64,000 nt of DNA from an uncultured Poribacteria bacterium. Lineage in GTDB: Bacteria > Poribacteria > WGA-4E > PCPOR2b. Shown piece by piece: positions 1 through 64,000 of this stretch (within the stretch, counting starts at the first letter, position 1; every line of letters begins with the position of its first letter). Where the stretch lies: the NCBI GenBank assembly GCA_958296125.1, contig OY282444.1:4945266-5009265 (forward strand). Direction: 5' to 3'. The translations under genes and the position numbers were made by a program. The notes beneath the pieces were generated by a model. It was not told the origin of the DNA, made no database searches, and worked only from the letters and a program-made list of their open reading frames with translations.

Positions 1-52
1 ATTCGTCTCCTCTATCTTGGAGAGCCATTTGACACCTAATTAACGAAAATGG

Positions 53-95
53 CTCATGTTAAGAAACCGAGCTTTCACGAAAAAACTCGGTTTCT
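53..95. repeat. Dispersed repeat and 10-bp hairpin downstream of the NAD kinase-like gene
   Basis: CTCATGTTAAGAAA at 53-66 recurs at 6651-6664, and as TCATGTTAAGAAA at 26349-26361, always between genes. It overlaps a perfect 10-bp inverted repeat (AGAAACCGAG at 62-71, CTCGGTTTCT at 86-95). The hairpin lies just beyond the 3' end of the minus-strand gene ending at 128. It could help end that transcript, but it lacks a good T-run, so a terminator role is weak. Confidence 0.45.
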
Positions 96-127
96 CGGCT
101 TACCGGGGCACTTTGCCAAAGCAAAAA

Positions 128-1243
128 TTAGTCTTGTCGGATAAACACGCCCGCTCGCGCAGCAATATCAATTGCCTGGCGTGCGTCTATCACCCGTGGA
201 CCGTTGGGGTTCAGTTGTAATCGGACGGTTGCATCTTGGCGCAGTTCAATTTCGCGTTCGCCATCAAGGGCAAGCACACAGGCCTGCTGATGCCTGACAG
301 TAACCGTTTCACCCGGTGCCAAGGGACGGGATTCCGCCAAACTTACTTCGCGGAGGAGACCGGGGGCGATGGGAGCGAGCACCGGCTGCCCACCCGACCC
401 CAGCCGAAGATACAGACCGTGCCCGGGGGAGTCAACCCGGTCCGGAGCGTGGGCACCGATTGATGATAGCCCAATGCTACCCGGTTCAACGCGGGTCAAA
501 ATAACCTCCTTTATTTTGGATGCATCCCAGATGGCGCGGGAAGCAACGAATCGCTCATCATAGATGGCGGCATCGACCAGAGCGATGTCATCTGGCGTTT
601 CGGCGTTGTCAGGAGGTTGCGCTGCGTGCCCAGCCGGGGCAAAACTCCTGCGATCTCCCACCCGATTACTCTCGTTGGCTTTCTTGCAAAAGATGTCCAG
701 ACGGGGTGCCCGCCGCACCGCCTTATGTGCTATGCCACACGCCACTAAGCCAGCTGCCATCCCAGCAATTGTCCCCTCCAGCATCGTGGGAAAGACGTTG
801 TTAGTGCCGGTGGAGATTGGCATGAGGGGCACGTCGCTGCACCCCTTGGCTACTGCGCGGTTGGTGCCATCCCCCCCCAACGTGATGATGCAGCCGACTC
901 CCTCGGCCCCCATAAGCGCAGCCGCCTGCGTCGAATCTCTTTGGCTGAACGTTTTGAACATCGGTAGGATAGAAACATCGAGCTCGGTCTGTAGCCCATC
1001 AAGTGCCTTGGGACCGATGCTAAATGAGTCGGGCATCAAAAACACGCGCCCAACCCCCACTGCCTCAAGTCCCAGCAACACCCGGCGGACGATGTTGACC
1101 TTTTCATCGTTGTTGAATACCGCGCCGTGGGCAACCAGTCTGCGAATGTCTCTGCCCGACGCTGGGTTTGCGATGATGCCGACGCTGTTTGTGTTATTTA
1201 TTGACATGTTGGAAAGATTAGTGGAGGAGTAATTTTCACCCAT
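128..1243 (-). CDS. ATP-NAD kinase-like protein (AcoX type)
   Basis: This 371-residue protein resembles the NAD kinase/diacylglycerol kinase fold, specifically the AcoX-like branch. Near the N terminus it has a NPASGRDIRRLV segment (about residues 26-37). At residues 123-129 it has the GGDGTNR nucleotide-binding signature, followed by an ISTGTNN loop, both typical of NAD kinases. AcoX-type proteins are often found with acetoin or other catabolic genes and their substrate is poorly defined, so I do not claim it makes NADP. No strong ribosome binding site precedes the ATG at 1243. A second ATG at 1207 would remove 12 residues and is equally possible. The gene is divergent from the oxidoreductase at 1468. 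Family confidence is good, substrate confidence low. Confidence 0.8.
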   Translation of the reverse strand: MGENYSSTNLSNMSINNTNSVGIIANPASGRDIRRLVAHGAVFNNDEKVNIVRRVLLGLEAVGVGRVFLMPDSFSIGPKALDGLQTELDVSILPMFKTFSQRDSTQAAALMGAEGVGCIITLGGDGTNRAVAKGCSDVPLMPISTGTNNVFPTMLEGTIAGMAAGLVACGIAHKAVRRAPRLDIFCKKANESNRVGDRRSFAPAGHAAQPPDNAETPDDIALVDAAIYDERFVASRAIWDASKIKEVILTRVEPGSIGLSSIGAHAPDRVDSPGHGLYLRLGSGGQPVLAPIAPGLLREVSLAESRPLAPGETVTVRHQQACVLALDGEREIELRQDATVRLQLNPNGPRVIDARQAIDIAARAGVFIRQD

Positions 1244-1467
1244 TGCAACGTTGAGAGACGTTCCTTGGGGTCAGGGATGCTAAAATCGCCACGCCGGAGA
1301 TTATACCACAATTTCATTATATTTTGTGCTTATTTTTTTATACAGATTTCACCCGAACTTTTTGGTTTAATTTCTGGGGCAACCGTGCTACAATCTTGGC
1401 AATTGTTAGAGCGAATCCGTTCATTTGAGATCCCCCATCTCTACGCTCGCATTCAGGAGGTCAAATC

Positions 1468-2595
1468 GTGACCGTATCCGTATGGCAGGAAGTGCCTGAA
1501 CCAATTCAGGTGGAACACGACGATGCCGTCATCGGTGCCGGCATTGTAGGAGCTTACACCGCGACCCTACTTCGTGAGCGTGGGCGCGACGTTGCGCTCA
1601 TAGATGCGCGTTTTCCGGCAGCCGGGGCTTCAGGTCGAAACGCTGGATTTGTTTTAACGGCACAACGCGAGCCATATCCAGTTCTCATTGAGCAGATGGG
1701 ACGGGAAGCCGCCCGCGAGATCCTGACCATGGTGCGTGAAAACGTGCTCCGAATGCGCTCGCTAGCGAACCGATTCGCTATCCCGCTTGAGGATGGTGCA
1801 GCCCATCTCGCTGAGACCCACGCCGAAGCCCGTGAGTTAGAACACTGGGCTCGCGAACTTGAAGCCGATGGCGCGACAGTTGAATTCTCACACGGCGATC
1901 CCTATGGGTCATCGGGCTACACCGCAATGATGCAGATCGAAAACGATTTCATGGTGCAGCCGGCGCGACTGACGGAAGCTATCGCCGCCACCAGTGGTGC
2001 CACACTTTACGACCACAACGAGGTTTATGCCATTGAACCGGCGGGTGAATGCCTCCTTGTCCGTGGACGCCGAGCGCATATCCGATGTCACAGGGTCTAT
2101 ATCGCTACTAATGGCTATGGGTGCGATCTACACCCATATCTGCACAGCATCGTGCGGCCGGTGCGGGGACAGATAACGGTAACAACGCCGGTCGAGCGTT
2201 TAATCAATGTTGCGGGTATTACCGAGAATCATTACTTTCGCCAACTCCCGGATGGGCAGCTGTTCATCGGCGGCGCGCGAGCGTTCTTTGAGGCGCAGGA
2301 GTACACCGCCGAAGATGCTGTGACACCGAACTTACATCTGAATCTGGTAAACTATCTGCGTCTACGGTTTCCGGGCGTTGAATTTGAGGTGGAACGGCAG
2401 TGGGCTGGTATTCACGGTTTTACGCCCGACCGTCGTGTGGCTGTTGGGTTCCTCCCAAACGAAAGGCGCGTCGTCTTTGCTGTGGGGTTTAGCGGCTACG
2501 GCAACTCGATCGGTCTTGTTGCCGCCGAGCGCATGGTAGCATTGGCGTTGGAGGGGCGTGACCCTGGACCACTCTCCGCCACCCGCTTCGCCTAG
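1468..2595 (+). CDS. FAD-dependent oxidoreductase, DAO family
   Basis: This 375-residue protein belongs to the D-amino-acid oxidase/glycine oxidase-like FAD family. The dinucleotide-binding GAGIVGA motif lies at residues 23-29, followed by an acidic residue in ALIDAR and the ASGRNAGFVL stretch typical of the family. A C-terminal GFSGYGNSIGLVAAE segment resembles the second FAD contact. Such enzymes oxidise amines or amino acids; the substrate cannot be read from the sequence. I accept the GTG start at 1468 because AGGAGG at 1455-1460 sits seven bases upstream. It is followed by 240 bases of noncoding DNA before the hydantoinase cluster and could supply that pathway. Confidence 0.85.
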   Translation: MTVSVWQEVPEPIQVEHDDAVIGAGIVGAYTATLLRERGRDVALIDARFPAAGASGRNAGFVLTAQREPYPVLIEQMGREAAREILTMVRENVLRMRSLANRFAIPLEDGAAHLAETHAEARELEHWARELEADGATVEFSHGDPYGSSGYTAMMQIENDFMVQPARLTEAIAATSGATLYDHNEVYAIEPAGECLLVRGRRAHIRCHRVYIATNGYGCDLHPYLHSIVRPVRGQITVTTPVERLINVAGITENHYFRQLPDGQLFIGGARAFFEAQEYTAEDAVTPNLHLNLVNYLRLRFPGVEFEVERQWAGIHGFTPDRRVAVGFLPNERRVVFAVGFSGYGNSIGLVAAERMVALALEGRDPGPLSATRFA

Positions 2596-2838
2596 AGTAG
2601 TAGGCATACTCCGTATGACATAACCTCAAGAGTTCATTCGTTTAAAAATTCATTAGTTGCACTAATGAACCGACATAGCCCAGCGGGGCGGCATGGGTCA
2701 CATTGGGTTGAGGCACGATATATCAAGAAAATCACTCGACCTACGGGCCATCTAGCAACTCGGGTTAGTACAGTATTTTGTCAAATTAAAATGGTAATTC
2801 AGATGTTGTTCCTGTCGAGATTGTAGGAGGAAATGCTG
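2596..2838. other. Intergenic region with a copy of the GTAGTAGGCATAC repeat
   Basis: No gene is supported here. At about 2597-2626 there is a copy of the dispersed palindrome GTAGTAGGCATACTCCGTAT. A TTCATTAGTTGCACTAATGAA palindrome-like stretch lies near 2649-2670. AGGAGG at 2825-2830 serves the next gene. Confidence 0.6.
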
Positions 2839-4602
2839 GTGCAAACCTCAGACCGAGTCGATCCAATCACATTTGAAGTTATCCGCAATGCGCTGTTGGA
2901 AGCGACAGAAGAGATGACAATCGCCCTGCGGCGTAGCGCGTATTCAACCAATATCAAGACCCGTGCGGATTTCTCCTGCGCCTTTTTCGATCGCGAGTTG
3001 CGGTTAGTGGTGCAATCGTTCGGACAGCCCACCCACTTGGGATCGCTGGTTGAGTTGGTCCCGAAGGCCATTACCGATTATGGGGTTGAAAACCTCGGAC
3101 CGGGCGATACACTTTTGGTCAATGACCCGTATGGGGGCGGCGGCCACCTCAATGACATCACCCTCATTTCGCCTGTGTACTACAACGATGAATCATTCGG
3201 TTATGTCGCCAATGTTGCCCATCATGTCGATGTGGGTGGCGGCGCGCCGGCGAGTGTCGGTGCATTCCGTGAGGTTTACCAAGAGGGTGTCATCATTCCG
3301 CCGGTTAAGTTGGTGCGTGCAGGGGAAATGCGGTCTGACATTTTTCGGTTGGTGCTGTCGCAGATTCGGTCCAAGCGCGAAACCGGTGGTGACTTTCGGG
3401 CACAGGTGGCGGCAAACACCACCGGCATGCGCCGGTTACGCGCAATAATGGATCGGATGGGATCAGAAACGTTTGCTTTCTACATTGATGAACTGATCAC
3501 TTATGCCGAGCGGCGCACCCGGGCGGAGGTTGCCAAGCTGCCCCCCGGTGTCTTCACCGCCGACGGTTACGTTGACAACGACGGTTTTACCGATGAACCG
3601 GTACACTTGGCAGCGAAAATGGTGATTAACGACGACGGTGTTTTCTTTGATCTAACCGGCTGCGACCCCCAACGGCGAGCACCGGTGAACTCCACGTATG
3701 CCCAGACATTCTCAGGCTGTGCGTACGTCCTCAAGTGTTTAATTGACCCCGACATACCGACAAACGCGGGGTTCTACGGGTTTGTACGCATGCTCGCTCC
3801 CGAAGGCACGGTAGTCAATAGCGCGCCGCCCGCTCCGGTCGTGGGGGGCTGGGAGACACAGACCCGGTTGATTGACGTGATGTTCAAGGCACTCTCACCG
3901 GTGATGCCCGACCGGGTGCCCGCCGGCACGAAAGCCATGATGTGTCACGCCGGATTCGGTGGGGCCGACCCACGGACAGGGGAGTATTACTGTTTTCTGG
4001 AGACGATGGCGGGCGGGTTTGGGGGCCGGATTGCCAGCGACGGGCCCGATGCCGTGCAGACACACGGGCAGAACACCGAGAATGCGCCCATTGAGGAGAC
4101 CGAAACAAACTACCCGGTGCGTATTACACGCTACGAACTGGTCAACGACTCTGACGGTGCGGGCAAGCATCGCGGCGGGCTAGGCTTGCGCCGGGATTAC
4201 GAATTTCTCGACCATGAGCCCTCTTTCACTATCTTGGCGGATCGAGACCGCTGGGGACCGTGGGGGCTCTTTGGCGGACTGCCGGGGCTCAAGGCAAGTT
4301 ACATACTGAATCCCGACACAGATCCCGTCGAACTCAGTTCCAAAGTGACCGTCCAACTCAAGCCGGGGGAGGTGATGAGTTACCGCACCTGTGGCGGCGG
4401 CGGCTACGGTTGCCCTGAGGAACGTGCCCCGAAGTTGGTGTGCCGCGATGTGCGTGCGGGCAAGGTGAGCCTTGAGCGGGCGAGGGAGATTTATAAAGTC
4501 GCGGTTGATACTCAGTCGTGGACGGTAGATGAGGCGGAGACCGAGAAGCTGCGCTCAGATGACATCATCAGCGGAGAGGAGGATTCCAATCATGGGGCTT
4601 AA
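2839..4602 (+). CDS. hyuB: Hydantoinase B / N-methylhydantoinase beta-type subunit, copy 1
   Basis: This roughly 587-residue protein is a full-length HyuB family member. The family normally works with HyuA in ATP-dependent opening of hydantoin-like rings, or as the corresponding subunit of acetone carboxylase-like and oxoprolinase-like enzymes. Recognisable segments are FEVIRNALLEATEEMTIALR near the N terminus, NDPYGGGGHLNDITL, FFDLTGCDPQRRAPVN, and the late GQNTENAPIEETE with DGAGKHRGGLGLRRDY. Two starts are possible: ATG at 2833 lies only two bases after AGGAGG (2825-2830), while GTG at 2839 lies eight bases after it, so I prefer GTG. No HyuA gene exists in this window. The 3' end overlaps the next gene by 11 bases, so the two are probably translated together. 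A close paralogue follows at 7056. Confidence 0.88.
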   Translation: MQTSDRVDPITFEVIRNALLEATEEMTIALRRSAYSTNIKTRADFSCAFFDRELRLVVQSFGQPTHLGSLVELVPKAITDYGVENLGPGDTLLVNDPYGGGGHLNDITLISPVYYNDESFGYVANVAHHVDVGGGAPASVGAFREVYQEGVIIPPVKLVRAGEMRSDIFRLVLSQIRSKRETGGDFRAQVAANTTGMRRLRAIMDRMGSETFAFYIDELITYAERRTRAEVAKLPPGVFTADGYVDNDGFTDEPVHLAAKMVINDDGVFFDLTGCDPQRRAPVNSTYAQTFSGCAYVLKCLIDPDIPTNAGFYGFVRMLAPEGTVVNSAPPAPVVGGWETQTRLIDVMFKALSPVMPDRVPAGTKAMMCHAGFGGADPRTGEYYCFLETMAGGFGGRIASDGPDAVQTHGQNTENAPIEETETNYPVRITRYELVNDSDGAGKHRGGLGLRRDYEFLDHEPSFTILADRDRWGPWGLFGGLPGLKASYILNPDTDPVELSSKVTVQLKPGEVMSYRTCGGGGYGCPEERAPKLVCRDVRAGKVSLERAREIYKVAVDTQSWTVDEAETEKLRSDDIISGEEDSNHGA

Positions 4603-5335
4603 ACATGGTGAGGGCTGGAATATACCGGCGGACAACCCCTTTTATCCACCGCTGCCGGCAGTCTATCGAAATGTGAGGTTTCAATTTGTCTTTTTTCACA
4701 CTGCGCCAACTGCCGTTCAGAGCTTTCTCCCGGAGCCTTTGGAAGCGGCTGAGGACGGGCTGTGTGTGGCTTCAGGCTTGGAGGTGCCCTTCTGCACAAA
4801 CTATGGGCCCTTTCAAGAATCTTTTATTGTGATGAAGTGCCGTTTCAGGAGTCAGACCGGATTTTATTGTTCCCACGTTTTTCATGATGGGCCTGCCGGA
4901 ATCGCTGCGGGTAGGGAGATTTATGGAACGCCGAAGGTGTACGCGGGGTTAAAGGTGACTCAAGCGGATCGGTGTATGGTGACGGAAACCTCGATCGGCG
5001 GTGTGCCGGTCCTGAATATCAGTTCCAGCATGGAAACCGTTACATCCCACGATGCGATGCCCTCCCTGACCCCGGCTTGGCGATTGAAGATTATTCCCAG
5101 AGCCGATGGCCCAGGCCCCGCCCTCAAACAGTTAATTGATTGCAGCGAAACAACCCACGATTTAGAGGTTCACTTCACCGCGAAAGGACAGGGCAGGATT
5201 GCCCTCGGTGCCTCCCCATTATGTGATCTTACCCCGCTATCACCGCTGAAATATGACGATGCCTTCTACATGGAGAGCAGCTATTCCGAGGGATATGCGG
5301 AGATTGTTTACGACTATTTGAGAGAGGAACCCTAA
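4592..5335 (+). CDS. Acetoacetate decarboxylase-like family protein
   Basis: This 247-residue protein matches the acetoacetate decarboxylase (ADC) superfamily by its overall pattern: an early PPLPAVYRNVRF segment, then GREIYGTPKVYAG, a family hallmark in which the lysine of the PK pair is in the region of the catalytic residue, and a C-terminal LCDLTPLSPLKYDDAFY stretch. Classical ADC decarboxylates acetoacetate through a Schiff-base lysine, but many homologues act on other keto acids. I placed the start at ATG 4592, after GAGAGGAGG, rather than at 4529, because the longer N terminus is only the shadow of the upstream gene. It overlaps hyuB by 11 bases and is followed three bases later by the next start, so it sits inside a tight operon. 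Confidence 0.8.
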   Translation: MGLKHGEGWNIPADNPFYPPLPAVYRNVRFQFVFFHTAPTAVQSFLPEPLEAAEDGLCVASGLEVPFCTNYGPFQESFIVMKCRFRSQTGFYCSHVFHDGPAGIAAGREIYGTPKVYAGLKVTQADRCMVTETSIGGVPVLNISSSMETVTSHDAMPSLTPAWRLKIIPRADGPGPALKQLIDCSETTHDLEVHFTAKGQGRIALGASPLCDLTPLSPLKYDDAFYMESSYSEGYAEIVYDYLREEP

Positions 5336-5338
5336 CGG

Positions 5339-6064
5339 ATGAAAAACAAGCTACGCATCGGTGTTCTCTACCCCCTTTACGCTGCGGAGGACGACTACCC
5401 ACGCCTTGCCGCCGCGTTGAAGCCTCCGGTTGAGGTTCAGGTAGTTCATACCGATAGCCCAAATCTGCATCGAATCGACGAGAGCCTTATCACCGGCAGT
5501 CGGGAATACCTGTTAGCAAGTGCAGAGGAACTGCGTCCTCACAACATCACCGTCTGTTTATGGGCTTGCACAAGTGCTAGCTTTGCGTTTGGTGTAGAGG
5601 GGGCACAGCGTCAAGTGCAAGATTTAGTTGATGCCCTTGACGTGCCGGCATCAAGTACATCGTTGGCATTTCTCAGTGCCAGCCAAGCACTCGGACTGAA
5701 GCGCGTTGCTGTCGCTGCAACCTACCCTGAAGAACTGTCGAACGTCTTTCGCGCTTTTCTGGAGACGGGCGGTGTTGAAGTGGTTCACATGGGATGTCTT
5801 GGGGTCTGGACGGGGGACGAGGTCGGTCTTATGAAGCGCGAGGAGGTCTTGCGCTTTGCGTGTGCCAACGACCATCCCGATGCTGAAGCGGTGCTAATCC
5901 CCGATACCGCGTTGCACACCGTCGATTTTCTGCCCGAACTTGAAGCGGTGGTCGGCAAAACAGTGTTGACAGCAAATCAGGTGACGATGTGGGAAGCCTT
6001 GCGCCTTGCAAACCGTTTAACGCCGCAGTCCAATTTAGGACGGTTAATGACAGTCGTCCCTTGA
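5339..6064 (+). CDS. Asp/Glu racemase / maleate isomerase-like protein with one catalytic cysteine
   Basis: This 241-residue protein has the pattern of the Asp/Glu/hydantoin racemase superfamily, closest in feel to maleate isomerase and arylmalonate decarboxylase types. The first catalytic cysteine is present (C77 in ACTSA). The site where two-cysteine members carry the second cysteine reads LIPDTALHT, with D189 before T190. The family runs proton transfer or decarboxylation at the carbon next to a carboxylate; loss of one cysteine suggests a one-base reaction such as decarboxylation or isomerisation rather than racemisation, which is my inference. It starts three bases after the ADC-like gene, so the products probably act in one pathway. 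Confidence 0.78.
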   Translation: MKNKLRIGVLYPLYAAEDDYPRLAAALKPPVEVQVVHTDSPNLHRIDESLITGSREYLLASAEELRPHNITVCLWACTSASFAFGVEGAQRQVQDLVDALDVPASSTSLAFLSASQALGLKRVAVAATYPEELSNVFRAFLETGGVEVVHMGCLGVWTGDEVGLMKREEVLRFACANDHPDAEAVLIPDTALHTVDFLPELEAVVGKTVLTANQVTMWEALRLANRLTPQSNLGRLMTVVP

Positions 6065-6138
6065 CACAAATTCCCAAAGTATACTTCCTATGCCGTAACC
6101 GTTGTGTCAATTATGGCATGGCGGATAAGGAGATTAGC

Positions 6139-6624
6139 ATGGATCGATATATTGAAGTAATCCTCAGGAAGCGTGGTGTGAGTTGTGTTGCGCGGATGCT
6201 TGACGACCTGGCACCGAAGACGTGCGAGGCGGTGTGGAATGCACTGCCACAGGAAAGCGACACCTTTCACGCCAAATACGCGAGTAACGAAGTTTACACC
6301 CTTGTTCCACCCTTTGCGCCGAGCGAGATAGGTCTCGAAAACCCAACGATTCTGCCAATCCCCGGCGATCTGCTCTATTTCTTCTTTCCGCCCGGCACCA
6401 TTACCCTTCCATCGGTGCGCGAGGTTGCCTATCGCACTGGCATGGTGGACCTTGCGATTTTCTACGGACGGGATAACTTCCTTTTCTCACCCACGATGGG
6501 ACCTGTCCCCGGTAACCGCTTCGCTGAGGTTACGGAGAATCTTGAGGAGATGGCGGAGGCCTGTACTAGTGTCTGGCGTGAGGGATTTGTCGGCGAGCGG
6601 TTGGCGTTTCGCCGGTTGGAATAA
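6139..6624 (+). CDS. DUF3830 family protein (cyclophilin-like fold)
   Basis: This 161-residue protein resembles DUF3830, a small family with a predicted cyclophilin-like barrel that often accompanies amidohydrolase or hydantoin-type catabolic genes. The FHAKYASNEVYTLVPPF segment, the ENPTILPIPGDLLYFF block and the late PVPGNRFAEV segment fit the family. I chose ATG 6139 because AAGGAG (6127-6132) is six bases upstream; the longer reading from 5989 overlaps the upstream gene and the 6080-6125 repeat. No catalytic residue can be assigned. It follows the racemase-like gene by 74 bases and probably belongs to the same transcript. Confidence 0.72.
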   Translation: MDRYIEVILRKRGVSCVARMLDDLAPKTCEAVWNALPQESDTFHAKYASNEVYTLVPPFAPSEIGLENPTILPIPGDLLYFFFPPGTITLPSVREVAYRTGMVDLAIFYGRDNFLFSPTMGPVPGNRFAEVTENLEEMAEACTSVWREGFVGERLAFRRLE

Positions 6625-6762
6625 TCAGTTCATTGAGATGAAGGACAAAGCTCATGTTAAGAAATCGTGCAACAGAAACCGATTACCGGATTCACTCCTC
6701 CTTCCTATCCACGAATCCACGCGAATCTACACAAATTCATTGAGGATTTACACAGTATAACA

Positions 6763-6995
6763 GTAGGTTGGGTTGAACGGTTAAAAGCAGGTCCATATCA
6801 AAGACGGTAGATAGGTTCTCTTTCAACAACACTGTCTTATAAATAGATACCGTGAAACCCAACATCTAATCCAACCGATGCGCTGATTATAAAAAGTTAG
6901 GTTTCACTATATTTTGAAGATTGTAATCAGAATCAACCCCAAAATTGTAGTGTAATGCTTGGCATTTCCTGTCGGTGCCGTTCAACCCAACCTAC
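6763..6995. mobile_element. MITE-like element with perfect 18-bp terminal inverted repeats
   Basis: GTAGGTTGGGTTGAACGG at 6763-6780 and its exact reverse complement at 6978-6995 bound a 233-bp noncoding block. Single or degenerate ends recur at about 11000-11030, 12797-12904, 14339-14356, 28275-28307, 36181-36198 and 39251-39269. An internal segment of this block (about 6800-6850) is also recognisable in inverted orientation near 14272-14300. It therefore behaves like a non-autonomous transposable repeat. I see no clear target-site duplication. Confidence 0.7.
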
Positions 6996-7055
6996 GCTTT
7001 ATGCACCTAGCGTCTCGCTGGAAACTGTAGGTAGCAGCTTCAGTTAAGATAAACT

Positions 7056-8777
7056 ATGAAACCAACATTCGATCCAATCAAATTTGAAGTTATTCGTAAC
7101 GCGCTGATCGAGGCGACAGAGGAGATGACAATCGCCCTCCGCCGCAGTGCCTACTCGACTAACATTAAAACCCGCGCCGATTTTTCGTGCGCCTTCTTTG
7201 ATAGCGAGTTGCAGCCTGTCGCGCAGTCGTTCACCCAGCCGGTGCATCTCGGTTCGTTATCTCAGTCCGTGCCGCGAGTTATCCGAGAATATGGACCGGA
7301 GAACTTGGGACCCGGTGATGCGATTCTCTCCAACGACCCCTATCTTGGCGGCGTTCACCTCAACGACATCACCCTTATCTCACCCGTATATTACAACGAT
7401 CAACTTTTCGGCTACGTCGCCAACCTTGCTCACCATGTGGATGTGGGCGGCGGCGCACCCGCCAGCATCGGTGCGTTCCGCGAGGTCTTTCAGGAGGGGG
7501 TCATCATCTCTGCGGTGAAAATGGTAGAGGATGGGGAGATTGACTCGGACGTTTTTCGCCTTGTGTTGGCGCAGATTCGGTCCAAGCATGAGACAGCAGG
7601 TGACTTTCGAGCGCAGGTGGCTTCCAACAACACCGGGGTGCGTCGATTGACTGCGCTGCTGGATCGGATGGGGACTGAAACGGTCGCGTTCTATATCGAT
7701 CAACTGCTCGCCTACACCGAGCGTCGGACGCGAGCCGAAATTGCCAAGCTGCCCCAAGGTGTCTTCACCGCCGACGGTTACGTTGACAATGACGGTTACA
7801 CCGATGAACCGGTACACCTTGTGGGAAAACTAGTCATCAATGGCGAGGGAGTCCTGTTCGATCTGAACGGCTCCGAGCCCCAGCGGCGAGCACCCGTCAA
7901 CTCCACGTATGCCCAAACCTTCTCTGCCTGCGCCTATGTCCTGAAAAGCCTGATCGACCCGGATATACCGGTCAACGCGGGTTTCTACCGTTTGGTTCAG
8001 ATAGATGCCCCACTAGGGACGGTGGTCAACTGTAGACCGCCGGCACCTGTCGTTGGGGGATGGGAAACACAGATACGGTTGAACGATGTCCTGCTCAAGG
8101 CACTTGCGCCCGCTATCCCCGACCGTATTCCGGCGGGTACGAAAGCGATGATGTGCCAGATGGGATTCGGGGGTGCCTCCCCGCGCACGGGGGAACTATA
8201 CGCCTATTACGAGACGATGGCTGGTGGGTACGGCGGACGGGTTGCTAGCGATGGGCCCGATGCCGTGCAGTGCCATGGGCAGAACACCGAGAACGCCCCA
8301 ATTGAGGAAACAGAAATTAACTACCCGGTGCACATCGCCCGCTACGAACTGGTGAATGATTCGGATGGCGCAGGCAAATATCGCGGTGGGCTTGGGTTGC
8401 GGCGTGACTACCTCTTTGACCATGAGGTTTCGTTCACCATCCTCGCGGATCGGGATCGGTGGGGACCTTGGGGGCTCTTCGGCGGAGGTGATGGGGAAAT
8501 AGCGCGCTACACACTGAACCCTGATAATGAAGCAACCAAACTAGGCTCCAAAGTCACGGTTCAACTGAAGCCGGGGGATATCATGCGGGTGCAGTCCTGC
8601 GGTGGCGGCGGTTACGGCCCCTCTGTGGAGCGCAATCCACAGAGGGTGTTACAGGATGTACATGAGGGGAAGGTGAGCCTTGAGCGAGCGCGGGAGGTCT
8701 ACCGTGTGGCGATTGATCCGGACACGTGGACTGTGGATAAGGTGGAAACCGAAAAGTTGCGGTCGGGACAGTCATAA
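7056..8777 (+). CDS. hyuB: Hydantoinase B family protein, copy 2
   Basis: This 573-residue protein is a paralogue of the protein at 2839-4602. Most blocks are identical or nearly so along the whole length, including the early FEVIRNALIEATEEMTIALR, NDPYLGGVHLNDITL, and the GQNTENAPIEETE region. Differences cluster in the N-terminal leader, the central substrate-facing stretches (for example HAGFGG against QMGFGG) and the C-terminal tail. DNA differences include many silent changes, so the duplication is not very recent. The ATG at 7056 has no clear ribosome binding site. A MITE-like element sits immediately upstream (6763-6995), so it may be transcribed apart from the first cluster. No hyuA neighbour is present. 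Confidence 0.87.
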   Translation: MKPTFDPIKFEVIRNALIEATEEMTIALRRSAYSTNIKTRADFSCAFFDSELQPVAQSFTQPVHLGSLSQSVPRVIREYGPENLGPGDAILSNDPYLGGVHLNDITLISPVYYNDQLFGYVANLAHHVDVGGGAPASIGAFREVFQEGVIISAVKMVEDGEIDSDVFRLVLAQIRSKHETAGDFRAQVASNNTGVRRLTALLDRMGTETVAFYIDQLLAYTERRTRAEIAKLPQGVFTADGYVDNDGYTDEPVHLVGKLVINGEGVLFDLNGSEPQRRAPVNSTYAQTFSACAYVLKSLIDPDIPVNAGFYRLVQIDAPLGTVVNCRPPAPVVGGWETQIRLNDVLLKALAPAIPDRIPAGTKAMMCQMGFGGASPRTGELYAYYETMAGGYGGRVASDGPDAVQCHGQNTENAPIEETEINYPVHIARYELVNDSDGAGKYRGGLGLRRDYLFDHEVSFTILADRDRWGPWGLFGGGDGEIARYTLNPDNEATKLGSKVTVQLKPGDIMRVQSCGGGGYGPSVERNPQRVLQDVHEGKVSLERAREVYRVAIDPDTWTVDKVETEKLRSGQS

Positions 8778-9173
8778 TGAGCGGATGAACGGTTTCTGCA
8801 CTGATATTTTATAGAGGTAAAGACTTGTAATCATACCAATAAGGCGTATTTACGCCCTTCTCTATGCAAGAAGCAGCCATACTGTCTTAGGTGTTGCTTC
8901 AGTGAACGTAAGGTCATAATTGGATTTAAACCTGTTCATAGCCACTTAGCGCAGAAAGAGCAGCAAGATCTTCCTCCACATACTCTTTTAGTGCAGTTTC
9001 ATCGGAGTGATATAGTGTGCTTATGATTTGTCTTCCACAATGGCAATCTTCCCACCAGCTGAATCGCGCGACGCGGATTCAAAAATCTGCGCTATCTGCG
9101 TCATCTACTTAATCCGTGATTCAGATAATTTCCGCTTCATTCAGAAAATGACAAAGCGCAGACGGAACCCATA
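8778..9173. other. Gene-poor stretch with a possible gene remnant on the minus strand
   Basis: No intact gene is supported. On the minus strand from about 9034 down to the stop at 8926 there is a short open stretch rich in D/E, L and A, containing KEYVEEDLAALSAL, that reads like real protein but has no good start. Another short reading with GGKIAIVED ends near 9020. The stretch at about 9090-9125 (AATCCGTGATTCAGA) recurs near 14392-14406 and 53925-53940 as a dispersed repeat. Confidence 0.35.
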
Positions 9174-9773
9174 TCAACTGAGTACCCTTCGGATGGAACT
9201 CGTAATTTCGGAGAGAACTCCTATAGGTGCGTCGGTTGCATCAATCTCTTGAATCCGGTCTGGTGGGTAGTGGGATAGCGTCGGCGCGGTTTGTACCTCA
9301 TACTCGTCTAGCCGATGTCTAATCACCTTCTCATTGACATCATCGAACCGCTTTTCGCGCAGTGCCCGCCCCCTCATACGGTTCACAAGCACCTCCGGGT
9401 CATGGCATCGTAGATAGATAATTTGACGCACATCAATATAACAATCCATTGCCCATGCCTGTGGCAAGTTGCGTGGGATACCATCTAGAACTAAATAGTC
9501 CACCCCTGGTTGGAACCGCTTGTCCTGCACCAAATTATCGATATAATCACACCATAATTGAATTGCTATATCGTCCGGAACAAACTGTCCCTTACTGGAG
9601 TATTCTAGGAAAATCTTGCCGAGTTTGCTATTAAGGTCTAGGGAGCGAAGTACTTCTCCACAAGCGACATGCACAAACCCCGGAATCTGGTTAAGAATTT
9701 TGCCCTGGGTTCCCTTTCCCGTGCCAGGGGCACCAAAGATTAAAACTGTTCGGTATTTGGTTGCAGGTTGCAT
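9174..9773 (-). CDS. adk: Adenylate kinase (nucleoside monophosphate kinase)
   Basis: This 199-residue protein is an adenylate kinase-type P-loop kinase that transfers phosphate between ATP and AMP in the cytoplasm. The Walker A loop GAPGTGKGT is at residues 14-22. DGIPRN, the family DGFPR-type motif, lies near residues 97-102, and a short lid contains RMRGRALREKRFDD. The lid is the short form without the zinc-binding cysteines. It lies 30 bases downstream of the aldo/keto reductase gene on the same strand, so the two are probably cotranscribed. Specificity for AMP rather than another nucleotide is likely but not proven, and this need not be the genome's only adk. Confidence 0.82.
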   Translation of the reverse strand: MQPATKYRTVLIFGAPGTGKGTQGKILNQIPGFVHVACGEVLRSLDLNSKLGKIFLEYSSKGQFVPDDIAIQLWCDYIDNLVQDKRFQPGVDYLVLDGIPRNLPQAWAMDCYIDVRQIIYLRCHDPEVLVNRMRGRALREKRFDDVNEKVIRHRLDEYEVQTAPTLSHYPPDRIQEIDATDAPIGVLSEITSSIRRVLS

Positions 9774-9803
9774 CGGTGCGACTTTTTTCTCCTTCGTTTC
9801 AGA

Positions 9804-10799
9804 TTATCGATCGATTTGTTCCGTCCATTTGTTGGGGACCGTGTCGATTTCGTACTCGGCGAAGACGCGATCAATTTCCGCCTTCACATCGTCCGTCAGC
9901 TTCCAATCAACAGCACCCATGTTATCCTCTACTTCAGAAGCTCGCCGTGCGCCAACGAGCGAAACGCTGACCGCAGGGTTGGAAATCACCCAATTGAGTG
10001 CGAGATGTGGCAGCTTTTTGCCGAGCCCTTCTGCAATCGCTTTGAGTTGATTCACCGCTTGAATATTACGCTGGAAAATCCCTGGCAGAAACAGCTTTAG
10101 CGACATGTTGCTGCCCCCTCTACCTCGCCAATCATCTTCCTCAAATGTCGTTTCCTCGGTAAACGCTCCCGCCAACATCCCGTAGGCGAGCGATCCGTAG
10201 GTCATGACACCAATGCCGTTCTCTTGGGCATAAGGGAAGATCCATTTCGCCATGCGCCGATCAAACAAATTGCAGGCGTACTGTATCACATCAACGCGCC
10301 GTGTTTCCATGCAAGTCTTGATTTCGTCTATGGTAAAATTGGAGAGACCGACAAATCTCGCCTTCCCCTGCTGCACAATCTCCTCCAACGCCTCCATCGT
10401 TTCATCAAACGGGGTGCTACGGTCCGGCCAGTGAACTAGATACACATCGACATAATCGGTGTTAAGTGCTTTCAAACGACGGTCGATCGCAGCATGTGCC
10501 ATGGCGCGGCGGCTATCCCGTCCTTTCAGGCGGTCGTTTTTGTAGTTAATGCCGAACTTTGTGACAACGATAACATCTTTGCGTCGATTTCCCAGGGCCC
10601 GTGCCAACAGCTCTTCAGACCTACCCATGCCGTAGGCTTCGGCGGTATCAAAGCAATTGATACCGAGGTCCAGTGCGCGGTGAATCGCCGCAATGACCTC
10701 CGATTCCTCGATGGAACCGTAACCGCCGCCCATTTCCCAGCAACCGAACCCAATTGCTGAAACCTGCATCCCTGTCTGTCCAAATGCTTTATATTCCAT
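9804..10799 (-). CDS. Aldo/keto reductase
   Basis: This 331-residue protein is an NADPH-dependent aldo/keto reductase with a TIM-barrel fold. The catalytic tetrad is visible: Asp and Tyr in NCFDTAEAYGMG, Lys in VVTKFG and His in VYLVHWPDR. The C-terminal SLVGARRASEVEDNM segment matches the cofactor-binding end of the barrel. It is one of three aldo/keto reductases within 8 kb, but not a close copy of the others. The substrate is unknown; sugar-related aldehydes are plausible from the neighbouring isomerase and dehydrogenase genes. It appears to lead a two-gene unit with adk. Confidence 0.85.
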   Translation of the reverse strand: MEYKAFGQTGMQVSAIGFGCWEMGGGYGSIEESEVIAAIHRALDLGINCFDTAEAYGMGRSEELLARALGNRRKDVIVVTKFGINYKNDRLKGRDSRRAMAHAAIDRRLKALNTDYVDVYLVHWPDRSTPFDETMEALEEIVQQGKARFVGLSNFTIDEIKTCMETRRVDVIQYACNLFDRRMAKWIFPYAQENGIGVMTYGSLAYGMLAGAFTEETTFEEDDWRGRGGSNMSLKLFLPGIFQRNIQAVNQLKAIAEGLGKKLPHLALNWVISNPAVSVSLVGARRASEVEDNMGAVDWKLTDDVKAEIDRVFAEYEIDTVPNKWTEQIDR

Positions 10800-10897
10800 A
10801 ATTAACCTCCCCTGTTGCGGCTGCTATCCATTGTTTACCTCATCATTGTATTATGTTATTTCGCAATTGTCAAGGACAGAAAACGCCTAGAGCGCAC

Positions 10898-10926
10898 TTG
10901 ACATATCGCTGACGGTTTGATACACT
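10898..10926 (+). promoter_or_regulatory. Sigma70-like promoter upstream of the sialidase-like gene
   Basis: TTGACA at 10898-10903 is followed after 17 bases by TACACT at 10921-10926. The -35 box is perfect and the -10 box matches 4 of 6. Transcription would begin near 10933, inside the naive ORF that starts at 10931. This supports the downstream translation start at 11138. Confidence 0.5.
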
Positions 10927-10984
10927 GCCCATGGTGCTTATAATGCAAGTTGCCACCTATTGCTCCGCTGGGGCTATGTTGGTC

Positions 10985-11115
10985 TATTGGTTCAGGAGAG
11001 TTGGGTTTCACGCTTCGCGCCCAACCCAACCTACGACACTCAGAAGCACGCTCCGCGGTGGCGTAATTTGCACAACGGTTACGGCATACGGAGTATGCCT
11101 ACTACTATTTTTTGG
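10985..11115. repeat. Two dispersed palindromes in the 5' leader of the sialidase-like gene
   Basis: A GTTGGGTT/AACCCAAC hairpin at 11000-11030 ends in CAACCTACG, as in the MITE-like family. A second repeat, GGCATACGGAGTATGCCTAC, sits at about 11083-11105. Both lie between the promoter and the ribosome binding site, so they would be in the 5' leader of the mRNA. Confidence 0.6.
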
Positions 11116-11137
11116 AATAAGACAGGAGAAAAGCAGT

Positions 11138-12784
11138 ATGCCTACGATTGGTGTCCCTCTCGTTGGATTCATCTGTGGAGCGACCGACGACAAGGCGAAC
11201 CGTGCGCCCCCTCCAACCATTTTCGTTAAGAATGGAGCCCCCAAGAACATTCGGGAAATTGGGCTTGGCTGGGAGTTTGAAGCGGGGTACATCGAGATTT
11301 ATGACAAAAAATCCCTGCTTTACGCAGGCTGCGGGATCGGCCGCAACGACTTCCATCTCAGAGCCAAACTCTCCATCTGCAGCAAAGACGATAAACCGAA
11401 TTTTGTGGTCGGCACCAATAAAACTGGCATCAGCGGTTTTCGTCGTTTGACCTACGGTTTCTGGCCCCGGGAGGTTCTCGGTCATCAGCAGATGCCCATC
11501 TCTCCCGATTGGGTTACGCCCGGTGTGCCGTTTACCTTCGAGGTGATTCGTAAGGGGTTGAGGGTTGTAGTCATTGTTAATGAGACAGCGGTGAAACATT
11601 TCCTGTTTGGTGGCGAATTTGCGAAGGTCGGCTTCTGCTCCTACGAGGGGACCTTGCACATACACGATTTTTATGTTCGAGGAAAGACAATTCCGATAGA
11701 CTGGAATCGCACCCAACCGATTGCCATCTCCATTCCGACAATTGACGTATCTGATGAAGCACATCGACAGATTGTCGTGGACAAGCAGGCGGGGCAATAT
11801 CTCGGTCACCCGGACACGGCCCTGATGCCGGACAACAAAACGATGTTCTGCACCTATCCACTCGGACATGGAGGTCCATCCGCCCTACTAAAAAAGAGCA
11901 CGGACGGCGGCCTCACTTGGAGCAATCGCTTGCCTGTACCCGATAATTGGAAGACCGCGACAAACTGTCCATGCGTGCATTATCTCACCGGTCCGGACGG
12001 TATAAAACGCCTGATCGTTTTAGAGGGCAACGGCGATATGCGACAGTCAATTTCGGTCGATAACGGTGAGACGTGGACACCGTTTGAGCCCAACGGGTTA
12101 CATTGCATCGTTGTTCCGAACCGGGTCATACCGCTCTCGGACGGGCGATATACGGCGATATATGTCGACCACGGCACCAGAGCTCCCGGCGATCACGTCA
12201 TCATGCAAAGTATCACCAACGACGGTGGGTTGACATGGGAGAAACAGCAGTTGATCGCCCAGCACGAAGACGCGCTACCGGACGAACCGGGTGTCATCCG
12301 ATCGCCGGACGGGACGCAGATCGCGGCGGTGATGCGCGAGCAGTCGCGGGCTTACAACGCGATGGTCATTACCAGCGACGACGAAGGTCAGACATGGTCG
12401 GAATGCAGGGAAGCGGCTGCCGGTGTCACCGGAGACCGGCACAACCTCGCTTATGCTCCCGATGGTCGGTTGGTCACTGTTTTCCGCGACACCGCGCTGG
12501 CTAGCCCGACGAAATTCAATTTTGTCGCATGGGTCGGCACTTACGATGATCTCGTCAATGGACGAGAGGGGGAATACCGTGTGCTGCTGCTGCGGCATCA
12601 GGGCAATTTTCCGCCGGACAAGTACGGGGACTGCGGCTATGCCGGCTTGGAGGTCCTGCCGGACGGTACATTTGTCGCCACCACCTACCTCATCCACAAA
12701 CCGAGTGAGGAACACTCTGTCGTCAGCGTGCGATTCAATCTGACGGAGTTGGATGCGCGCGTGGCGAAGGAGAAAGGGGAGTAG
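11138..12784 (+). CDS. Sialidase-like protein with Asp-box (BNR) repeats
   Basis: This 548-residue protein contains at least four Asp-box motifs (SxDxGxTW type): STDGGLTW, SVDNGETW, TNDGGLTW and SDDEGQTW, spaced through the second half. This indicates a sialidase-type six-bladed propeller. An N-terminal region of about 200 residues is likely a separate beta-rich domain. The family includes exo-alpha-sialidases and other glycosidases acting on glycans; the catalytic arginine triad cannot be confirmed by eye. I set the start at ATG 11138 because AGGAG (11124-11128) precedes it and the region upstream consists of repeats. There is no signal peptide at this start, so the product may be cytoplasmic. 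Confidence 0.78.
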   Translation: MPTIGVPLVGFICGATDDKANRAPPPTIFVKNGAPKNIREIGLGWEFEAGYIEIYDKKSLLYAGCGIGRNDFHLRAKLSICSKDDKPNFVVGTNKTGISGFRRLTYGFWPREVLGHQQMPISPDWVTPGVPFTFEVIRKGLRVVVIVNETAVKHFLFGGEFAKVGFCSYEGTLHIHDFYVRGKTIPIDWNRTQPIAISIPTIDVSDEAHRQIVVDKQAGQYLGHPDTALMPDNKTMFCTYPLGHGGPSALLKKSTDGGLTWSNRLPVPDNWKTATNCPCVHYLTGPDGIKRLIVLEGNGDMRQSISVDNGETWTPFEPNGLHCIVVPNRVIPLSDGRYTAIYVDHGTRAPGDHVIMQSITNDGGLTWEKQQLIAQHEDALPDEPGVIRSPDGTQIAAVMREQSRAYNAMVITSDDEGQTWSECREAAAGVTGDRHNLAYAPDGRLVTVFRDTALASPTKFNFVAWVGTYDDLVNGREGEYRVLLLRHQGNFPPDKYGDCGYAGLEVLPDGTFVATTYLIHKPSEEHSVVSVRFNLTELDARVAKEKGE

Positions 12785-12796
12785 GGTACGCAGCCT

Positions 12797-12904
12797 ATAG
12801 GTTAGGTTTCACTCGCATTTCGGGAATTTCAAGCGGCATGAAACCTCAAAAGCCTCTCTTTTGCGTGTGATTTTTCATAGGTTTCCGTTCAATCCAGCCT
12901 ACGC
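12797..12904. repeat. Degenerate copy of the MITE-like repeat
   Basis: The block begins with TAGGTTAGGTTTCA and ends with CCGTTCAATCCAGCCTACG, diverged versions of the two ends seen at 6763-6995. It is about 108 bp long and lies between two genes that converge here. Confidence 0.5.
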
Positions 12905-12966
12905 TCTGTTGGACGATTTCTTAACGTGAGCCTAAGTGGAATCGGTCAGGCTTATTCCTGTATATC

Positions 12967-13956
12967 CTACCGATGAACGCCTTTTTCCCAATGCCGGACC
13001 AGCGGAGCAAGATCGCTCCAGAAGGCTTCTGGAATCTCTAACTCGGCGGCTTTCACATTTGCTACGGCTTCGTCAGGGGTTCGCGCCCCCGGAATTGCCG
13101 TTGTCACCTGTGGGTGGCGGGTGCACCACTGCAACGCTGCGGCGAGGAGGGGAATCTCGTAGGCTTGGCAGAGTCGTTGGATCTTGGCGACATGATCGAG
13201 ACATGCTTGACTGAAGGATCGCCGTCCGTAATCTCTCCCCGGTATGGGCCCTGTCGCTAGTAATCCTACCTCAAGCGGTGTGGCACACGAGATCCCGATG
13301 TTATGTTTTTCAGCGGCGGGCAAGATGCGTTTAGCGGCTTCTTGGTTCAGTAGACTCCACGCATCAGGGACCACCGCCGCGTCAAATTCGCCCGTCTCGA
13401 TATAGGGCGTGTTGGTCAGCGGATTGTTGGAAGCCGAGCCGATAAAGCGGACAACCCCTTCGTTCTGGAGTTTCCGCAACGCCCCTAACGCGCCATTTTT
13501 ACTCATAACCTCTTTCATCGGCACATCCATCGCATCGTGGATATAGACGATATCAAGCTGTTCGAGTCCAAGCCGTTCAAGGCTAGCCTCCACGCTGCGT
13601 AAGATACCGTCAAAGGAGTGGTCTTGCCCCTCCCGGAGGTTGCCCGCTTTGGTGACAACGGTGCACTTGGAGGCAAGGTCTGGGCGGTTTCTGAGAGCGT
13701 TGCCGATAATCTTCTCACAGACTGTATCTCCATAGAGTGGGGCAGTGTCGATCAGCGTACAGCCAGCCTCAATAGCGGCTTCAACCGTCTGTGCGCCCAT
13801 CTCTTCGTCTAATCCCCGTGCGGCTTCAACCGCCTGTGCGTCCATCTCCTCGTTTAATGCCCATGGTGGCTCCGATGGCCGGCTGCCGATATATATGGTT
13901 CCAAGTCCAATGATAGTGACCTCAAGTCCTGTGCGCCCCAGAATTTTGGCTTTCAT
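12967..13956 (-). CDS. Aldo/keto reductase with a 15-residue tandem duplication
   Basis: This 329-residue aldo/keto reductase has the catalytic Asp and Tyr in DTAPLYGD, Lys in VVTKAG and His in VYIHDAMD. Its N-terminal part holds a 45-base in-frame tandem duplication (13775-13819 and 13820-13864), giving two copies of a 15-residue unit built around EEMxAQxVEAA. The duplication lies just before the DTAPLYG motif, in the segment between the first strand and helix, so it would lengthen that helix. Whether activity survives is unknown. The closest relatives by pattern are D-threo-aldose dehydrogenase-like reductases. It is a separate transcription unit from the two minus-strand genes at 14403-16267. 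Confidence 0.85.
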   Translation of the reverse strand: MKAKILGRTGLEVTIIGLGTIYIGSRPSEPPWALNEEMDAQAVEAARGLDEEMGAQTVEAAIEAGCTLIDTAPLYGDTVCEKIIGNALRNRPDLASKCTVVTKAGNLREGQDHSFDGILRSVEASLERLGLEQLDIVYIHDAMDVPMKEVMSKNGALGALRKLQNEGVVRFIGSASNNPLTNTPYIETGEFDAAVVPDAWSLLNQEAAKRILPAAEKHNIGISCATPLEVGLLATGPIPGRDYGRRSFSQACLDHVAKIQRLCQAYEIPLLAAALQWCTRHPQVTTAIPGARTPDEAVANVKAAELEIPEAFWSDLAPLVRHWEKGVHR

Positions 13957-14041
13957 CGTGACCTCCTGTGAGATCTAAATGTTTTCGCTCATATAAGGAA
14001 TTAGTGTAACAGTATCCACAGGGGCTTGCCTCCCAATTTAT

Positions 14042-14140
14042 CAGGGGGTAACTCTCTCTCTGCTTGCGGAGGAAGAGTTACTCCTGCTTTCGGGGGGAGA
14101 GTTACCCCCTGCTTGCGGGGGGATTAAGGGGGGTACGAAA
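14042..14140. repeat. G/C-rich degenerate repeats with a 15-bp inverted repeat
   Basis: CAGGGGGTAACTCTC at 14042-14056 is the exact reverse complement of 14097-14111. Between and after them are degenerate units of about 25 bases with the pattern GAGTTACCCCCTGCTTGCGG. The tail GGGGGGATTAAGGGGG is matched in reverse complement inside the coding sequence at about 62779-62797. Confidence 0.6.
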
Positions 14141-14199
14141 GATCCCCTCACTTCATGCTTTACACTTTCTTTTGACATGAGCCAAATTTTTTATATTCA

Positions 14200-14402
14200 T
14201 CTCCCGACATCGAAATGTCGATTTTGGAAAATCGATCCACAGAAGCCCCTACTCCCTTGGATTTCACTCCACCTATCTATAAGAAAGTGTTGTTGAAAGA
14301 CGGAACCTCTATTGTCGTTGATAGGTATTCGCTTTTGGCCGTTCAACCTAACCTACATACACTACTATCCGTGTCCTCTGCTTCATCTCTTTAATCCGTG
14401 AT
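14200..14402. repeat. Intergenic mosaic of dispersed repeats
   Basis: The stretch holds a TCGATTTTGGAAAATCGA palindrome (about 14218-14235) also seen near 24190 and 27740. It also holds a fragment of the 6763-6995 element in inverted orientation (about 14272-14356, ending in CCGTTCAACCTAACCTAC) and an AATCCGTGATTCAGACAA repeat (about 14392-14410). No gene is seen. Confidence 0.55.
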
Positions 14403-15245
14403 TCAGACAATTTGTGCGAGTTCGTCTAGGTAATGCCGGGCGCGGTTAATCTCATCGGTTACGTCCGCTATCGAATCCAGAATCGGGATCCCTCGTGGAA
14501 CGGGATGCATGAAGATTTCCGTCCAGCCAGAGTAGTTAATTTTTTTCAAGGCAGATAGAATCGGTGTGAAATCCAAGGTGCCCCGTCCCGGCATCTGCAT
14601 CAATTCCTGTTCCTTGGGTAATTTTTTGTGGCAGCCCATGCCGTGCTGCCACGCATAGAATAGGGCTAATCCCGGTCCCAAATCCTCAATCAGCTGCGCC
14701 ACCAATTGGGCATCGTCTGGCAGGTGGTAGGGTGCTAAGGCGATGCCGAGATGCGGTGAATCGGTGAATTCAATCAACCATTTCATCGAGTCCGGCGTTT
14801 CGATCAGCGCGCTGCCGTGGTTCTCAATACCGATGGTGATGCCATGTTTCTCGGCGGCGGCAATGTGCGGCTTCAGTGTTTCGGCAAAATCAGCGACTGC
14901 TGCACGCAACTCCTCGCCCGCTAAATCCTTGGCCCCCTTGCTGCCAGACACGATGAGGGAAGCCCCAAATTCTTGAGCAAACGCCATCTCTTCCGCTAGG
15001 CCGAGGGGCCCCAGATCGAAACGGGTCGATATCCCCAAACCTGTCCCGTGGATCGCGAGTAGCTCCGCAAAAGCCGCATTCCCCATGGATGTGACCTGTT
15101 CCCTCTGGTTGCCATGGATCCGAGGCCAGATATCGATATGCTCACTCCCGATCTGCTTCACTTCGGGGACGATCTCAGCCAATGGTAGCGTGCCGTACAT
15201 GCACGAAGCGAGAATATAGTTTAGTTTAAACTGCCTTTCATTCAT
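14403..15245 (-). CDS. Sugar phosphate isomerase/epimerase-like TIM barrel
   Basis: This 280-residue protein belongs to the xylose isomerase-like TIM-barrel superfamily (AP endonuclease 2 fold). Likely metal ligands are the Glu in ITIGIENHG, residues in IALAPYHLPDD, the His of YAWQHGMG and the Glu in GWTEIFMHP. GRGTLDFTPIL is typical of family members acting on sugars or inositols. Its first four bases overlap the end of the upstream dehydrogenase gene (ATGA overlap), so the pair is translationally coupled and probably acts on one sugar or cyclitol. The substrate cannot be named. Confidence 0.82.
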   Translation of the reverse strand: MNERQFKLNYILASCMYGTLPLAEIVPEVKQIGSEHIDIWPRIHGNQREQVTSMGNAAFAELLAIHGTGLGISTRFDLGPLGLAEEMAFAQEFGASLIVSGSKGAKDLAGEELRAAVADFAETLKPHIAAAEKHGITIGIENHGSALIETPDSMKWLIEFTDSPHLGIALAPYHLPDDAQLVAQLIEDLGPGLALFYAWQHGMGCHKKLPKEQELMQMPGRGTLDFTPILSALKKINYSGWTEIFMHPVPRGIPILDSIADVTDEINRARHYLDELAQIV

Positions 15246-16267
15246 AAGGTGTCTACCTCCACAGATTCTCCGCTTCTACCGGACTGATATGCTGCCAAGA
15301 CGATAGCCAACACATGGTGTCCTTCGGCAGCAGAGACTGGAACTTCCCCATCGTTTTCTATCGCTTCAACGAAGCGTCGCACCGCCACTGGTAAGCCAAG
15401 CTCGTCCGGTCCCTCCGCGTCCACCGGTGGATGTGTCCATTCCCCGGTCTTCTTGCGCCACATCGACACCGGCTCCTCACCCTCGCCAAAGCGAATCTGA
15501 CCCTCGGTGCCTAGAATCTCATTCACACTTGTTCCCCCTGCCAAAGCCGACCAACCGGCCTGTAGCGAGGTAGTTGATCCATTGGCGTGTTCAATCAAAA
15601 CCAGTGCCGTGTCTTCCACCTCAATATCCTGCACATAGCGACCGATCCGCGCGTAGACACGAACCGCCGGTGAACCGATGTAGTTAAGCGCGGTGTAGAC
15701 TTGGTGATAGCCGTTATCTATCAGGGGTCCACCGCCCCCGGCTTTGGCCTGAGTGCGCCACTGCTGAGAGACACCTCTGCCCACCACATGGGATCGGCCG
15801 AGACCCTCAGATCGCACCAGGAATACGGTGCCGATCGCGCCTGCCCGTATCTGCTCCATTGTCGCCCGGTGCACCGCTGAAAAGAGCTGATTATGCCCGA
15901 CCGTTATCTTGCGCCCAGTGCGCTCTGACGCAGCGATCATCCTGTCTACCTCTTCCAAACGGGTGGCGATGGGTTTTTCGAGGAATACGTGGGCACCCGC
16001 CTCCATCGCGGCGATAGCTTGGGGCTCGTGCAGATGGTGAGGGGTGCAGATATGGACCAAGTCCAGTTCTTCTTGGGCAAGCAGCTGTTCCCAATCGGTA
16101 TAAAGGTGTTCAGACGCAACCCCAAGTTTTCCCCCCATCAATTCAAGACGTTCTGGGGCGAGATCCGCCAACGCTGCAACCGTCACGCAATCGTTCAAAC
16201 TTGCCAGCACAGGTCCGTGCCGCCGCTCGGTGATTCCGCCACAACCGATGATTCCTGCTCTTAACAT
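15242..16267 (-). CDS. Gfo/Idh/MocA family oxidoreductase
   Basis: This 341-residue NAD(P)-dependent dehydrogenase has an N-terminal Rossmann motif (GIIGCGGITERRHGP), the hallmark EKPIA motif in VFLEKPIATRLEE near residue 97, and a middle segment with DNGYHQVYTALNYIG that carries the active-site Asp and His of the family. Members oxidise sugar or inositol hydroxyls. It heads a two-gene minus-strand operon, overlapping the TIM-barrel gene by four bases. ATG 16267 is the natural start, with AATTGAGGAGGATAATTC just upstream on the minus strand providing a strong ribosome binding site. Confidence 0.88.
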   Translation of the reverse strand: MLRAGIIGCGGITERRHGPVLASLNDCVTVAALADLAPERLELMGGKLGVASEHLYTDWEQLLAQEELDLVHICTPHHLHEPQAIAAMEAGAHVFLEKPIATRLEEVDRMIAASERTGRKITVGHNQLFSAVHRATMEQIRAGAIGTVFLVRSEGLGRSHVVGRGVSQQWRTQAKAGGGGPLIDNGYHQVYTALNYIGSPAVRVYARIGRYVQDIEVEDTALVLIEHANGSTTSLQAGWSALAGGTSVNEILGTEGQIRFGEGEEPVSMWRKKTGEWTHPPVDAEGPDELGLPVAVRRFVEAIENDGEVPVSAAEGHHVLAIVLAAYQSGRSGESVEVDTL

Positions 16268-16600
16268 GAATTATCCTCCTCAATTCCATTATAACTAACC
16301 CCACCCGGCACTGTCAATCATCTTTATTAGTTCATAGGATGGATTCCGCTACACCTTTGATTTTTTAAATTCCTCATTTTCCACGCCAAAACTAGCTCTT
16401 GAAATTCTACCGCCTGAAAGTTATAATTTTATCCAACTTGAAAATTCTTAAAATACTGGATTTTACAGATCGCTCCATAATTCCTGCGCTGCCTGCACCT
16501 ATGCGGCTGAGTAAAAATTTCCAGTCATACACAATTTTTAGTCCCCATCCAATTTTGTAAAAATTAGCCTAATACTTCCGAACAATACAGGAGGAGATGA
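16268..16600. other. Divergent intergenic region
   Basis: This AT-rich stretch separates the minus-strand dehydrogenase operon from the plus-strand aldo/keto reductase, and must carry promoters for both. I see no convincing -35/-10 pair. AGGAGG at about 16590-16595 is the ribosome binding site of the next gene. Confidence 0.5.
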
Positions 16601-17551
16601 ATGAAATATGTGGAACTTGGCACAACCGGACAAGAGGTTTCTCTTGTCGCTTTGGGGTGCATGAGCCTGACCCCTAGCGCGAGGGAACGCAGCATCGCAA
16701 CTGTCCATCGCGCTTATGAACTTGGAATCACCCTATATGACACCGCTGACATCTACGGCAATGGCGAATCCGAAAGGATACTTGGAGAAGCCCTCTGTGA
16801 GGGGAATATCCCACGGGAAAAGGTGATTATCGCCTCCAAATGCGCCGCCTTACAGTATGAGAATGTGTATACGTGGAATCTGTCCGCCGCGTATATCAAG
16901 GAGTGCTGTGAAGGGTCGCTCAAGCGTTTGGGTATGGAGTATATAGACCTCTACCAACCGCACCGTATTGACTATCTCACACATCCGGAAGAAACCGCCC
17001 GCGCACTGGAAGACCTCAAGGCAGAAGGGAAGATTCGGCATGTCGGCGTGAGCAACTATTCGCCAGATGAGATCCGCGCCATCTCCGCTTATACCCCCGT
17101 GGAGGCATTGCAAACGCTATTTCACCTGTTAATCCAAGAACCGCTGGAAACCGGTTTAGCTGCTGTCTGTTTGGAAAAGAAGATGAACCTCCTCTGCTAC
17201 AGTCCGCTTGCCGGTGGGCTTCTCACCGGGAATAAACCGCTGCCGCACACCTTCGATCAGGGGTTCGGCGATTGGCAGGAGCAGCGGGAACAGGGGGTGG
17301 TCGCACAGGTGAGGATAGTTGCTGAACGATATGGCGTAACGCCGGGGCAGATCTCGCTCGCGTGGTTGATGGCACTTCCCGGCGGGGTTATCCCACTTGT
17401 GGGCACAGGCAACCCCGACCACATTGAGGAGGGCGCGAGGGCTGCTGACATTACGCTGGCTCGCGATGATTGGTATGAACTGACCATTATTGGGCGGGGG
17501 CGGCGGATGCGGTGGCGAGGAAGACCTTATGTTTATCTGAAGGATCGGTAG
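16601..17551 (+). CDS. Aldo/keto reductase
   Basis: This 316-residue aldo/keto reductase shows the catalytic Asp and Tyr in LYDTADIYGNGE, Lys in IIASKCA and His in YQPHRID. The early GCMSLTP segment and the ending VGTGNPDHIEEGARA fit the YajO/PdxI-like or general stress branch. The start at ATG 16601 follows AGGAGG directly upstream. An arginine- and glycine-rich tail (RGRRMRWRGRPYVY) ends the protein. It is the third member of this superfamily in 8 kb, and sequence differences argue against recent duplication. Confidence 0.86.
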   Translation: MKYVELGTTGQEVSLVALGCMSLTPSARERSIATVHRAYELGITLYDTADIYGNGESERILGEALCEGNIPREKVIIASKCAALQYENVYTWNLSAAYIKECCEGSLKRLGMEYIDLYQPHRIDYLTHPEETARALEDLKAEGKIRHVGVSNYSPDEIRAISAYTPVEALQTLFHLLIQEPLETGLAAVCLEKKMNLLCYSPLAGGLLTGNKPLPHTFDQGFGDWQEQREQGVVAQVRIVAERYGVTPGQISLAWLMALPGGVIPLVGTGNPDHIEEGARAADITLARDDWYELTIIGRGRRMRWRGRPYVYLKDR

Positions 17552-17631
17552 TATCGGTTCACTAGTCCATTGGTTCATTGAATTGGTGAGCCTTATACAT
17601 TGCGCTTCTCACGTTTGAAAGGAGAAACACT

Positions 17632-18486
17632 GTGATTGATTTTTCACGCTCGACGTTTACTTGGCATTCACATCCGTGGACACCGGATCCCTACTATCGC
17701 TATGCCGGGGGTTTTGTGGGACAGCAGGGGCAAGCGTATCATGTCCGATTCGGTCTCGAAGCCAGCTGCGAAATACGGGACGAAGTGAGCGGGTATGTTA
17801 CAAAAATGTTTGTAGGCGCACCGTGTCGTAGCGAGTACACGATTGCGTCCCGAAACATGTTCCAAATTCCCAGCGGTGAGTGGCGCATGGCTTTCAGCGA
17901 TGAATCCCGGTTGGACATTGCGAAAAGACCGAGCAACGAACCGGAAGATGCCTCGACAAACAAGCTGAGTGAAATTTATCAGAGTTATAAGGTTGATGTA
18001 CGTTCGCATTCTAACTTCTCTGAGTTGACAGATGTCGGCGAGATTATTGATGCAACCCTGAACGGTGATCTGTTGAATGCAAAATCGACCTACCATGATC
18101 AAGAACATAACCTCGCGATTTCGGTTGAATATCCCGTGGACGTTATGAACCTGAATGCGGTGGATAAGGAGTTTCAAGTCTGCACAGGTCCCATCATTCT
18201 GCCGGATCTTGCCACTTGGGACGGTCAAGACGTTAGACGGACGTTTTTGGCACAGGTCGCTATCTCCGCATTTGATTGGGTGGAATTTATCTTGCAACGG
18301 GAGGTCGAGGCATCGGAGGCAGAGCGGGAATGGTTAGACAAACCTCGCGGGCGTGATCGTCTGGAGTTGCGTGATCCGAACAATCCGCCGCCCAACTATC
18401 CACCCCCGCGGCCTCGCCCAAACGTTTATAACGAGGTTTGGGAGTTTGAAGCGACCAATGTTGTGTTGCGGGCAAAAAATCCATAG
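17632..18486 (+). CDS. Uncharacterised protein
   Basis: I do not recognise this 284-residue protein. The GTG start at 17632 is supported by AAGGAG about eight bases upstream. There is no signal peptide and no membrane segment. Aromatic residues and predicted beta-rich stretches dominate the first 230 residues. A proline-rich linker (NNPPPNYPPPRPRPN) near residues 250-265 leads to a short tail. It ends 30 bases before the Rpn nuclease gene on the same strand and may share its transcript. Confidence 0.6.
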   Translation: MIDFSRSTFTWHSHPWTPDPYYRYAGGFVGQQGQAYHVRFGLEASCEIRDEVSGYVTKMFVGAPCRSEYTIASRNMFQIPSGEWRMAFSDESRLDIAKRPSNEPEDASTNKLSEIYQSYKVDVRSHSNFSELTDVGEIIDATLNGDLLNAKSTYHDQEHNLAISVEYPVDVMNLNAVDKEFQVCTGPIILPDLATWDGQDVRRTFLAQVAISAFDWVEFILQREVEASEAEREWLDKPRGRDRLELRDPNNPPPNYPPPRPRPNVYNEVWEFEATNVVLRAKNP

Positions 18487-18515
18487 GATATCACGGCAGA
18501 AGTTGTAAGGTGTTA

Positions 18516-19565
18516 ATGATGAACATCCACGACAGCGGGTATAAGAAACTATTCTCAAATCGGACCATATTTCGGCAACTGCTTGAGACATTCGTCAAAC
18601 AAGAGTGGGTCGATTATCTGGATTTCGACAGTTGTGAACCCTTGGATAAATCGTTTATCTCCGAACACTACAAAGAAACCGAGAGTGATTTAATCTACAA
18701 AATCCAGTTTCATGATCGTGAGGTCTACATTTATATTCTCATCGAGTTTCAATCCACCGTTGACCCATTCATGGCGTTGCGTGTGCTCAACTACATCACC
18801 AACTTTTACATGGATTTTCTCGTCAATAACAGAAACGTCAACAGACTGCCGGCGGTTTTTCCAATCGTGTTGTATAATGGAGAAGCACCTTGGACGGCAC
18901 CGGTGAATCTTTCGACGTTGATTGAGCAGAACCCACCACTCGGTGCATTCGCCTTAGATTTTCAGTATTTCCTAATTGCTGAGAACCAATACGGCCAGGA
19001 AGCCTTGTTGAAAATCCGAAACATCGTATCTACGCTGTTTTTGGCAGAATCACATTACGATTTAGATTTGCTGGAGGTAGAGCTGCTAAATCTGTTCTCT
19101 TCGGAGGCGGACAAACAGGCGGTCAGCCTGTTCTTAAATTGGTTCAGGCAGTTGGCACTCCACGGACGGATTGAATCTGGAGATTACCAGTCACTTGAGT
19201 TCATTTACCGCAACGAAGAGGAGGTGAAAACGATGTTAATCACCGCGTTAGAGCGAGAAAGGCAGCAGATTTTTCAAAATGGTCTGCTTGAGGGCAAACA
19301 AGAAGGACGAATCGAAGGTAAACAGGAAGGACGAATCGAAGGCAAACAAGAAGGACGAATTGAAGGTAAACAGGAAGGACGAATCGAAGGTAAGCAAGAA
19401 GGACGAACCGAAGGCAAACAAGAAGGACGAACCGAAGAGAAGATTGAAACTGCAAAGACGATGCTTACCAAGGGAATGGAGATGACACTCATCTCTGAAA
19501 TCACCCAGCTTCCAGAAGAACAACTTTTGCAGTTGAAAGATGAGCTTTCTTCAGCGGAGGAGTGA
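18516..19565 (+). CDS. rpn: Rpn family PD-(D/E)XK nuclease (RpnL-like), with C-terminal repeats
   Basis: This roughly 349-residue protein belongs to the Rpn (recombination-promoting nuclease, formerly transposase_31) family of PD-(D/E)XK enzymes. It opens with HDSGYKKLFSN, and the nuclease core shows acidic residues in KETESDLIYK and the IEFQST motif that replaces the usual ExK. The C-terminal part carries six copies of an eight-residue GKQEGRIE-type repeat (24-base units, about 19290-19435), likely a coiled coil, then a 45-residue end domain. ATG 18516 or 18519 is preferred over GTG 18510, which overlaps the AAGG ribosome binding site. Known E. coli Rpn proteins are antiphage nucleases controlled by a small protein made from an internal start. 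This gene has such a start at 19233. Confidence 0.85.
   Translation: MMNIHDSGYKKLFSNRTIFRQLLETFVKQEWVDYLDFDSCEPLDKSFISEHYKETESDLIYKIQFHDREVYIYILIEFQSTVDPFMALRVLNYITNFYMDFLVNNRNVNRLPAVFPIVLYNGEAPWTAPVNLSTLIEQNPPLGAFALDFQYFLIAENQYGQEALLKIRNIVSTLFLAESHYDLDLLEVELLNLFSSEADKQAVSLFLNWFRQLALHGRIESGDYQSLEFIYRNEEEVKTMLITALERERQQIFQNGLLEGKQEGRIEGKQEGRIEGKQEGRIEGKQEGRIEGKQEGRTEGKQEGRTEEKIETAKTMLTKGMEMTLISEITQLPEEQLLQLKDELSSAEE
19219..19235 (+). promoter_or_regulatory. Internal ribosome binding site and start within the rpn gene
   Basis: AGGAGGTGA at 19219-19227 is a perfect match to the anti-Shine-Dalgarno consensus. It stands eight bases (counted from its AGGAGG core) before an in-frame ATG at 19233. 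It is stronger than the signal at the gene's own start. Confidence 0.7.
19233..19565 (+). CDS. Putative internal small Rpn product (RpnS-like)
   Basis: Initiation at ATG 19233 would make a 110-residue protein identical to the C-terminal third of the Rpn nuclease: a MLITALERERQQ opening, six GKQEGR repeats and the end domain with LISEITQLPEEQLLQLK. In E. coli, rpn genes produce a small internal product that blocks the toxic full-length nuclease. The in-frame start with a perfect ribosome binding site suggests the same here. Independent support comes from the downstream gene at 19571, which duplicates this reading frame from the same start codon. Expression and inhibition are inferred. Confidence 0.6.
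   Translation: MLITALERERQQIFQNGLLEGKQEGRIEGKQEGRIEGKQEGRIEGKQEGRIEGKQEGRTEGKQEGRTEEKIETAKTMLTKGMEMTLISEITQLPEEQLLQLKDELSSAEE
19294..19437 (+). repeat. Tandem 24-bp coding repeats (GKQEGRIE)
   Basis: About six 24-base units inside the rpn gene encode GKQEGRIE with minor changes (I to T, E to K). A second array of four units lies at about 19629-19725 in the downstream duplicate. Copy number would be expected to vary between strains. Confidence 0.85.
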
Positions 19566-19570
19566 GTACA

Positions 19571-19867
19571 ATGTTAATCACCGCGTTAGAGCGAGAAAGG
19601 CAGCAGATTTTTCAAAATGGGCTGCTTGAGGGCAAACAAGAAGGACGAATCGAAGGTAAACAGGAAGGACGAATCGAAGGCAAGCAAGAAGGACGAACCA
19701 AAGGCAAGCAAGAAGGACGAATCGAAGAGAAGATTCAAACTGCAAAGGCCATGCTTGCCAAGGGAATGGAGATGACACTCATCTCTGAAATCACCCAGCT
19801 TCCAGAAGAACAACTTTTGCAGTTGAAATACGGGTTTCCCTCAGTGTCTGAACTGCGTAAATCCTGA
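19571..19867 (+). CDS. Standalone duplicate of the Rpn C-terminal small protein
   Basis: This 98-residue protein begins with the same MLITALERERQQIFQNGLLE as the internal rpn start, has four rather than six GKQEGR repeats, then the same end domain up to LPEEQLLQLK. After that the sequence changes to a new tail ending SELRKS, whose codons resemble the AACTGCGTAAGTCCT end of the adjacent inverted-repeat element. The ATG at 19571 follows AGGAG (19558-19562) by eight bases and starts five bases after the rpn stop. It is probably cotranscribed with rpn and could act as an extra inhibitor supplied in trans. It might instead be a nonfunctional duplication, but its reading frame and ribosome binding site are intact. 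Confidence 0.65.
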   Translation: MLITALERERQQIFQNGLLEGKQEGRIEGKQEGRIEGKQEGRTKGKQEGRIEEKIQTAKAMLAKGMEMTLISEITQLPEEQLLQLKYGFPSVSELRKS

Positions 19868-19878
19868 CCTTATACTAT

Positions 19879-20056
19879 TAGGACTTACGCGCTTCGGTTG
19901 TGAAAATCGGGTCCGATTTCCGACTGCCTATGACTTTGACATCCGACCATGGAAATTCACTCGTGGCCACAGTGCTCCGATGGATCGGGGTTAGGAAACC
20001 TGCCACCACGATAGGGGTTGCCCCAAGATGCTGATTGCCCAACTGCGTAAGTCCTA
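19879..20056. mobile_element. Small inverted-repeat element (MITE-like) between rpn and cinA
   Basis: TAGGACTTACGC at 19879-19890 and GCGTAAGTCCTA at 20045-20056 are a perfect 12-bp terminal inverted pair bounding about 178 bp of noncoding DNA. A third, imperfect end (AACTGCGTAAATCCT) lies at 19851-19865 within the last codons of the preceding small gene. No transposase is present, so it would depend on one elsewhere. Confidence 0.6.
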
Positions 20057-20111
20057 TAATTTTTAACATCAACCAAAGTCTTAAACGTTATTTTAACAAA
20101 AGAGGCATTTC

Positions 20112-21344
20112 ATGCACGCAGAAATTGTCATGATTGGAACTGAGCTCCTGCTCGGGGAGATCGTTGATACAAATGCCAACAGATTGGCACTCGCGCTCCG
20201 AGATATCGGGCTAGACCTATACTACAAAACGACCGTTGGCGATAACCTTGCCCGGATTACCGAAGTCCTCGACTTGGCGTTGGATCGGTCAGATATTATC
20301 ATCACCTCCGGCGGCATCGGTCCGACGGTAGACGATGTCACACGCCAAGCGGTTGCCGACGCGACAGGACGTAAACTGGTTTACAGCACGGAACTGGAAG
20401 CGCAAATTGCGGCACGTTTCAACCGTTTTGGGCGACCGATGGCTGACAACAATAAGCGCCAAGCTTACATTCCCGAAGGGGCAACTCCGCTAACCAATCC
20501 TGTGGGCACGGCACCGTGCTATCTGAGCGAAGACGTGAATGGCCGGGGCTGCATCATTTCGCTGCCGGGCGTTCCGAGGGAGCTTGAGCATATGATGGCG
20601 AATACCGTTAGCCCGCTGCTGATTGGGCGCATGGGTGGGATCAAGGTGACGCGGGTCCGGGTGCTACGCACATGCGCGGTGGGAGAGAGTAACATCGATC
20701 AGGGCATCGGCGATCTGATGACAACAGGGAATCCGACCGTCGGACTGGCAGCACATATCGGTCAAACTGACGTGCGAATCACCGCGAAGGCGGACACGGA
20801 CGAAGAGGCGGATACGCTCGTCGCTGGAATGGAGGCAAAACTCCGCGAGCGGTTGGGTGTCGCCGTTTATGGCGAGGGAAAGGTAACGGTGGCGGAGGTC
20901 GTCGGCGATTTGATGCAGGGGAAATCGCTCAAATTAGGCGTAGTTGACACACTCACCGGTGGTCAACTCGCGCGAGATCTTGTTGAGTCCGGTTATTCCG
21001 ACTTAGTTGCAACCGACCTGTCGCCAGCTAACTTAACGGAGGCGTTGAAAGATTCCGGTGCCGATGCAAGTAACCCTCCGGATGTTGAGGTAGCACGTTC
21101 TTACGCTGTTTCTCTGGCAGAGAGCGTGACACCCCCCGATGGCATAGGGCTTGCCATGATTGGTCCCTTTGAAGAGTCGTCTACCTTTATCGCCTTGAAT
21201 GGACCGGGGGAGGTTTGTCTCTTTGAACGGAGCCGCAATTATCAGGATACCGACTATATTCGTCGGTGGTTGGTTGTCCAAGCGTTAGATTGGATTCGAC
21301 GCACGTTGTTAGGGCAAATGAAGTCGCCGGTAGATTGGAATTAA
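20112..21344 (+). CDS. cinA: CinA family protein (competence/damage-inducible protein)
   Basis: This 410-residue protein has a clear N-terminal MoaB/MogA-like CinA domain (EIVMIGTELLLGEIVDTNAN, TSGGIGPTVDDVTRQ, ISLPGVPRELEHM). In CinA enzymes this domain hydrolyses ADP-ribose or related pyridine nucleotides. The C-terminal PncC-like amidase domain starts near residue 270 but is atypical: the usual ESCTGG or ESLTGG motif reads VDTLTGG, and I cannot find the conserved YSNxxK lysine segment. The nicotinamide-nucleotide deamidase activity may therefore be lost. The gene lies 55 bases after an inverted-repeat element and 19 bases before the DUF4268 gene, likely in an operon. Confidence 0.88.
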   Translation: MHAEIVMIGTELLLGEIVDTNANRLALALRDIGLDLYYKTTVGDNLARITEVLDLALDRSDIIITSGGIGPTVDDVTRQAVADATGRKLVYSTELEAQIAARFNRFGRPMADNNKRQAYIPEGATPLTNPVGTAPCYLSEDVNGRGCIISLPGVPRELEHMMANTVSPLLIGRMGGIKVTRVRVLRTCAVGESNIDQGIGDLMTTGNPTVGLAAHIGQTDVRITAKADTDEEADTLVAGMEAKLRERLGVAVYGEGKVTVAEVVGDLMQGKSLKLGVVDTLTGGQLARDLVESGYSDLVATDLSPANLTEALKDSGADASNPPDVEVARSYAVSLAESVTPPDGIGLAMIGPFEESSTFIALNGPGEVCLFERSRNYQDTDYIRRWLVVQALDWIRRTLLGQMKSPVDWN

Positions 21345-21363
21345 CTGAAAGGAGATAGGGCTA

Positions 21364-22344
21364 ATGGAGAAACTTGGACGTTTAGACAAAGTGGAGCTCA
21401 GAGAGGTTTGGGAAGATGAAGCGAGTAATTTCACCCCTTGGTTGGCTGACGAGGAAAATATAATACTGATCGGCGAGATGATTGGATTGGAACTCGAAGT
21501 TGAGGCGCAGGAGAAAAATGTCGGTCCGTTCAGGGCTGATATTTTGTGCAAGGATACGGTAACGGACAATTGGGTGCTCATTGAAAATCAGCTTGAGCGG
21601 ACAAACCACACCCATCTCGGACAGTTATTGACCTATGCCGCCGGGTTGGGGGCGACAACGATGGTCTGGATTGCTAAACGTTTTACAGATGAGCACCGTG
21701 CTGCACTGGACCGGCTCAACGAGATTACGGCTGAAGAGTTCAGATTCTTCGGGCTAGAGATTGAGTTGTGGCGGATTGGCGATTCACCGATGGCCCCAAA
21801 GTTTAATATAGTTTCGCATCCCAACGATTGGACGAAAACCGTTTCGAGAATCTCACCGACCAGAGAATTAACCTCCACAAATCAGTTGTATCTCGAATAC
21901 TGGACAGGGCTACGAGATCTTTTAGAACAACGCAATGGCGTAATCGTCCCCAGAAAACCTTCACCGGAGAATTGGACCAGCTTTGCTATTGGTCGTTCCG
22001 GGTTCCATATCACTGCTAGAGTCAACGTAAGCGAAAAATGGATCTGTGTGCAGCTTGTGCTGAAGGATCAAGATGCAGATTCCTACTTCTATCTCTTGGA
22101 AAGGGATAAGGTAGATATCGAAGAGGAGATTGGTGCTGAATTGGAGTGGAGGGAAAACCCTGGGCTGAAAGAGAAACACATAAGACTCTCTCTTGACACC
22201 GATCTTGATGATCGCCAAGACTGGGACAAACAGCATCAGTGGCTATTTGAACAACTCGAAATCTTTTACAAAGTTTTCTCATCACGGGTTAAGACACTTG
22301 ATGCCAGGGATTATCTTCCCGAAGAGAACGAGACCGCCGAATAG
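21364..22344 (+). CDS. DUF4268 protein with PD-(D/E)XK nuclease-like core
   Basis: This 326-residue protein has an N-terminal nuclease-like core: RADILCKD supplies an acidic residue and VLIENQLERTNHTHLGQLLTYAAG supplies the ExQ-like motif seen in relatives of restriction-type nucleases. This is followed by a DUF4268 C-terminal half with FHITARVNVSEKWICVQL. Family members are often found near defence or repair genes, but the role is unknown. It starts 19 bases after cinA with AAAGGAG upstream, and ends 22 bases before murJ, so it lies in a cinA-DUF4268-murJ unit. Confidence 0.75.
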   Translation: MEKLGRLDKVELREVWEDEASNFTPWLADEENIILIGEMIGLELEVEAQEKNVGPFRADILCKDTVTDNWVLIENQLERTNHTHLGQLLTYAAGLGATTMVWIAKRFTDEHRAALDRLNEITAEEFRFFGLEIELWRIGDSPMAPKFNIVSHPNDWTKTVSRISPTRELTSTNQLYLEYWTGLRDLLEQRNGVIVPRKPSPENWTSFAIGRSGFHITARVNVSEKWICVQLVLKDQDADSYFYLLERDKVDIEEEIGAELEWRENPGLKEKHIRLSLDTDLDDRQDWDKQHQWLFEQLEIFYKVFSSRVKTLDARDYLPEENETAE

Positions 22345-22366
22345 ACCGAAAAAGTGTTAGCTATAG

Positions 22367-24043
22367 ATGGAAAATGGAATCGATACCGCCACAGCCACAA
22401 CCTCTGAGAACCAACAGCGAGTTACCCGATCTGCGGGGATTGTCAGTATCGCCGTGATGGCATCGCGCCTACTTGGACTGGTTCGCGAGAAGGTGATCGC
22501 TCACTACTTTGCCGCTGGCATCGACGGTGATGCGTTTTATGCGGCGTTTCGGATTCCGAACTTGATGCGAGATCTGTTCGGCGAAGGTGCGTTGAGCAAG
22601 GCATTCGTCACAACCTTTACAGCGACTGAGTTGGAGGATGGCGAAGAAGCCGCTTGGCGTTTAGCGATCCGGGTTTTCAGCGCGAGTTTCCTCCTGCTTA
22701 CGCTGATAACGCTTATCGGAATTTTCGCTGCCCCCGCTATCGTCGATTTGATATTTATAGGCAAAGGTTTTCAGGAGGTGCCGCTCGATCCGTCGGAACA
22801 TTTCGGCTTCGATTCCAAACGCAATCTGACCGTCTACCTGACGCAAATCATGTTTCCGTACCTGATACTAGTTTCGCTATCAGCGGTGACAATGGGGCTG
22901 CTCAACAGCAAGGGAAAGTTTGGGTTGCCCGCCTCTGCGTCCTCTTTTTTCAACGTTGGATCGTTGATCGTTGGGGTATGGGGTTACTATATCGCACCGA
23001 ACTGGGGGCTACACCGGACAACGGGGATGGCAGTTGGCGTACTCGTTGGGGGTGCATTGCAGTTTTTGATTCAGATGCCCTCAATGCGGCGAGTTGGATT
23101 CCGCTATCAGCTACTTCTTAGCCCCGATAAGATTGGGATTCAAAGCAGTTTTCGCGATGAACGGGTGCGGCAGGTCATGCGGCTAATTGGGCCCGCTATC
23201 TTGGGAGTTGCTGCGTTGCAGGTGAACGTACTGGTCAACTCAATCTTTGCATCGGAGGGGGAGGGCTGGCTGACTTGGATTAACCGTGCTTTTCGGCTGA
23301 TGCACCTGCCGATCGGCGTCGTTGGCGTTGCAATCTCGACAGCTGCCCTGCCGAATCTTGCGAAATTGGTTGCAGGGGGGAATATGGAGGAATATCGCCG
23401 TGCTGTCTCGTATGCGCTGCGTCTGACCTTTCTGCTGACGGTGCCTGCCTCGATTGGACTGATGGTGCTCGCTGAACCGATCTGTCGTCTGATTTTTGAG
23501 GGGGGACAGGCAAATCCCTTAGATACACAACAAACGGCGGGGGCACTATTCTACTACGCCTTCGGCCTATGCGGCTTTTCGGCGGTCAAGATCGCGACGG
23601 ATGGGTTTTACACTTTCAATGACACACGCACACCGGCTACGGTTAGCCTGTGCACCGTTGCGCTCAACATCCTGCTGAACTACCTCTTTATCTACCGACT
23701 CGGTTTCGACCACCGATCCCTTGCCCTGTCTACCTCCTGCACAATTACGTTGAATTTTCTCGTACTGCTGTTTCTCCTACGCGGGAAGGTTGGGGGATTG
23801 GGGTTACGCAGCATCTGGCTGCTGTTGGTTAAACTCGCGCTGGCTTCCGTTGTCATGGGTGGGGTATGCTGGTGGGGATACACACAGATCGAGGGATGGC
23901 TTGGCACGGTGAGTCTTATCGCCCGGATCATCGGTGTGTTTGTCCCAATCGGGATGGGAGTCGCTGTTTGGGTGGGGGGAGCCAAGTTGATGAGAATCCG
24001 AGAGTTGGATCAGCTGTTGGGAGCAATCGCTCGACGGCTATAG
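22367..24043 (+). CDS. murJ: Lipid II flippase MurJ
   Basis: This 558-residue polytopic membrane protein belongs to the MurJ/MviN branch of the MOP exporter superfamily, which flips lipid II across the inner membrane for peptidoglycan synthesis. Diagnostic segments are MASRLLGLVREKVIAHYFAAG near the N terminus, the AFYAAFRIPNLMRDLFGEGALSKAFV block, and LPIGVVGVAISTAALPNLAKL near the middle. About 14 hydrophobic segments are visible, as expected. The ATG at 22367 lacks an obvious ribosome binding site and probably relies on coupling to the upstream gene. Its presence implies a peptidoglycan-containing cell. Confidence 0.92.
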   Translation: MENGIDTATATTSENQQRVTRSAGIVSIAVMASRLLGLVREKVIAHYFAAGIDGDAFYAAFRIPNLMRDLFGEGALSKAFVTTFTATELEDGEEAAWRLAIRVFSASFLLLTLITLIGIFAAPAIVDLIFIGKGFQEVPLDPSEHFGFDSKRNLTVYLTQIMFPYLILVSLSAVTMGLLNSKGKFGLPASASSFFNVGSLIVGVWGYYIAPNWGLHRTTGMAVGVLVGGALQFLIQMPSMRRVGFRYQLLLSPDKIGIQSSFRDERVRQVMRLIGPAILGVAALQVNVLVNSIFASEGEGWLTWINRAFRLMHLPIGVVGVAISTAALPNLAKLVAGGNMEEYRRAVSYALRLTFLLTVPASIGLMVLAEPICRLIFEGGQANPLDTQQTAGALFYYAFGLCGFSAVKIATDGFYTFNDTRTPATVSLCTVALNILLNYLFIYRLGFDHRSLALSTSCTITLNFLVLLFLLRGKVGGLGLRSIWLLLVKLALASVVMGGVCWWGYTQIEGWLGTVSLIARIIGVFVPIGMGVAVWVGGAKLMRIRELDQLLGAIARRL

Positions 24044-24245
24044 TGCATTGGTTCATTAGGTGGTATTGAATTAGTAGGTCAAGATTCAGATCTCGCCTGT
24101 CCCAATCTATTGGGGACAAAATACCCGGCGTGTCACGCTACAATCTTGGGGCAATCAGCCCGGGCTATCGCGTAATATTATAGGGGTTGTCAATTTTGGA
24201 AAATTGACCTACAGAGGTCTATGGCATACAGAGTATTCCTACTAC
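24044..24245. repeat. Intergenic repeats between convergent murJ and nitroreductase genes
   Basis: The region contains CTACAATCTTGGGGCAATCA within 24136-24162 (shared with 27791-27814 and partly with 1385-1404), a palindrome CAATTTTGGAAAATTG near 24190, and a GGCATACAGAGTATTCCTAC repeat near 24222-24242. No gene is supported. Confidence 0.55.
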
Positions 24246-25010
24246 CTAGTAATTTTCGTATCGGACAACCGTTGAGGGAGGCAAGCGGACGGATTTACCG
24301 TGTATTGAGTCTAGGTAGCCCAGGCGCAGCAGGGTGATAATCTCGTGGGAATTTGGGATATTGAAGATTTCCTGAATCCGCTCTCGGTCCGCCTGACGCT
24401 CCAATGATGCACTGACAAACTGCGTGCCCATGCCGAGCGCGGTTGCCCTCAGGAGCAGATTTTGGATGGCGGCTCCCATACCCAACCACATCCACCGACC
24501 TCCTCCTTCACCGGGCGGGCGTCTTGTGCTATCCATCAGGATGAGGATGAGCAGCGGCGAGGTGCGGACTAGTTCGGAAATCTCTTTGGCCGGCAGCTTG
24601 CCTGCCCCTAGATGTCCCAGAATACTGAGATGTTTTGCATGTTTCAGTAGCGGCTTGAGTTTACTTGGATCTTTGCGGAACATGGGTGGGAGGTCAACGT
24701 GATCGGTCAGCAGCACGCCATCGCCGCGTTCTTCCCATTCTGCCTCCGTTAGGCGTATCCAATGCCTATTGTCGTCCAGAAAAGTGCTGTCTTTGAATTG
24801 ATCTACAACGCTCTGTGCGGTCAACTCGGCGAGGGCATTTTTTCCAGCAGCTTCACGGATGATGAGAAACTCCCAAGGCTGTGTGTTGAATGGGGAGGGT
24901 GCCCACTGCGCTGCTTGGATGAGTTGATCAAGATCTGCTTGAGAAATCGCGTCCGTGCGAAATGCTCCGCGATGGGTCCGGCGTTGGGTGATGGCATCGA
25001 AAAGTTCCAT
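24246..25010 (-). CDS. Nitroreductase family protein
   Basis: This 254-residue FMN-binding nitroreductase fold protein has the N-terminal ITQRRTHRGAF motif with the FMN phosphate-contacting arginines, then AAQWAPSPFNTQPWEF, a family hallmark. A C-terminal ATALGMGTQFVSASLE and EIITLLRLGYLD complete the pattern. Such enzymes use NAD(P)H to reduce quinones, nitro compounds or unsaturated substrates. A central insertion (about residues 80-145) is larger than in the smallest family members. It is divergent from the FAD oxidoreductase at 25090. Confidence 0.85.
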   Translation of the reverse strand: MELFDAITQRRTHRGAFRTDAISQADLDQLIQAAQWAPSPFNTQPWEFLIIREAAGKNALAELTAQSVVDQFKDSTFLDDNRHWIRLTEAEWEERGDGVLLTDHVDLPPMFRKDPSKLKPLLKHAKHLSILGHLGAGKLPAKEISELVRTSPLLILILMDSTRRPPGEGGGRWMWLGMGAAIQNLLLRATALGMGTQFVSASLERQADRERIQEIFNIPNSHEIITLLRLGYLDSIHGKSVRLPPSTVVRYENY

Positions 25011-25089
25011 AGGGTTCTCCTAACATAAGGAATGATACATCAGCGAAACCGTGAGTCCAACTCCTTATATTTTACATCTGAGGAAAAAA

Positions 25090-26319
25090 ATGGCACAACA
25101 AACAGAAATTATAATCGTCGGCGGCGGGATATGGGGACTAAGTACCGCCTATCACTTGGCAAAGTTTGGACAAAAGGGTGTTCTGGTTCTGGAACGCAAC
25201 GATGAAATCGCTGTGGAAACGACACCCCAAGCTGCGGGGCTCGTCGGTCAGATTCGCCCTTCAGTTACCATGTTGCAGGCAATCCGATACGCACTTGAAC
25301 TGTTCTCTCAGTTCCCGAAGGAGACCGGTCATGATGCCGGTCTGCGTCAGACCGGGAGCTTGATGGTCGCACTCACGCCAGAACGGATGGAAGCCTACGC
25401 ACGTCAAATTGAACGGTCTCACCTAAATGGAATCGAGGCGGACTTTGTTTCCCACGCGGAGATGGCGCGCCTCGCTCCTACGTTGGATGTAACCCAGATT
25501 GAGGGCGGTTATTTCGTCCCCAACGACGGATATGTCGATCCCCAGCAGTGCGCTCGCGCTTATGCTGCCGCAGCGAGGGATTTGGGGGTTCAGATCCAAT
25601 TGAATACCCCTGTAACAGGATTTCGGCAGCGCAATGGGGAAATCCTCGGTGTTGAGACGGAAAACGGTTTTATCGCATCAAGTCATGTCGTAATCACCGC
25701 TGGACCGTGGGGTGCTAGGCTTGCCAAAGGAGTTGGCATGACTACCGCGGCGCAACCGATTCGCCATCAACGCGCTCGCACGGCTCCGACCCCCGGAATC
25801 CCCGACCATCACCCCGCGGTGCGCGTCACCGATGTCAGCTGCTATCTGAGACCTGACAAAGGGGGCTACCTCTACGGGTTCTTTGAACCGACACCAGTCA
25901 GCATCAATTTGGAAGCGATGCCCGCTGACTTCAGGACGCGAGATATTGAACCACCTGTGGAGGTCATGGCAGAGGCACAAAGACGGCTTGCCCCAATCTT
26001 TCCGATTCTGAAAAACCTTGAAATCGCTGAGTATCGACACGGTATGACTACATTTGCGCCCGACGGTGCTTATCTGATTGGCCCCGTGCTGGGGATTGAT
26101 CGGCTCTACCTAGCTACAGGTTGTGCTGCGTTGGGGATTGCTGGTTCCCCGGCAATTGGTCGGTGGCTAGCGCGATGGATAATTGACGGAGATCCCGGCG
26201 AAGATTTGGTTGTTTTCTCGCACCAACGATTCGGGACTCGAGCCGCCGATCCGGAATGGTTGCGTCAAGAGAGCGAACAATTTTACGCGAATTATTACGG
26301 CATCGAATCTGACAAATGA
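25090..26319 (+). CDS. FAD-dependent oxidoreductase (sarcosine/dimethylglycine oxidase-like)
   Basis: This 409-residue DAO-family enzyme begins with an FAD-binding IIIVGGGIWGLSTAYHL motif and continues with EVETTPQAAGLVGQ-like and GYFVPNDGYVDP segments, which are typical of sarcosine oxidase beta-like or dimethylglycine dehydrogenase-like proteins. The C-terminal ATGCAALGIAGSPAIGRWLARWI is the usual second FAD contact. I prefer ATG 25090 because a GAGGA ribosome binding site sits just upstream; the GTG at 25051 would add 13 residues before the nucleotide-binding strand. It likely oxidises a secondary or tertiary amine or methylated glycine derivative. Confidence 0.83.
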   Translation: MAQQTEIIIVGGGIWGLSTAYHLAKFGQKGVLVLERNDEIAVETTPQAAGLVGQIRPSVTMLQAIRYALELFSQFPKETGHDAGLRQTGSLMVALTPERMEAYARQIERSHLNGIEADFVSHAEMARLAPTLDVTQIEGGYFVPNDGYVDPQQCARAYAAAARDLGVQIQLNTPVTGFRQRNGEILGVETENGFIASSHVVITAGPWGARLAKGVGMTTAAQPIRHQRARTAPTPGIPDHHPAVRVTDVSCYLRPDKGGYLYGFFEPTPVSINLEAMPADFRTRDIEPPVEVMAEAQRRLAPIFPILKNLEIAEYRHGMTTFAPDGAYLIGPVLGIDRLYLATGCAALGIAGSPAIGRWLARWIIDGDPGEDLVVFSHQRFGTRAADPEWLRQESEQFYANYYGIESDK

Positions 26320-26518
26320 AACGTAGGTTAGTTCATTCTCGGATTCGTTCATGTTAAGAAATCATGCAACGGAATCGCAAGTGCTTTCATTAATAAACTT
26401 CTGGTTGCCCGTCTGTAGGCTTTCTTTTTTATTTAAGTAGATTCGCGTTAATTCGCGGATGTTTAAGGGGTTTCCCCAATTTTTGGACGCGCACGGCACA
26501 CTGACGAAAAGATTATCA

Positions 26519-27400
26519 ATGGCAAAATATCAGAACGATATGGACGAAACAACTCCCAACCCCGAACCTATTGGCCGTCAGCGAGCGATACAGGTTGATG
26601 TGCCAACGAACTTTGAGAACATTCGGGTTATCCTGCTTGAACCGCGTGAGCCGGGCAACATCGGATCTGCCGCGCGGGCATTAAAGGGGATGGGACTCGC
26701 GCAACTATACCTCGTGAATCCTATCCCGTTTCTTGAGGCGAAGCCGACATGGTATATGGCACATGGCGCAACGGATGTTATTGAGAACTGCTGCGTCGTA
26801 GAGACGTTAGAGGATGCACTCGAAGGGGTGAAGTTTCTCGTCGGCACCACCCATCGGCGACGGGATCCAAGACTGCCCCCCTCTATCTCGGCAAGAGAAG
26901 CGGCTCAAGAGATTGCCTCTATTTCACAGAATCAGCAGGTTGCGCTGCTATTTGGGCGCGAGGATTTCGGGTTATCGACTTCTCAAATCAGCCGCTGCCA
27001 GTTGATAGCGAGCGTCCCAATGGCGGCGAAAAATCCTTCCCTGAATCTAGCACAGGCGGTGCAGGTCTTCGCCTATGAAATTTTTCTCGCTAGCGCAAGC
27101 AACATCCCGCCAACGGAGTTGGAGTATGCTGATGTCAACGAGATCGAGGCGTTTTATGGTCGCATCACCGCCTTGTTGCAGCAGATCGGCGTTACGCCCT
27201 ACAATCACGATTGGGAGACCTATTTGAAATCGTTGCGGCGTGTGTTTTCACGGACGCGGTTAGAAGAACGAGACATCGCCACGTTAGACATGATCTTTTC
27301 GACGACACTTCGTTACATCACCCGGCTCAACCGTCAACTTGAAGACCAGTCAGACACTGCTCCTGTAGATTCCTCAGAGGGGGACGACATCAACACTTGA
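26519..27400 (+). CDS. trmJ: tRNA 2'-O-methyltransferase, TrmJ-like (SPOUT)
   Basis: This protein of about 293 residues is a SpoU/TrmH-family SPOUT methyltransferase close to TrmJ, which uses S-adenosylmethionine to methylate the ribose of nucleotide 32 in tRNA. The three SPOUT motifs are present: PREPGNIGSAARALKGMGL, LLFGREDFGLS and NPSLNLAQAVQVFAYE. A helical C-terminal extension (about 80 residues) fits TrmJ. The start is uncertain: 26459, 26519 and 26540 are all in frame and none has a strong ribosome binding site. I chose 26519. Its last 11 bases overlap the convergent Rieske gene. Confidence 0.82.
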   Translation: MAKYQNDMDETTPNPEPIGRQRAIQVDVPTNFENIRVILLEPREPGNIGSAARALKGMGLAQLYLVNPIPFLEAKPTWYMAHGATDVIENCCVVETLEDALEGVKFLVGTTHRRRDPRLPPSISAREAAQEIASISQNQQVALLFGREDFGLSTSQISRCQLIASVPMAAKNPSLNLAQAVQVFAYEIFLASASNIPPTELEYADVNEIEAFYGRITALLQQIGVTPYNHDWETYLKSLRRVFSRTRLEERDIATLDMIFSTTLRYITRLNRQLEDQSDTAPVDSSEGDDINT

Positions 27401-27698
27401 CCTTAATCTCATCGTTATCAACGACCACTTCGTAGGATCTGACGCGGAGCCGTTCATCCGTATGACAACGTCCGTTTGTGACATCGTACGCATAACCGTG
27501 AACCGGGCAAACCACCGCTCCATTCCTGACCCGTCCCCTGCCGAGCGGACCCAGCGCATGGGCGCACGCATTGTCTAAGGCGTAGAAATTCTCGTCATCG
27601 GCGTTGAAAACCGCAATCCGCTTCCCATTGACAGTGAACGCCTTGCCCCGTCCCTGCCGAATATCCGACGTTTTTGCAACCGTTACATAAGATGACAT
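27390..27698 (-). CDS. Rieske [2Fe-2S] ferredoxin-like protein
   Basis: This 102-residue protein has the Rieske cluster ligands in CAHALG and CPVHGYAYD (CxH then CxxH, 15 residues between). It resembles NirD-like or dioxygenase-ferredoxin small subunits, which carry electrons to an oxygenase or reductase. I use ATG 27698, which follows AAAGGAG on the minus strand, instead of the ATG at 27719. No oxygenase partner is adjacent. Its stop codon lies within the end of the convergent trmJ gene. Confidence 0.85.
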   Translation of the reverse strand: MSSYVTVAKTSDIRQGRGKAFTVNGKRIAVFNADDENFYALDNACAHALGPLGRGRVRNGAVVCPVHGYAYDVTNGRCHTDERLRVRSYEVVVDNDEIKVKC

Positions 27699-27719
27699 AA
27701 CACGCTCCTTTCTGATCAA

Positions 27720-27918
27720 CTATATTCACCCAATCTGTAGGTCGATTTTCCACAATCGACAATGCTAGAACATAACTAGAACATAGCGCGATAATCTTGG
27801 ATCAATCAGCCCGGAACATTGCGCTACAGTCCGGGCACGCTGAGTACTTCTCAATTACATTCACCCCGATGTTGATCGAGAAGCACCCGATAGATATCTT
27901 CAAACAGCCGCACATCGG
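27720..27918. repeat. Intergenic repeats upstream of the Rieske gene
   Basis: This region contains GTCGATTTTCCACAATCGAC (27740-27759), a palindrome, and ATAATCTTGGATCAATCAGC (from 27791), related to the block at 24136-24162. No gene is seen. Confidence 0.5.
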
Positions 27919-28155
27919 TCAAGGTGTCCTCGCCGGAAGAGCTGAAAGCACCGTTAGCGTGGTAGATCCAAACCGTTGCTGGATGTAGTCGCCGACTGTT
28001 ATATATCCGTGTTGCCTAGAGAGTCGATGAAATTTGGGAGCATATACCAGATAAGCACCAAGGATCGACATTGAAAAGGTCACACTCACCAAGAAAAAAT
28101 ACCCGGTTCGATACACATTGCCGACAAACCAGAATTTAAATCTGCCGAAATAAAG
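27919..28155 (-). pseudogene. Fragment of a sodium:solute symporter
   Basis: The minus strand encodes about 80 residues matching the early transmembrane part of the sodium:solute symporter (SSS) family: GRFKFWFVGNVYRTG, then LVYAPKFHRLSRQHGYITVGDY and QQRFGSTTLTVLSAL. Both ends are lost. The upstream end abuts a dispersed repeat at 28156, and the remaining roughly 400 residues are missing downstream. It is a decayed remnant. Confidence 0.7.
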
Positions 28156-28310
28156 GTAGTAGGCATACGCCTTATGCCGTAACCCTTGCACATACTATGG
28201 CACGGCGGAGCCCCGATCAATCGGGATTCAAAGCAACGTGCCTGCTGCTGTTTACCACTTCAACTGGGATAGGGGGTTGGGTTTCACGGTTCCCGTTCAA
28301 CCCAACCGAC
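28156..28310. repeat. Cluster of dispersed palindromic repeats
   Basis: GTAGTAGGCATACGCCTTAT starts at about 28156, CCCGATCAATCGGG lies at about 28215, and a GGTTGGGTT/AACCCAACC hairpin occupies 28275-28307. Their insertion appears to have removed the N-terminal part of the adjacent symporter gene. Confidence 0.6.
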
Positions 28311-28349
28311 GGGCTATCAAATGTCAACACGCCCTAGCAACTTAGGTTT

Positions 28350-28565
28350 TTATAGTTTATTATCATCGTCATCTTTTGCGGACACGGACCAATAGCGGTG
28401 GAGACAGAGCGCAACCACAACGGCATACAGGATTGTCGTGCAAAAGCTATAGAATGCCCAAGGCGGGAACCCGAAAATTTGCACCGCAGGGGATTTTGTG
28501 AAGAGCCAAGGGACTGTTGCCACAAGGCAGAATGTCAATAAGCAATATAGTTTTGATCGTGTCAT
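28350..28565 (-). CDS. Small membrane protein, likely companion subunit of a sodium:solute symporter
   Basis: This protein of about 71 residues has two hydrophobic segments (LYCLLTFCLVATVPWLF and AFYSFCTTILYAVVVALCL) and the pattern FGFPPWAFYSF seen in the small proteins encoded just before SSS symporters. It lies just downstream of the formate dehydrogenase gene on the same strand and upstream of the symporter fragment. With that partner broken, it may be a relic. The start is chosen to avoid overlap with the dehydrogenase stop; no clear ribosome binding site is present. Confidence 0.55.
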   Translation of the reverse strand: MTRSKLYCLLTFCLVATVPWLFTKSPAVQIFGFPPWAFYSFCTTILYAVVVALCLHRYWSVSAKDDDDNKL

Positions 28566-28581
28566 CTGTTGCTTTGTTGCA

Positions 28582-31317
28582 CTAAGTTTCGAGCCTTGAA
28601 TCGTTAGCTGGATCAACACGAACCGGACACACCTTGAGCTCCGCAGTCTCCGTTATCGGGTCGTAACCGGAGCCGGTTAGGATGTTCACAGGCACATCGC
28701 TGAAGCTGAAACTAGCGAAGACTGTCCCACGCGGGGAGCGGTTGGTGGATTTCACCTTGACCTTTACGCTGCCGCGGACGCTTGACAACTCGCACCACCC
28801 ACCATCCCTGAGGCCCCAGTCCTCAACATCAACGGGATTCACTTCAAGTGCTTCTTCGGACAGTAGGTAGTCGATGCCCTGCGCCCGACCGGTTTGTGTG
28901 CGCGTGTGGTAAGATTGGAGCCGACGTCCGGTTGTCAACCAAACGGGGAATTCATCGCTGATGGTCTCCGCCGGGTCACGGTAACGCACGATTGAAAAGA
29001 TGCCACGCCCGTTCACAAACTCACCTTCGTGCAATCGGGGGGTACCGGGGTGATTTTTGTCCGGCACGGGCCACTGGTACTCGCTCTTGTCAATACGTTC
29101 CCAATCGAGGCCCGCATAAATCGGCGAGACGCTGCATAGTTCGTTGAAGACCTCTTTCGGTTCGCCGAAGTCGAATCCCGTAAAGCCGAGTCGTTGAGCG
29201 AGTTGGCAGACAATCCACCAATCGGGTTTGGCTTGCCCCGGCGGCGGCACAGCTGCACGTAGACGCTGGACGCGACGCTCTGTGTTCGAGCAAACGCCAT
29301 CTGTTTCACCGAAGGCAGTCGCAGGCAGAACGACATCTGCAAGTTCCGCGGTGTCGGTCAGGAAGATGTCAATGACGACGAGGTGATCAAGACTCCTCAG
29401 GGCGTGTTCGCAATGCACACGATCTGGATCGGAGAGTAACGTATTTTCGCCATCAATTAGCATAGCGCGGATCTCCTCGCCACAGAGGTCGAGCGCGGTG
29501 ACTTTGGTTATCCCCTTGTCAAGGTCAATTTCTCTGCCGTAGAGTTCCTTGAACTTTGCTTGGTTTGCGGGATCTATGACGGGTTGGAAGCCGGGATAGT
29601 TGTTCGGAAGTGCACCGCTATCCCCTGCGCCCTGAATGTTGTTCTGACCGCGCATCGGGTTGATGCCGGTGCCTTCACGACCAATGTTGCCGGTCATAAG
29701 GGCGAGGTTGCAGAGGCTCTGCACATTATCGACACCGCAGATATGCTCAGTGATGCCGAGCGTGTAGTAGATTGCGGCTTTGCCCGATTCGCCGTACCAT
29801 ATTGCAGCGGTCTCGATATCTTTCGCAGGCACCCCTGAGATCTCCTCCGCCCATCTCGGCGTAAATTCGACGAGGTGTTCGAGGAAGGCATCGCTGTCTG
29901 TCGTCCGACTCTCAATGAAATCTCGGTCAATAAGTCCTTCACGAGCGATGACGTGTGCCATTCCGAGCAGGAGTGCCACATCTGAGCCGACCCGGAGTGG
30001 CAGATAGAGATCCGATAGCTCTGCAAGCCCGATGCGCCGCGGATCGGCGACAATTAACTTCGCCCCCTGTGCGATTGCCTTTTTGAGGCGCGTTGCTGCA
30101 ACGGGGTGGCACTCTGTCATATTTGTTCCGATACAGAAAATCACATCTGGCTTCTCCATGTCAATCAATGGGTTGGACATAGCACCGCGTCCGATTGTGG
30201 CTGCCAGACCGGCAACCGTTGGAGCATGTCAGGCACGGCTACAGTTGTCGATGTAGTTTGTGCCGAAACCAACACGGATGAATTTCTGCATGAGATACGC
30301 TGCCTCGCTCGGTGCACGACCAGAGGCGACACCGTAGATACTGTGCCTGCCGTGTGTATCCCCCGCCCGTCGGAAACCTTCGGCTGCGCGATAGAGTGCC
30401 GCGTCCCAACTCGCTTCGTGGAGTTCGCCATCCTCGCCACGAACGAGTGGGGTTGTCAGCCGGTCGGGGTGGTGCACAAAATCGAAGGCGAACTGACCCT
30501 TGACGCAGAGAGCTCCCTCGTTCGCGGGGCCATCCATCGCGGGGTGGATGCCGACTATCCTATCCTCCTTAGTCAGGAGATCGATTGAGCAGCCAACGCC
30601 GCAGTAGGGACAGATGGTGCGAGTTTTCTCGATTTCGCCCGGCATCTCGACTGCACGCATCGCCTTCTTGTCAGCGAGGGCACCGGTTGGGCAGGTCTGC
30701 ACACACTGACCGCAGAAGGTGCACGCCGAGTCTCTCAACGCTCCATTGAACTCAGTGGTAATCTGCGTGTGGAAGCCGCGATTCATGACGCTGATTGCGT
30801 AATCGCCTTCCTGCTCGGCGCAGACGCGGACGCACCGATAGCAAGAGATACAGAAATCGTAATCGCGAAAAATAAACGGATTTTTGTCGTCTGTATTGGT
30901 CGTCCCCGACGCTGCTCCTATGAATCGTCCGGTACGCGCCTCGTAGCGGTTGACGAGTCTTGTCAATTCCTGTGACGCATAGCCGCGCAGCGAATCGACA
31001 TCGAGTTCACGGTTTTCGGAAGTGACCATCTCTAACAAGGTCTTCCGGTGTTTCTCAATATCCTCAGTTGCTGTCCGGACAACCATACCGGGCGTTGCCT
31101 TCGTCGTGCAGGACGCTACTGGATTTCGAGCACCTTCCAGTTCAACAACGCAGAGACGGCATCCACCGAAGGCTTCAAGGCGAGGATCGTAGCAGAGCGT
31201 CGGAATCTGCTTCCGATGCCGCTCCGAGATTTCGTAGATAGTTTCCCCCTCGGTGAAGGCAACTTCCTCTCCGTCGAGCGTTATTGTTGCGGCCTGTTTG
31301 GGGAGGGGTAGGTTCAT
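28582..31317 (-). CDS. fdhA: Selenocysteine-containing formate dehydrogenase alpha subunit
   Basis: Read through an in-frame TGA at 30229-30231, this is a 911-residue molybdenum/tungsten formate dehydrogenase large subunit. From the N terminus: a NuoG-like [2Fe-2S] domain (GGCRLC, CTTKA), two [4Fe-4S] ferredoxin motifs (CISCYRCVRVC and CTFCGQCVQTCPTGAL), the CPYCGVGC cluster of the bis-MGD domain, then the active site IDNCSRA-Sec-HAPTVAGL with Sec at residue 363. The family normally has Cys or Sec at exactly this place, and the frame continues cleanly beyond it for 549 codons to 28582. ATG 31317 follows AAAGGAAG on the minus strand; a longer N terminus to 31461 reads through noncoding DNA. 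The N-terminal domain suggests an NAD-linked complex, but no NuoE/F-like genes are adjacent. Confidence 0.9.
30199..30217 (-). promoter_or_regulatory. Bacterial SECIS hairpin for selenocysteine insertion
   Basis: On the minus strand, 11 bases after the TGA, the sequence GGTTGCC-GGTCT-GGCAGCC folds into a seven-base-pair stem (one G-U pair) with a GGUCU apical loop. The loop, the stem and the 11-base spacing closely match the SECIS of E. coli fdhF as I remember it. This is where SelB would bind to deliver selenocysteine at 30229-30231. Confidence 0.85.
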
Positions 31318-31405
31318 TGTATTCTTCCTTTCTTTCCATACAGTCAGGTGTGGGCCGGGTAACCCCGCCCCTACGGTTCCTTTATCCTTATCCCCATCTC
31401 TATTT

Positions 31406-32140
31406 TTACGAGGGGTTAGTCCATACCGATACGGCTGCGTTCCAGAACTGTGCCTGTCCATCTGTCATCAGGACTACATTCTGCTCGCGGGCAGCGGTCT
31501 CTGCTCCAGATGTCGCTCGATCTCCGGCGGCGATGGGTAAAACGAGCGGTCCGACTCGCCGAATCAGACTTGCCCGTCGCCAAGCCCGGTCCACATCGTT
31601 GCTATCCACCACCGACGAAATTTCTATTGCCAACCAGACTTCGGGCCCACCGCGAGCCTCCCGCAATTGACCGGTAGCCAGCAGGTCCAGACGAAAAACA
31701 TCCCGAAATTCCCCAGAGGCAAGGGTCGCCTCTAACGCTCCGTCTATCGTGGACAGATCGACAACCTTCAGCCGGCGCATGAGATGTCCAAAGTACCCAT
31801 AGATTTTGTTACGGTAGGTCAACTCTAGCATGTCGCCCTTTAGCTTACTAACTGTGTTATCTGTTTGTCGTTGGTTCTCGGTCAGTGCTGTTACCTCTCG
31901 AGTCAGTCCTGCTACCTGTTCAGTCAAGTGTTGTATTGCGGTTTCGATCCGAGATAACCGTTCTTCGACGTTAGCGAGTCGTTCTTCGGCACGTTGCTGC
32001 GCTTCTGCTAATGCTCTGACAATCTCTGGTAAGGTTAGCAATTCATCAGGGAGTAGCAGCTGCCGTAACTCCGAGCACCATTCTGGATGCTCAGATAACA
32101 AGTGCACCAAATCACGATAATCCTCTACAGTAAAAGCCAT
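31406..32140 (-). CDS. Coiled-coil DUF3782-like protein with nuclease-like C-terminal domain
   Basis: This 244-residue protein has a short N-terminal helical domain, a long heptad-rich coiled coil (about residues 45-100, EERLANVEERLSRIETAIQ), then a globular domain with FRLDLLATG and EVWLAIEISSVVDSND. The spaced Asp and Glu residues suggest a PD-(D/E)XK-like fold, as in DUF3782-type families common in cyanobacteria and filamentous bacteria. No biochemical role is known. It lies 88 bases upstream of the formate dehydrogenase gene on the same strand, with no functional link visible. Confidence 0.65.
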   Translation of the reverse strand: MAFTVEDYRDLVHLLSEHPEWCSELRQLLLPDELLTLPEIVRALAEAQQRAEERLANVEERLSRIETAIQHLTEQVAGLTREVTALTENQRQTDNTVSKLKGDMLELTYRNKIYGYFGHLMRRLKVVDLSTIDGALEATLASGEFRDVFRLDLLATGQLREARGGPEVWLAIEISSVVDSNDVDRAWRRASLIRRVGPLVLPIAAGDRATSGAETAAREQNVVLMTDGQAQFWNAAVSVWTNPS

Positions 32141-32678
32141 TTTTCAGATTCTTTCATTGTAATCCAATGGTAGCACAGGTTCCCAACCTGTGACACGAGC
32201 GTGTGTAAATTCCGAATTTTTGCTCTCCGGGTTCACGTAGCGATCGTGAATTTCGTCTTCTTGAATTCGATAACGGAGAAGGTCAAGTGGGAGCATCGGA
32301 TTTTTTACGGATTATGGCGTATTAGTGTTCAATCAAGTTGGTGATGCTATTGCAATTCAGATGTCGAGTTTACCACAAGATTGGATTAGCGTCAAGTGCT
32401 TTGCGCCTCAATTAGAAACTAACCACGCTCCAGATTGAGCAGGAATTTGTAGACCCGATCTCATCCGGGCGTGTTGTGATTCCCGATAAGAATTCGCTTG
32501 ATCCTCGCGCGAACCTTTGATAAACTAAACATGAAAGGTGAATACAATTTATTCATGGGGTTATTAGCGGAACGGGCCTGTCCCGCCTGCGGGGAGACAA
32601 TCCTACGTGCTAAGTGTGAGGCGTGAAGGATATAATCCGTGGCGCTCAAGACCTATAATCATCCTAATGAGGAAAAAT
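32141..32678. other. Divergent intergenic region
   Basis: No gene is supported in about 540 bases. A short stem CACAGGTTCCCAACCTGTG at 32174-32192 is palindromic. A possible promoter for the sulfatase operon is listed separately. Confidence 0.45.
32498..32526 (+). promoter_or_regulatory. Possible sigma70-like promoter for the sulfatase operon
   Basis: TTGATC (32498-32503) and TAAACT (32521-32526) are separated by 17 bases. Each box matches the consensus at 4 of 6 positions. It lies about 150 bases upstream of the sulfatase start. Confidence 0.3.
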
Positions 32679-34274
32679 ATGAGTGAAAACAAAAAGCCGA
32701 ATATACTTCTAATCTTGAACGATGACATGGGCTATTCAGACCTCGGCTGTTACGGCGGGGAGATCCACAGCTCAAATCTGGATCGGTTGGCTAGCGGTGG
32801 ATTGCGATTCACACAGTTCTATAATACTGCCCGTTGTTGTCCTTCGCGTGCCTCGATGCTGACCGGACTCCACCCGCATCAAACCGGGGTTGGACACATG
32901 ATGTCGGACGATGGTTTGGAGGGGTATCGCGGAGATCTGAATAACCGCTGTGTCACCATCGCTGAAGCCCTCAAACCCGCGGGATATCGAACCTACATGA
33001 GCGGCAAGTGGCACATCTCCCGACATGCCGATCCGACCGGACCAAAACACAGTTGGCCCCTTCAGCGCGGTTTTGATCGCTTTTTTGGGATTATCACAGG
33101 GGCTGCCAACTATTGGAAGCCGAACACGCTGACCCGCGATAACGAACATATTCCACACGACGAAATCCCCGAAGGCTTTTTTCTAACCGATGCGATCAGC
33201 GATGAGGCATCTACGTTTATCCGAGATGATGCCAAGGACACCCCCGATCAACCGTTCTTTACCTATGTTGCCTATACCTCGCCCCATTGGCCCCTCCACG
33301 CCCATGACGAAGACATCGGGCGATACGAGGGCCGTTTTGCAGCGGGGTGGGATCGACTCCGCCTGGAACGCCTGCTGCGGATGCGGGAGATGGGCATCCT
33401 TGATGAAAGCTGGACGTTGACCGAGCGCGACTCGACGCAGCCGCCTTGGGAGGAAACCGAGCACAAAGAATGGAACCAGCGACGCATGGAGGTCTACGCC
33501 GCTCAAATTGATCGCATGGACCAGGGGATTGGTCGGATCTTGACAGCGTTGGAGGAAACCGATCAACTGGAAAACACGCTGATTCTTTTCTTAGCCGATA
33601 ACGGTGGGTGTGCTGAGGAGCTTCAGGGACCTGCGAATCGTGTCGGGAAGGACGGCTTAATCGAGACCGAAACCACCCACGACGGGCAACCGGTATATCG
33701 AGGCAACGATCCGAGCCTCATGCCGGGCCCTGAGACCACCTATCAGAGCTACGGGGTTCCTTGGGCGAACCTTTCCAACACCCCTTTCCGCGAATACAAG
33801 CACTGGGTACATGAGGGTGGCATTGCGACCCCACTCATCGTGCATTGGCCCGATCGGATTCAAGCAGCGGGAGCACTGCGGCATCAACCGGGTCAACTGC
33901 CCGACATCATGGCTACCTGCCTTGAGATCTCTGGGGCAACTTATCCTGACGAGCATAATGGGGCTCCAATCTTTCCCTTGGAGGGAACCAGCCTCACGCC
34001 TATCTTTGACGGAAAAGAGAATGACAAGGAGGCACTTGTGTGGGAGCATGAGGGCAATGCAGCGGTGCGAAAGGGAAAATGGAAACTAGTGTGTAAGTAT
34101 CCGGGGGCTTGGGAGCTTTATGACATGGAGACCGACCGCACCGAGCGCAACGACCTTTCTGGACAGTTTCCAGAGCAGGTTCAGGAACTGAGTAACCTGT
34201 ATCAGGAGTGGGGGGGCCGCTGTTTTGTTGAACCTTGGAACGAGATTTTGGAACGGAGAGAAACGGAGGTATGA
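32679..34274 (+). CDS. Arylsulfatase-type sulfatase
   Basis: This 531-residue type I sulfatase begins with the metal-binding PNILLILNDDMGYSDLGCYGG and has the modification motif CCPSRASMLTG, in which the first cysteine (CxPSR) would be converted to formylglycine. A later LILFLADNGGC supplies the second metal-binding Asp-Asn pair. It removes sulfate esters, plausibly from sulfated glycans. No signal peptide is evident from ATG 32679 (GAGGA ribosome binding site), so the enzyme may be cytoplasmic. A formylglycine-generating partner is not in the window. The next gene starts one base after its stop. Confidence 0.88.
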   Translation: MSENKKPNILLILNDDMGYSDLGCYGGEIHSSNLDRLASGGLRFTQFYNTARCCPSRASMLTGLHPHQTGVGHMMSDDGLEGYRGDLNNRCVTIAEALKPAGYRTYMSGKWHISRHADPTGPKHSWPLQRGFDRFFGIITGAANYWKPNTLTRDNEHIPHDEIPEGFFLTDAISDEASTFIRDDAKDTPDQPFFTYVAYTSPHWPLHAHDEDIGRYEGRFAAGWDRLRLERLLRMREMGILDESWTLTERDSTQPPWEETEHKEWNQRRMEVYAAQIDRMDQGIGRILTALEETDQLENTLILFLADNGGCAEELQGPANRVGKDGLIETETTHDGQPVYRGNDPSLMPGPETTYQSYGVPWANLSNTPFREYKHWVHEGGIATPLIVHWPDRIQAAGALRHQPGQLPDIMATCLEISGATYPDEHNGAPIFPLEGTSLTPIFDGKENDKEALVWEHEGNAAVRKGKWKLVCKYPGAWELYDMETDRTERNDLSGQFPEQVQELSNLYQEWGGRCFVEPWNEILERRETEV

Positions 34275-34275
34275 G

Positions 34276-35163
34276 ATGATTCTCACGATGAACCAAAAAA
34301 AGATGGAATTGGGCGGGAAGTACCTCGGTTGGTTGCGTGAAGCCAACGACCTACTCGGCGATCGCGAGGCACTTCAAGCCCGGCTAAAAGAGGATGGCTA
34401 TCTATTAATCCGCGGCTTGCACGACCCGGAGAAGGTCAAAGCAACCCGCCGATTCCTCCTCGAAAAGCTGGACGAAAATGAGCAACTCGATCGCGCGTAC
34501 CCGCTTTTAGCGGGTGTACCGGCAGAGGGAAAACGCGGCATGTTTTTGGGTGGAAATAAAGCTGTTACCCATCAGCCCCCCTTTCTGAATCTGGTCGAAT
34601 CTGCGGAGATCATGGACTTTTGCGAAGGCTTCTACGATGCACCTATAATCACATACGATTATAAATGGTTGCGCGTGGTCGGTCCAGGAGGTTTCACCGG
34701 CGCGCACTACGATATCGTCTACATGGGACGTGGTACACAACGGCTTGTCACCTGCTGGACACCGCTCGGCGATGTGCCGCTCGACATGGGCCCATTGGTG
34801 ATTCTCGTCGGCTCCCACCGTTTTGAGGTTCTCAGGGAGACTTATGGCAAGATGGATGTCGATCGTGACCATGTGACCGGTTCGTTCTCGTATGACCCGA
34901 TCGAATTGGCTGATCGCTACGGCGGGCAGTGGCAGACGAGTTCGTTTGAAATGGGGGATGTGCTAATCTTCAGTATGTTCACCATGCACGGGTCGCTGGA
35001 CAACACGACCCATCGCTTTCGTCTCAGCACCGACACACGCTATCAACGCGCTGATGAGCCAGTGGACGAACGTTGGATCGGGGAAGACCCGATCGCACAT
35101 TATGCTTGGACGAAGGGTGAAACGGTGCCGATGGAGGAGATGCGGAAGCGGTGGGGTATCTAA
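34276..35163 (+). CDS. Phytanoyl-CoA dioxygenase (PhyH) family protein
   Basis: This 295-residue Fe(II)/2-oxoglutarate-dependent oxygenase of the PhyH family has the metal facial triad as HYD in TGAHYDIVYMG and a distal His in FTMHGSLDN, followed by an Arg (RFRLSTDTRYQ) that would bind 2-oxoglutarate. The double-stranded beta-helix order fits. The start at ATG 34276 follows GGAGGT and lies just after the sulfatase stop. PhyH paralogues are a known expansion in sponge-associated Poribacteria; their substrates are mostly unknown. Cotranscription suggests it hydroxylates something released or exposed by sulfatase action. Confidence 0.86.
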   Translation: MILTMNQKKMELGGKYLGWLREANDLLGDREALQARLKEDGYLLIRGLHDPEKVKATRRFLLEKLDENEQLDRAYPLLAGVPAEGKRGMFLGGNKAVTHQPPFLNLVESAEIMDFCEGFYDAPIITYDYKWLRVVGPGGFTGAHYDIVYMGRGTQRLVTCWTPLGDVPLDMGPLVILVGSHRFEVLRETYGKMDVDRDHVTGSFSYDPIELADRYGGQWQTSSFEMGDVLIFSMFTMHGSLDNTTHRFRLSTDTRYQRADEPVDERWIGEDPIAHYAWTKGETVPMEEMRKRWGI

Positions 35164-35194
35164 CCACCTTTGGATGACATTAGAAAGGAATCGT

Positions 35195-36166
35195 ATGACA
35201 CTTGACGATATTCAACAAATCGCTATCATCGGGGCAGGTTTGATGGGACATGGGATCGCCCAAGAATTTGCGTTTGCCGGCTATCAAGTCCACCTGCACG
35301 ATGTGAGCAAAGCACAGGTCCAAACCGGAATGGAGCGGATACGAGACAACCTTCGGGTGTTTGTGGAAAACGACCTCGCTAGACCGGATCAGATCGATGA
35401 AACGCTCCATCGGATTCATGGGTCTGACCAGCTTGAAACCGTTGGGGGAGAAGCGGATTTCGTCATTGAAGCGGTGATCGAAAATCTGCCCCTCAAGCAG
35501 GAGGTCTTCCGCCAACTGGATCAGATCTGTCCGCCGCACACCATTCTAGCAAGTAACACAACGGCACAGATGCCTTCGCAAATCGGCGCATTTACCCAGC
35601 GTCAAGATAAAATTTTGAACACCCACTATTTCAATCCGCCCTATCTCATCCCCCTCGTTGAACTGATTCGCAGTCCAAAAACGTCGGATGAGACGTTGCA
35701 GGTGGCGTATAATCTGATGGTGAAAATCGGGAAAACGCCAGCAATTATCCAGAAGGAAGTCCCCGGCTTTGTGGGCCCTCGCTTGCAAGCTGCCCTCATC
35801 CGCGAAGCGTTCTCAATCGTTGAGCGCGGCATCGCCACCGCGGAGGATGTCGATCTGGTGGTCCGCAATAGCTTCGGGCGTCGTTTGAGCATCGCCGGAC
35901 CGTTTCAGGTGTTTGAGTTGGCGGGATGGGATCTCGTCCTTGCAGCGTTTGAGGAGCTCTACAAAGATCTCAACAGTTCATCGGAGATTAACCCGCTCCT
36001 CCGCGAAATGGTTGAGGGCGACAAACTCGGTGTCAAATCGGGAGAGGGGTTCTACGAATGGACTCCTGAAAGGATTGAGGAGATTCGCGATAGGATGAAC
36101 CGGACGTTGATCGGTCGGATGACGGAAGACGTGACACGTGTCAGATGTTCGAGGAAGCACTGCTAA
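35195..36166 (+). CDS. 3-hydroxyacyl-CoA dehydrogenase family protein
   Basis: This 323-residue protein has an N-terminal NAD-binding motif (IAIIGAGLMGHGIAQEFAFAG), the catalytic His in LNTHYFNPPYLIPLVE followed by the Glu of its dyad, and the C-terminal dimerisation domain (EVPGFVGPRLQAALIREAFSI). It resembles 3-hydroxybutyryl-CoA or L-gulonate/lambda-crystallin-type dehydrogenases. ATG 35195 with AAAGGAA upstream is used; the longer ORF overlaps PhyH. In an operon with a sulfatase and a PhyH enzyme it may oxidise a hydroxylated product. Confidence 0.85.
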   Translation: MTLDDIQQIAIIGAGLMGHGIAQEFAFAGYQVHLHDVSKAQVQTGMERIRDNLRVFVENDLARPDQIDETLHRIHGSDQLETVGGEADFVIEAVIENLPLKQEVFRQLDQICPPHTILASNTTAQMPSQIGAFTQRQDKILNTHYFNPPYLIPLVELIRSPKTSDETLQVAYNLMVKIGKTPAIIQKEVPGFVGPRLQAALIREAFSIVERGIATAEDVDLVVRNSFGRRLSIAGPFQVFELAGWDLVLAAFEELYKDLNSSSEINPLLREMVEGDKLGVKSGEGFYEWTPERIEEIRDRMNRTLIGRMTEDVTRVRCSRKHC

Positions 36167-36180
36167 ACGAGCAACAGCGC

Positions 36181-36198
36181 GTAAGTTGGGTTGAACGG
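36181..36198. repeat. Single copy of the MITE-like terminal repeat
   Basis: GTAAGTTGGGTTGAACGG differs at one position from the 18-bp end at 6763-6780. It is followed by CTTACACTTTCTTGTTACATG, which is similar to DNA near 14158-14178. Confidence 0.6.
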
Positions 36199-36274
36199 CT
36201 TACACTTTCTTGTTACATGAACCTCATTTTTTCTGTGATTATTGCCTGATAGCTCTACTTTTCAGAAAAAAACC

Positions 36275-36303
36275 TTGCCTAAATCTAGAAAATTGCTTAT
36301 AAT
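36275..36303 (+). promoter_or_regulatory. Strong sigma70-like promoter upstream of the secreted cohesin/spondin gene
   Basis: TTGCCT (36275-36280) and a perfect TATAAT (36298-36303) are separated by 17 bases. This leaves a leader of about 110 bases before the ATG at 36423. Confidence 0.6.
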
Positions 36304-36422
36304 AACTCCCGTTCTCTGAAAAAATTCAACAATGAATGATAGATAGAGAATGATTCTGCCATGTTGGCAAGATACAATACAACTGAAAAATTAACCTCCA
36401 CAAGGATGAAAGGAATTACCTG

Positions 36423-39236
36423 ATGAAATGTCAGATTGCCAATCCAAAAACGTTTTTTGTCATTTTAGCTGCATTTATGTTAATTGCAGTTCACGGGGTT
36501 TACGGTCAAACGGTCTCAATAGAACCGGCTACGATAGAGTCTCCAACCGCTGGAGAACAACTGACCGTTAATATCAATATCACAGGCGGAATGAATGTGG
36601 CTGGCTATGAGATAACCGTTGCATTTGATTCAACTGCCCTCTCGTATGCCATCAGCTCAAATGGGGATTATTTGCCCGCCGGTGCGTTTGTCGTGCCCGC
36701 GGTTGTCACCGATACGAGTGCCAAGCTCGCTGCAACCGCCCTTGGTGCTACGGCAGATGGGGATGGCACGCTTGCCACAGTCACCTTTACAGTCGTCGAA
36801 GCCAAGGACTCTGCACTTGGACTAGAAGCCATCGTTTCTGACCCAACGGCGACTGCAATAGATGTGACAGTCCAGGGCAGCATGGTTACCGGACCTGCGC
36901 CGGAAATGCCGACGGAGCCAGTGATGCCGACGGAGCCTGCAATGCCTGAAATGCCCGAGGGGATTGAATTTACGGTAACGCTAACAAACCTCACTGTAGG
37001 GGTTCCCACCCAAGGGGGTCAGATTTTTTCACCGCCGATTTTTGTGACACATGGTCATGGGTTTTCAATTGGTGCACCAGGTGAGGCAGCCAGCATGCAA
37101 CTCGGCGTATTGGCGGAAACTGGCAACAATGGTCCGCTCGCTGAATTGGCTGGTGGATCAGACGCAGTAGGCGGTGTCGTTGCGTTTCCTGCTCCCCCTG
37201 ATGGGGTAGTGCTTCCCGGTGGGTCCGTTTCAGAGATGGTCTCCGCTAGTGCTAGCACCGGGTATCTCTCATTGGCGGCGATGCTTGTGGAAACTAACGA
37301 TGGCATTGTTTTAGCGAATAGTTTGCCACTCTTTGACGAGGCTGGTAACCCGCGCTCGTTTACAATGGATCTAATGGCCTATGACGCGGGTACGGAAGAA
37401 AATAACGAGTTGGCAACGCATGTTCCAGGCCCCCCATTTGAAGGCGGTGAACGTGCACCAACTGCGGACGTTATTGCAGCTCACCCCGGTATTGCCGGCA
37501 CTGCTGATGTAGGGGCTGCGTTTGGTTGGACAGAGCCTGTCGCAAGTGTGACTGTTGCACCGGTTGGGGAGATGCCACCCACAGAACCTGAAGTGCCAGT
37601 GGTGCCGGCGGAGCCTGCAATGCCAATAATGCCCGAGGGGATTGAATTTACAGTAATGCTAACAAACCTCACTGTAGGGGTTCCCACCCAAGGGGGTCAG
37701 ATTTTTTCACCGCCGATTTTTGTGACACATGGTCATGGATTTTCAATTGGTGCATCAGGTGAGGCAGCAAGCATGCAACTCGGCGTATTGGCGGAAACTG
37801 GCAACAATGGTCCGCTCGCTGAATTGGCTGGTGAGTCAGACGCAGTAGGCGGTATCGTTGTATTTCCTGCTCCCCCTGATGGGGTAGTGCTTCCCGGTGG
37901 GTCCGTTTCAGCGATGGTCTCCGCTAGTGCTAGCACCGGGTATCTCTCATTGGCGGCGATGCTTGTGGAAACCAACGATGGCATTGTTTTAGCGAATGGT
38001 TTGCCACTCTTTGACGAGGCTGGTAACCCGCGCTCGTTTACAATGGATTTAATGGCCTATGACGCGGGTACGGAAGAAAATAACGAGTTGGCAACGCATG
38101 TTCCAGGCCCCCCATTTGAAGGTGGTGAACGTGCACCAACTGCGGACGTTATTGCAGCTCACCCCGGTATTGCCGGCACTGCTGATGTAGGGGCTGCGTT
38201 TGGTTGGACAGAGCCTGTCGCAAGCGTGACTGTTGCACCAGTTGGAGAGATGCCACCCACAGAACCTGAAGTGCCCGAAGAGCCTGAAGTGCCCGAGGAA
38301 CCTAAAATGCCCATAGAGGGTATGATGATGTTCGAGATGGAGTTGGCAGCCGGGTTGAACATGATCTCCTTGCCACTGATGCCATCGGAACCTTACACGG
38401 CGAGCATGTTTGCTGAAATGATTGGCGCGACCGTTGTGATTCAGCTTGACACGGCGATGCAGCAATTTGTCGGGTTCACCACAGACCAAGAGGGCGATGG
38501 CTTCCCGATTGAGGGTGGTAAGGGTTATATTGTCAACGTCCCTGGCGGCGGCATGGTCACCTTTGAGGGAACAGCGTGGAGCAACATGTCGAAAGAAGCA
38601 CCGGCTGCACCGGGGGTCCAACTTCCGAGTACGGCATGGGCATTTGTCGTCAGTGGCGATCTGCTAGAAACTGAGGTGGGCGTATCCTACACGGTTGTTG
38701 CGAAAAATCACCGCACTGGTGAAGCTGCAACAAGGCTCGTTTCCAGCGACCACAAGGAGTTCAACGCAGTCTGGGCAGACCTTACGCGGAAGAGCGTGAT
38801 TGAGGCTGGTGATACGTTAGAGGTTACCCTGATAGATGAGTGGGGGAATATCGTCTCGGGTCCCTTCACACATAAGGTCGGGATTGAAGATCTTCGGAAA
38901 GCTTACCTGAGCCTACCGCTGACTGTCGGCGATGTCCATCCAGAAGATACCATCTTGGGACAGAACTTCCCCAATCCGTTCAACCCAGAAACATGGATTC
39001 CATACCAGCTTGAGAAATCGGCAGATGTCGCTCTCCAGATTTACGACAGGTCCGGTAGTATTGTGCGGACGCTGGATCTCGGTTTCAAGTCACAAGGGTT
39101 CTATATGACCCGCTCCACAGCGGCATACTGGGATGGTCGTAACAATATGGGTGAACAGGTCGCCTCAGGGGTCTACTTCTACAGTTTGCAAACCGCTGAT
39201 TTCTCGGCAACACGGAAGATGCTGATTTTGAAGTAG
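36423..39236 (+). CDS. Secreted cohesin and double spondin-domain protein with C-terminal sorting module
   Basis: This 937-residue protein has a signal peptide (FFVILAAFMLIAVHGVYG), a cohesin-like beta domain at about residues 28-155, and two almost identical spondin_N-like domains at about 180-380 and 406-606, each with GEAASMQLGVLAETGNNGPL, AMLVETNDG and YDAGTEENNE. Proline/glutamate linkers separate them. A further domain with LNMISLPLMPSEPY follows, and the protein ends with the NPFNPETWIPYQL sorting module (FlgD-like, final 90 residues). The two spondin units repeat at 678 bases in near-identical DNA, so the duplication is recent or kept by gene conversion. It is probably exported and anchored or released at the cell surface, with cohesin/dockerin binding to partners. 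Confidence 0.85.
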   Translation: MKCQIANPKTFFVILAAFMLIAVHGVYGQTVSIEPATIESPTAGEQLTVNINITGGMNVAGYEITVAFDSTALSYAISSNGDYLPAGAFVVPAVVTDTSAKLAATALGATADGDGTLATVTFTVVEAKDSALGLEAIVSDPTATAIDVTVQGSMVTGPAPEMPTEPVMPTEPAMPEMPEGIEFTVTLTNLTVGVPTQGGQIFSPPIFVTHGHGFSIGAPGEAASMQLGVLAETGNNGPLAELAGGSDAVGGVVAFPAPPDGVVLPGGSVSEMVSASASTGYLSLAAMLVETNDGIVLANSLPLFDEAGNPRSFTMDLMAYDAGTEENNELATHVPGPPFEGGERAPTADVIAAHPGIAGTADVGAAFGWTEPVASVTVAPVGEMPPTEPEVPVVPAEPAMPIMPEGIEFTVMLTNLTVGVPTQGGQIFSPPIFVTHGHGFSIGASGEAASMQLGVLAETGNNGPLAELAGESDAVGGIVVFPAPPDGVVLPGGSVSAMVSASASTGYLSLAAMLVETNDGIVLANGLPLFDEAGNPRSFTMDLMAYDAGTEENNELATHVPGPPFEGGERAPTADVIAAHPGIAGTADVGAAFGWTEPVASVTVAPVGEMPPTEPEVPEEPEVPEEPKMPIEGMMMFEMELAAGLNMISLPLMPSEPYTASMFAEMIGATVVIQLDTAMQQFVGFTTDQEGDGFPIEGGKGYIVNVPGGGMVTFEGTAWSNMSKEAPAAPGVQLPSTAWAFVVSGDLLETEVGVSYTVVAKNHRTGEAATRLVSSDHKEFNAVWADLTRKSVIEAGDTLEVTLIDEWGNIVSGPFTHKVGIEDLRKAYLSLPLTVGDVHPEDTILGQNFPNPFNPETWIPYQLEKSADVALQIYDRSGSIVRTLDLGFKSQGFYMTRSTAAYWDGRNNMGEQVASGVYFYSLQTADFSATRKMLILK
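36900..38255 (+). repeat. 678-bp direct tandem repeat (spondin domain pair)
   Basis: Sequence from about 36900 recurs 678 bases downstream (226 codons) with only scattered changes, covering one spondin domain plus its linker. A third partial linker copy (GTGCCCGAAGAGCCTGAAGT, about 38270) follows. Confidence 0.85.
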
Positions 39237-39250
39237 GTCCTTTTGCCTAA

Positions 39251-39308
39251 GGTAACTTAGGTTGAACGGCCCTCGAAACCTATCAACCCTGCCCCCATAA
39301 GGGCAGGG
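39251..39308. repeat. Repeat end and perfect 8-bp hairpin downstream of the secreted protein gene
   Basis: TTAGGTTGAACGG, near 39257-39269, is a half copy of the MITE-like end. CCCTGCCC (39287-39294) and GGGCAGGG (39301-39308) form a hairpin with a six-base loop but no T-run. Confidence 0.5.
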
Positions 39309-39402
39309 CATTGTCCATAAGACCTTTTAACAGGGTTTTGGAGGAGCGGACGTAAGACGGACTTCGGTTCGCTATCCGTGTTGATACCACAATTCGATTC
39401 CT

Positions 39403-39455
39403 AAATGGGAGCGTCGAGCTAGCAGACAGGATCTTAGCTCCATGCTCCCATTTTT
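39403..39455 (+). terminator. Likely Rho-independent terminator
   Basis: AAATGGGAGC (39403-39412) pairs with GCTCCCATTT (39444-39453), and the stem runs directly into TTTTT (39451-39455). The loop is long at 31 bases. It lies between the two large secreted-protein genes. Confidence 0.5.
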
Positions 39456-39494
39456 GCTTAAAAGACAGTTTTCAAATCGACAGGAACATCTTTC

Positions 39495-42400
39495 ATGAAT
39501 AAGTGGATTACTTCTACATCTATTGTGCTCGCACTCTATACAATCCTAATATGTCTTCCATCTTCGGTATATGCCGAAAGGGAAGTAAGACAGCAGATTC
39601 AACTGAGAGCAGGCGCGGCATTACAGCGGATCAAATCCGATTCAGAAACCCCTGTCCGTGCACGATGGCATCGGGGCCGGGGAACAGTCCGCAGCCTCTA
39701 CAATTTAACACTGCCTCCCCCAATAGGAACGCTGGAAACATCAACGCGTCAATGCCTTAATGACTACTGTGACCTTTTTGCGATGACCGATCCGAGCATC
39801 GAGCTGCGTCTCACGGACATCCAAAGCAGCTTAACGGGTAGACATGTTCGATTCCATCAATACTACAACGGTATCGAAGTTTACGGTGCGGCAATCTCCC
39901 TCCATACCAACCGCTCTGGACAGATACGAGTCATCCACAACAACTATTTCCCACAGATTAACATCAGCACAGCGGCATCGCTCTCCCCGGAACAGGCGAT
40001 CCGTATCGCCATTACCGAATCCGGTGCATTCGATGCGCGCAAGCCGCCGCGGGCCAACTTGGTCATTTTCCCGAATCGTGATGCGGGGCAGATAGGCGAC
40101 TATGCGAATGCGTATCGTCTCGCTTACCGCGCAATTGTACACTCCCGTCAGCCGGTCGCAAGTTGGGAGTATATCATTGATGCCACCACCGGCGAACCGT
40201 TGCATCGACGAAACCTGATCAGGTTTGCTGACGGACGGGGACGCGTCTTTAACCCGAATCCCATTGTTGCCCTTAAGGATTCCACGCTCATGGACCAGGA
40301 CGATGCCGCCGACGCTATACCAGAAGAAGCATACACGGACGTGATTCTACCTGAGTTGGGCGGGAATGGTTTTCTTGATGGGCCCTACGTGAGCACGCGA
40401 CTGACCGAAAATCGTGCCAACGAGCCGACGCTGGAGTTCAACTACCTCCGAGATGACCCCCGATTTGAGGAGGTGATGGTCTATTATCACGTTGATGCCG
40501 TTGGGCGTTATCTGAAAGGACTCGGCTTCGATTTCATAGACGATTGGCAGATTCTTGCAAATGTACACTTTGGTAGGACAAAGAACGCTTTCTACGACGA
40601 TGAGGAAGGCTCGATTAATTTCGGAGATGGCGGTGTTGATAATGCTGAAGATGCTGAAGTGATCATCCACGAATATGGCCACGCTATCCTTGATCGACAG
40701 GTCCCTAACATATACAAAAGTGAAGGTGGCGCGATACACGAAGGGTTTAGCGATTTTCTATCAGCCAGTTTCTTCAGTGCTGTCAGCGACGGTTTTGGTG
40801 ACCTGATCGTTTTTGACTGGGCAGGCTCAGATGACCCTGAAGTGTTCACTCGTCCCGTAAATGGTAACAAACGCTATCCCGAAGACATTGTAGGTGAACC
40901 ACACGCCGATGGGGAGATTTGGTCTGCAGCACTATGGGAAATTTTTGAAGCGATTGGGCGCGATGCGTCGATCCGCTTGATTGTTGAGAGCCATTTCTTC
41001 CTCTCGCCCAACGCAGAATTTGCCGATGGGGCATCAGCAATTTTTATCGCGGATCAAGAACTGAACGGCGACGTAAATTTTGACCTCATTTTGGGCATTA
41101 TGGAGAACCGTGGATTCTTTACGCCGCCCAAGTTGGCATCGGATGCCTTTGAGGAGAACGATACAGCGGAGGCCGCAGCTGCGATCGAACTCCCCTTCGT
41201 CAACGAGAAGTTGTCGGTTCATACGGCAGATAATGATGATTACTATCAATTTCGTTTAGATGAGACGATGCAAGTTGGGGTGGGAATTGATTTTCAACCT
41301 ATCTACGGCGAGTTGATGTTTACATTGACTGGACCTAATAGTATCGAGCTCGTTACCTTCGAGACGAAGGATGTCACATCGCTTGAATTAGTGCCGGGCG
41401 ATTATCTCGTTGCAGTTTCTGGCATCAACGGTGCGACCAACGATTATCAGCTAGCACTCATCATTGACAGCCACGGCGATACGCCTGACACGGCGACCCC
41501 TGCAGCGATCGGTGACACGATAGAGAGTTTCATCGACTTCAGTGGAGATACAGATTTCTTTGCATTTGAAGGTGAGAAAGGGCAGCATATTGACATCACT
41601 GTTATAACTAAGAGATCCGACCTCGACTCTCTACTCGTTGTCTATACGCCGGATGGTGAGCTCTTCGCTAAAAATGATGACCTCTTTCCGACCACCGCTC
41701 GGGATCCGACGCCTGAATTGTTAAATCCACGTGGTATTGATTCCCGTGTGGATGTCGAGTTACCAACCGATGGAACCTACCTGATCGCTGTCAGCAACGT
41801 TGCACCCCCTAACCTTAACGCTCCCTTCGGCGGTCTGAACTACGCTTACACGCTGTCGATTGGTGAGCAGACCGATGACCATGCAGCGTGCGGTAGTGGC
41901 GAGGAAACGCCATTGACCTTCGACACACCTATAACCGGGGCCATTACTGCCGGCGACCCTGCATCTCAAGAGCCTCATGACTCGGACGGTTTCCTATTTA
42001 AAGCATCAGAGGGCACTGTCATTGCCCTGCGCGTTGATGTGGAAAATCCTACACAAGGAGTCATATTCACAGCGACGCAACTTAGGCTTGTGGATGAGTT
42101 CGGAGAAACGTTAGTATCTATTGCGGGCGATCCCAATAGCTCGGAGCTGGGAATTGATGGATTTCTCATCCCCGCCGATGGCATGTATTGTGCTGAGGTT
42201 ACCGGTTTCGTGGGAGGCGCGCCCGATTCCACTTATACCTATACACTGACGTTATCTGAAGGTGAGCTCCCCGAAGATGACCACGACGACCTAAATGGGG
42301 TGCCGACCCCCTTAACAGTAGATGTTCCTGTCGAGGGAGCCATCAGTTTTGCCGGGGATGCCGATGCGTTTCAGTTTACTGCCACAGCGGGACACACCAT

Positions 42401-43502
42401 TACGTTAGCGGCGGGCGGGCAACTCGCCCATCCGTTTTTTGAGTTAGTTTTGACCCTGTATAATAGCGATTTGCAGCGTTTAGCGGAAGTTCAGCTCTTT
42501 GTAGAAGGTCCTGATTCAATGCTAGAAGGATTTGAAATTCCTGTGGACGGAACTTACTATGCCGAGATTAAACATTTCGGGAGAAGTGAGCCGAATTTTA
42601 CCTACACATTGACCCTAACAATCGAAGAAGGAGACGGTGCGGGTCAATTCCCCCCCTATGATGTCAACCAAGATGGCAAGGTGGACATTTTTGATCTCGT
42701 GCTTGTCGGTCAACATTTCGGCGAAAAATTGATTAACGCCACGCCAACCGCAGACTTTGGGCAACTTCGGTCGGTGTCACCCGAAGGAGAGTTGCGCCTT
42801 CTGATGACCCCAAGTGTGACGGATACACGCCAATTGACCGTCTCAATCCACACCACAGCGATTACTGACCTTTACGGCTACCATTTTTCAATCCAGTATG
42901 ATCCAGCGGTGTTAGAACTCCTCACTGCGTCGCCAAGCCCAGTCTTAGCCGCCGCGCTGCCCCAAAGCTATTGGCATATCTCTCAGCAAGGGACACAACT
43001 GCAGCTGATGCAGACTCGTCAAGGAACACTAGAGGGTATGACAGCGGAGGGTTCACTGGCAACGCTTGTTTTTCACGTCAAAAAGACGCAGCCTTCCTCC
43101 TTACAATCCCCCATCCAGATCGTTGACCTACACCTGGCGGATTCGCTGACAAGGGCAATTCCGATGAACATGGTCGATGAGCGCGTGTCGATGGCAAGGC
43201 TATTCCCTGAGAAACCGATGTTGTTGCAAAACTATCCAAACCCGTTTAACCCAGAAACATGGATTCCATATCAGCTCTCTACCGATTCAGAAGTGGTTAT
43301 CTCAATTTACGATACACAGGGTGAGCGTATCCGTCAATTAGATCTCGGCTATCAGCACGTTGGGACATACACCACTCCCGATAGGGCGGCTTACTGGAAC
43401 GGAGAAGATATGTATGGTGAGCCGCTTGCGAGCGGCTTATATTTCTATCAGATCCAGGCAGGGGCGTTTTCTATGAGTCGCAAAATGGTTATCCTCAAAT
43501 AA
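39495..43502 (+). CDS. Secreted metallopeptidase with PPC, dockerin, cohesin and sorting modules
   Basis: This 1335-residue exported protein starts with a signal peptide (SIVLALYTILICLPSSVYA). An FTP/PepSY-like propeptide region (VRFHQYYNGIEVYGAAI) is followed by a gluzincin catalytic domain with HEYGH (about residue 393) and a downstream Glu in GAIHEGFSDFLSA, as in fungalysin M36 or thermolysin-like peptidases. Next come about four PPC-type beta domains (residues 550-1045), one dockerin Ca-binding repeat (DVNQDGKVDIFDLVLVGQHF), a cohesin-like domain and the NPFNPETWIPYQL sorting module. Having both dockerin and cohesin could allow chains or networks with the neighbouring secreted proteins. 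It would degrade extracellular protein. The next gene starts one base after its stop. Confidence 0.87.
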   Translation: MNKWITSTSIVLALYTILICLPSSVYAEREVRQQIQLRAGAALQRIKSDSETPVRARWHRGRGTVRSLYNLTLPPPIGTLETSTRQCLNDYCDLFAMTDPSIELRLTDIQSSLTGRHVRFHQYYNGIEVYGAAISLHTNRSGQIRVIHNNYFPQINISTAASLSPEQAIRIAITESGAFDARKPPRANLVIFPNRDAGQIGDYANAYRLAYRAIVHSRQPVASWEYIIDATTGEPLHRRNLIRFADGRGRVFNPNPIVALKDSTLMDQDDAADAIPEEAYTDVILPELGGNGFLDGPYVSTRLTENRANEPTLEFNYLRDDPRFEEVMVYYHVDAVGRYLKGLGFDFIDDWQILANVHFGRTKNAFYDDEEGSINFGDGGVDNAEDAEVIIHEYGHAILDRQVPNIYKSEGGAIHEGFSDFLSASFFSAVSDGFGDLIVFDWAGSDDPEVFTRPVNGNKRYPEDIVGEPHADGEIWSAALWEIFEAIGRDASIRLIVESHFFLSPNAEFADGASAIFIADQELNGDVNFDLILGIMENRGFFTPPKLASDAFEENDTAEAAAAIELPFVNEKLSVHTADNDDYYQFRLDETMQVGVGIDFQPIYGELMFTLTGPNSIELVTFETKDVTSLELVPGDYLVAVSGINGATNDYQLALIIDSHGDTPDTATPAAIGDTIESFIDFSGDTDFFAFEGEKGQHIDITVITKRSDLDSLLVVYTPDGELFAKNDDLFPTTARDPTPELLNPRGIDSRVDVELPTDGTYLIAVSNVAPPNLNAPFGGLNYAYTLSIGEQTDDHAACGSGEETPLTFDTPITGAITAGDPASQEPHDSDGFLFKASEGTVIALRVDVENPTQGVIFTATQLRLVDEFGETLVSIAGDPNSSELGIDGFLIPADGMYCAEVTGFVGGAPDSTYTYTLTLSEGELPEDDHDDLNGVPTPLTVDVPVEGAISFAGDADAFQFTATAGHTITLAAGGQLAHPFFELVLTLYNSDLQRLAEVQLFVEGPDSMLEGFEIPVDGTYYAEIKHFGRSEPNFTYTLTLTIEEGDGAGQFPPYDVNQDGKVDIFDLVLVGQHFGEKLINATPTADFGQLRSVSPEGELRLLMTPSVTDTRQLTVSIHTTAITDLYGYHFSIQYDPAVLELLTASPSPVLAAALPQSYWHISQQGTQLQLMQTRQGTLEGMTAEGSLATLVFHVKKTQPSSLQSPIQIVDLHLADSLTRAIPMNMVDERVSMARLFPEKPMLLQNYPNPFNPETWIPYQLSTDSEVVISIYDTQGERIRQLDLGYQHVGTYTTPDRAAYWNGEDMYGEPLASGLYFYQIQAGAFSMSRKMVILK

Positions 43503-43503
43503 G

Positions 43504-45432
43504 ATGCTCAGAACACAACCCCCTACCAAAATCAGCAAGCGTGCGGTGTTGATTGGTGTAGTGTTGATTATTGCCAACAGCTATTGGATTGCCTATGTCG
43601 AGATGTTGTGGCATACCGCGCACCTGACGATTGTTACGCTGTCAGTCAACGTCATGTTTGCCCTATTGGCGATCACGGGCCTGAACATCGTTGTCCGTCA
43701 GATTACCCCAAGTGCCGCACTCAGTCGGCAAGACCTGCTCGTTATCTATGGGATGCTCGCTGTGGGGAGTGCCTTTTCTGGGCATGACTGTATGCCTCGC
43801 TTGATGGGACTGATTCCCTATGTCTTCCGTTTTGCAACCCCTGAAAACGATTGGGAAGCACTGCTATTTCGCCACCTGCCCCCGTGGCTCGTAGTTTCAG
43901 ATCCGAGAGCGGTCACTGACTTCTTCGAGGGGGAGGTCAATTTCTTCAGAGATGGTTACTTTCGATACTGGATCACGCCCATCCTATCGTGGTCGGTTGT
44001 CATCTTCTCATTGATGCTGACTTTTCTCTGTTTGACCTCCCTTATCAGGAGGCAGTGGGTGACACACGAAAAGCTGGCGTATCCTGTGATCCAAATCCCG
44101 CTCGAAATCACCGCGGACGACGGAGCAATCTTCAGAAACCGTCTGCTCTGGATGGGGTTTGGGATTGCCGCGGGAATCAATTTGCTCAACGGGCTTCAGT
44201 ATTTCTTCCCCGCACTGCCCTCGATTCCTGTCAAGCAATACGACCTCAACATCTACTTTACGCAGAAGCCGTGGAATGCACTCGGGAGCATGCCGTTGCG
44301 GCTTCACCCCTACATGATCGGTCTCGGTTTTATACTTCCCTTAGACCTCTCCTTCTCCTGCGCGTTTTTCTACTTAATGGGCAAGATGCAACTGTTGTAT
44401 GGGAGCATGATGGGTATCATGCACCTGCCGGGGTATCCTTTCTTCGGTGAGCAAGGCACCGGCGCACTTTTTGCCCTGCTTCTTGTCACATGCTGGAGCG
44501 GCAGGAAGCATTTCTCGCAAGTTATCTCTCGCGTTTTTCATCCAGACCGCGAGGATGAAGCAGACGAGCCACTCTCTTACCGCACAACAGTCATTACATT
44601 GTGTCTTTGCCTTTTGGTGTTTATGGGCTTCTGTGTAAAAAGCGGCATGTCGATCTGGGGGTGTATAATTTTCATTTCCATCTATCTGCTAATTGTCGTT
44701 GGATTGACGCGCATGCGAGCGGAGCTGGGACCTCCCATTCAGGCAGTCGGCTATGTCACGCCACAATACCTAACAATTTCCATGTTCGGCACACGCCGTC
44801 TCCGGGCGGGGAACCTGACGATGCTCTCCCTGCTGAATTGGTTGAGCGGCGCGAGTTACGCATCGTTTCGGACGCACCCGATGCCCGATCAGATGGAAGC
44901 CTTCAAACTCGCTGAACGCACCGGCATCAGAAACCGCACAATGCTCATCGTGTTGGTCATTGCCAGCATCGTGGGGATTGAATCGAGCCTCATCCTCTAC
45001 CCCTACACAATTTACAAGGAAGGCGTTGCAGCAGGATCAGAGCAGATTCACTCAGGTGGGGCGGAGGCATACAATTTCCTGTCCTCTTGGCTAATTAATC
45101 CCAAGCCAACGGATTGGTTGGCAATGGCAGTTCTCGGATTAGGCTTTGTCATGAACCTCGGCATTATGTTTCTACGCGCCCGATTCGTCTGGTGTCCGCT
45201 TCACCCTGCCGGCTATGTCGTCGGTGTCGCCCCTGGCACGATGAACCTCGTTTGGTTCCCCCTGCTGTTTGGGATGATTGCTAAATGGGTCATACTCAAG
45301 CATGGCGGTATCAAGGCGTATCGTCGTGGGATGCCTTTCTTTGTTGGCTTGGTGCTCGGTGAGGCGTTGATGGGGTCCTTTTGGCCCATCATGAGCCTTG
45401 TGCTACGTTCTGCGGTGTATAGCTGGATTTGA
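43504..45432 (+). CDS. Polytopic membrane protein (DUF6785/DUF6784-like)
   Basis: This 642-residue protein has about 14 hydrophobic segments and resembles a poorly characterised family of large membrane proteins often annotated DUF6785/DUF6784. Recognisable stretches are TPSAALSRQDLLVIYGMLAVGSAFSGHD and RMRAELGPPIQAVGYVTPQYL. They look like transporters, with some resemblance to oligopeptide transporters, but no substrate is known. Its ATG begins one base after the metallopeptidase stop with no separate ribosome binding site, so translation is probably coupled. A role in taking up peptides made by the peptidase is an attractive inference only. Confidence 0.7.
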   Translation: MLRTQPPTKISKRAVLIGVVLIIANSYWIAYVEMLWHTAHLTIVTLSVNVMFALLAITGLNIVVRQITPSAALSRQDLLVIYGMLAVGSAFSGHDCMPRLMGLIPYVFRFATPENDWEALLFRHLPPWLVVSDPRAVTDFFEGEVNFFRDGYFRYWITPILSWSVVIFSLMLTFLCLTSLIRRQWVTHEKLAYPVIQIPLEITADDGAIFRNRLLWMGFGIAAGINLLNGLQYFFPALPSIPVKQYDLNIYFTQKPWNALGSMPLRLHPYMIGLGFILPLDLSFSCAFFYLMGKMQLLYGSMMGIMHLPGYPFFGEQGTGALFALLLVTCWSGRKHFSQVISRVFHPDREDEADEPLSYRTTVITLCLCLLVFMGFCVKSGMSIWGCIIFISIYLLIVVGLTRMRAELGPPIQAVGYVTPQYLTISMFGTRRLRAGNLTMLSLLNWLSGASYASFRTHPMPDQMEAFKLAERTGIRNRTMLIVLVIASIVGIESSLILYPYTIYKEGVAAGSEQIHSGGAEAYNFLSSWLINPKPTDWLAMAVLGLGFVMNLGIMFLRARFVWCPLHPAGYVVGVAPGTMNLVWFPLLFGMIAKWVILKHGGIKAYRRGMPFFVGLVLGEALMGSFWPIMSLVLRSAVYSWI

Positions 45433-45644
45433 CCGCGTTTTAACCGCAACCCACCCCCTCCCCTCCAATTATTATGAGCACCCCTCACATATTTTCGACA
45501 AATTCCACGCGAAACTGTATCAAAATCGTGGTGAAAGGGCACGGTCGCTGAAAAGCTTTCCTTCACCAATATTACATATTTTATCGATTGTTTTCTATTT
45601 GTTAATAGAATGTGATGATTTTCGCCCTATTTTGAAAAAATATA

Positions 45645-45673
45645 TTGACATATTGATAATAGTATGTTATATT
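45645..45673 (+). promoter_or_regulatory. Near-perfect sigma70 promoter for the DUF2089 gene
   Basis: TTGACA (45645-45650), a 17-base spacer and TATATT (45668-45673). The -35 box is perfect and the -10 box matches 5 of 6. It lies in an AT-rich stretch (45540-45720). This is the best promoter in the window. Confidence 0.75.
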
Positions 45674-45719
45674 TTTCGTGCCGGTCTGGAAAATCAAACT
45701 ATGAAGGAGTGAGATAAAT

Positions 45720-46109
45720 TTGCGAAAAGTATTAGAAACGTGTCCAACATGCGGCGGTGAACTGACAATAACGGGTTTACACTGTCGTTCATGTCACACC
45801 AGGATTGAAAGTGAGTATTCAACCTGCCGCTTCTGTCGATTGCCACAACAGAGCTTGGATTTCATTGAAATCTTCGTCAAGAATCGGGGAAATATCAAGG
45901 AGATGGAGCGTGAGCTGGAGATCTCCTATCCGACTGTTCGTAGCCGGTTGAACGATGTGATCAAGGAGCTTGGGTATGAGGTTGAAGTAGAATCGCCTGC
46001 TTCGAGTGAGATGGCAGAGGAACGCCGTGCTATCCTCAAGCAACTCAATGCAGGGGAAATCTCCGCAGCGGAGGCGACTGAGTTGATCAATCAATTACGG
46101 GGGAAATAA
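45720..46109 (+). CDS. DUF2089 family zinc-ribbon/HTH protein
   Basis: This 129-residue protein starts at TTG 45720, ten bases after AAGGAG. It opens with a zinc ribbon (CPTCGG, CRSCHT, then CRFC), followed by a helix-turn-helix-like region (NIKEMERELEISYPTVRSRLNDVIKELG) characteristic of DUF2089, and ends in a short helical motif, AILKQLNAGEISAAEATELINQL. That motif is the same type as the one opening the downstream DUF4097 protein. It is probably a DNA-binding regulator with a strong promoter. A link with the next gene is likely. Confidence 0.8.
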   Translation: MRKVLETCPTCGGELTITGLHCRSCHTRIESEYSTCRFCRLPQQSLDFIEIFVKNRGNIKEMERELEISYPTVRSRLNDVIKELGYEVEVESPASSEMAEERRAILKQLNAGEISAAEATELINQLRGK

Positions 46110-46237
46110 CGATCGGGGTTTCGGAAGATACCCACGAAAACGTGATGCGTGAAACGTGATTAAGAATCCGCGAATCTCATCAAAATTAAACGCAAAGACG
46201 CTAAAAAGAAAAAGTATTAATGACGGAGGATATACCG

Positions 46238-47344
46238 ATGAACCAAGAAAGACTTGCAATCCTTAAAATGCTTTCAGAGGGGAAAATCAGCGCGGAGGAG
46301 GCGGAGATGCTGTTACGCGCCCTCGATGAAGCCACGGCACCAGATGAAGAAACTAATCCTGAAGATGGAAACCCCAAAGGGAGGAAGGACCTCCTGCAAG
46401 TGGCAACGGAAATCTTTCAGGAGGTTGGACGAGAGATTGAGAGTGATGTGAATAAGGCAATTAAATCGGTGCAAGGGGCAGATGTCAAAAAAATTGCCAA
46501 CGTGGTGGTTGGTCAGGTGAGGTCGTCTGTCTCTGATGCCATTGATTCCGTCTCCGATATTGCTGACATCGCCGATGAAGACCATGAAAAACGGAGCGTC
46601 AAACGGCAACTGGACGTGTTTGAGGGCACCGGCATCACCAAAATTGATGCACAAACCGCCAACGGGCGGATCACGCTCGAAGGTTCAGATCGGGATAAAG
46701 TCACTGTCCGTGCGTGGAAGGAGATTCGTGGGAGAAGGGCTGCCGCAGCGGAATTTGCTCAAGAAGTCGAAGTCTACGCGGAGCAGATTGGGGATGAACT
46801 TCGGATCTTCACCGAACACCCACCGCCCTCCAAAGGTGTCAATCTCGCTGTGCGTTATGCAATTGAGACACCGCGGGAGGTTGATGTGAATCTCCGCACT
46901 GTCAACGGTGAGATCAGAATAAATGGAATCAATGGAGCGATTGATGCGACGACTGTTAATGATGTCATAACATTGGAGGGTGAAACGGGTCCAATTCGTG
47001 CACGCTCCACTAACGGATCTATTAGAGCCAAAATCGATATGCTCAGCAACGACGCGGCGTTTTCGACAACCAATGGCTCCATAGCGATAGAGGTGCACCG
47101 TGGCGTTGCCCCTGTGACTGCATTGACAACGAACGGTTCCATCATTTTAACGCTTCCCGCAGATTTTGCCGGACAGCTCGATGCTGAAGCGCGGAGGGGG
47201 CGTGTGCATTCCGATTTCCCCATCCCCGTTGTTGGGAAGATCAGAAATCGGCTCAAGGGCGAAATTGGCGAAGGTGGCGAGGCGGTTGTCAAGTTGCGGA
47301 GTGCGAATGGGTCGATTCGTTTAAAACGGCAGGAGGAAGCGTAA
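46238..47344 (+). CDS. DUF4097 beta-repeat protein with N-terminal short helical motif
   Basis: This 368-residue protein starts at ATG 46238 (GGAGG 46225-46229, eight-base spacing) with RLAILKMLSEGKISAEEAEMLLRAL, a short helical (SHOCT-like) motif also found at the end of the upstream DUF2089 protein. A charged linker and a helical segment follow. The second half is a DUF4097-type right-handed beta repeat with regularly spaced NGxI motifs (TANGRITLEG, TVNGEIRING, STNGSIRAKI, TTNGSIAIEV, SANGSIRL). No signal peptide or membrane span is present. Such proteins are often regulated together with DUF2089 and envelope stress genes, but the function is unknown. Confidence 0.78.
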   Translation: MNQERLAILKMLSEGKISAEEAEMLLRALDEATAPDEETNPEDGNPKGRKDLLQVATEIFQEVGREIESDVNKAIKSVQGADVKKIANVVVGQVRSSVSDAIDSVSDIADIADEDHEKRSVKRQLDVFEGTGITKIDAQTANGRITLEGSDRDKVTVRAWKEIRGRRAAAAEFAQEVEVYAEQIGDELRIFTEHPPPSKGVNLAVRYAIETPREVDVNLRTVNGEIRINGINGAIDATTVNDVITLEGETGPIRARSTNGSIRAKIDMLSNDAAFSTTNGSIAIEVHRGVAPVTALTTNGSIILTLPADFAGQLDAEARRGRVHSDFPIPVVGKIRNRLKGEIGEGGEAVVKLRSANGSIRLKRQEEA

Positions 47345-47546
47345 CTGCCTACCTTGTTGAGGACATCGCCGTTGATGTAGATGCTCGGGCAAGCGAAAGT
47401 AGTTTGTTCGTGGGTTCATTGGTTCATTGGTTTAAGAGGTCTATGAACCAGTGGATAAATGAACTCTGAATCAACCGATCGTCGAGTATGGAAACTCAAC
47501 CTACAGATCACTACAGGTTACGGCACGACGGAGTATACCTACTACT
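47345..47546. repeat. Intergenic repeats between convergent genes
   Basis: GGTTCATTGGTTCATTGGTT (from 47416) and TTACGGCACGACGGAGTATA (about 47519) with CCTACTAC after it are copies of dispersed repeats. No gene is supported. Confidence 0.5.
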
Positions 47547-48254
47547 TTAGATTGTGCCATCCTGTGGTTTGTAGCCGAGGATTTCGCAGGTGTGCGAGAT
47601 GTCGAGTCGTGGGTTTTTATGGCGGCTCTGCCCGTGCACAACTGCAAAGTCAATCCCTTCAACATCAATACACCGTCCGATCAGTTGTGCCAGATCTCGT
47701 TGGCTGATCCAGCCCTCTGTTAGGTCGCCTTGATTTCGGTTTGGTTCACCGTCTCGCTTAATGCCGCCGATTCGGATTGCGATTGAGGACAGCCCGGCGT
47801 GTGCGAAACAGCGTCCCAACGCCTCTCCGAAGCATTTGGTTACGCCGTAGACATTGGGTGGGTTCACCGGCATATCCCAAGTGACAGAACGGTCCGGCGG
47901 ATAGGCTAACATCGCGTTGATGCTGCTGGCAAAGACGACGCGCTCACAGCCTTGGTCTTTTGCCGCTTGAAAAACGTTATAGGTGCCGATGATGTTCAGT
48001 GACAGCAGGGTTTCGTAGAAGTCCGCCATTGGACTGCGATCCGCGGCGAGGTGGACAACTGTATCCATCCCCTCGCAGGCCCGCTGCATCTGGTCAAGGT
48101 CAGCGATGTCTGCCTTCATAACTTCATGCCCTTGTGGATGTTCGATTTCGGCGATGTCTGCTAGTCGCATGGTGTACCGATTACCGTAATTTTGACGAAT
48201 ATAGCTGCCGATGAATCCTGCTGCACCGGTAATTAAAACTCGTTTACGTGCCAT
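47547..48254 (-). CDS. NAD-dependent epimerase/dehydratase (extended SDR)
   Basis: This 235-residue protein is an extended short-chain dehydrogenase with the GAAGFIGSYI nucleotide-binding motif near residues 11-20, a VVHLAAD strand, the catalytic VYGVTK (YxxxK) near residue 137 and an ASSINA serine. It is shorter than typical sugar epimerases (about 300 residues), with the C-terminal substrate-binding part reduced, as in uronate dehydrogenase-like enzymes. It starts four bases after the mazG gene ends on the same strand, so the two form an operon. Confidence 0.85.
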   Translation of the reverse strand: MARKRVLITGAAGFIGSYIRQNYGNRYTMRLADIAEIEHPQGHEVMKADIADLDQMQRACEGMDTVVHLAADRSPMADFYETLLSLNIIGTYNVFQAAKDQGCERVVFASSINAMLAYPPDRSVTWDMPVNPPNVYGVTKCFGEALGRCFAHAGLSSIAIRIGGIKRDGEPNRNQGDLTEGWISQRDLAQLIGRCIDVEGIDFAVVHGQSRHKNPRLDISHTCEILGYKPQDGTI

Positions 48255-48258
48255 ACTC

Positions 48259-49041
48259 TTATTTCTCCTTCTGTTTTGCTTCTTCCCAGATAAGATCTAA
48301 ACCTGCTAAATCGTAGTCTTTGAACGTTTTACCGCGTTGTTCAAGGGTCTCCTCCATTTTTTGGAAGCGGTTGGTAAACTTGCGAACTGCTTGGCGCAAC
48401 GCCTCCTCTGCCTGCATATCCAAAAAACGACATAGGTTCACCACGGAAAACAGGAGATCTCCAATCTCCATCTCGATCTCCGCCGTATCCCCCTGCTTCA
48501 CGCTCGCTTGAATCTCCTCGATTTCTTCCTCTAGCTTCGGAAGGACATCGGCGACAGTGTCCCAATCAAACCCGACGCGGGCGGCTCTGTTCTGAATTTT
48601 TTGCGCTCTCAACAGGCTCGGTAGGGCTTCTGGCACCCCATCAAGGACGGATTTCCGATCTTCATAGCCTGCCTCACTTCGCTTAATCGCTTCCCAATTC
48701 TGAAGCACCGTCTCCGCATCCTTTGCATCGACATCTCCAAAGACGTGCGGGTGTCGGCGGATGAGTTTATCCGTTATTGAACGTAGGACTTCATTGATGC
48801 TGAAATCGCCTTGATCCTTTGCAATCTGTGCGTTGAGCATGACTTGCTGAAGCAGATCGCCGAGTTCTTCCTGTAGCTTATCGGGCGTTTTTGCGTCGAT
48901 TGCTTCAATCACTTCGTAGGTTTCCTCGATGAGGTCTGCCTTCAAGGTTTCGTGGGTCTGTGCCTTGTCCCATGGGCAGCCGTTTTCGCCGCGTAGGGTA
49001 GCGACAACTTGAACGAGTTGGTCAAATAGTTCTTTGTGCAT
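48259..49041 (-). CDS. mazG: Nucleoside triphosphate pyrophosphohydrolase MazG
   Basis: This 260-residue protein is a full-length two-domain MazG that hydrolyses noncanonical or excess NTPs to NMP and pyrophosphate. The first domain has GCPWDKAQTHETLKADLIEETYE with the catalytic EExxE, and the second has EEEIEEIQASV with EMEIGDLLFSVVNL. I use ATG 49041, with GGAGG upstream, instead of ATG 49203; the extra 54 residues would read through repeats. It is divergent from a second, smaller MazG-type gene at 49264. Confidence 0.9.
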   Translation of the reverse strand: MHKELFDQLVQVVATLRGENGCPWDKAQTHETLKADLIEETYEVIEAIDAKTPDKLQEELGDLLQQVMLNAQIAKDQGDFSINEVLRSITDKLIRRHPHVFGDVDAKDAETVLQNWEAIKRSEAGYEDRKSVLDGVPEALPSLLRAQKIQNRAARVGFDWDTVADVLPKLEEEIEEIQASVKQGDTAEIEMEIGDLLFSVVNLCRFLDMQAEEALRQAVRKFTNRFQKMEETLEQRGKTFKDYDLAGLDLIWEEAKQKEK

Positions 49042-49195
49042 AGATAGTAGCCTCCAAGCAGGTGAGTATAGTGTATGTTTGTTACACCTGTCAAGTTGGA
49101 AAAGCTGTTGACACCCCAACCTCTGCGTGTTATGCTTAATCGTGAAACGTGAGGAATAATGCGTAATACGTAACGGGTTTATTAGTAGAATTATA

Positions 49196-49255
49196 GTAGG
49201 CACGTTGCTTTGAATCCCGATCTATCGGGGCTCCGTATGCCTACTACTATATGGG
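49196..49255. repeat. Dispersed palindromic repeats between two MazG-type genes
   Basis: CCCGATCTATCGGGG (from about 49216) and CCGTATGCCTACTACTATAT (about 49234) match repeats at 28156-28235 and 11083-11105. They separate the divergent mazG genes. Confidence 0.6.
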
Positions 49256-49263
49256 GTGAGGGA

Positions 49264-49617
49264 ATGGAATATACACTTGAAAACTGTCAGAAACTGGTCG
49301 ATGAATGGATTAAAACAGTTGGGGTCCGTTATTTTTCCGAGTTGACGAATACTGCTATCCTGATGGAAGAGGTTGGGGAGCTGGCTCGCATCATGGCGCG
49401 CCGATATGGAGATCAGAGCTTTAAGGAATCGGATAAAGCGGTAGATCTCGCGGAAGAGATGGCGGACGTGCTGTTTGTGCTAATCTGTTTGGCGAATCAG
49501 ACCGGGGTGGACCTAGAGGACACCTTTCGGAAGTCGATCGAGAAAAAGACGAAGCGTGACCGGCAGCGGCATCAGGAGAATCCAAAATTGACCTCTATTT
49601 CTATCGCTTCGTCATAA
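49264..49617 (+). CDS. MazG-like nucleotide pyrophosphohydrolase (single domain)
   Basis: This 117-residue single-domain member of the all-alpha NTP pyrophosphohydrolase family has TAILMEEVGELARIMARRYG (EExxE) and VDLAEEMADVLFVLICLANQ, providing the metal-binding Glu and Asp residues. I use ATG 49264 because the longer N terminus is encoded by a dispersed repeat. Its last 46 bases overlap the convergent fabV gene, and the final residues (NPKLTSISIASS) may be a recently acquired tail. Two MazG-fold genes back to back are unusual. Confidence 0.82.
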   Translation: MEYTLENCQKLVDEWIKTVGVRYFSELTNTAILMEEVGELARIMARRYGDQSFKESDKAVDLAEEMADVLFVLICLANQTGVDLEDTFRKSIEKKTKRDRQRHQENPKLTSISIASS

Positions 49618-50774
49618 TCGATACCATCGACATCAAAGCCGAACAGGTTGCGGAAGCTGCACTGCAGACCGTCGTAGTTGGAGATCTCGCGGAAGTTATC
49701 GGTATTGATTTGTCCCCACCGTTCTATAATTTCGGCGGCGACATCGGCGCGGAGTTCCCGGTCATCGAGTCGGATGCGGCCCTCGGCATCGAGCGTTGGA
49801 GAGAGGTCGGGGCCCAGGTGTTCGGTGAAAAGCCGTCCCATCTGCGCGATTGGGGCTTCGTTAATTCCTTTTGCATCCATAATTTGGTTGAGGATGCTCA
49901 TGTAAAGGGGGACAACGGGGATCGCCATTGATGCCTGTGAAACGATGGCTTTGTTGACAGAGAGGTAGACGCTCCCGCCAAGTTTGTCAGCGAGCGTTTT
50001 ATCCAGCGCGTTGACGCGAGTTTCCAGATCCTCTTTCGCTTTGCCGATTGTGCCGTCACGATAGATTGCCCATGTGAGTTCGGGGCCGATGTAGGAGTAT
50101 GTTACCACCGTCGCCCCCTGGGCGAGCAGGTCTTCGGCTAACAGCGCGTCCACCCAAAATTCCAGATCTTCGCCCCCCATCACGGCAACGGTGTCGGTAA
50201 TCTCCTGATCGGACGCTGCTTCAAGGGTAACATCGGTGACCACCTCTCGATTCAAGTCGATCGTCTGGCTGGTGTAGGATTGACCGATCGGCTTCAACAC
50301 GGAATTATGCTCTGCGCCGGTGCGTGGATGAATTCGCCGTGGTGCCGCGATGCTGTAAACCACCACATCAATCTGCCCCATGCGCTGTTTGATCCGATCG
50401 ACGGTATCTCGTTTGATTTCATCTGAAAAAGCATCGCCGTTGATACTTTCAGCGAAGATGCCCTCCTGTGCTGATAGTTGATGGAAGGCGGCGGAGTTAT
50501 AGTAGCCCGCTGTAGCGGTCCGTTTTCCTGATGCCGGACGTTCATAGAAAATCCCTATCGATTTCGCGGCGTAACCCCAAGTGAGCGCGATCCGAGAGGC
50601 GAGCCCGTACCCGGTTGATGCGCCGACCACCAGCACATTAAGATCGCTCTGTTTGGTTGCAAAGTTTTCTTTGATGTGATTTACTTGGTTCTGTACATTT
50701 TGGCGACACCCGATTGGATGGGCATTCGTGCAGATAAAGCCTCGGATTCGAGGTTTAACGATTTCTACTGACAT
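49572..50774 (-). CDS. fabV: Enoyl-ACP / trans-2-enoyl-CoA reductase FabV
   Basis: This 400-residue protein is FabV, the single-protein NADH-dependent enoyl reductase of fatty acid synthesis. The IVKPRIRGFICTNAHPIGC start, the VVGASTGYGLASRIA nucleotide-binding loop and the catalytic YxxxxxxxxK (YRDGTIGKAK) are present. I chose ATG 50774 (residues VEIVKPR) because the added eight residues to 50798 have no support. The length fits the family. The 3' end overlaps the convergent MazG-like gene by 46 bases. Confidence 0.92.
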   Translation of the reverse strand: MSVEIVKPRIRGFICTNAHPIGCRQNVQNQVNHIKENFATKQSDLNVLVVGASTGYGLASRIALTWGYAAKSIGIFYERPASGKRTATAGYYNSAAFHQLSAQEGIFAESINGDAFSDEIKRDTVDRIKQRMGQIDVVVYSIAAPRRIHPRTGAEHNSVLKPIGQSYTSQTIDLNREVVTDVTLEAASDQEITDTVAVMGGEDLEFWVDALLAEDLLAQGATVVTYSYIGPELTWAIYRDGTIGKAKEDLETRVNALDKTLADKLGGSVYLSVNKAIVSQASMAIPVVPLYMSILNQIMDAKGINEAPIAQMGRLFTEHLGPDLSPTLDAEGRIRLDDRELRADVAAEIIERWGQINTDNFREISNYDGLQCSFRNLFGFDVDGIDYDEAIEIEVNFGFS

Positions 50775-50798
50775 GGTATCCTTTCTTTGTTGGTTCAT

Positions 50799-50981
50799 CG
50801 GTTTATCAAATTAGCATTTTTTTATTGCCCTTGTATTTGCAACGTGTTAAGCTTGGAAGAGCCCCCGATTGCATCCCCGATTCTATCGGGACAGGCGGGC
50901 CTGCCCTCGGAACGGACAGACCAGGGCCGTAACACTTGAAGCACTTAATATTAATCATAGTTGTCGTTAAAGGTATAAAGA
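50799..50981. repeat. Intergenic palindromic repeats
   Basis: CCCCGATTCTATCGGGACAGG (about 50876-50896) belongs to the same palindrome family as those near 28215, 49216 and 62810. It is followed by GGCGGGCCTGCC. This divergent region must carry promoters for fabV and the phosphohexomutase, but none is clear. Confidence 0.45.
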
Positions 50982-52382
50982 ATGCAGGTGGATCCGGACA
51001 TCTTCAAGGCGAATGATATTCGGGGCGTTTACCCTCAGGCGTTGAACGATGCGGTTGCCTACACGGTCGGTCGCGCCTTTGTTACGCTGCTCAAGGTGAA
51101 TAAAGTCGTTGTTGGTCGGGATATGCGTCTCTCCAGTCCGCCGATGTTCGATGCGCTAACCCAAGGGCTCATGGATGGTGGGGCGGATGTGCTCAACATC
51201 GGCATGGTCAGCACCGATCAATACTACTATGCCTGCGCCACCCTCGACCAAGCGGGAATTATGATAACAGCCTCGCACAATCCGCCGCAATACAGTGGTT
51301 TCAAGATGGTGAAGCGGATGCCCCAAATCTTGAGTGCCGATGAAGGGATTCAAGACCTACGCCGTATCATTGAAACTGACACCTTTGCACAACCGATCCG
51401 CCTCGGAAAAATCACCGAAAAGACACAGGACTTCGACCGATGTTCGCTCGCTAACGGTTTTGTCGAAAAGGTTCTGAGCCTGATCGATGTGGATGCCTTG
51501 ATGCCGCTCAAGGTCATAGCGGACACCGGCAACGGCATGGTCGGGCCCATTCTCAAACGGATTTACTCACACCTCCCCACCGTTAAGCTGACCGGCATGT
51601 ATTTGGAGCCGGATGGCAATCTGCCCAACCACGGTCTCGATCCGCTGCAACCCGAAAATCGCGCGGAGTTGCAGCGGCGGGTCGTCGCCGAAGGTGCGGA
51701 TATCGGCTTCGCATTCGATGGCGATGGCGATCGCTGCTTTGCGGTTGATGATCGTGGTGAGTTTGTCTCCAGCGACTTCATGAGCGCGCTCATTGGACAA
51801 TACCTCTTGGAAAGCAACCCCGGTGCCAAAATGGTGTATGCTCCTCGCTGTTCTCATGTGGTGCGAGATCTTATCACTGAGGCGGGGGGGCTCGCCATAG
51901 TGGAGCGGGTGGGGCATGCTTTCATGAAGCAACGGTTGGTCCAAGAGAACGCGCTCTTCGCTACTGAGGGGACGGGGCATTACTATTTCAGGGATTTCTT
52001 CTGTGCGGACTCCGGTATCTTGCCTTCCCTCATCATTATGGAGATGCTCTCCAAGAAACGCACTAAGTTATCAGATCTGCTCAAGCCGTTGGAATCAACC
52101 TACTTTATCTCCGGCGAAATTAACACACGCATCTCCGAAGACCCGAAAGCCAAGATGGGAGAAATCGCTGAAGTTTTTGGCAGAGGCGGGACCGTTGAAT
52201 GGATGGACGGCCTCTCGATTAGCTTTGACAATCCCTCTACATCGGATCACAAATGGCGACTCAACCTCCGGCCATCCAACACCGAGCCCCTGATCCGTCT
52301 CAACCTTGAAGCAACGTCAAAAGGGGTGATGGAGCAGAAACGGGACGAGGTTTTGAAGGTAATTCAAACGGAAAGCGGGTAA
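50982..52382 (+). CDS. Phosphomannomutase/phosphoglucomutase
   Basis: This 466-residue alpha-D-phosphohexomutase interconverts hexose 1- and 6-phosphates. The active-site phosphoserine loop is TASHNPPQYSGFKMV, the metal loop is FDGDGDRCF, the sugar-specificity loop is ATEGTGHYYFRD, and the phosphate-binding loop RPSNTEPLIRL comes near the end. All four domains are present and the length is normal. The product would feed GDP-mannose or UDP-glucose for cell envelope or exopolysaccharide. Confidence 0.9.
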   Translation: MQVDPDIFKANDIRGVYPQALNDAVAYTVGRAFVTLLKVNKVVVGRDMRLSSPPMFDALTQGLMDGGADVLNIGMVSTDQYYYACATLDQAGIMITASHNPPQYSGFKMVKRMPQILSADEGIQDLRRIIETDTFAQPIRLGKITEKTQDFDRCSLANGFVEKVLSLIDVDALMPLKVIADTGNGMVGPILKRIYSHLPTVKLTGMYLEPDGNLPNHGLDPLQPENRAELQRRVVAEGADIGFAFDGDGDRCFAVDDRGEFVSSDFMSALIGQYLLESNPGAKMVYAPRCSHVVRDLITEAGGLAIVERVGHAFMKQRLVQENALFATEGTGHYYFRDFFCADSGILPSLIIMEMLSKKRTKLSDLLKPLESTYFISGEINTRISEDPKAKMGEIAEVFGRGGTVEWMDGLSISFDNPSTSDHKWRLNLRPSNTEPLIRLNLEATSKGVMEQKRDEVLKVIQTESG

Positions 52383-52420
52383 TTTTGGATGTAGTATCGT
52401 GCGGAATTTTGCCCCTCGTA

Positions 52421-52882
52421 TTACGACTCGATTTCGATAACCAATTCCACTTCAACGGGGATACTGCCGGGTAGCTGCACCATCCCAACAGCCGATCGCG
52501 TATGCCTACCGTTATCACCGAACACATCCACCAATAGATCCGATACCCCGTTGACCACCGAAGGCTGCTCGGTGAACGTCGGCGCAGAATTAACGAAACC
52601 GACGACTTTCACGATACGCTTAATCCGATCCAGATCGCCGAGGGCATTTTTGAGCGTGCTGAGGAGGCACAACCCAACCTGCCGTGCCGATTGATACCCT
52701 TGCTTAACTGTCAGATCCGTTCCCACCTGCCCCTTATAAAGGGGCCCTTCACCCCCACCGGGTCCATGTCCTGACGTAAATATCAGATTCCCTGTCTGAA
52801 CCGTTGTCACATAATTCCCTGCCGGTGTCGCTGGCGGCGGCAACTCAATTCCGAGTTCTTCAAGTCGTTTCTCTATTTGCAT
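52421..52882 (-). CDS. RidA family protein
   Basis: This 153-residue protein belongs to the RidA/YjgF family, which hydrolyses reactive enamine/imine intermediates such as 2-aminoacrylate. It has GNLIFTSGHGP, GYQSARQVGLCLLSTLKNALG and the carboxylate-binding arginine in HTRSAVGMVQLP, then VPVEVELVIEI-like ends. The N-terminal part, with PPPATPAGNYV, fits the YjgF subgroup with a longer C-terminal half than canonical RidA. Confidence 0.85.
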   Translation of the reverse strand: MQIEKRLEELGIELPPPATPAGNYVTTVQTGNLIFTSGHGPGGGEGPLYKGQVGTDLTVKQGYQSARQVGLCLLSTLKNALGDLDRIKRIVKVVGFVNSAPTFTEQPSVVNGVSDLLVDVFGDNGRHTRSAVGMVQLPGSIPVEVELVIEIES

Positions 52883-53224
52883 AGCGAATGTTTCCTCCTA
52901 AAAACAGGTTAGATATAATGCTAATAATACAGTATAGCATAGTCAGCTTAGACAGTCAATCAAACATTTTCTTTTCTCTTGTTCATCGCCAATTTGTGTG
53001 CTAAAATTGCCCAACGCGTGAAACGTAATTGATTCATTGGACTGGTGCACACTCGTCTGAATCAGGATATTCAGGATTCAAGGATTTATAGGATGGGCAA
53101 CGTGACGCGTAGACGGTCAGAGCCCCGCGATTCGGAGGGCAGCCCCCTACGGTATCGGTTTTGTAGGAGGGACTTCCAATACCCTCAATTAATTAGTGCA
53201 TTGGTTCGTCATGGAAGGAGATTT

Positions 53225-53920
53225 ATGGAAAAATCAGATATTAAAGCGTTGACATTTGATTTATTCGGCACGATTCTGAACCTTGGGGGGAGTCTGACAC
53301 CCTACCTCGCGGAGTTTCTGAAGGCGAAAGGGGCGGACGTTTCGCCGGATCGGTTTTGGGACCAGTGGCGGGCGCGGCAACGCATCGAACAGTATCAAGA
53401 CACCCTTGTGATGCTGGGGCATAGCGGCTATCTGGAAACGGTGCGCCGCGCATTCGTTTACACGCTCAACTTGAACGGGATTCAAACGTCAGGTGATGAG
53501 GTAAAAGATTTCATGCGAGCGTGGGATGCACTCTCTCTGTTTCCTGACGTGCTCCCGGCGTTAGAACGGCTTAACTCGGACTACCAGTTGGTGATTCTGT
53601 CCAACGGCGACCCCCACTTCCTCGATCATCTCGCGAAGAATCGGGTCCAGTGGGAGTTTGATGACATCATCTCGGTGACGGATGTCGGTGCGTTCAAGCC
53701 ACACCCCGCTGTCTATCGGTATGCGGCTATCAGTCGGCTCCGCCTTGAGGTGAATGAGTGCCTGATGGTTTCGGCAAATTCGTTTGATGTGATGGGTGCG
53801 AAAGCCTGCGGTTACAGAGCCGCGTTTGTCAACCGTTACGAACTGCCGTATGAGGATTCGCCGTATTTGCCGGATGTGACGGTTGCGGATTTCACGGAAT
53901 TGGCGGATGCCCTGTTGTGA
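53225..53920 (+). CDS. HAD hydrolase, 2-haloacid dehalogenase type II-like
   Basis: This 231-residue haloacid dehalogenase superfamily protein has motif I TFDLFGTIL with the nucleophile Asp near residue 11, motif II ILSNGDPHFL, motif III Lys in FKPHPAVYRYA and motif IV SANSFDVMGAKACG. This order and the SFDVMGAKACG end fit the type II haloacid dehalogenase subgroup. ATG 53225 follows AAGGAG; the 60 residues before it read through noncoding DNA. The natural substrate may be a phosphoester rather than a haloacid. Confidence 0.85.
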   Translation: MEKSDIKALTFDLFGTILNLGGSLTPYLAEFLKAKGADVSPDRFWDQWRARQRIEQYQDTLVMLGHSGYLETVRRAFVYTLNLNGIQTSGDEVKDFMRAWDALSLFPDVLPALERLNSDYQLVILSNGDPHFLDHLAKNRVQWEFDDIISVTDVGAFKPHPAVYRYAAISRLRLEVNECLMVSANSFDVMGAKACGYRAAFVNRYELPYEDSPYLPDVTVADFTELADALL

Positions 53921-54116
53921 GGTTGTCTGAATCACGGATTGGACGGATTAAAAGATTACACAGATTAAGAACCGTCGAACTTCCCTCGAATTATCCTCGC
54001 TGGATCGTTGGAATCGAGCAAGATGCCCGACCTATAGGTCTGTGTAAGGGTTACGGCACACCTATCACCCCACTGGGGCTTTGTTAAAAACTTAGTTTTT
54101 AAGGAGACAATTAAAT

Positions 54117-55745
54117 ATGGCATTTCCATCACACGGTGTTACCCACCGTCCAACCGTGACCGGCACGCGCGGTATGGTTTCGAGCGCGCATCCACTCGCA
54201 AGTTTGGCGGGGGCGCGGATATTACTTCAGGGCGGCAATGCTTTCGATGCGACCGTTGCTGTCGCCTCCACCCTCAACGTTGCGGAACCGTATATGTCAG
54301 GCATCGCAGGGTGCGGTTATATGCTGGTTTATCACGCGAAGGAGGACGCGATCCACGTCCTTGACTACATGGGGACCAGTCCACACCAAGCGACGCTTGA
54401 CGCATATTCGGTGCCGAGATCAAATGAGGGTGGCATCCGATCGGGCATGATTCCCGCTGCCTGTGGCGGTTGGATGGCACTCCTTGACCGATACGGGAGC
54501 ATGAGCCGCGCGGATATCTTCGCGTCCGCTATTGAACATGCGGAGAACGGCTACGCGGTCACGACGAAAAACGCTGAGTTCATGGCAGGCGCGGCATCCC
54601 GCTTTTCGGAGACAGGGGCAAAAATTATCATGTCTCGCGGACGCACACCGAGACCGGGTGAGGTGTTGGTGCAAAAAGAGCTCGCTCAGACCTTCCGAAA
54701 GGTGGTTGAAGGCGGCGCAGAGGTCTTTTATCGCGGTGAAATCGCGAAACATATCGCTCAGTTTTTCCGAGAAAACGACGGCTTGATCACGGAAAAGGAC
54801 CTTGAAGATTTTCAAGTGGACTGGCCTGCACCTATCTCAACCACCTTCAAGGACTATGAGATTTACTGTCCGCCACCGCCGTGTTCAGGGTTTCAATATC
54901 TGGAAACGTTCAATATCTTAGAGAACGATCCGCTCGCCGATCTGGGACACAACTCCGCGCAATATCTCCATCTGCTGATTGAAGCGATTAAACTCGCTAG
55001 TGCGGATCGGGCGGAATATACCTGTGCGGAGAACCCACCAATCACCGGGTTGCTCTCCAAAGACTACGCCGCCTCTCAACGGAAGCGAATTGGATACCGG
55101 GCGGGGGTAGGAGGCGGTGAGCGTTACACGAAGGATAAGCTGCCAAGCGAGATCCTTCCGGGGAATGCAGCCGAATGGATTAACGAATGCACCACCCATT
55201 TCGATGTGGTTGACGGCGAGGGCAACGCGGTTGCGGTGACGCAAAGCCTCGGTTCCGGTTTCGGATCCGGTGTCGCACTCGGTGAAACTGGGATGTTCCT
55301 CAATAACTTTATGAACTGGTTTGATCTCCTGCCAGAGAGTCCAAACGCTATCGGACCCCACAAACAGATCGAGATGTGCATGTCTCCGTGCCAAGTCTGG
55401 AAGGATGGGAAGTTGTTCGCGGTGATTGGCACGCCGGGGAGCCACGGCATCTTACAGACAACCGCGCAGATGGTCTTGAACCTCATCGAGCACGGCATGA
55501 ACATCCAAGCCGCAATCGAAGCACCGCGGGTGCGAGTTGACAACCCAGGCACCAGCGTTATGATGGAAGGACGCATCCCCATTGATGTCAGGGCTGGACT
55601 TGAGGCGCGGGGGCATGAGCCTAATGTGTTGCCTGACTGGACAGCTGGTGTCGGCGGCGGTCAAGGTATCGCCGTTGACCAAGTGGAAGGCTCGCTCATG
55701 GGTGGTGCCGATCCGCGGCGCGATGGATATTCGATTGGGATCTAA
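54117..55745 (+). CDS. ggt: Gamma-glutamyltransferase
   Basis: This 542-residue protein is a gamma-glutamyltransferase precursor (Ntn hydrolase), which transfers or hydrolyses gamma-glutamyl groups. The autocatalytic threonine is T359 in ECTTHFDVVDGEGNAVAV, where the precursor would cleave into large and small subunits. GSGFGSG and GETGMFLNNFMNWF follow, as in the family. ATG 54117 follows AAGGAG. No signal peptide is visible, unlike exported homologues, so it may act in the cytoplasm or on a non-glutathione substrate. The next gene (cstA) begins 25 bases after its stop. Confidence 0.88.
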   Translation: MAFPSHGVTHRPTVTGTRGMVSSAHPLASLAGARILLQGGNAFDATVAVASTLNVAEPYMSGIAGCGYMLVYHAKEDAIHVLDYMGTSPHQATLDAYSVPRSNEGGIRSGMIPAACGGWMALLDRYGSMSRADIFASAIEHAENGYAVTTKNAEFMAGAASRFSETGAKIIMSRGRTPRPGEVLVQKELAQTFRKVVEGGAEVFYRGEIAKHIAQFFRENDGLITEKDLEDFQVDWPAPISTTFKDYEIYCPPPPCSGFQYLETFNILENDPLADLGHNSAQYLHLLIEAIKLASADRAEYTCAENPPITGLLSKDYAASQRKRIGYRAGVGGGERYTKDKLPSEILPGNAAEWINECTTHFDVVDGEGNAVAVTQSLGSGFGSGVALGETGMFLNNFMNWFDLLPESPNAIGPHKQIEMCMSPCQVWKDGKLFAVIGTPGSHGILQTTAQMVLNLIEHGMNIQAAIEAPRVRVDNPGTSVMMEGRIPIDVRAGLEARGHEPNVLPDWTAGVGGGQGIAVDQVEGSLMGGADPRRDGYSIGI

Positions 55746-55770
55746 TTACCATTGTTGAATGGAGGTAGAT

Positions 55771-57678
55771 ATGAGTACACTAATTATTGCGCTCTTGAGC
55801 TTTTTTGGCTTTATCGCCGCCTATCATACCTACGGGCGATGGTTAGCCAGAAAGATCTTTAGCCTCAATCCGGAGGCACAGGTGCCCAGCCAAGAATTAC
55901 GGGATGATGTGGATTATGTTCCCACGAAGAAGGAGATCATCTTCGGACATCACTTCACAAGTATCGCGGGCACGGGCCCCATCGTTGGTCCGGCGATTGC
56001 CGTTTTTTGGGGATGGTTGCCCGCTCTGCTCTGGGTCGTCCTCGGTTCAATTTTTATCGGCGCGGTGCACGACTTCGGCGCGTTGATAGTCTCGCTCCGC
56101 AATCGCGGACAGACGGTCGGCGACATCGCCGGACGAATGATCACGCCCCGAGCGAAGTTGCTGTTTTTAACCATCTTATTCATCGCACTGATCGTTATTT
56201 TGGCCATCTTCGGTTTGGTCATTGCCATCATCTTTGCGCTCTACCCGGAATCGGTGCTTTCAGTTTGGATAGAGATTCCGCTTGCAGTTGGCATCGGGAT
56301 TTGGATCTATCGGAGGGGCGGGAATATCCTAGTCCCTTCCATCATCGCATTGGGGATAATGTACATTGCGATGGGGGTGGGGGCTTATCTGCTCCCGATT
56401 AACATATCGGCGTGGTTCGGTATCCCGCTGTTAGGGCAGACGTTTGTAAACGCGGTCGTCATCTGGACATTGGTCCTGTTTATCTACTGCTTTATTGCGT
56501 CTGTGCTTCCGGTCTGGACACTCCTGCAGCCCCGTGATTTTATCAATAGCCATGAGTTGATTGTGGCACTATTGCTGCTGCTTGTGGGGCTCGCCATCGC
56601 GGGGCTGACAGGAAAAGCGGACCTCTTCGCTTCTGCACCGGTGATCGCCCCTGATATTCCGCCCGATGCACCGCCAATTTGGCCCTTCCTTTTCATCACC
56701 ATTGCCTGCGGGGCGATCAGCGGATTCCACTGCATGGTGAGCTCCGGCACCTCCAGTAAGCAGGTTGCTTCGGAGAAAGATGCACAATATGTCGGCTACG
56801 GTGCCATGCTGCTTGAGGGCAGCCTCGCAGTGATCGTCATCCTCGCATGTTGCGCCGGGATTGGCATGGGGCTTTTCGAGCGGAGTGGGACCGGGGCGAA
56901 TTACACCTTTCAGCCCTTGATCAGTTCCGCGACGGGACAACAGGTTCGGCATCAAGAGGCCTGGCGGATGCGCTATGCCACAACCCGAACGGTGACAAAC
57001 CCCGATGGCACAACGAGGACTGTTGGCGGATGGGCGGGTCACAGTCTTGCGAAAAAGGTCGGTGCTTTTGTTGAAGGGGGCGGGAATTTCCTCGCAAGCG
57101 TCGGTATTCCCCTGAAGATGGCTATCGCAATCATGGCGGTGCTAGTGGCAAGCTTTGCCGCAACGACACTGGACACTGCGACACGCCTGCAACGCTACGT
57201 CATCCAAGAACTTGCCCAAACTATCCAGATTAAACCGCTCACCAATCGATACGTGGCAACTGCCGTCGCTCTGCTCTTGGGAGGTGCTGTTGCACTGATG
57301 TCAGGACCCAATGGGCCCGGAAGTGGTGGCTTACTTCTATGGCCCCTTTTCGGTGCGGTGAACCAGCTGCTGGCGGGGCTCGCTTTTATGGTGACGGTCT
57401 TCTATCTGCTACGGCGGAATCAACCCATCTGGTTCGCAGCGATTCCGATGGTGGTGATGTTGATTATGCCGGCGTGGGCGATGCTCTGGCAGATGTTTAA
57501 CCCCGATACAGGGTGGTTATTCACTGGAAAGTACCTGCTACTTGCGTTCGGTATTGCCGTTGAAGCGTTGCAGGTGTGGATGATAGTTGAGGGGTTGATT
57601 ACGTTGAGAACGGCGCGCGGAAACTATCCAGAACTTCCACCGCTACATCCACAACAGCAAGGGCAGCCAGCTAGTTAG
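55771..57678 (+). CDS. cstA: Carbon starvation protein CstA
   Basis: This 635-residue polytopic membrane protein is CstA, a peptide or pyruvate transporter induced on carbon starvation. The opening HTYGRWLARKIFSLNP and the FGHHFTSIAGTGPIVGPAIA block with the VHDFGALIVSLRNRGQTVGD segment are diagnostic; FHCMVSSGTSSKQVASEKDAQ and ATTLDTATRLQRYVIQEL complete the pattern. I use ATG 55771 (GGAGGTAGAT before it) rather than 55759. It follows ggt closely, which suggests uptake of peptides or small molecules linked to gamma-glutamyl metabolism. Confidence 0.92.
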   Translation: MSTLIIALLSFFGFIAAYHTYGRWLARKIFSLNPEAQVPSQELRDDVDYVPTKKEIIFGHHFTSIAGTGPIVGPAIAVFWGWLPALLWVVLGSIFIGAVHDFGALIVSLRNRGQTVGDIAGRMITPRAKLLFLTILFIALIVILAIFGLVIAIIFALYPESVLSVWIEIPLAVGIGIWIYRRGGNILVPSIIALGIMYIAMGVGAYLLPINISAWFGIPLLGQTFVNAVVIWTLVLFIYCFIASVLPVWTLLQPRDFINSHELIVALLLLLVGLAIAGLTGKADLFASAPVIAPDIPPDAPPIWPFLFITIACGAISGFHCMVSSGTSSKQVASEKDAQYVGYGAMLLEGSLAVIVILACCAGIGMGLFERSGTGANYTFQPLISSATGQQVRHQEAWRMRYATTRTVTNPDGTTRTVGGWAGHSLAKKVGAFVEGGGNFLASVGIPLKMAIAIMAVLVASFAATTLDTATRLQRYVIQELAQTIQIKPLTNRYVATAVALLLGGAVALMSGPNGPGSGGLLLWPLFGAVNQLLAGLAFMVTVFYLLRRNQPIWFAAIPMVVMLIMPAWAMLWQMFNPDTGWLFTGKYLLLAFGIAVEALQVWMIVEGLITLRTARGNYPELPPLHPQQQGQPAS

Positions 57679-57914
57679 CGGGGAAGGAAAACGAGAAAAC
57701 GGGAAAACGAGCAGTGCCCGTTCTTTGTCACTTTCCCCTTTACTGTTTAACATTTGTTGCCCGATTGGGGGTATGTTGGTTCATTACTCTCGCTATCTGC
57801 AAGAACGCGGTGTTAAAAGGCAGAAAATACCACACTAACAGACAGATTGTATGCTAAAATTAGGCTTAACAGGCATAAGTGACCCTTAATAACGGGGCAT
57901 AGAGGAGGTTTGTG
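57679..57914. other. Intergenic region between cstA and the PIG-L gene
   Basis: GGGGAA (about 57680) can pair with TTCCCC (about 57727) around an inner ACGGG/CCCGT stem, a possible terminator of cstA with only a weak T-run. No gene is seen. Confidence 0.35.
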
Positions 57915-58772
57915 ATGCAAGCTAAAGAGAATCAATCGCTACGGTTTCTTGTGGTTAAGGCGCATCCACACGATTTTACCCACTGCGCTGGCACCTGCGG
58001 CATCCACGCTGCCCAAGGTGACTCCATCACAGTTGTCAGCATGACCAACGGGATAGGCACCCACAATGAGCGGCTCCACGACGAGCTACTCAAGCCGGAG
58101 GCAGACCAAGACCCGCAAATCATCAATCAAACCGGCGACGAGTATGCTAAAATTAAGGAGCAGGAGTTTCGGCAAGTCTGCGCGCTTTTCGGGGTAACGG
58201 ATGTAAGGATTCTTGATTTCCCAGACAAGCCCTTCCATAAAACACCGGAATCGGTGGAGGCACTACGACAGATTATCTATGACGTTCGCCCACATGTGCT
58301 AATCACACAGCGACCACACCTGAGCGGACGGCACGCCATGGCTTCTGCTGCCCATAACGATCACGACGAAACCGCATTCGCCATAATGGAGGCGCAAGGG
58401 CTAGCGGGGACACCGGATTATGGCAGCCGTCAGAGACCGCACACGATTGCGGCAACCTACTATCCCGGGGTCTATTATATGCCAGACGAGATCGACTTCT
58501 ACGTGGACATCTCGGAATGGAAAGAACAGCGGGTTCAGGCGGAAATCCTTTTCAGCAGCCAAGGACACACCGAAACCTTCGCTCACAAGCGCATTGAGAT
58601 CCACACAGGTCATGCGGGTTGGCACGCTGGGACGGAATATGCCGAAGGGTTTGTCCGCGCTGCCCCGGAGGTGCTGCCGCGGATTCATGTTCCTGAAACC
58701 GCCTTGCGGCGGGCTTCGGAGCCGCGGCAGAATCACCTGAAGCGGATCGCAGGTGAACTTGATAAGGATTGA
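57915..58772 (+). CDS. PIG-L family deacetylase
   Basis: This 285-residue protein belongs to the PIG-L/LmbE family of zinc-dependent N-acetylglucosamine-type deacetylases (Rossmann-like fold). The zinc-binding signature AHPHDFTHCAG near the N terminus (usually AHPDD) has His at the fourth position, so the catalytic Asp is in HD. DVRPHVLITQRP and AAHNDHDETAF supply the later metal-binding His residues. ATG 57915, after GAGGAGG, is preferred over GTG 57912. It likely deacetylates an amino-sugar or acylated small molecule. Confidence 0.82.
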   Translation: MQAKENQSLRFLVVKAHPHDFTHCAGTCGIHAAQGDSITVVSMTNGIGTHNERLHDELLKPEADQDPQIINQTGDEYAKIKEQEFRQVCALFGVTDVRILDFPDKPFHKTPESVEALRQIIYDVRPHVLITQRPHLSGRHAMASAAHNDHDETAFAIMEAQGLAGTPDYGSRQRPHTIAATYYPGVYYMPDEIDFYVDISEWKEQRVQAEILFSSQGHTETFAHKRIEIHTGHAGWHAGTEYAEGFVRAAPEVLPRIHVPETALRRASEPRQNHLKRIAGELDKD

Positions 58773-58893
58773 TTTGCTTGGTGTTGGTTCACCAGTTAAT
58801 TGAGCTATTGCGCTCCAGAGGAGCGAAATGTGTATAGCTTGAGCAAAGACTTTAGAATCAATCAACAAAACCATCTATAAGGAGAAACGCTCT

Positions 58894-61800
58894 GTGTTTA
58901 ACTGTCATGTCATACCCGGTTTGATTAGGGCTCAATATCGCATCACACTCATTGTCCTAATGTTCATCATCGGTTCTCAAAATGTATCCGCCCAAATCGC
59001 GCAAGATGCTTATGCTATTTTTGAACGGAGTTGTCTCATCTGCCACGGCCCCGACGGTGCCTATCGGGAGACCCTCTTAATTGAACACAACGCGCTCATC
59101 GAAGAGGGGAGCGTTGTCCCGGGAAACCCCGATGCCTCCGAACTGTATAACCGACTCCTGACCATTGACCTAGCCAAACGGATGCCGCTCGCACAACCGC
59201 AGCTATCCACCCAAGCAATTGACACCATCCGAAACTGGATTTTAGCCGGCGCACCCGATTGGGCGGTCACCTCTACAACCGATGGCGACTTCATATCCCC
59301 CAGTGAAATCCTCAATACCATCGAGACCCATCTGATGTCACTTTCAGCTTTTGACCGTGCGTTTGCCCGTTACTTCACAATGACACACCTCTACAACGCA
59401 GGTGAGACACCGAGGAGACTCCAAGAATACCGTAAAGGACTTTACAAACTGGTCAACAGCCTCTCATGGGGGGTGACAGTCACGAACCCACAGCCCATCG
59501 ATCCACAGGGAACAATCTTCTACATCGACCTCCGACACTACGAGTGGGATCGCAATGATGGCTGGACACAGATAGAAGCGGCGTATCCCTATCACATTGC
59601 GTTTAATGCGGCGACACAGACCGCGCTGCGGGAACAGTTGGGACGGTTGCAGACGGAGATGAACTGCGATGTGCCATCGGTTCATATCGACTGGTTTCTA
59701 GCAACGGCATCTTTACCCCCACTATACCACGATTTGCTATCCCTACCCTTAACGGATAGGGAGTTAGAGACCCGATTGGAGGTAGATGTTATCCAAAATC
59801 TACGCAATGCGCCGGGGGTGCGTGTCTGGCGGGCAGGCACCAACGATTCCGGTGTCTCCAATCACAACCGGGTGATAGAACGACACACCTCTCGATATGG
59901 CGCGTATTGGAAGAGTTACGACTTCGCGGGGAGTGTTGGCACACAGAACATCTTCACCTACCCCCTCAATTTCACGCATGATGGTGGAGAGGTTATCTTT
60001 AATCTTCCCAATGGGTTACAGGGATATTACCTTGCTAATGCGTCTGGTTTTCGTTTAGATGACGCACCGATAAACATTGTCTCCAATCCTGCGGCGAGTG
60101 ATCCGACGGTGCGGAATGGGTTATCCTGTTTGGGGTGCCACACGGATGGGATGAAGACGTTTGAGGATCAGGTCCGTTCCGTGATAGAGAGTAATGCCAC
60201 TCCAGCGTATGACAAAGCGCAGGCGTTACGCTTGTATGCCGAACAATCAACGCTGGACGCGCTTGTTCAAGAAGACATGAATAGATACAAGGCGGCACTG
60301 GCAGCGACGGGGGGTGCGTTTGGTGATATTGAACCGATTTCACGATTTCATGAGGCGTTTGAGGGATCGGTGGACGCGGCTTATGCCGCTGCGGTGGTTG
60401 GGTTGGAGACCGCAGCCTTCCAAGAGAAGATACGTGAGAATATAGGGCTACAGAACGCAGGCTTGCTGGTGTTGGACAGTGCGAATGGGAGTATGAAACG
60501 GGACGCGTGGACATCGAGGTTTCGGGATGTGATTTTTGCGTTGGATTTCCCGGAGCAGTTCACCCCTCCGACGGTCATAACACCGCCGGAACAGACACCG
60601 AGTGCGATTGTCCATATCCCTGACCCGAACCTGCGCGCTGCAATTGCGGAGGCACTTGGTAAAGGTCCCAACGCCCCGATTACTGTGGAGGAGATGGGAA
60701 GATTGGGAAGCCTTGAGGCACGGAAAAAGGACATCCGTGATTTGACAGGACTTCAGTTCGCGACCAATCTGAGGAGATTTTTACGACTTGACGATAATGA
60801 GATTTCCGACCTTTCACCGCTAGCGGGCTTAATCAACCTGCGTGAGCTCTGGCTTGAGAAAAACCCATTATCTGATATCTCCCCTGTGAGAAGCTTAACA
60901 AATCTCACTCACCTTGATATTGATCACAATAAGGTATCTGATATATCACCCGTGAGGAACTTAACAAATCTCACTCACCTTGAGATTGATAACAGTGAGG
61001 TATCTGATATCTCCTCTGTGAGGAACTTAATAAATCTCACTCACCTTGCGTTTGATCACACTCTGGTATCCGATTTATCCCCCGTGAGAGGGTTAACAAA
61101 TCTCACTCATATAGATTTTCGAGACACTCTGATATCTGACCTATCACCGGTTGCAGGATTAATCAATCTAAGGGGGCTAGGTTTTTCCCATGAAAATCTA
61201 TCTGACCTGTCGCCCCTTGCGGGATTAATCAACCTGAGATGGGTTTTCTCGTGGAACAACGCTATATCTGATTTATCGCCCCTGGCGGGTTTAACAACAC
61301 TGGAGAAGATAGATGTTTGCGGCGGTAATATATCAGACCTTACGCCTTTGGCGGGCTTAACAGGTTTGAAAGAACTGTATCTTGTCAACAACGAAATATC
61401 GGATATATCCCCCCTTACGGGATTAACCGGGTTAACCCGTATGGATCTCCATGCCAATGACATATCAGACGTATCCCCACTTGCGGGATTAACCAACTTG
61501 ACATGGCTAAATGTTGCAGACAACGAAATATCGGGCGTATCGCCGCTTGCGGGTTTGACCAATTTGACATGGCTAAGTGTTGCAAACAACGATATATCGG
61601 ACATTTCACCTTTGGCGAGGTTACAGGAGAATATAACGTTCTTGTGGCACGGCAACCCGGTATTCCCAAAAGGGGGGCCAAAGATAGAGGGTCCGTGGCT
61701 ATGGGCCTTGTTACCGGACAGAGAACTAGATAGCGACACGGATTTACTACGAGAAGCGAGCGAGGGCACGGTGACAGAGATAGAGATTGCTACCCATGGG

Positions 61801-63306
61801 GCAGTAGAGGGGAAGGTCGTCGGGACTGATGTGTGGACCTCCCACAAACTCCGTCCTACGGGGAGGAATAACATTGGAAATATGCTGAAAGAATCCATCC
61901 GTAACGGAGTCATCTATGGCACTGTGTCTCTCTATTCACCACAGCAACAGGAAACAACCATATACATCGGTAGTGAGGACGAGGCAAAGGTCTGGCTCAA
62001 CGGGGTTTTGATGTACCAGAACTTCCGTAGACGTGGAGCTGATGATTACCAGGAGTTTTTCCCTGTCACGCTGAAGCAGGGGGCAAATGTCTTGTTAGTC
62101 GCGGTTGAAATCATCGGTAACAATGGCAGTGTTTTTTTGGGATTTGAACCCGGCACGGAATATACAATCGCCAACCCCAGTGTCGGCTACGCTTTTTCCA
62201 ACAGCTCAATTCATACGGGCGATACCTTCACCCTTGATATCCGCGCAGAAAATATCTTCGACTTGGCAGGGTGGCAGTTTGATATTGAGTTTGCCCCTGC
62301 CGCCCTCGAAGCTATCAACGTGACCGAAGGCGATTTCCTGAAGGCGGACAGCGGCACGACCTTCTTTCAAGGGGGCAGCATTGATAACGCAGCGGGTAAA
62401 ATCACAGGACTCAGCGCGGTGCGGCTTTCTAGCAGCGGTGTGAGCGGCACAGGCACCCTGCTTCAGGTAAGATTCAAGGCGCAATCGGGCGGTGAAACAG
62501 AGTTGGCATTAAAGAACTTCCAGTTCGCCTCCATCACCGGCGATAGTATCCCCGCCGGACCGCATGAAATCCGCATCGCTGTGGAGGGGCAACTGGCAAC
62601 CGGGGACGTGAATCGAGATGGCGTGGTTAGCGTTGTGGATCTGGTGCTTGTCGCTCAGCAGTTGGGGAAAAGGGTGCCTGCTAACTCGCCGGTGGATGCC
62701 AACGGCGATGGGGTGGTCAGTATCCTTGACCTTATTCTCGTGTCACGGGGAATTGGGGAGACTACAGCGTCTGCTGCACCCCCCTTAATCCCCCCGCAGG
62801 TGTTTTCATCCCGATCTGTCGGGGCAGGGGGAGAGAGGATGTTAGACGCTGCAGGGGGAGCAAGGATGGTAGATCCTATGGGGAGAGAAAGGATGGTAGA
62901 TGCTGCGATGATAGAGGCGTGGATAGTGCAGGCGCGGGTGGCAGATGACGGTTCGCTTGCCTTCAAAGAGGGTATTGAAAACCTTCAGAACCTGTTAGCC
63001 TCGCTGATTCCTGAAGAGACTGCGTTGTTGGCAAACTATCCGAATCCGTTTAACCCGGAGACGTGGATACCGTATCAGTTGGCGGAGTCGGCAGAGGTAA
63101 CGCTGACGATTTATGATATGAACGGGGGAGTAATTCGGCGTTTGGCGGTGGGGCATCGAGCAGCGGGTATGTATCAGAATCGAAGCCGTGCAGCATATTG
63201 GGACGGACGAAATCAGCTGGGTGAGCCTGTCGCCAGCGGTCTCTATTTTTACACACTGACCGCAGGAGAGTTCACAGCGACACGGCGGATGCTGATTCTG
63301 AAATAA
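58894..63306 (+). CDS. Giant secreted diheme, leucine-rich-repeat, cohesin and dockerin protein
   Basis: This 1470-residue protein starts at GTG 58894 (AAGGAG upstream) with a signal peptide (ITLIVLMFIIGSQNVSAQ). A c-type heme site CLICH lies near residue 47 in a planctomycete-type cytochrome region. A second heme site CLGCH is near residue 410. About 14 internalin-type leucine-rich repeats of 22 residues (ISDLSPLAGL) occupy about 622-918. A PA14-like/carbohydrate-binding-like segment (WLNGVLMYQNFRR) follows at about 1023-1085, then a cohesin domain (about 1093-1235), a two-repeat dockerin (DVNRDGVVSVVDLVLVAQQL and DANGDGVVSILDLIL), a low-complexity linker and the NPFNPETWIPYQL sorting module. 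This combination of electron-transfer hemes with adhesion modules suggests a surface-exposed protein, perhaps binding sponge or polysaccharide partners. Confidence 0.85.
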   Translation: MFNCHVIPGLIRAQYRITLIVLMFIIGSQNVSAQIAQDAYAIFERSCLICHGPDGAYRETLLIEHNALIEEGSVVPGNPDASELYNRLLTIDLAKRMPLAQPQLSTQAIDTIRNWILAGAPDWAVTSTTDGDFISPSEILNTIETHLMSLSAFDRAFARYFTMTHLYNAGETPRRLQEYRKGLYKLVNSLSWGVTVTNPQPIDPQGTIFYIDLRHYEWDRNDGWTQIEAAYPYHIAFNAATQTALREQLGRLQTEMNCDVPSVHIDWFLATASLPPLYHDLLSLPLTDRELETRLEVDVIQNLRNAPGVRVWRAGTNDSGVSNHNRVIERHTSRYGAYWKSYDFAGSVGTQNIFTYPLNFTHDGGEVIFNLPNGLQGYYLANASGFRLDDAPINIVSNPAASDPTVRNGLSCLGCHTDGMKTFEDQVRSVIESNATPAYDKAQALRLYAEQSTLDALVQEDMNRYKAALAATGGAFGDIEPISRFHEAFEGSVDAAYAAAVVGLETAAFQEKIRENIGLQNAGLLVLDSANGSMKRDAWTSRFRDVIFALDFPEQFTPPTVITPPEQTPSAIVHIPDPNLRAAIAEALGKGPNAPITVEEMGRLGSLEARKKDIRDLTGLQFATNLRRFLRLDDNEISDLSPLAGLINLRELWLEKNPLSDISPVRSLTNLTHLDIDHNKVSDISPVRNLTNLTHLEIDNSEVSDISSVRNLINLTHLAFDHTLVSDLSPVRGLTNLTHIDFRDTLISDLSPVAGLINLRGLGFSHENLSDLSPLAGLINLRWVFSWNNAISDLSPLAGLTTLEKIDVCGGNISDLTPLAGLTGLKELYLVNNEISDISPLTGLTGLTRMDLHANDISDVSPLAGLTNLTWLNVADNEISGVSPLAGLTNLTWLSVANNDISDISPLARLQENITFLWHGNPVFPKGGPKIEGPWLWALLPDRELDSDTDLLREASEGTVTEIEIATHGAVEGKVVGTDVWTSHKLRPTGRNNIGNMLKESIRNGVIYGTVSLYSPQQQETTIYIGSEDEAKVWLNGVLMYQNFRRRGADDYQEFFPVTLKQGANVLLVAVEIIGNNGSVFLGFEPGTEYTIANPSVGYAFSNSSIHTGDTFTLDIRAENIFDLAGWQFDIEFAPAALEAINVTEGDFLKADSGTTFFQGGSIDNAAGKITGLSAVRLSSSGVSGTGTLLQVRFKAQSGGETELALKNFQFASITGDSIPAGPHEIRIAVEGQLATGDVNRDGVVSVVDLVLVAQQLGKRVPANSPVDANGDGVVSILDLILVSRGIGETTASAAPPLIPPQVFSSRSVGAGGERMLDAAGGARMVDPMGRERMVDAAMIEAWIVQARVADDGSLAFKEGIENLQNLLASLIPEETALLANYPNPFNPETWIPYQLAESAEVTLTIYDMNGGVIRRLAVGHRAAGMYQNRSRAAYWDGRNQLGEPVASGLYFYTLTAGEFTATRRMLILK
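60760..61650 (+). repeat. 66-bp coding repeats encoding leucine-rich repeats
   Basis: About 14 units of 22 codons encode the consensus ISDLSPLAGLTNLTxLxLxxN. Near-identical units at 60870-61030 differ at few bases, indicating recent expansion or gene conversion. Confidence 0.85.
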
Positions 63307-63451
63307 GGCAAATTTGCACTCCTCACTTTAGTCGTATGGTATAATATTCAGGTTGCTATTTGTAAAACCCGATCTGCTTGGACAGACATATCCAAGCCGC
63401 CCCCACACGGGTGCGGTAGATTTCTCACTTGGATTCTCATTCACCCAATAT

Positions 63452-63589
63452 GAGGCATTCTCTCTCAACGACTATGCCTCGGTTACCACGGCTTGGTGTC
63501 GATTGAGAAACCCTTTCCACTTTTACAATCAGCAGCGGTTTCATCAATCGCTCAATTATCGAACGCCGCCCGCGGTATATTTTCAATAA
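63452..63589 (+). pseudogene. Remnant of an IS3-family transposase
   Basis: The last 45 residues of the reading frame ending at 63589 (LNDYASVTTAW, FHFYNQQRFHQSLNYRTPPAVYF) match the C terminus of IS3-group transposases, including FYNxxRxHQSLxYxTP. The rest of the transposase, including the DDE core, is missing. Confidence 0.75.
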
Positions 63590-63783
63590 TTTCAGGCGTT
63601 TCACCCTGACGGGGTGAGTTCAAAAGAGACTGCTGGATGAAAATTAGTTACATGTCAATCTTTCAAAGATAGAGGACGAGGATCTTGGTGTCAGCGAAGA
63701 AGATAAGAGGTTGAGGCAAGTATTACATAGTGTATAAAAAAATTCAAAAAACGCAAATCTCAACCCGTTAGAAAGTTTCAATT

Positions 63784-64000
63784 TTGAATCATGCAAGTAG
63801 CGAAGGCGTAACGCTTTCGACAGAACAACAGACTGTCTTTGACTGGCTCAACAACGAACTCAGGCTTCCAGTGTATGCCGAAGCGTACAAAGGCGCATTG
63901 GATCTCCTAGACAAAAAGCCTCCGGGCTACATTACGTTTGTGTCCCACGCAGGTAGAGATCTAATGAACGGTCTTGCCCGGCTGGGGACCGAGCGCAAAC
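63784..64000 (+). CDS. Truncated ORF at the window edge, uncharacterised
   Basis: An open frame runs from TTG 63784 (weak support) to the end of the window. It encodes 72 residues with VFDWLNNELRLPVYAEAYKGALDLL and a following GYITFVSHAGRDLMNG segment. It looks like genuine coding sequence but I do not recognise it. The true start may differ because no ribosome binding site is clear. Confidence 0.45.
   Translation, partial: MNHASSEGVTLSTEQQTVFDWLNNELRLPVYAEAYKGALDLLDKKPPGYITFVSHAGRDLMNGLARLGTERK

Follow-up and report, generated by a model that had tools for sequence, protein, structure and literature searches.

A putative gene-within-gene Rpn toxin–antitoxin locus of Poribacteria with a stand-alone, out-of-register RpnS paralogue

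What is a second, free-standing copy of RpnS for, when it follows directly an rpn gene that appears to encode its own RpnS from an internal start? The question is raised by a stretch of 64,000 nucleotides, hereafter the window, from the genome of an uncultured Poribacteria bacterium (assembly GCA_958296125.1, contig OY282444.1, positions 4,945,266 to 5,009,265). The main text of Zhong et al. (2023; PMC10327210) describes RpnL, RpnS and a downstream stand-alone RpnS, so that the toxin–antitoxin principle, the internal start and the variation in repeat number are already published. In the window, the anatomy of the locus can be read directly from the DNA and its translation.

18510 (GTG) and 18516 (ATG), plus strand: alternative in-frame starts of rpn
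18519–19565, plus strand: rpn (rpnL), Rpn/YhgA-like nuclease gene, 348 aa, assigned with PF04754 and TIGR01784
18525–19052, plus strand: N-terminal PD-(D/E)XK nuclease domain of rpn (Pfam stretch 3–178)
19219–19227, plus strand: internal Shine-Dalgarno sequence of rpn, AGGAGGTGA
19233–19565, plus strand: putative internal RpnS frame, 110 aa, from the internal ATG (conserved Met; homology to RpnA-S, 7TH0)
19293–19436, plus strand: six GKQEGRI/TE octads, equal to twelve tetrads, of the parent rpn, from the translation
19556–19562, plus strand: GGAGGAG, Shine-Dalgarno sequence of the stand-alone rpnS, provided by the final codons of rpn beside its TGA stop
19571–19867, plus strand: stand-alone rpnS paralogue, 98 aa, starting 5 nt after the rpn stop (AlphaFold2 model and sequence)
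19631–19726, plus strand: four octads of the stand-alone rpnS, 16 residues fewer than in the parent

The initial annotation of this DNA had recognised an Rpn nuclease gene, a kind known for its anti-phage activity, and this assignment is supported by the scores of the protein against PF04754 (E=7.8e-30, 104 bits with a cut-off of 21 bits) and TIGR01784 (76 bits with a cut-off of 52.1). The Asp of the motif ESDL and the Glu/Gln of EFQST are intact in its nuclease domain, and in an alignment of 21 sequences the active-site residues D60 and Q81 are invariant and E79 is kept in at least 90%. AlphaFold2 modelled RpnL with an alpha/beta core, and a structure search of the PDB with this model, whose pLDDT is 68, placed several nucleases among the top matches, none of them at E<0.02. 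For the C-terminal part, a profile of 18 sequences recovered E. coli RpnA-S (PDB 7TH0) with E=5e-4. The stand-alone RpnS was predicted to form a long helix (residues 3–63) with two short ones, in agreement with the description of RpnA-S; in a Foldseek search this model matched 7TH0 at rank 3 with a TM-score of 0.82 on the target, but with E=1.2. PF14261 (DUF4351), a name given to some stand-alone RpnS proteins, had no match at E<=1, and none of the PADLOC models matched the system of the window.

The strong ribosome-binding site claimed inside rpn is present, since AGGAGGTGA lies 5 nt before the in-frame ATG at 19233. The use of this start, which had also been proposed, is strongly supported by a comparison of rpn genes. 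Of 115 distinct genes, 30 belonging to type 1 and 85 to types 2 and 3, the majority have a Shine-Dalgarno sequence and an internal ATG just before the repeats. The internal Met is conserved in 25/25 type-1 genes; in type 2, the corresponding column holds Met in 63/84 genes, and in several of the rest a Met follows one or two codons later. The ribosome-binding site is kept as well. The Glu four codons upstream, whose codon belongs to the Shine-Dalgarno sequence, is encoded by GAG in all 25 type-1 genes (background 46%, p=3e-9) and in all 79 type-2 genes (background 38%, p=5e-34), although, since the genes are related, there are fewer independent observations than these p-values imply. Together this makes GAG in 104/104 genes, as against about 40% elsewhere. 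Glu codons outside the Shine-Dalgarno core are mostly GAA (15/15 at position -6 in type 1 and 45/50 at position -2 in type 2). Codon positions for this test were set by the protein alignment and not by the Shine-Dalgarno sequence, which avoids the circularity of a gene set selected for that sequence. The pattern indicates that the Shine-Dalgarno sequence within rpn is under synonymous-site constraint, an argument independent of the duplication. Because both the Met and the Shine-Dalgarno codons are conserved, use of the internal start is very probable.

The second reading frame that had been noticed just after the rpn stop is likewise found, with its own Shine-Dalgarno sequence, and the lengths given for the two products and the reduction from six octads to four are correct. 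The DNA of the 3′ part of rpn and that of the copy share repeats of 171 and 217 nt, with 92–93% identity and a spacing of 290 nt, which is far beyond chance. The copy had been taken for an exact duplicate of the internal product, and in this respect the initial annotation does not hold: it is 16 residues short and ends in KYGFPSVSELRKS in place of the KDELSSAEE of the parent. The last codons of the stand-alone gene are apparently supplied by AACTGCGTAAATCCT, at 19851–19865, the end of a MITE-like repeat related to the one that lies downstream. At the other edge, rpn stops at the TGA of 19563–19565 and its final codons, GAG GAG TGA, double as the Shine-Dalgarno sequence of the copy. The position of the start, only 5 nt past this stop, together with a Shine-Dalgarno sequence taken from the last codons of rpn, suggests that translation of the stand-alone rpnS is coupled to that of rpn.

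The genome of the host consists of one contig of 5.16 Mb and has nine rpn genes. Two further features describe the setting of the one in the window.

18483–20093, no strand assigned: segment with rpn, rpnS and the MITE-like repeat, absent from the orthologous intergenic region in 5/5 congeneric genomes
19879–20056, plus strand: MITE-like repeat with terminal inverted repeats of about 19 nt and the ends TAGGACTTACGC...GCGTAAGTCCTA, found by repeat comparison

In the five congeneric genomes the same neighbours (an aldo-keto reductase gene, a gene of 284 aa and cinA) enclose a short intergenic region without rpn, so that the presence of rpn, rpnS and the MITE-like repeat at this site is lineage-specific. 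Parts of the MITE-like repeat are matched at 13 other places in the genome. A partial second cinA lies at G000:C1:983090-983561; it encodes a fragment of 129 residues, 92% identical, with a frame-broken 3′ part and is probably a pseudogene. Another locus of the genome, L076 (G000:C1:548500-558000, minus strand), holds four almost identical rpn genes in tandem and a fifth, truncated one in which the internal start is retained. Only two members of this array agree in repeat number, and it adjoins a gene whose start (YIDPPYNTGNEGW) resembles a site-specific DNA methyltransferase. Downstream of the stop codons in the four array genes and in the rpn gene of locus L078, short remnants of the start of a copy were detected, with 19–20 of 28 bases identical, above every shuffle, and the copy in the window has the same junction as that of locus L077. 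From the remnants and the common junction it follows that the duplication is ancestral in the clade, with decay of the copy at most loci since then. The copy in the window is one of the two intact survivors of its junction found in the host genome. A search of viral contigs for phage-borne RpnS with the RpnL alignment gave two distant loci.

Stand-alone copies are recurrent in the phylum. Up to 1.5 kb downstream of the rpn genes of the Poribacteria sampled, truncated C-terminal copies were found after about twenty genes; 16 parents have at least one intact copy, with its start codon aligned to the internal start and mostly with a Shine-Dalgarno sequence. The short reading frames homologous to the C terminus, for which the initial annotation had suggested a search, are therefore found in relatives. 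The left edges of homology lie 3–82 nt upstream of the internal ATG, with the single exception of the truncated copy of the L076 array, where homology begins 123 nt upstream. The E. coli rpnE/ypaA locus has the same junction, its copy beginning 12 nt upstream of the internal ATG. All 12 junction classes (eleven of Poribacteria and E. coli rpnE/ypaA) fall within 90 nt upstream, a result with p of about 4e-9 if junctions were distributed uniformly from -300 to +150 nt around the internal ATG; classes were judged by eye, the L076 array copy was left out and independence is approximate. Selection for an intact ribosome-binding site would yield the same pattern of junctions. These results modify the claim that the duplication boundary falls at the internal start. 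The coincidence is seen again in further Rpn lineages as well as at the E. coli locus, but the joint in the window is the ribosome-binding site and not the ATG. As an argument for use of the internal start, the boundary is to be read with caution, as the window does not represent an independent event given the ancestral duplication.

Some loci are more elaborate. At L079 (G000:C1:1171500-1175000) the rpn stop is followed by three tandem RpnS copies, the first two of which are fused in one frame that again holds an internal Shine-Dalgarno sequence and ATG, and one gene of L127 has two S copies. The stand-alone RpnS proteins of L129 and L137 have a non-repeat insert, similar to FVAGYSKTIAESIAKGIEPNLALGVK, which is not in their parents.

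The relationship between each copy and its neighbour was described by the register, defined as the number of residues from the Met to a conserved anchor past the repeats. In the window it is 57 residues for the stand-alone RpnS and 73 for the parent RpnL. Among 19 stand-alone copies of Poribacteria, none equals its parent; the differences range from -24 to +28 residues, and in 18 of the 19 pairs they are divisible by four. Matching registers were also absent from the 12 E. coli rpnE/ypaA loci sampled, which comprise seven register combinations. According to the main text of PMC10327210, one extra tetrad in either RpnC-S or RpnC-L abolishes inhibition, and inhibition is restored when both have it. 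If this rule, derived from a single E. coli protein whose repeats are tetrads, holds for the octads of the window, the stand-alone RpnS would not be an effective second inhibitor of its neighbour. The proposal of the initial annotation that the nuclease has two sources of inhibitor is thus doubtful, with a copy four tetrads out of register and no matching pair among those sampled in either group of bacteria. Selection for repeat mismatch was considered and rejected: paralogous RpnL pairs with at least 85% identity mismatch as often, with equal registers in 3/49 pairs compared with 0/14 parent–copy pairs. As mismatch is no commoner than between paralogues, the repeats change fast and drift freely, and nothing indicates that a copy is kept in register with its neighbour.

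Constraint on the copies was estimated from pooled non-repeat codons. The pN/pS was 0.27–0.37 between parents and copies, depending on the pairs included, and 0.28–0.32 between parents. The copies thus appear to be about as constrained as the S domain inside RpnL, to which gene conversion could contribute. Over 45 codons, the pair in the window differs by 3 synonymous and 6 nonsynonymous changes, a sample too small for such an estimate on its own.

The reading preferred here, with a probability of roughly 0.55, is that of a gene-within-gene Rpn toxin–antitoxin accompanied by a translationally coupled, out-of-register stand-alone RpnS paralogue that does not act efficiently on the neighbouring RpnL. 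By analogy with E. coli, RpnL would be a toxic nuclease neutralised by the RpnS made from the internal start. The stand-alone paralogue would have originated by a duplication with its left edge at the internal ribosome-binding site, and both S proteins are presumably made. Because it is four tetrads shorter than the helix of its neighbour, the stand-alone RpnS would most likely be poor at neutralising the adjacent RpnL and would most likely dimerise with itself. Its likeliest roles would be that of an RpnS of different specificity, directed to another RpnL in matching register, and that of an exchangeable C-terminal cassette. It is rather unlikely that the copy serves instead as a second antitoxin that raises the dosage against the adjacent RpnL. 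Such a role would agree with the shared domain, the strong Shine-Dalgarno sequence, the coupling to the RpnL stop and a constraint similar to that of S inside RpnL, as well as with the production of stand-alone RpnE-S in E. coli reported in the main text of PMC10327210; it is opposed by a repeat number that never matches the neighbour, by the loss of RpnC neutralisation with a single extra repeat and, in the window, by the altered C-terminal tail. Intact copies after 16 parents, mostly with a Shine-Dalgarno sequence, and a parent–copy pN/pS near the parent–parent value make it improbable that the copy is a non-functional leftover, that is, a decaying fragment of a tandem duplication whose left edge was set by short homology between the gene end GAGGAGTGA and the internal Shine-Dalgarno sequence GAGGAGGTGA. 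This explanation draws on the GAG-GAG homology shared by the two edges in the window, the short S-start remnants after the array genes and the disrupted copies in L054, L122, L131 and L116-S2, but left edges recur with other junction sequences, also in E. coli.

Within the preferred reading, the cassette role can be extended to the unlikely proposal that stand-alone RpnS cistrons act as a store from which C-terminal cassettes are swapped in by recombination between the internal and the stand-alone starts. Such an event would remove the original C terminus and join the nuclease to that of the stand-alone gene. Three single-gene E. coli rpnE alleles (L165, L166 and L167) have this structure, with a nuclease that ends in the stand-alone tail (...SEADLAANNH) and, beyond it, the DNA that adjoins ypaA on its downstream side, and rpnE fusions of the stand-alone tail to the nuclease are mentioned in the main text of PMC10327210. 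Their structure is that of a C-terminal swap; recombination between the two S starts gives it, and the reverse event, a duplication, also fits. If the proposal is true, the oligomerisation and antitoxin domain of the nuclease would be swapped in one step, altering the specificity of the toxin–antitoxin, and both partners would stay matched after the swap because they are encoded by the same DNA. It would also represent a form of variation in defence systems with a ribosome-binding site as the joint.

Compared with the main text of PMC10327210, what appears to be new, although priority is not certain, is the detailed picture of Poribacteria, the recurrent joint at the Shine-Dalgarno sequence, the tandem S copies and the consistent register mismatch; that stand-alone copies differ from the repeat number of their neighbour is not stated in that main text. 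The mismatch makes it testable what a stand-alone RpnS is for and whether register alone decides pairing. A related use of repeats is known from the HsdS subunits of EcoR124I/II, cited in the same main text, where specificity likewise changes with how many four-residue repeats a helix contains, but there it is the DNA-spacing specificity of a restriction enzyme and not the pairing of toxin and antitoxin. The RpnS of the window resembles RpnA-S (7TH0) in its three helices with the repeats inserted in the first, whereas its first helix reaches about 60 residues because of the repeats and identity is low (34%). The closest known arrangements are rpnE-ypaA (rpnES) and rpnC-rpnCS of E. coli (PMC10327210), with an internal-start antitoxin in rpn and a downstream stand-alone RpnS; the rpnE copy, too, follows the rpn stop immediately, and its repeat number is unlike that of its neighbour. 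In contrast to rpnE and rpnC, the locus of the window belongs to Poribacteria and not to Enterobacteria, has octad-type repeats and a replaced tail, and its copy starts 5 nt past the stop with a Shine-Dalgarno sequence encoded by the last codons of rpn, and some loci of Poribacteria carry two or three S copies. The combination of RpnL, internal RpnS and stand-alone RpnS published for E. coli is thus met again, with the same joint, in a distant phylum.
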